Shown: positions 1 through 6,993 of the stretch, piece by piece
Numbering within the stretch: position 1 is the first letter of the stretch
Layout: each line of letters begins with the position of its first letter
Source: Candidatus Zixiibacteriota bacterium
GTDB lineage: Bacteria > SM23-81
Assembly (NCBI GenBank): GCA_030628225.1
Contig: DAOVRJ010000127.1
Location: 1 to 6,993, forward strand
Direction of reading: 5' to 3'
Length of the DNA: 6,993 nucleotides
The notes under the pieces: model-generated
What the model was told of the DNA's origin: nothing
The model's input: only the letters and a program-made list of their open reading frames with translations
Databases searched by the model: none
Program-made: the position numbers and the translations under genes

Positions 1-402
1 GAATTTCATATAGCCATTGATTCCCAATATGTCGGTGGACTTTATAAGCTTGCGAAATTTCGTTATATTTATGTTATCTATTTCATACACCGTATAAAGC
101 GAAAGTTGTCAATGGTGGTATCTCCTCCTTGGACTGGCGGTATGAAAGTCGGTGTGTTTGCAAGCAGGTCACCAGTGCGACCGAACCCTATCGGTCTTAG
201 CGTTGTTCGTATAAAGCACATTGTAGATAACGAGATTCACACATCGGGTCTAGATGTGTTTGATGGAACTCCACTACTTGACATCAAACCATATATAAAA
301 GACCTGGATACAAAATCCGATGCCAATTATGGTTGGATCGAAAAAATGGATGACCATGAACATCTCCTTTTACATATTAAAGGTATTCCCCATGATTACT
401 AA
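1..402 (+). CDS. trmO: TrmO/TsaA-like tRNA (t6A37) N6-methyltransferase, 5' end cut by window
   Basis: The frame is open from base 1, and 133 residues are visible before TAA at 400-402, so the true start lies upstream. Two family signatures are seen. GVFASRSPVRPNPIGLS (151-201) is the hallmark SAM-binding segment of the TrmO/TsaA/YaeB family, and DGTPLLDIKPYI (262-297) is the second conserved block. The upstream stretch (GLYKLAKFRYIYVIYFIHR) fits the beta-barrel segment before the signature. The known role of the family is SAM-dependent methylation of N6-threonylcarbamoyladenosine at position 37 of tRNA-Thr, in the cytoplasm. No C-terminal extension like that of E. coli TrmO is present, so this is a short single-domain version. 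The gene is A+T-rich, unlike DNA right of 1240. Its stop lies 24 bases before an attC-like structure, the normal layout of a gene cassette. An in-frame TTG at 106 is not a credible start because homology continues upstream of it. Confidence 0.88.
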   Translation, partial: EFHIAIDSQYVGGLYKLAKFRYIYVIYFIHRIKRKLSMVVSPPWTGGMKVGVFASRSPVRPNPIGLSVVRIKHIVDNEIHTSGLDVFDGTPLLDIKPYIKDLDTKSDANYGWIEKMDDHEHLLLHIKGIPHDY

Positions 403-426
403 ATAAAATGCAGATGAATGCAACTT

Positions 427-510
427 CATATAACAGAGCGTATCTGGCTTCTCTACGCTTCGCCCAAATTCCCCTTCGGGGAACTTCAGATACGCTCGAA
501 ACGTTAAATG
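427..510 (+). repeat. attC-like integron recombination site (cassette end)
   Basis: Seen directly are three nested inverted repeats. The outer arms are CATATAAC (427-434) and GTTAAATG (503-510), complementary at 7 of 8 positions. The middle arms are GAGCGTATCTG (436-446) and CAGATACGCTC (487-497), a perfect 11-bp pairing. The inner hairpin is TTCCCC-ttc-GGGGAA (469-483). GTTAAAT at 503-509 fits the integron core site GTTRRRY exactly, and the left arm ends in AAC as an inverse core does. The site begins 24 bases after the trmO stop. Position, length (84 bases) and arm order match attC (R''-L''-variable loop-L'-R'). Two points are atypical: the unpaired spacers are uneven (1 base left, 5 right), and I see no obvious extrahelical base in the L arm. 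It is not a terminator, since no T-run follows on either strand. A REP-like element is the alternative. Confidence 0.72.
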
Positions 511-554
511 AAAAAATCGGGCAGTTTTTAAGAAGAAATACGGATATGAACGAT

Positions 555-560
555 AGGAGG
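555..560 (+). promoter_or_regulatory. Shine-Dalgarno AGGAGG deciding the GTG start at 572
   Basis: AGGAGG is a perfect anti-SD match. It lies 11 bases before GTG 572 but 47 bases before the alternative ATG 608, which has no purine-rich site of its own nearby. This favours GTG 572, although the spacing is slightly long. The SD sits inside a 9-codon ORF (ATG 546 to TGA 575) whose stop overlaps the GTG as GTGA. Confidence 0.55.
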
Positions 561-571
561 ATTATCATAAA

Positions 572-1216
572 GTGACACATCCAATCTGCAATTTAATTCT
601 AAAGACTATGAGAAAATCAATTTTTATATCAGCTATCGGTGTTGTTTTCCTATTATCTGCGTGTAGCCAACAAACTTCTACAAACGACCAAAGTCAAAAC
701 GAAAACTTTCCTGCGCCTGAACAACAATCGGATCAAATGCAAAAAGATAATCACGAATTGCCAGAGGATCTGAAGCTTTATGAAAATGCCGATTATAAAT
801 TTAAGGCCAAGATATTTTCTCATTGGGACATACAAAAAGCTGGTTGTCCTTTTAAGACAAAAGGAGAACATCTATGCGATATATTTTTTGTGGAGCCTGG
901 GCCTAATTACACTAATGACCCAGTTGACAGAGAAGTTAGGTTTACGGTAAGTATTTATAAATCATCGACTTCAGATTCAATTTTACAAGAGACATATGCC
1001 GGGGAAATAATACAGGAAAATGACTTTATGGTAGGAAATATAAATGGCAGAGAGTATATTTTTAAAGTAAGGAGCATGATCGAAGATAAGATAGTTAGGC
1101 TGAGGAAGTTAATAATAAAAACAGGAAAATATGCCTATGTCATTCACAGCGATCTTTGTGATGATGAAAAAAAAGAATGCGATCGGATCCTATCCAGTTT
1201 CGTTTTTACGAACTAA
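572..1216 (+). CDS. Exported lipoprotein, PsbP/Mog1-like fold suspected
   Basis: The 214-residue product starts with a lipoprotein signal: basic residues at 11-15 (K11, R14, K15), a hydrophobic stretch (IFISAIGVVFLL), then the lipobox LSAC with C31 as the lipidated residue. Serine follows it, a +2 residue compatible with the outer membrane. A polar linker rich in Q, N and D (32-66) leads to a domain of about 145 residues. The opening LYENADYKFKAKIFSHWDI and the ending ILSSFVFTN recall PsbP/Mog1-fold lipoproteins; that is a resemblance, not a firm assignment. Four cysteines of the mature domain (C92, C102, C196, C203) come in two close pairs and could form two disulfides outside the cytoplasm. 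The GTG start is chosen for its AGGAGG; an ATG at 608 would give a 202-residue form with a more classical short signal peptide. The gene follows an attC-like site in the same orientation, so it is probably a cassette gene. It is A+T-rich like trmO. No function is assigned. Confidence 0.8.
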   Translation: MTHPICNLILKTMRKSIFISAIGVVFLLSACSQQTSTNDQSQNENFPAPEQQSDQMQKDNHELPEDLKLYENADYKFKAKIFSHWDIQKAGCPFKTKGEHLCDIFFVEPGPNYTNDPVDREVRFTVSIYKSSTSDSILQETYAGEIIQENDFMVGNINGREYIFKVRSMIEDKIVRLRKLIIKTGKYAYVIHSDLCDDEKKECDRILSSFVFTN

Positions 1217-1238
1217 CGGGAATCAGCAGGACATCGAC

Positions 1239-1297
1239 AACGGCAGGTATCTGGCTTGGCAGAAAGAAGCTTTTGCGATACAGCAGATGCACTCGAA
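1239..1297 (+). repeat. Degenerate attC-like remnant at the composition boundary
   Basis: AAC (1239-1241), five bases, then GTATCTGGCTT (1247-1257) repeats the left half of the attC-like site at 432-450 with identical spacing (AAC 432-434, GTATCTGGCTT 440-450). Downstream, CAGATGCACTCGAA (1284-1297) matches the right half of that site (487-500) at 12 of 14 positions. The order is the same and the interval is 10 bases shorter. No GTTRRRY core follows, so if it is an attC it should be inactive at that end. It begins 23 bases after the lipoprotein stop, where a cassette's attC is expected. It overlaps a separate hairpin, GCAGATG (1283-1289) with CATCTGC (1301-1307). A chance match cannot be excluded. 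Confidence 0.42.
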
Positions 1298-1355
1298 TGT
1301 CATCTGCCACGTGTCCCCAAGTTTCACCCGCGTCAGAACTCGCCACACATTTTCG

Positions 1356-1363
1356 AAAGGAGG
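1356..1363 (+). promoter_or_regulatory. Ribosome binding site AAAGGAGG for the lipoprotein at 1370
   Basis: AAAGGAGG ends 6 bases before ATG 1370. It selects this start over in-frame upstream codons, which would add a non-hydrophobic segment in front of a complete signal peptide. Confidence 0.8.
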
Positions 1364-1369
1364 GTTTCG

Positions 1370-1846
1370 ATGAACAAGCTCCTCGCTCTCACGCTCATTC
1401 TCTCGCTGGCCTGTTTGAATATCATCGGCTGTGGCGGCGGAGAAAAAAAAGAGTCCGCACCAGCAACTGAGCAGGAGGCAAAAGGCACTACCACCCCTGC
1501 GCCGATAGAGGAAACCGCTGCGGTAACCCTCACCTGGGAGCAGATCCCGGTCTATCCTGGGGCCAGTCTGGAGGAGGAATTCACCATCACAGATAACCCG
1601 CAGTATGAATTGTTTGAAAGGCGGCTCTACAAAACCCAGGAGGCACCGAAAAAGATCGACGCTTTCTACAGGGATCAGATGTCCAAGAAAGGTTGGAAAA
1701 GTTTTGGGCATTACGAAATGGACGGGGTCTTTGAGAGCACCTGGGGCACAAAGGATAAGAACATCCTGTGTTGGGTGAAAACCAAGGAAACTCGCCTCGG
1801 GGGAAGTACCGATATTAATATCCTCAGGGCGGAGGGAAAGAAGTAG
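1370..1846 (+). CDS. Small lipoprotein, unknown function
   Basis: The product has 158 residues. The N-terminus is a typical lipoprotein signal: K3, the hydrophobic LLALTLILSLACLNI, and the lipobox IIGC with C21 lipidated, followed by GGG. A linker rich in E, A, T and P (25-54) tethers a domain of about 100 residues. Visible marks are IPVYPGA (59-65), IDAFYRDQMSKKGW (96-109) and a following FESTWGTKDK. This YPGA...FY-x3-M/L-x3-GW layout is common in small bacterial lipoproteins in which a short alpha/beta unit follows the tether. I know no assigned activity for it. The start is fixed by a strong RBS. It is the first gene of clearly G+C-richer composition after the cassette-like region. The radical SAM gene begins 111 bases later on the same strand with no clear terminator between, so co-transcription is possible but unproven. 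Confidence 0.85.
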   Translation: MNKLLALTLILSLACLNIIGCGGGEKKESAPATEQEAKGTTTPAPIEETAAVTLTWEQIPVYPGASLEEEFTITDNPQYELFERRLYKTQEAPKKIDAFYRDQMSKKGWKSFGHYEMDGVFESTWGTKDKNILCWVKTKETRLGGSTDINILRAEGKK

Positions 1847-1957
1847 TTGCCGGTAGCAGACGAGGATATTTTTCCTTCACTACACGGTGAGCTCTCGACA
1901 TTCGACGTGAGAAAAACCTACGGCCAGAAACAAAAGTAAACACCATCTCAAAAGGTG

Positions 1958-2758
1958 ATGGATACGACTCAGATGGAAGAGGAACGAGCAGACAAAGAGA
2001 ACCACATTGAAGAAGGACACACAGGTATTCCGCTATACGATCCGGTGGAACTGGCCAAAAAGCTGCAGAAAATCGTCCTGCGGGCTAGCCAGCGCAAATA
2101 CTACCGTCTGGCCAGGGCCGGGCGCTGGTACGGCGGGATTGCCACTGCCGACTGCTGCGGCTGTAATCTGCGGTGTGTGTTCTGCTGGAGCGGGAAGCCC
2201 CGGGATAACCCGGACAAGGTGGGCACTTTTTACGAATCCCAACAGGTGGCCAGAGCTCTGGTCACCTGCGCCCGGAAGCACCGCTACCAGCTGGTGCGCA
2301 TCAGCGGCAACGAGCCCACCCTGGGCAGGGACCATCTCCTCCAGGTCATCCGTGCCGTGGAGCGGGCCGGCCTGGCTTTCATGCTGGAGACCAACGGCAC
2401 TCTTATCGACCTGTCTTTGGCCAAAGCTCTATCCTCCTTCGCCAAGGTGCACGTCCGCGTCTCCCTGAAGGGAACCGATGCAGAGGAATTTTCCCGGCTG
2501 ACCGGCGCGCGCCCGGAGGGCTTCTCCCTTCAGCTATCTGCGCTGGAGAACCTTTTGGTGGCGGGGGTAAGTTGTCATCCTGCCGTGGTGACCTCCTTCA
2601 GCTCCTCAGATAACCTAAGGCAACTCAAAAAGACGCTGCAGACTATCCATCCAGAGTTGGTTCCCAATCTGGAAGAGGAAACGATCATCCTATACCCCCA
2701 CGTGGCCCGGCGGCTGAAGCAGGCTGGTCTATATCCCAGAGAGGCGTATCGTCCGTAA
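1958..2758 (+). CDS. Radical SAM protein, probably COG2108-like, function unknown
   Basis: The product has 266 residues from ATG 1958. The radical SAM cluster motif is CNLRCVFC (C69, C73, C76), whose three cysteines bind a [4Fe-4S] cluster that cleaves SAM. Other family features are SGNEPT (116-121), at the place of the usual GGEP SAM-contact motif, LETNG (143-147), and HVRVSLKG (165-172) on a later core strand. Two more cysteines (C66, C67) sit just before the motif. There is no obvious C-terminal SPASM or extra cluster domain, so it is a compact core enzyme. The pattern resembles uncharacterised proteins described as related to pyruvate formate-lyase activating enzyme (COG2108); this comes from memory of the family. 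The substrate is unknown and the neighbours do not reveal it. The start is uncertain: GTG 1955, ATG 1958 and ATG 1973 are all in frame, and AAAAGGTGAT (1950-1959) would best serve ATG 1973. Confidence 0.88.
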   Translation: MDTTQMEEERADKENHIEEGHTGIPLYDPVELAKKLQKIVLRASQRKYYRLARAGRWYGGIATADCCGCNLRCVFCWSGKPRDNPDKVGTFYESQQVARALVTCARKHRYQLVRISGNEPTLGRDHLLQVIRAVERAGLAFMLETNGTLIDLSLAKALSSFAKVHVRVSLKGTDAEEFSRLTGARPEGFSLQLSALENLLVAGVSCHPAVVTSFSSSDNLRQLKKTLQTIHPELVPNLEEETIILYPHVARRLKQAGLYPREAYRP

Positions 2759-2821
2759 TCTTGGATTCTCCGGAGAAGACAAAATCGGATTTGCCCGGCT
2801 TTCTTCAGCTGGCTAAAGGGA

Positions 2822-2849
2822 GGGAGAATATCCTGCTTCTCCCTTTTTT
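2822..2849 (+). terminator. Rho-independent terminator of the radical SAM gene
   Basis: GGGAGAA (2822-2828), an 8-base loop and TTCTCCC (2837-2843) form a 7-bp stem followed directly by six T residues (2844-2849). It lies 64 bases past the radical SAM stop and ends transcription in the + direction before the convergent gene. Confidence 0.85.
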
Positions 2850-2865
2850 ATTCGGGGAAGCCCAT

Positions 2866-2889
2866 AAAAAAACCGCCATGACCTGGCGG
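2866..2889 (-). terminator. Rho-independent terminator of the DUF4912/DUF1957 unit
   Basis: Read on the minus strand, CCGCCA, a 5-base loop and TGGCGG form a 6-bp G+C-rich stem (2873-2889), followed by seven T residues (2872 down to 2866). It lies 28 bases past the stop of the DUF1957 remnant. It is back to back with the + strand terminator, as expected between convergent units. Confidence 0.87.
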
Positions 2890-2917
2890 GGCTGACCACC
2901 TGAATGTCCGTTATCCC

Positions 2918-3571
2918 TCATTCGGTACTCCGGTATACTCGATAATCAATCTCCGGGAAGATATTGTCCCTGCCCTCGATCTCCTCCAACCAGCCGCCAT
3001 CGATCCGGCTATCCTTGATCTCCTGATACAACCTGGTAAATCGCAGAATGTGATCCTTGGTCCGGCGTATACCATAGAATGCCGTATCACCCCCCTTCAT
3101 CATAAAAGCCCAATCGCTGCTTTGAGCCAACAAAAGCTCCCGGGCCGCCTGATTCAAGGCCCTGTTCTCCAATGAGGTGGGCTGCGTCTTCTCGTCGGCC
3201 AGCTCCGTCATTCGCTCTGCGGCCTTGTGCAGATGACGGTAAATCCAGTCGTTGCTCCCATCCAACCAAACATCGTTGTAGCCCTTATGACCCCAGCTGG
3301 ACGCAGATGGAGTGGAAACCTGGTGGGTGGGATACATCTCCAGATATTCGCTGAGGGTGATCATTCTGAAGACCTTTTGCTCAAAAGCCACCTTACGCAA
3401 TAACATCTCCAGCCATTGGGGACCCTCATACCACCAGTGACCGAAAAGCTCCGCATCGTAGGGAGCCACCACAATGGGCGGTTTGCCCATGAAATCTCGA
3501 AGATACTCGATCTGCCGCTCCCGGTTGAACATAAAATTCCCGGCATGTTCAGCGGCCTTCTCCCTCCCGCC
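2918..3571 (-). pseudogene. DUF1957 / GH57 branching-enzyme-like gene, N-terminal ~300 codons missing
   Basis: The frame encodes the C-terminal part of a DUF1957 protein (glycoside hydrolase family 57, 1,4-alpha-glucan branching type). Seen are EHAGNFMFNRERQIEYL, then PPIVVAPYDAELFGHWW (GH57 motif 4, whose Asp is the family acid/base), then SSWGHKGYNDVWL, NDWIYRHLHKA, QAARELLLAQSSDWAF, and an apparently natural end, RDNIFPEIDYRVY. Family members run to roughly 520 residues. Here only about 217 codons lie between the DUF4912 stop (TGA 3572-3574) and the end. The N-terminal barrel half with the catalytic Glu nucleophile and the usual start are absent. The homologous frame begins straight after that stop, in the same frame: TGA, then GGREKAAEHAGNF. 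The first plausible start, ATG at 3532 (MFNRER), has no proper RBS; that form would have 204 residues. The RBS-like GGGAGGGAGAA after the TGA is better placed for an out-of-frame ATG. An internal deletion is inferred; an assembly error is the alternative. Confidence 0.8.
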
Positions 3572-4360
3572 TCAGGTCGTTCCCTCAACACCTGCTTCTG
3601 GAAATTGACTGTGTGGCAACAATTTCTCAGGTTTCTTCTGGAGATCACGGGAGCTATTTCCCTGCTCCCTCCCTTCGGAAAGGTCATACATCCTGGCGCA
3701 CTCGTCCCCCACGCTCATCCAGGACTCATCCTGCACATCGGATATGCCGGCACGAGGAGTGGTCACCACGTTGGACCGGGCCAGGGGCGAAAAGCGTTCC
3801 TGGTCGTCCAGCAGACCGATCTCCACACAATAGGAGCGATTAGAGGCGGGAACGTTGATATGCCAGTTATTGCTCCCGTCAGTGATCTCGATATCGAACA
3901 TTCGGCGAGCTTTCCGACCATCGTCAGCCGGGCCGGCTATCTGGTATACCCGGAGAGCCATTTCTAACCCCTGATCTCCTGTGCCCGATGAGATCTGAAC
4001 CTCCATCAGCCGCGCAGCCGTGATCTCCCAGTAGGCAAAAATCCAGTGAGGATCTCGAACCATCAGCACGATTCTGTTATCGCCATAGTTCATGGGGAGC
4101 TCCTGAAACTCGGGAGGTATCGACTCCTCTGGCTTTTCTGGCGGGCTGTATTTAGACTGCTCTACCTTCTGCTCCTCTGTGGACTGGACAACCGGAGAGA
4201 TAGGCTTTTGGGGGGGAGCAAAAATGTCGTGATTCACCCTTCCCCAAAGATGGCTCAACAGCTTCTTCTTGCTCATCGATCGCCATCCGGGAATTCCCGC
4301 TTGCTGAGCAAGTGCCTGAAGCTCTTTTTTAGTTTTGGAGTGCAAATGGCCTCGACCCAT
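3572..4360 (-). CDS. DUF4912 protein with Rho-N/SAP-like N-terminus
   Basis: The product has 262 residues. Residues 9-40 (SKTKKELQALAQQAGIPGW, then SMSKKKLLSHL) form a two-helix motif like the Rho termination-factor N-terminal/SAP-like element, often a nucleic-acid-binding module. A linker rich in P, E and Q (48-85) follows. The DUF4912 domain (about 88-205) shows LPMNYGDNRIVLMVRDPHW then FAYWEI (88-113), and later WHINVPASNRSYCVEIGLL (166-184). From knowledge of the family, DUF4912 genes commonly sit next to DUF1957/GH57 glucan genes, which matches the remnant downstream, but the biochemical role is not established. A link to alpha-glucan metabolism is therefore only contextual. ATG 4360 is preceded on the minus strand by GAAAGG (4368-4373) with 7 bases of spacing and by a sigma-70 promoter about 75 bases upstream. 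The C-terminal tail (about 225-262) is charged and low in pattern. Confidence 0.87.
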   Translation of the reverse strand: MGRGHLHSKTKKELQALAQQAGIPGWRSMSKKKLLSHLWGRVNHDIFAPPQKPISPVVQSTEEQKVEQSKYSPPEKPEESIPPEFQELPMNYGDNRIVLMVRDPHWIFAYWEITAARLMEVQISSGTGDQGLEMALRVYQIAGPADDGRKARRMFDIEITDGSNNWHINVPASNRSYCVEIGLLDDQERFSPLARSNVVTTPRAGISDVQDESWMSVGDECARMYDLSEGREQGNSSRDLQKKPEKLLPHSQFPEAGVEGTT

Positions 4361-4435
4361 AACACGACCTTTCTGACCAGTTCTGTGCGGACATCTCTGT
4401 TTTCATAAAGATGTTTTCTCGCCGTAAAACAATTT

Positions 4436-4464
4436 AAATTATCAATTTCAGGCGAAAATGTCAA
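4436..4464 (-). promoter_or_regulatory. Sigma-70-type promoter for the DUF4912 gene
   Basis: On the minus strand, a perfect -35 box TTGACA (4464-4459), a 17-base spacer and -10 TAATTT (4441-4436) are seen. The -10 keeps the key T1, A2 and T6 positions. The expected start near 4429 leaves a leader of about 70 bases before ATG 4360. Confidence 0.7.
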
Positions 4465-4582
4465 GCCTCTTTGAAAAAAAGAGCCTGCCGGCGAAACAGA
4501 CCCGTTTTTCCCATGCTGATTTACCGCATTCTGTTAAGATTTTTGAAGATTTTTCCTCTTTCATGTAAAATAGAACTTGTGG

Positions 4583-4617
4583 ATTCGAGATTGGAGATTC
4601 GAGAATCGAGAATCGGA
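4583..4617 (+). repeat. Five imperfect tandem heptamers (ATTCGAG type)
   Basis: ATTCGAG, ATTGGAG, ATTCGAG, AATCGAG and AATCGGA follow one another exactly in 7-base register. The tract is noncoding and resembles the short tandem repetitive heptamers found between genes in some bacteria. Confidence 0.75.
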
Positions 4618-4720
4618 AGGGCTGTGTAATCTTCAATTTTCATTTTGCAATTTGAAGTGAATTACCCCCGCTCACGAGCGGCGGTATCCTGCCATGTTTT
4701 TACGAATGGGGAGTTGGGTT

Positions 4721-4796
4721 GCACTCCGAGCTCCGCACTCCGAGTTCCAAACTCTCTCAACTCTCTCAACTCTCCAAACTCGCTCAACTCTCTATC
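4721..4796 (+). repeat. Short tandem repeat tract: 14-bp duplicate then 9-bp units
   Basis: GCACTCCGAGCTCC (4721-4734) is followed directly by GCACTCCGAGTTCC (4735-4748), 13 of 14 identical. Three bases later come five 9-base units: CTCTCTCAA twice, CTCTCCAAA, CTCGCTCAA and CTCTCTATC (4752-4796). The left part also reads as heptamers (CTCCGAG, CTCCGCA, CTCCGAG, TTCCAAA from 4724). The tract stops one base short of the CsgG-like gene's stop codon, so on the minus strand it forms the start of that gene's 3' untranslated region. Confidence 0.8.
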
Positions 4797-4797
4797 T

Positions 4798-5739
4798 CTA
4801 TTGGGTCCGTACCTCGTCGCCGGCGGCAATCTCACCATCCTCCTCAACCACCTCGGCCCTGGAAAGGTGTGCCGATTTGACGAAGCTCACCCGGATGCGA
4901 CCAACCCTCTTGTCGGTATATCCTAAAAGCTCGTCCGTCAGGGGATCGCGCAGCTCATCTCCCCGGGTATAGACCACGAACTCATCACCGGGACTGATCT
5001 CATCCTCATACCCGCGATTAAAGTACACCTGCCCGTCCTCCACGGATAAAATGATCGCCGGGCCAACAGCAGAGCTTAGATCTCTTTGCGGTGGCAGAAC
5101 CACCTTGATCTTCTCCACCATGTCGGTCAACATGGTATCTATGGCTTTGCCGGCGATGGTGCTCATGAAAGTTTCCGAGCCGAACTCCAGCCGATCCAGC
5201 ATTTCGTACTCTTTCATCTGCTCGGTGGGCCGGCCCAGAAAGGTAAGTCCCAACCCTTTCTGTTTGATCTCGCCCTTAGACTCGGCCTCCAGCAGCGCAG
5301 CAGCTTTCCCGCGCTCCCAGAGGAAAAAATTCACCCTCACCCCCGCGCGATAGGCCTGGAACCCGCCCACCGAGGGTGTGGCAATGCCGAAAGAGGAGAT
5401 GCCGAAATCCTCCACCATCCCACAGACCAGAAAGCCCACCTTCAATGAATCAAAGAGTGCCGCAAAATTCTCCGTCCGCCCCCCTTCCCGGCACTTCATG
5501 TCTTCAATCCTGTCCAGGGAGTCCAGATCGACCACCACATATCCGGCAATCTGGGCCAGACGCGCTGACAACAGCTGGGATATGCCACACCCCAAATCCC
5601 AGTTACCCGCAAACCCGCTGTGGTCCTCAAAGGGGAGCACCGTCATGCTATGGGCAGCCCACGCCGGGCCAGTCTGAATAATCAGCATAACCGCAAAGAC
5701 CGCGATGGCGTTTCGACCAATATAAGTATGTCCCCTCAT
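4798..5739 (-). CDS. CsgG/FlgT-like periplasmic or envelope protein
   Basis: The product has 313 residues from ATG 5739. A Sec signal peptide is visible: R2, H4 and R9, the hydrophobic AIAVFAVMLII, and a likely cleavage at AWA-A (about residue 28). There is no lipobox, so unlike CsgG itself it should be soluble and periplasmic. MTVLPFEDHSG (32-42), GISQLLSARLAQ (52-63), VVVDLDSLDRI (68-78) and VGFLVCGMV (101-109) match the CsgG/TolB-N-type alpha/beta domain. The C-terminal part (about 225-312) fits an FlgT-C-like SH3 barrel: ILSVEDGQVYFNRGYEDEIS, PGDEFVVYTRGDELRDP, LLGYTDKRVGRIRV and GDEVR. CsgG-family proteins assemble at the outer membrane for curli export or support flagella; no csg or flg partner is seen here, so the role is open. 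An in-frame upstream ATG (5796) lies only about 14 bases past the predicted transcript start and has no RBS. ATG 5739 has GGAG (5750-5753) 10 bases upstream and gives a proper signal peptide. Confidence 0.82.
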   Translation of the reverse strand: MRGHTYIGRNAIAVFAVMLIIQTGPAWAAHSMTVLPFEDHSGFAGNWDLGCGISQLLSARLAQIAGYVVVDLDSLDRIEDMKCREGGRTENFAALFDSLKVGFLVCGMVEDFGISSFGIATPSVGGFQAYRAGVRVNFFLWERGKAAALLEAESKGEIKQKGLGLTFLGRPTEQMKEYEMLDRLEFGSETFMSTIAGKAIDTMLTDMVEKIKVVLPPQRDLSSAVGPAIILSVEDGQVYFNRGYEDEISPGDEFVVYTRGDELRDPLTDELLGYTDKRVGRIRVSFVKSAHLSRAEVVEEDGEIAAGDEVRTQ

Positions 5740-6080
5740 GGGCTGTCTTCTCCAAGAAAAGAAATCGAAGATCGAGATCCTGAAAGGCACTCCCATCTCG
5801 AAACAGAGCCGGGATCAATATAGCACAGGTGAATGTCCCGGTCAACCATTTTGCACCGCCGCAGGACAGGAAAACTGGAGAAACGGGCGCTGGAAAGTTG
5901 CCTGCCCAGGCTGAAGCGTGCTGTTGTTTTCCGCGGGTTTTCGTGAATCAACGGGATGAGGTCCGCCGGCCCAAGGGGAATACTGGGCAACAGAAAATAT
6001 TTATGAGAAGAGAAAAATCGCTCGGCGGACCCGCAAAGGTAAATCTTCTTCGGCGTGAGGGACCAATGAGCAATCTTCGA
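5740..6080 (-). other. Intergenic region with promoter and leader of the CsgG-like gene; no gene
   Basis: These 341 bases lie between two minus-strand genes. They hold the promoter (5817-5845) and a leader containing an inverted repeat, TCGAGAT (5772-5778) with ATCTCGA (5795-5801). Further left arms GGTCCGCC (5960-5967) and GGCGGACC (6024-6031) form an 8-bp inverted repeat 56 bases apart, with no T-run to make it a terminator. An A+T-rich patch lies at about 5990-6020. Open frames crossing it, such as 5829-6173 on the + strand, show no domain pattern and run into the neighbouring gene. Confidence 0.65.
5817..5845 (-). promoter_or_regulatory. Sigma-70-type promoter for the CsgG-like gene
   Basis: Minus strand: -35 TTGACC (5845-5840), a 17-base spacer and -10 TATATT (5822-5817). 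The transcript should start near 5810, giving a leader of about 70 bases before ATG 5739. Box quality and spacing are close to consensus. Confidence 0.75.
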
Positions 6081-6993
6081 CTAAAGCCAATGCTTTTTGG
6101 GCAGAGACCAGCTTGTCTCCTTGCTCTCCCGGATTTGATCCCGCAGCACTCGCAGCTCCCTGCGGAGACGTGATGGGCCCCGCTCCTGTTTCACAATGGT
6201 GTAGGCCATTTCCCCGAGGCTCTTGATCACCAGCCCCACTCGCAGGCGGGGCGCCAGAACAGAGGAGATGATCAGGCTGCCGGACACCCCTTTTTGCAGA
6301 TCGCAGAGCAGCTGGAAACCTTTTTTGGTTTCCAGCTCCAAAAGGCAAAGGTCGAAGTTGGGCATCAAACGGGGACTATCGTCCATCTGCTGGGCGGGAA
6401 ATCCCCCCAACGTCTCCAGCATCTCCAACACCGGCACTTCTCCGTACAGCTTTTTGAGCCTCATTCGACGCATGGTACCCAGCCGTTGGGGACCGGAGTG
6501 AATCACAACCTGGAAAACCCACATCTCTTTAGGACGCAGGCCGTGCCTTTTCCTCAAAAATCTGCCGAAGGCCAGAAGGATTGCCCCGGGGGCCACCACA
6601 ACATCCACTCGCTGATCCCGGCCCTTCTCATAGACCAGCTGGAAGCGCCGCTCCCAATCCTCAGCGGACAGACCCAATCCCAGATCGTCCAGCTCCGTCT
6701 GCCGGGGAACCAGCCCCATCACCCCTTTCTCAGCCAAGTGGCGGGCATATATACCGGAGGAGTAACCACAGGGAATTTCCTTCCCCCCCCTGGTTTTGAA
6801 GATTTCGCGGCGCGATGGAGGGTTCAGGTTCAAACACATGGGCTGCAGCATGTCATGACGATCTCGACGATACAGAAAACTCAGCAGCGCCCGGGGCTGA
6901 CAGGTCAACCTCTGATCCAGATCCACCTTGATCAGAGGGAAGGTCTGCGGCTCACCACCACTGGAGGAGTTAACCGCCCACTCAACGGGATGC
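6081..6993 (-). CDS. GH3-like adenylate-forming family protein, 5' end cut by window, motifs eroded
   Basis: The minus frame is open to the window edge; 303 residues are visible and the start lies beyond 6993. A GTG at 6926 is in frame, but the reading continues upstream of it. The part from about 6540 to 6220 resembles bacterial GH3 (auxin-responsive promoter-like) acyl-adenylate enzymes. Seen are RPKEMWVFQVVIHSG, LKKLYGEVPVLEMLETLGGF, PAQQMDDSPRLMPNFDLCLLE, and GFQLLCDLQKGVSGSLIISS with APRLRVGLVI. Family members use ATP to adenylate a carboxylic acid and often conjugate it to an amine. At the place of the usual (G)ATEG motif this protein has TLGG, and at the place of PRYRIGD-L it has PRLRVGL-V, so the Mg/ATP-contacting Glu and Asp appear lost. 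This alignment is from memory. If right, it is a pseudo-enzyme or a very divergent member. The end (RRELRVLRDQIRESKE) is helical and charged. No terminator follows within the gap, and the next gene has its own promoter. Confidence 0.5.
   Translation of the reverse strand, partial: HPVEWAVNSSSGGEPQTFPLIKVDLDQRLTCQPRALLSFLYRRDRHDMLQPMCLNLNPPSRREIFKTRGGKEIPCGYSSGIYARHLAEKGVMGLVPRQTELDDLGLGLSAEDWERRFQLVYEKGRDQRVDVVVAPGAILLAFGRFLRKRHGLRPKEMWVFQVVIHSGPQRLGTMRRMRLKKLYGEVPVLEMLETLGGFPAQQMDDSPRLMPNFDLCLLELETKKGFQLLCDLQKGVSGSLIISSVLAPRLRVGLVIKSLGEMAYTIVKQERGPSRLRRELRVLRDQIRESKETSWSLPKKHWL

Follow-up and report, generated by a model that had tools for sequence, protein, structure and literature searches.

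An attC-like site behind a TrmO gene on a bacterial contig points to an integron-like cassette system of ANME archaea and scattered bacteria

The window analyzed here is an entire contig of 6,993 bases (C290) from a draft bacterial genome of 2.34 Mb in 306 contigs (G000). Its first 402 bases hold, on the plus strand, the 3' part of a TrmO-family tRNA methyltransferase gene (PF01980, E 1.7e-31; TIGR00104 above cut-off), truncated by the contig start. An attC-like recombination site follows at positions 427-510, starting 25 bases past the TAA stop codon (400-402) of the TrmO ORF, and a predicted lipoprotein is encoded behind it in the same direction (572-1216). This second ORF is unclassified, and no relatives were found in the genome contigs or plasmids searched. 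The original prediction had described nested inverted repeats here, 24 bases behind a stop codon and ahead of a gene in the same orientation. The repeats and the gene order are indeed present, at a distance one base longer.

The G+C content is 37% over bases 1-1216 and 54% over the remaining bases. Genes between 1955 and 5796 (a radical SAM gene, the C-terminus of a GH57 gene, a DUF4912 ORF and an unknown gene) are collinear, at 57-80% identity, with those of G001, which belongs to the same family, and neither TrmO nor either of the two lipoproteins was found in the collinear G001 stretch. The window's genome carries bacterial markers, namely topA_bact (828 bits), TrmFO, UvrC, an FtsX fragment, XerC and XerD. 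The low G+C content at 1-1216, the G001-collinear backbone and the marker genes together suggest that an AT-rich, cassette-bearing stretch adjoins ordinary, native bacterial backbone. A chimeric assembly join at 1.2-1.9 kb is possible, the window being at a contig end. Of the GH57 branching-enzyme gene, the window (2918-4360, minus strand) has the C-terminal part only (BE_C), some 40 bases away from the DUF4912 ORF; in G001 (L030, 9005-11678), the two are 1.3 kb apart. The shortening seems to reflect an internal deletion or a gap in the assembly. A short intergenic direct repeat with a 9-base period is found at 4746-4793.

The core-to-core structure of the site spans positions 428-509, with all parts given here as read on the plus strand. 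The R'' core, ATATAAC (428-434), is followed by a 1-nt spacer (435) and by the L'' arm, GAGCGTATCTG (436-446), which is the perfect complement of the L' arm, CAGATACGCTC (487-497), and covaries with it within the site family described below. Two hairpins occupy the interval between the L arms (446-486). The first (GGC...GCC, 446-464) was placed by the consensus fold of 13 archaeal sites and the alignment of the window to the model built from them, and the second, AAATTCCCC-TTC-GGGGAACTT (466-486), by folds and compensatory changes. A 5-nt spacer, GAAAC (498-502), leads to the R' core, GTTAAAT (503-509), which bears out the exact GTTRRRY end that had been predicted. The AAC-ended inverse core also exists, with a one-base departure from RYYYAAC at A430. 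Pairing of the R arms extends past the 7-bp core (TTCATATAAC / GTTAAATGAA, 9 of 10 positions). Both oddities pointed out beforehand, the uneven spacers (1 and 5 nt) and the perfect, bulge-free 11-bp L arm, were seen.

Folded as DNA, the bottom strand of the site reaches -19.2 kcal/mol (z -5.9), with none of 200 shuffled sequences as stable, and the top strand -14.9 kcal/mol (z -3.8). The fold is thus far beyond chance, and the bottom strand, which the original prediction had proposed to fold, has no extrahelical base in its L arms. In the second hairpin, an A.C opposition on the top strand becomes a T.G wobble on the bottom strand. A hairpin 25 nt behind a stop codon could also be a transcription terminator or a structured RNA of the 3' untranslated region. 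We consider this the least probable of the readings weighed here, since no T run follows the stem, an Rfam scan of the window gave no family above gathering scores, the conserved A.C positions weaken the transcribed strand in favor of the other one, and the 3' half of the site varies with the next cassette.

Related sites were sought by structure. A MAFFT alignment of four sites misplaced one of them (L035), and the covariance model, R1, was built from 13 archaeal sites with the window excluded. This purely archaeal model scored the window site at 87.0 bits (E 3.1e-24, E-values being rough because of a shortened calibration), which makes membership in the R1 family near certain. Of 392 genomes from one archaeal phylum (Methanophagales/ANME and relatives), 101 carry family sites, as do 37 of 336 bacterial genomes; a preceding pattern search had found sites in Ethanoperedens, Methanophagales and Methanosarcinales genomes as well as in G002, a bacterium of the window's phylum. 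In the 13 archaeal sites, the L stem and the two terminal hairpins form a three-way junction. Standard pairs fill 86.7% of its pair cells, a share that drops to 21-43% if the partner is shifted by 1-3 columns, and 42 cells are changed on both sides, compared with 17 expected from shuffles. The L stem lacks any gap or bulge in 47 of 48 family sites, and the R cores include both GTTAGGC and GTTATAC types. In silico, the bottom strand is the more stable one in 58 of 64 sites (mean -2.2 kcal/mol, p 4e-11), whereas random pieces of the same loci lean the opposite way. A near-invariant A.C position of the second hairpin (AAAT/ACTT), read as a T.G wobble in the bottom strand, accounts for part of this bias.

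In relatives, family sites occur singly or in short arrays with a spacing of mostly 0.5-1.5 kb. Among 63 sites, 58 lie behind an ORF on the same strand, at a median of 35 nt past its stop codon, and two behind an ORF on the opposite strand. In G002, six consecutive sites, one of them weak (20 bits), separate single ORFs (DUF6236, HEAT repeat, DUF2283, methyltransferase, GNAT and pRiA4b-like). Within a cassette, the 5' end complements the 3' end across 16-20 nt (for example, GTTATCCGTAATTCCAGC and GTTATCCGTAGTTCCAGC), with a mean score of 6.8 for ends of the same cassette versus 3.0 for ends of different cassettes (a value reached in 0 of 1,000 permutations). A single site consists of two halves from neighboring cassettes; these halves score 3.1, no better than ends of different cassettes. 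A further set of loci gave 6.7 for the same cassette versus 2.7 for different ones. Such a match would be expected if the cassette were a circle whose ends jointly form a site that is cut between G and TT. The asymmetry of the second hairpin recurs at position 11 of the extended ends, where the commonest mismatch has A at the 5' end and G at the compared 3' end (17 cases) and the reverse is seen once.

Comparison of cassette ends predicts the crossover of the window site at R', between G503 and T504. The extended R'' arm, TGCAACTTCATATAAC (419-434), would then be the 3' end of the TrmO cassette, the only end of it that the window shows. The second cassette (504-1216) would begin with TTAAATGAAAAAATCGGGC, which fits the 5'-end consensus of the family. 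No 3' site of its own was found by an R1 scan of the contig. A decayed second site at about 1235-1305 had been picked by eye from TATCTGGCTT and CAGATGCACTCGAA; it scores only 2.2 bits with R1 (E 2.6) and is therefore not claimed.

A search with the TrmO protein yielded 70 loci, with relatives in archaea and bacteria; the best matches were in Ca. Ethanoperedens, Methanophagales, Deltaproteobacteria, Planctomycetota and WOR-3. Two archaeal loci, L035 (Ca. Ethanoperedens) and L090 (ANME-2c), show the site architecture of the window behind the TrmO stop codon, including the shared word CGCCCAAAT and a near-identical extended R'' arm. Their L arms differ from those of the window and yet pair, perfectly in L035 and imperfectly in L090. 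In L090, TrmO has both cassette ends (5' GTTATATTAAATTGCAAC, 3' TACAACTTCATATAAC) and thus looks like a cassette, and the extended R'' arm of the window is also complementary to the 5' end of this cassette. At a Methanophagales locus (L038, 6400-6440), TrmO shares the 3' flank of the window (TAAATAAAATGCAGATGAATGCAACTTCAT) and diverges exactly at the start of R''.

Scattered copies, such as the 45 sites found across the whole chromosome of one archaeon, could be explained by a repeat dispersed through the genome (REP, MITE or IS end) that folds by chance. By sequence, the window site has no second copy in its contig or genome, and R1 places only this one site on the contig, 427 bases from its start (a CALIN is defined by at least two attC within 4 kb and no integrase). 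The suggested search for more copies thus yielded none on the same contig and two on others, one behind a GNAT gene (C172) and one with EnvC- and FtsX-like genes (C222). A genome with one copy at the sequence level and three divergent members at the structure level does not fit a repeat; nor do a position and strand fixed relative to ORFs, site halves belonging to neighboring cassettes whose outer ends match, or the integrase and attI-like sequence at the starts of arrays described below. We therefore hold a repeat of this kind, including the REP element that had been named as the alternative to a cassette junction, to be very improbable. In the archaeal chromosome (G454, contig C1, 1.92 Mb), the 45 sites are distributed singly or in groups of two to four, not in one long array, and at least two integrase loci are present.

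Among the 392 genomes of the archaeal phylum, none has an IntI above the TIGR02249 cut-off. In many of them, among the matches listed, a weaker IntI relative lies just upstream of the sites and in the same orientation; these integrase-first loci were noted among listed matches, and their uniform direction is illustrative only. The intact integrases (305-380 aa) carry the catalytic-domain motifs LRHSFATH and IYTHVS and an IntI-like tail, KIKSPLD, and those next to family sites lack the IntI-specific insertion. They pass the profile NF040815 (archaeal XerA / integron integrase) with 234-262 bits (cut-off 220), and their best solved-structure matches, over residues 68-319, are VchIntIA and XerA (4a8e, 5hxy). 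A phylogenetic tree places them, archaeal and bacterial ones intermixed, in one clade (94/93) that is separate from IntI (100/100) and Xer (100/98). An N-terminal domain of about 65 residues, largely outside the region covered by the structure matches, resembles HARP at a sub-threshold Pfam score (best 23.9 bits for a cut-off of 25, E 3e-5). The HARP domain is known from the SMARCAL1 annealing helicase. The HARP-like domain is seen in the L220 integrase (residues 1-66) and in the L218 integrase, where a helix-turn-helix (HTH_17) precedes it.

Among the loci listed, the 5' end of the first cassette, as predicted from its 3' end, lies 15-193 bp past the integrase stop codon in 13 of 15, L220 and L278 being the two without a clear end. 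This 5' end directly follows a shared palindromic sequence (for example, TATATACGAAC..GTTCGGATATACCG..|GTTA), which we read as a putative attI-like insertion site. The order integrase, attI-like sequence, cassette and site also exists in the bacteria G489 and G570 and is less clear in G663. Five loci (L219 and L221-L224) carry an integrase ORF of which 105-242 aa are left, without the N-terminal part, next to a retained attI-like sequence and first cassette, so that many platforms seem to be decaying. At L109, L111 and L116 (archaeal genomes G060 and G062), C-terminal integrase remnants of about 35-50 aa end in SSKTTEIYTHVSNRD..KIKSPLD; the L109 remnant is followed by a cassette and a site with non-matching L arms, as if hybrid. 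No cognate integrase was found in the window's genome, where the two matches of the IntI search are XerD and XerC. The best integrase-like proteins of G000 and G002 are only Xer-level, and at E 1e-35 none was obtained from G001 or G003.

These data bear on whether the window holds a canonical integron attC, solitary or left over from a CALIN, that is served by an ordinary IntI. Integrons with attC are already known in archaea and bacteria (PMC9668308), and the GTTAAAT core, the order of R and L boxes, the bottom-strand bias and the position behind a stop codon would all suit such a site. Canonical attC have an unpaired central spacer, a variable terminal structure and extrahelical bases, the latter common to all known attC, and an extrahelical G decides which strand is used (PMC2727003). 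The L stem of the window and of its family lacks any such base, the spacer is lopsided, and the neighboring recombinases lack the IntI insertion; the window's genome offers XerC and XerD only, and no archaeal genome of the set has an IntI above cut-off. R1 was also at background on a class 1 integron locus (L289). Three further loci with a true IntI (L286-L288) gave no R1 match, yet no attC was detected there by the scanner either, which makes them weaker controls than the class 1 locus. A canonical attC is therefore unlikely, although less so than a repeat or a terminator. The cassette junction without an integrase in view that had been predicted holds as a junction site of integron type and not as a canonical attC.

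We conclude, with a probability of about 0.85, that positions 427-510 are an attC-like site at which the 3' end of a mobile TrmO cassette is joined to the start of a second cassette, within an integron-like system whose main hosts are ANME/Methanophagales archaea and which scattered bacteria carry as well. The bottom strand of the site would become single-stranded and fold into a forked hairpin made of the R box, the L box and the two terminal hairpins. It would be bound by a tyrosine recombinase of the IntI/XerA-like clade that lacks the IntI insertion and carries the N-terminal HARP-like domain. Recombination by this enzyme at G|TT of folded sites would, as we propose, release cassettes as circles, which may then enter the attI-like site just behind the integrase gene or integrate elsewhere. 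Strand choice would be favored by the conserved G.T wobbles, which pair only on the bottom strand and would stand in for extrahelical bases. The proposal builds on the observed site family with its structure and covariation, the bottom-strand bias, the complementarity of cassette ends and the order of integrase, attI-like sequence, cassette and site in relatives; from the sequences we infer recombination itself, circle formation and a role for the HARP-like domain. Comparative evidence strongly supports a role of the family in cassette recombination by the adjacent integrases. The cassettes of the window, in whose own genome no cognate integrase was seen, presumably arrived by this route.

More broadly, the family is probably, with less assurance than for the site itself, a second type of integron in ANME archaea and scattered bacteria, with a HARP-domain recombinase lacking the IntI insertion, forked bulge-free sites, strand choice by G.T wobbles, and TrmO-like cassettes moved between domains. 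Integrons are defined and searched for by the IntI insertion and by bulged attC hairpins, which are regarded as acting together. The R1 family seems to do the same job with neither, so that standard surveys may miss it, for example in ANME archaea, and it provides a natural experiment on which components an integron cannot do without. Being common in methane-oxidizing archaea and scattered among bacteria, it looks like a second, little-noticed way of trading genes between domains, and it provides archaea and bacteria that share sediments with a concrete means of exchanging them. In the literature searched (main texts, mostly of open-access papers), no description of this pairing of recombinase and site was found.

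XerA resolves chromosome dimers at dif. The family integrases share its profile (NF040815) and structure match, but they stand before cassettes, end in an IntI-like SPLD tail and have an additional domain at the N-terminus. Archaeal integrons with attC have been reported, most of them without a visible integrase (Ghaly 2022, PMC9668308). Like them, the present system has cassettes arrayed in archaeal MAGs, places attI after the integrase gene and involves inter-domain gene traffic, and the window's genome, like most of theirs, has cassettes and no visible integrase. The IntIs of that study were chosen by the IntI-specific domain, which is used to define IntI, and its text does not name ANME or Methanophagales (PMC9668308); some of its 539 attCs may belong to the R1 family. 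As in bacterial integrons, single-ORF cassettes run in one direction with a site behind each ORF, R and L boxes fold on the bottom strand, crossover would take place at G|TT, as deduced here from cassette ends, and a recombinase and insertion site stand at the array start, here in relatives. Unlike in bacterial integrons, the integrase has an extra N-terminal domain and no IntI-specific insertion, the sites have a conserved fork and no extrahelical bases, with lopsided spacers of 1 and 5 nt in the window, the match between cassette ends extends beyond the core to 16-20 nt, and many cassettes are scattered over the chromosome. The system would thus work like an integron while failing two canonical defining features, the IntI insertion and the extrahelical bases.

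Follow-up and report, generated by a model that had tools for sequence, protein, structure and literature searches.

A probable decayed attC site at the chromosomal end of a small integron cassette array in a Candidatus Zixiibacteriota bacterium

Introduction

The locus described here, from an uncultured bacterium, raises the question of whether a short repeat behind a lipoprotein gene is what remains of the attC site with which that gene once moved. A working attC recombines as a single folded bottom strand, in which the integron integrase binds the R and L boxes and cuts the R' core between G and TT, and attCs keep their fold while their sequence varies. The locus lies in a stretch of 6,993 nucleotides, hereafter the window, which is the entire contig C290 of a 2.34-Mb assembly in 306 contigs (the host genome, G000) that is 92% complete. 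The initial annotation had read the repeat as a second attC, that of a last cassette which lost its right core on becoming fused to the chromosome. That attCs decay and that CALINs are degraded integrons are ideas already in the literature (PMC9024848).

Results

The left part of the window differs in composition and content from the rest

The closest named relative of the host genome is 'candidate division Zixibacteria bacterium SM23_81', with which the window is collinear from 2035 on through the radical-SAM gene, the branching enzyme C-terminus and a DUF4912 gene; DNA similarity also runs from 2035 onward, and the radical-SAM protein is 70% identical (Table 1). GC is low (0.35-0.39) in the left 1.2 kb, where the cut TrmO gene and a lipoprotein gene lie, the contig beginning inside a cassette so that its end falls within the array. 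Because GC is 0.349 in the lipoprotein gene and already 0.518 in 1217-1299, the shift in composition was placed right at the stop codon (1214-1216), in line with the annotated position of the second site at a change in base composition. An internal ATG at 610 is an alternative possible start of this gene, whose product has no Pfam or NCBIfam match; relatives of it were found neither in plasmids nor in viral contigs, and there was a single weak match among 386 genomes. As a separate observation, the branching enzyme gene at 2918-4360 appears broken, only a 204-aa C-terminal part (2918-3532) adjoining the DUF4912 gene; in SM23_81 the enzyme is a single 529-aa frame.

Table 1. Features of the left part of the window (all on the plus strand)
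Feature	Position	Strand	Evidence
TrmO-type tRNA methyltransferase gene of the preceding cassette, truncated by the contig start	1..402	+	Pfam TrmO_N 1.7e-31; TIGR00104 6e-31
Predicted intact attC closing the TrmO cassette (site 1)	425..511	+	R2 91.8 bits, E 3e-22 (score not independent, site 1 being among the R2 members); family covariation
Putative lipoprotein cassette, inferred extent, 796 bp, GC 0.362	504..1299	+	Between predicted crossovers of site 1 and site 2
Cassette gene: small lipoprotein, lipobox LSAC	572..1216	+	ORF
Probable decayed attC remnant (site 2)	about 1235..1305	+	Two-block similarity to four GTATCTGG-subtype attCs
Region upstream of the next lipoprotein gene, probably native; junction close to 1299/1300	1300..1369	+	Paralogue upstream similarity
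Chromosomal lipoprotein; 3 relatives elsewhere in the host genome	1370..1846	+	
Chromosomal radical-SAM protein; synteny with SM23_81 starts here	1955..2758	+	Pfam Radical_SAM

Site 1 belongs to an attC family of the phylum

Site 1 lies behind a gene and has an R' box, GTTAAAT (503-509), that matches GTTRRRY, an R'' box, ATATAAC (428-434), that departs from RYYYAAC by one position, and a stem, GAGCGTATCTG/CAGATACGCTC, in which 11/11 positions pair; the crossover is predicted at 503|504. The bottom strand is predicted to fold better than the top (-19.2 vs -14.9), and neither this fold nor the family alignment places an extrahelical base in the L stem, another asymmetry being present. Rfam gave no match, plasmids gave nothing meaningful, and BLAST of site 1 against the host genome gave no second copy; a covariance model was required.

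Trained on sites 1 and 2, a first model (R1) found further sites outside its training set, some of them in tandem, in two genomes of the same phylum (G002 and G003). Those on G002:C83 and G002:C31 sit behind genes that run in one direction and have the form TTCGCCTAACAG-stem...stem-AAACGTTAGGCGAA, and more such sites are present on G002:C112 and G003:C130. Both AAC-N5-GTATCTGGCTT and CAGATACGCTC are parts of attCs in these arrays of relatives. Twelve sites, namely site 1 and 11 from G002 and G003, with site 2 left out, were aligned (A4) as the basis of a second model, R2. In this alignment, cells in which both partners of a pair had changed numbered 37, compared with 14.7 in shuffles; 86% were paired, and shifting the partner columns by 1-3 destroyed the pairing. 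Judged by this covariation and by the tandem sites behind one-direction genes, the attC family common to the window and the arrays of the phylum is real, and site 1 is a genuine member of it.

In the A4 family the L stem is an ungapped 11 bp without an obvious extrahelical base, and the spacer measures 1-2 nt on the left and 5 nt on the right. The cassette arrays at L161 (G002:C83, 830-5236) and L162 (G002:C31, 8263-10046) carry small genes, methyltransferase and GNAT genes among them, and an attC of the family closes each. Several arrayed attCs have a GAT core (CGATAGGC or similar) instead of GTT (L161 4537-4630 and 5156-5236; L163 9454-9531 and 10347-10431; L202 5889-5962); they may be core variants or products of decay.

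The initial annotation had proposed a comparison with other attCs of the same genome, and with R2 two were found outside its training set. The one at C172:570-646 is intact and closes a GC-poor acetyltransferase cassette beside GC-rich genes; at this locus (L199, about 570-1260) the single acetyltransferase cassette has TATACGCCA at both ends. The other, C222:2147-2242, has lost its core and carries CTTTAGG in its place, and such a core-less attC in the same genome counts in favour of site 2 being a decayed attC. At that locus (L200, 1532-2242) the core-less attC is followed by a toxin-antitoxin pair, HicB/HicA-like by our own reading of the sequences, with chromosomal genes beyond it; this is another decayed cassette end in the host genome. 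When 0.6 Mb of that genome, a set that did not include C172 and C222, was scanned for attC structures by a simple method, no convincing site emerged. Exact attC patterns had 0 matches in viral contigs and degenerate ones had 14, about the chance level by our estimate, none with a good attC fold.

Site 2 resembles one subtype of this family

AAC-N5-GTATCTGGCTT occurs twice in the window with the same spacing, exactly as had been annotated: at 432-450 in site 1 (AAC 432-434, AGAGC, GTATCTGGCTT 440-450) and at 1239-1257 in site 2 (AAC 1239-1241, GGCAG, GTATCTGGCTT 1247-1257). The recurrence of CAGATxCxCTCGAA in the right half was borne out as well (487-500 and 1284-1297; CAGATACGCTCGAA vs CAGATGCACTCGAA, 12/14 identical), and so was the position just past the gene, the R'' relic beginning 19 nt after the stop codon, with the strand and the order of parts correct. 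The parts of site 2 are an R'' relic CGACAAC (1235-1241), L'' GTATCTGG (1247-1254), L' CAGATGC (1284-1290) and a core relic GTCATCT (1299-1305).

The similarity was measured by a two-block test, which adds the scores of two matches, the best one without gaps for the left half of site 1 and the best one collinear with it for the right half. Against 1217-1369 the halves of site 1 scored 118 (null mean 69, sd 8); in a first run 0/5000 shuffles and 1/5959 real windows did as well, and in a second run 0/1500 shuffles and 0/6000 windows of the host genome. Since the inner parts of the two sites differ, ordinary gapped local alignment is less impressive (26/2000 shuffles). Site 2 scored 101-118 against site 1 and three G002 attCs of the same GTATCTGG subtype, the latter three being equalled by 2-8/1500 shuffles and 4-14/6000 windows. 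C112_9454, with GATATGTGGCTTCG, was intermediate (23/1500 shuffles), and most other family members, including clearly different subtypes, scored at background. Similarity among the attCs of related hosts is the rule (PMC9668308), and here site 2, at the right place and on the right strand, is homologous in sequence to the attCs of its host group, the mark of an attC relic. Before the analysis, lack of conservation of the shared bases in a host attC consensus had been named as evidence against the annotation; as attCs of the GTATCTGG subtype do conserve these bases, that objection fails.

Site 2 lacks features of a working attC

R2, which does not contain site 2, did not detect it at E<=10 even when the filters were turned off. 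A score of 68 bits with R1 was discarded as evidence because R1 contained site 2, which makes it circular. Only 7/11 Watson-Crick pairs of the stem are left, so L'' and L' are no longer fully complementary; the R'' relic keeps little beyond AAC of RYYYAAC; and the place of the core holds GTCATCT, one base nearer than in site 1, in agreement with the annotated absence of GTTRRRY. In DNA fold prediction, 1229-1311 does not take an attC-like shape; it is dominated by another hairpin, GCAGATG/CATCTGC around 1283-1307. By these features site 2 is not predicted to be a working attC.

The reading as a decayed end of the last cassette stands on the shared bases and the likeness to four attCs, and finds no support in R2. 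That failure would fit a mere chance resemblance, in which the DNA of 1217-1369 is native to the region upstream of the next lipoprotein gene and the true attC of the cassette was deleted, as would a local inverted repeat, unrelated to attC, that spans the right half of site 2. We consider this unlikely in view of the two-block test with its subtype specificity across four attCs and of the correct place, strand and order of site 2, and the junction described below also speaks against it.

The probable junction with the chromosome lies close to the predicted crossover

From 1300 onward the window resembles the region upstream of a paralogue of the downstream lipoprotein gene on C243; the similarity is weak (19/2000 shuffles; p about 0.01, the boundary having been picked after a first look) and is absent upstream of 1300. 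Its start coincides with the predicted crossover G1299|T1300, but the shift in GC comes earlier, at the stop codon. That this only in-register paralogue similarity does not begin before 1300 speaks against all of 1217-1369 being native upstream DNA. Similarity to the upstream region of the paralogue on C139 was rejected as off-register. No empty insertion site was found in SM23_81, because this nearest relative is without the downstream lipoprotein gene and has wecB directly upstream of its radical-SAM gene.

Known secondary sites for cassette insertion read GTT or GAT. An integrase could have inserted the array at a non-classical secondary (attG-like) site, with attC up to G1299, chromosome from T1300 and a core that was hybrid from the start, and the end of attC similarity at 1297 and the start of paralogue similarity at 1300 agree with this, as in known attG and secondary-site insertions, where attC runs up to the G and chromosome follows. 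Unlike in those, there is no GWT at the junction, the host half being G|TC, and no empty site was found; moreover, the broken L stem would be left unexplained, and at least two tandem cassettes fit an ordinary array equally well. We regard such an insertion as quite improbable, although attG insertion is a described process in the part of PMC12901181 that cites Loot et al. 2024, and we favour a change of the right core by point mutation over a hybrid core. In this respect the initial annotation went too far: the core carries a mutation, GTC for GTT, and was not cleanly lost, and nothing ties the change to the time of fusion. No more than a few substitutions and a deletion of 1 nt would be needed.

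Integrase genes in the host genome and its relatives

No integron integrase gene scored above the cut-off in the host genome, an assembly 92% complete with a contig ending in the array; its two tyrosine recombinases look XerC/XerD-type. In G003, three partial integron-integrase-like genes are present (C1:30-437, C75:22383-22619 and C201:1-165), two of them at contig ends; given how short they are, these contig-end fragments score high against the integron integrase model (208.8 bits over 136 positions), and a simple scan gave no attC near any of the three.

The sharp GC change, the metagenome-type assembly in 306 contigs and the start of the contig inside a cassette might also be explained by a chimera, a foreign cassette contig having been wrongly joined to the host genome. 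This is very unlikely, given that another GC-poor cassette with an intact attC lies beside GC-rich genes on C172 and that the attC type is that of the phylum.

Discussion

Taken together, these data suggest, with good probability, that a small integron array has its downstream end in the window, where a TrmO cassette with an intact attC is followed by a lipoprotein cassette with a decayed one. Site 2 is most likely the decayed, non-functional attC closing the latter, which is the simplest account of it, and such a change is ordinary genome decay. The lipoprotein gene would have arrived as an integron cassette with a site 2 that was once functional, and the site would have decayed without selection after insertion, in a lineage without a detectable integrase. 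Site 2 retains the left half and the inner stem of the GTATCTGG-type attC of the phylum; with mutations in the outer stem pairs and in the GTT core, it should not recombine, and the lipoprotein gene would now be fixed in the chromosome. A captured gene would thus be seen turning into a permanent chromosomal gene, its mobility site still readable yet broken.

Like the attCs of sedentary chromosomal integrons, the sites described here lie behind each gene, have R'' and R' boxes and a conserved stem of variable sequence, are strongly similar among related hosts and, for site 1, have a stable bottom-strand fold. Unlike them, site 2 has neither a GTTRRRY core nor a full L stem, and in the family of the phylum the 11-bp stem is ungapped, no extrahelical base is obvious, and the spacer is uneven (1-2 nt vs 5). 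The contig, with one recognisable attC, one relic and no detectable intI in the assembly, also resembles a CALIN (cluster of attC sites lacking integron integrase; IntegronFinder) in having cassettes and attCs, but falls below the present threshold of two attCs, and it ends inside the array of an incomplete assembly. In fused cassettes, partial or total loss of the attC leaves a cassette that no longer moves alone (PMC4670013); the lipoprotein cassette, with its probably lost attC, would be alike, except that its neighbour is a chromosomal gene and not a cassette.

Finally, site 2 pointed the way to an attC family whose arrays occur in a poorly studied candidate phylum and which offers intact as well as decayed sites of related hosts. 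Among the papers searched, no report combined integron, Zixibacteria and attC, and the family may be undescribed. More speculatively, and rather doubtfully, the phylum around SM23_81 could have its own integrons with unusual attCs (a stem of 11 bp with neither gaps nor extrahelical bases, a spacer of unequal length on the two sides, and a GAT core in several arrayed sites), site 2 being one of a graded series of core variants. If that reading is true, strand choice in this unusual family might rest on the uneven spacer.
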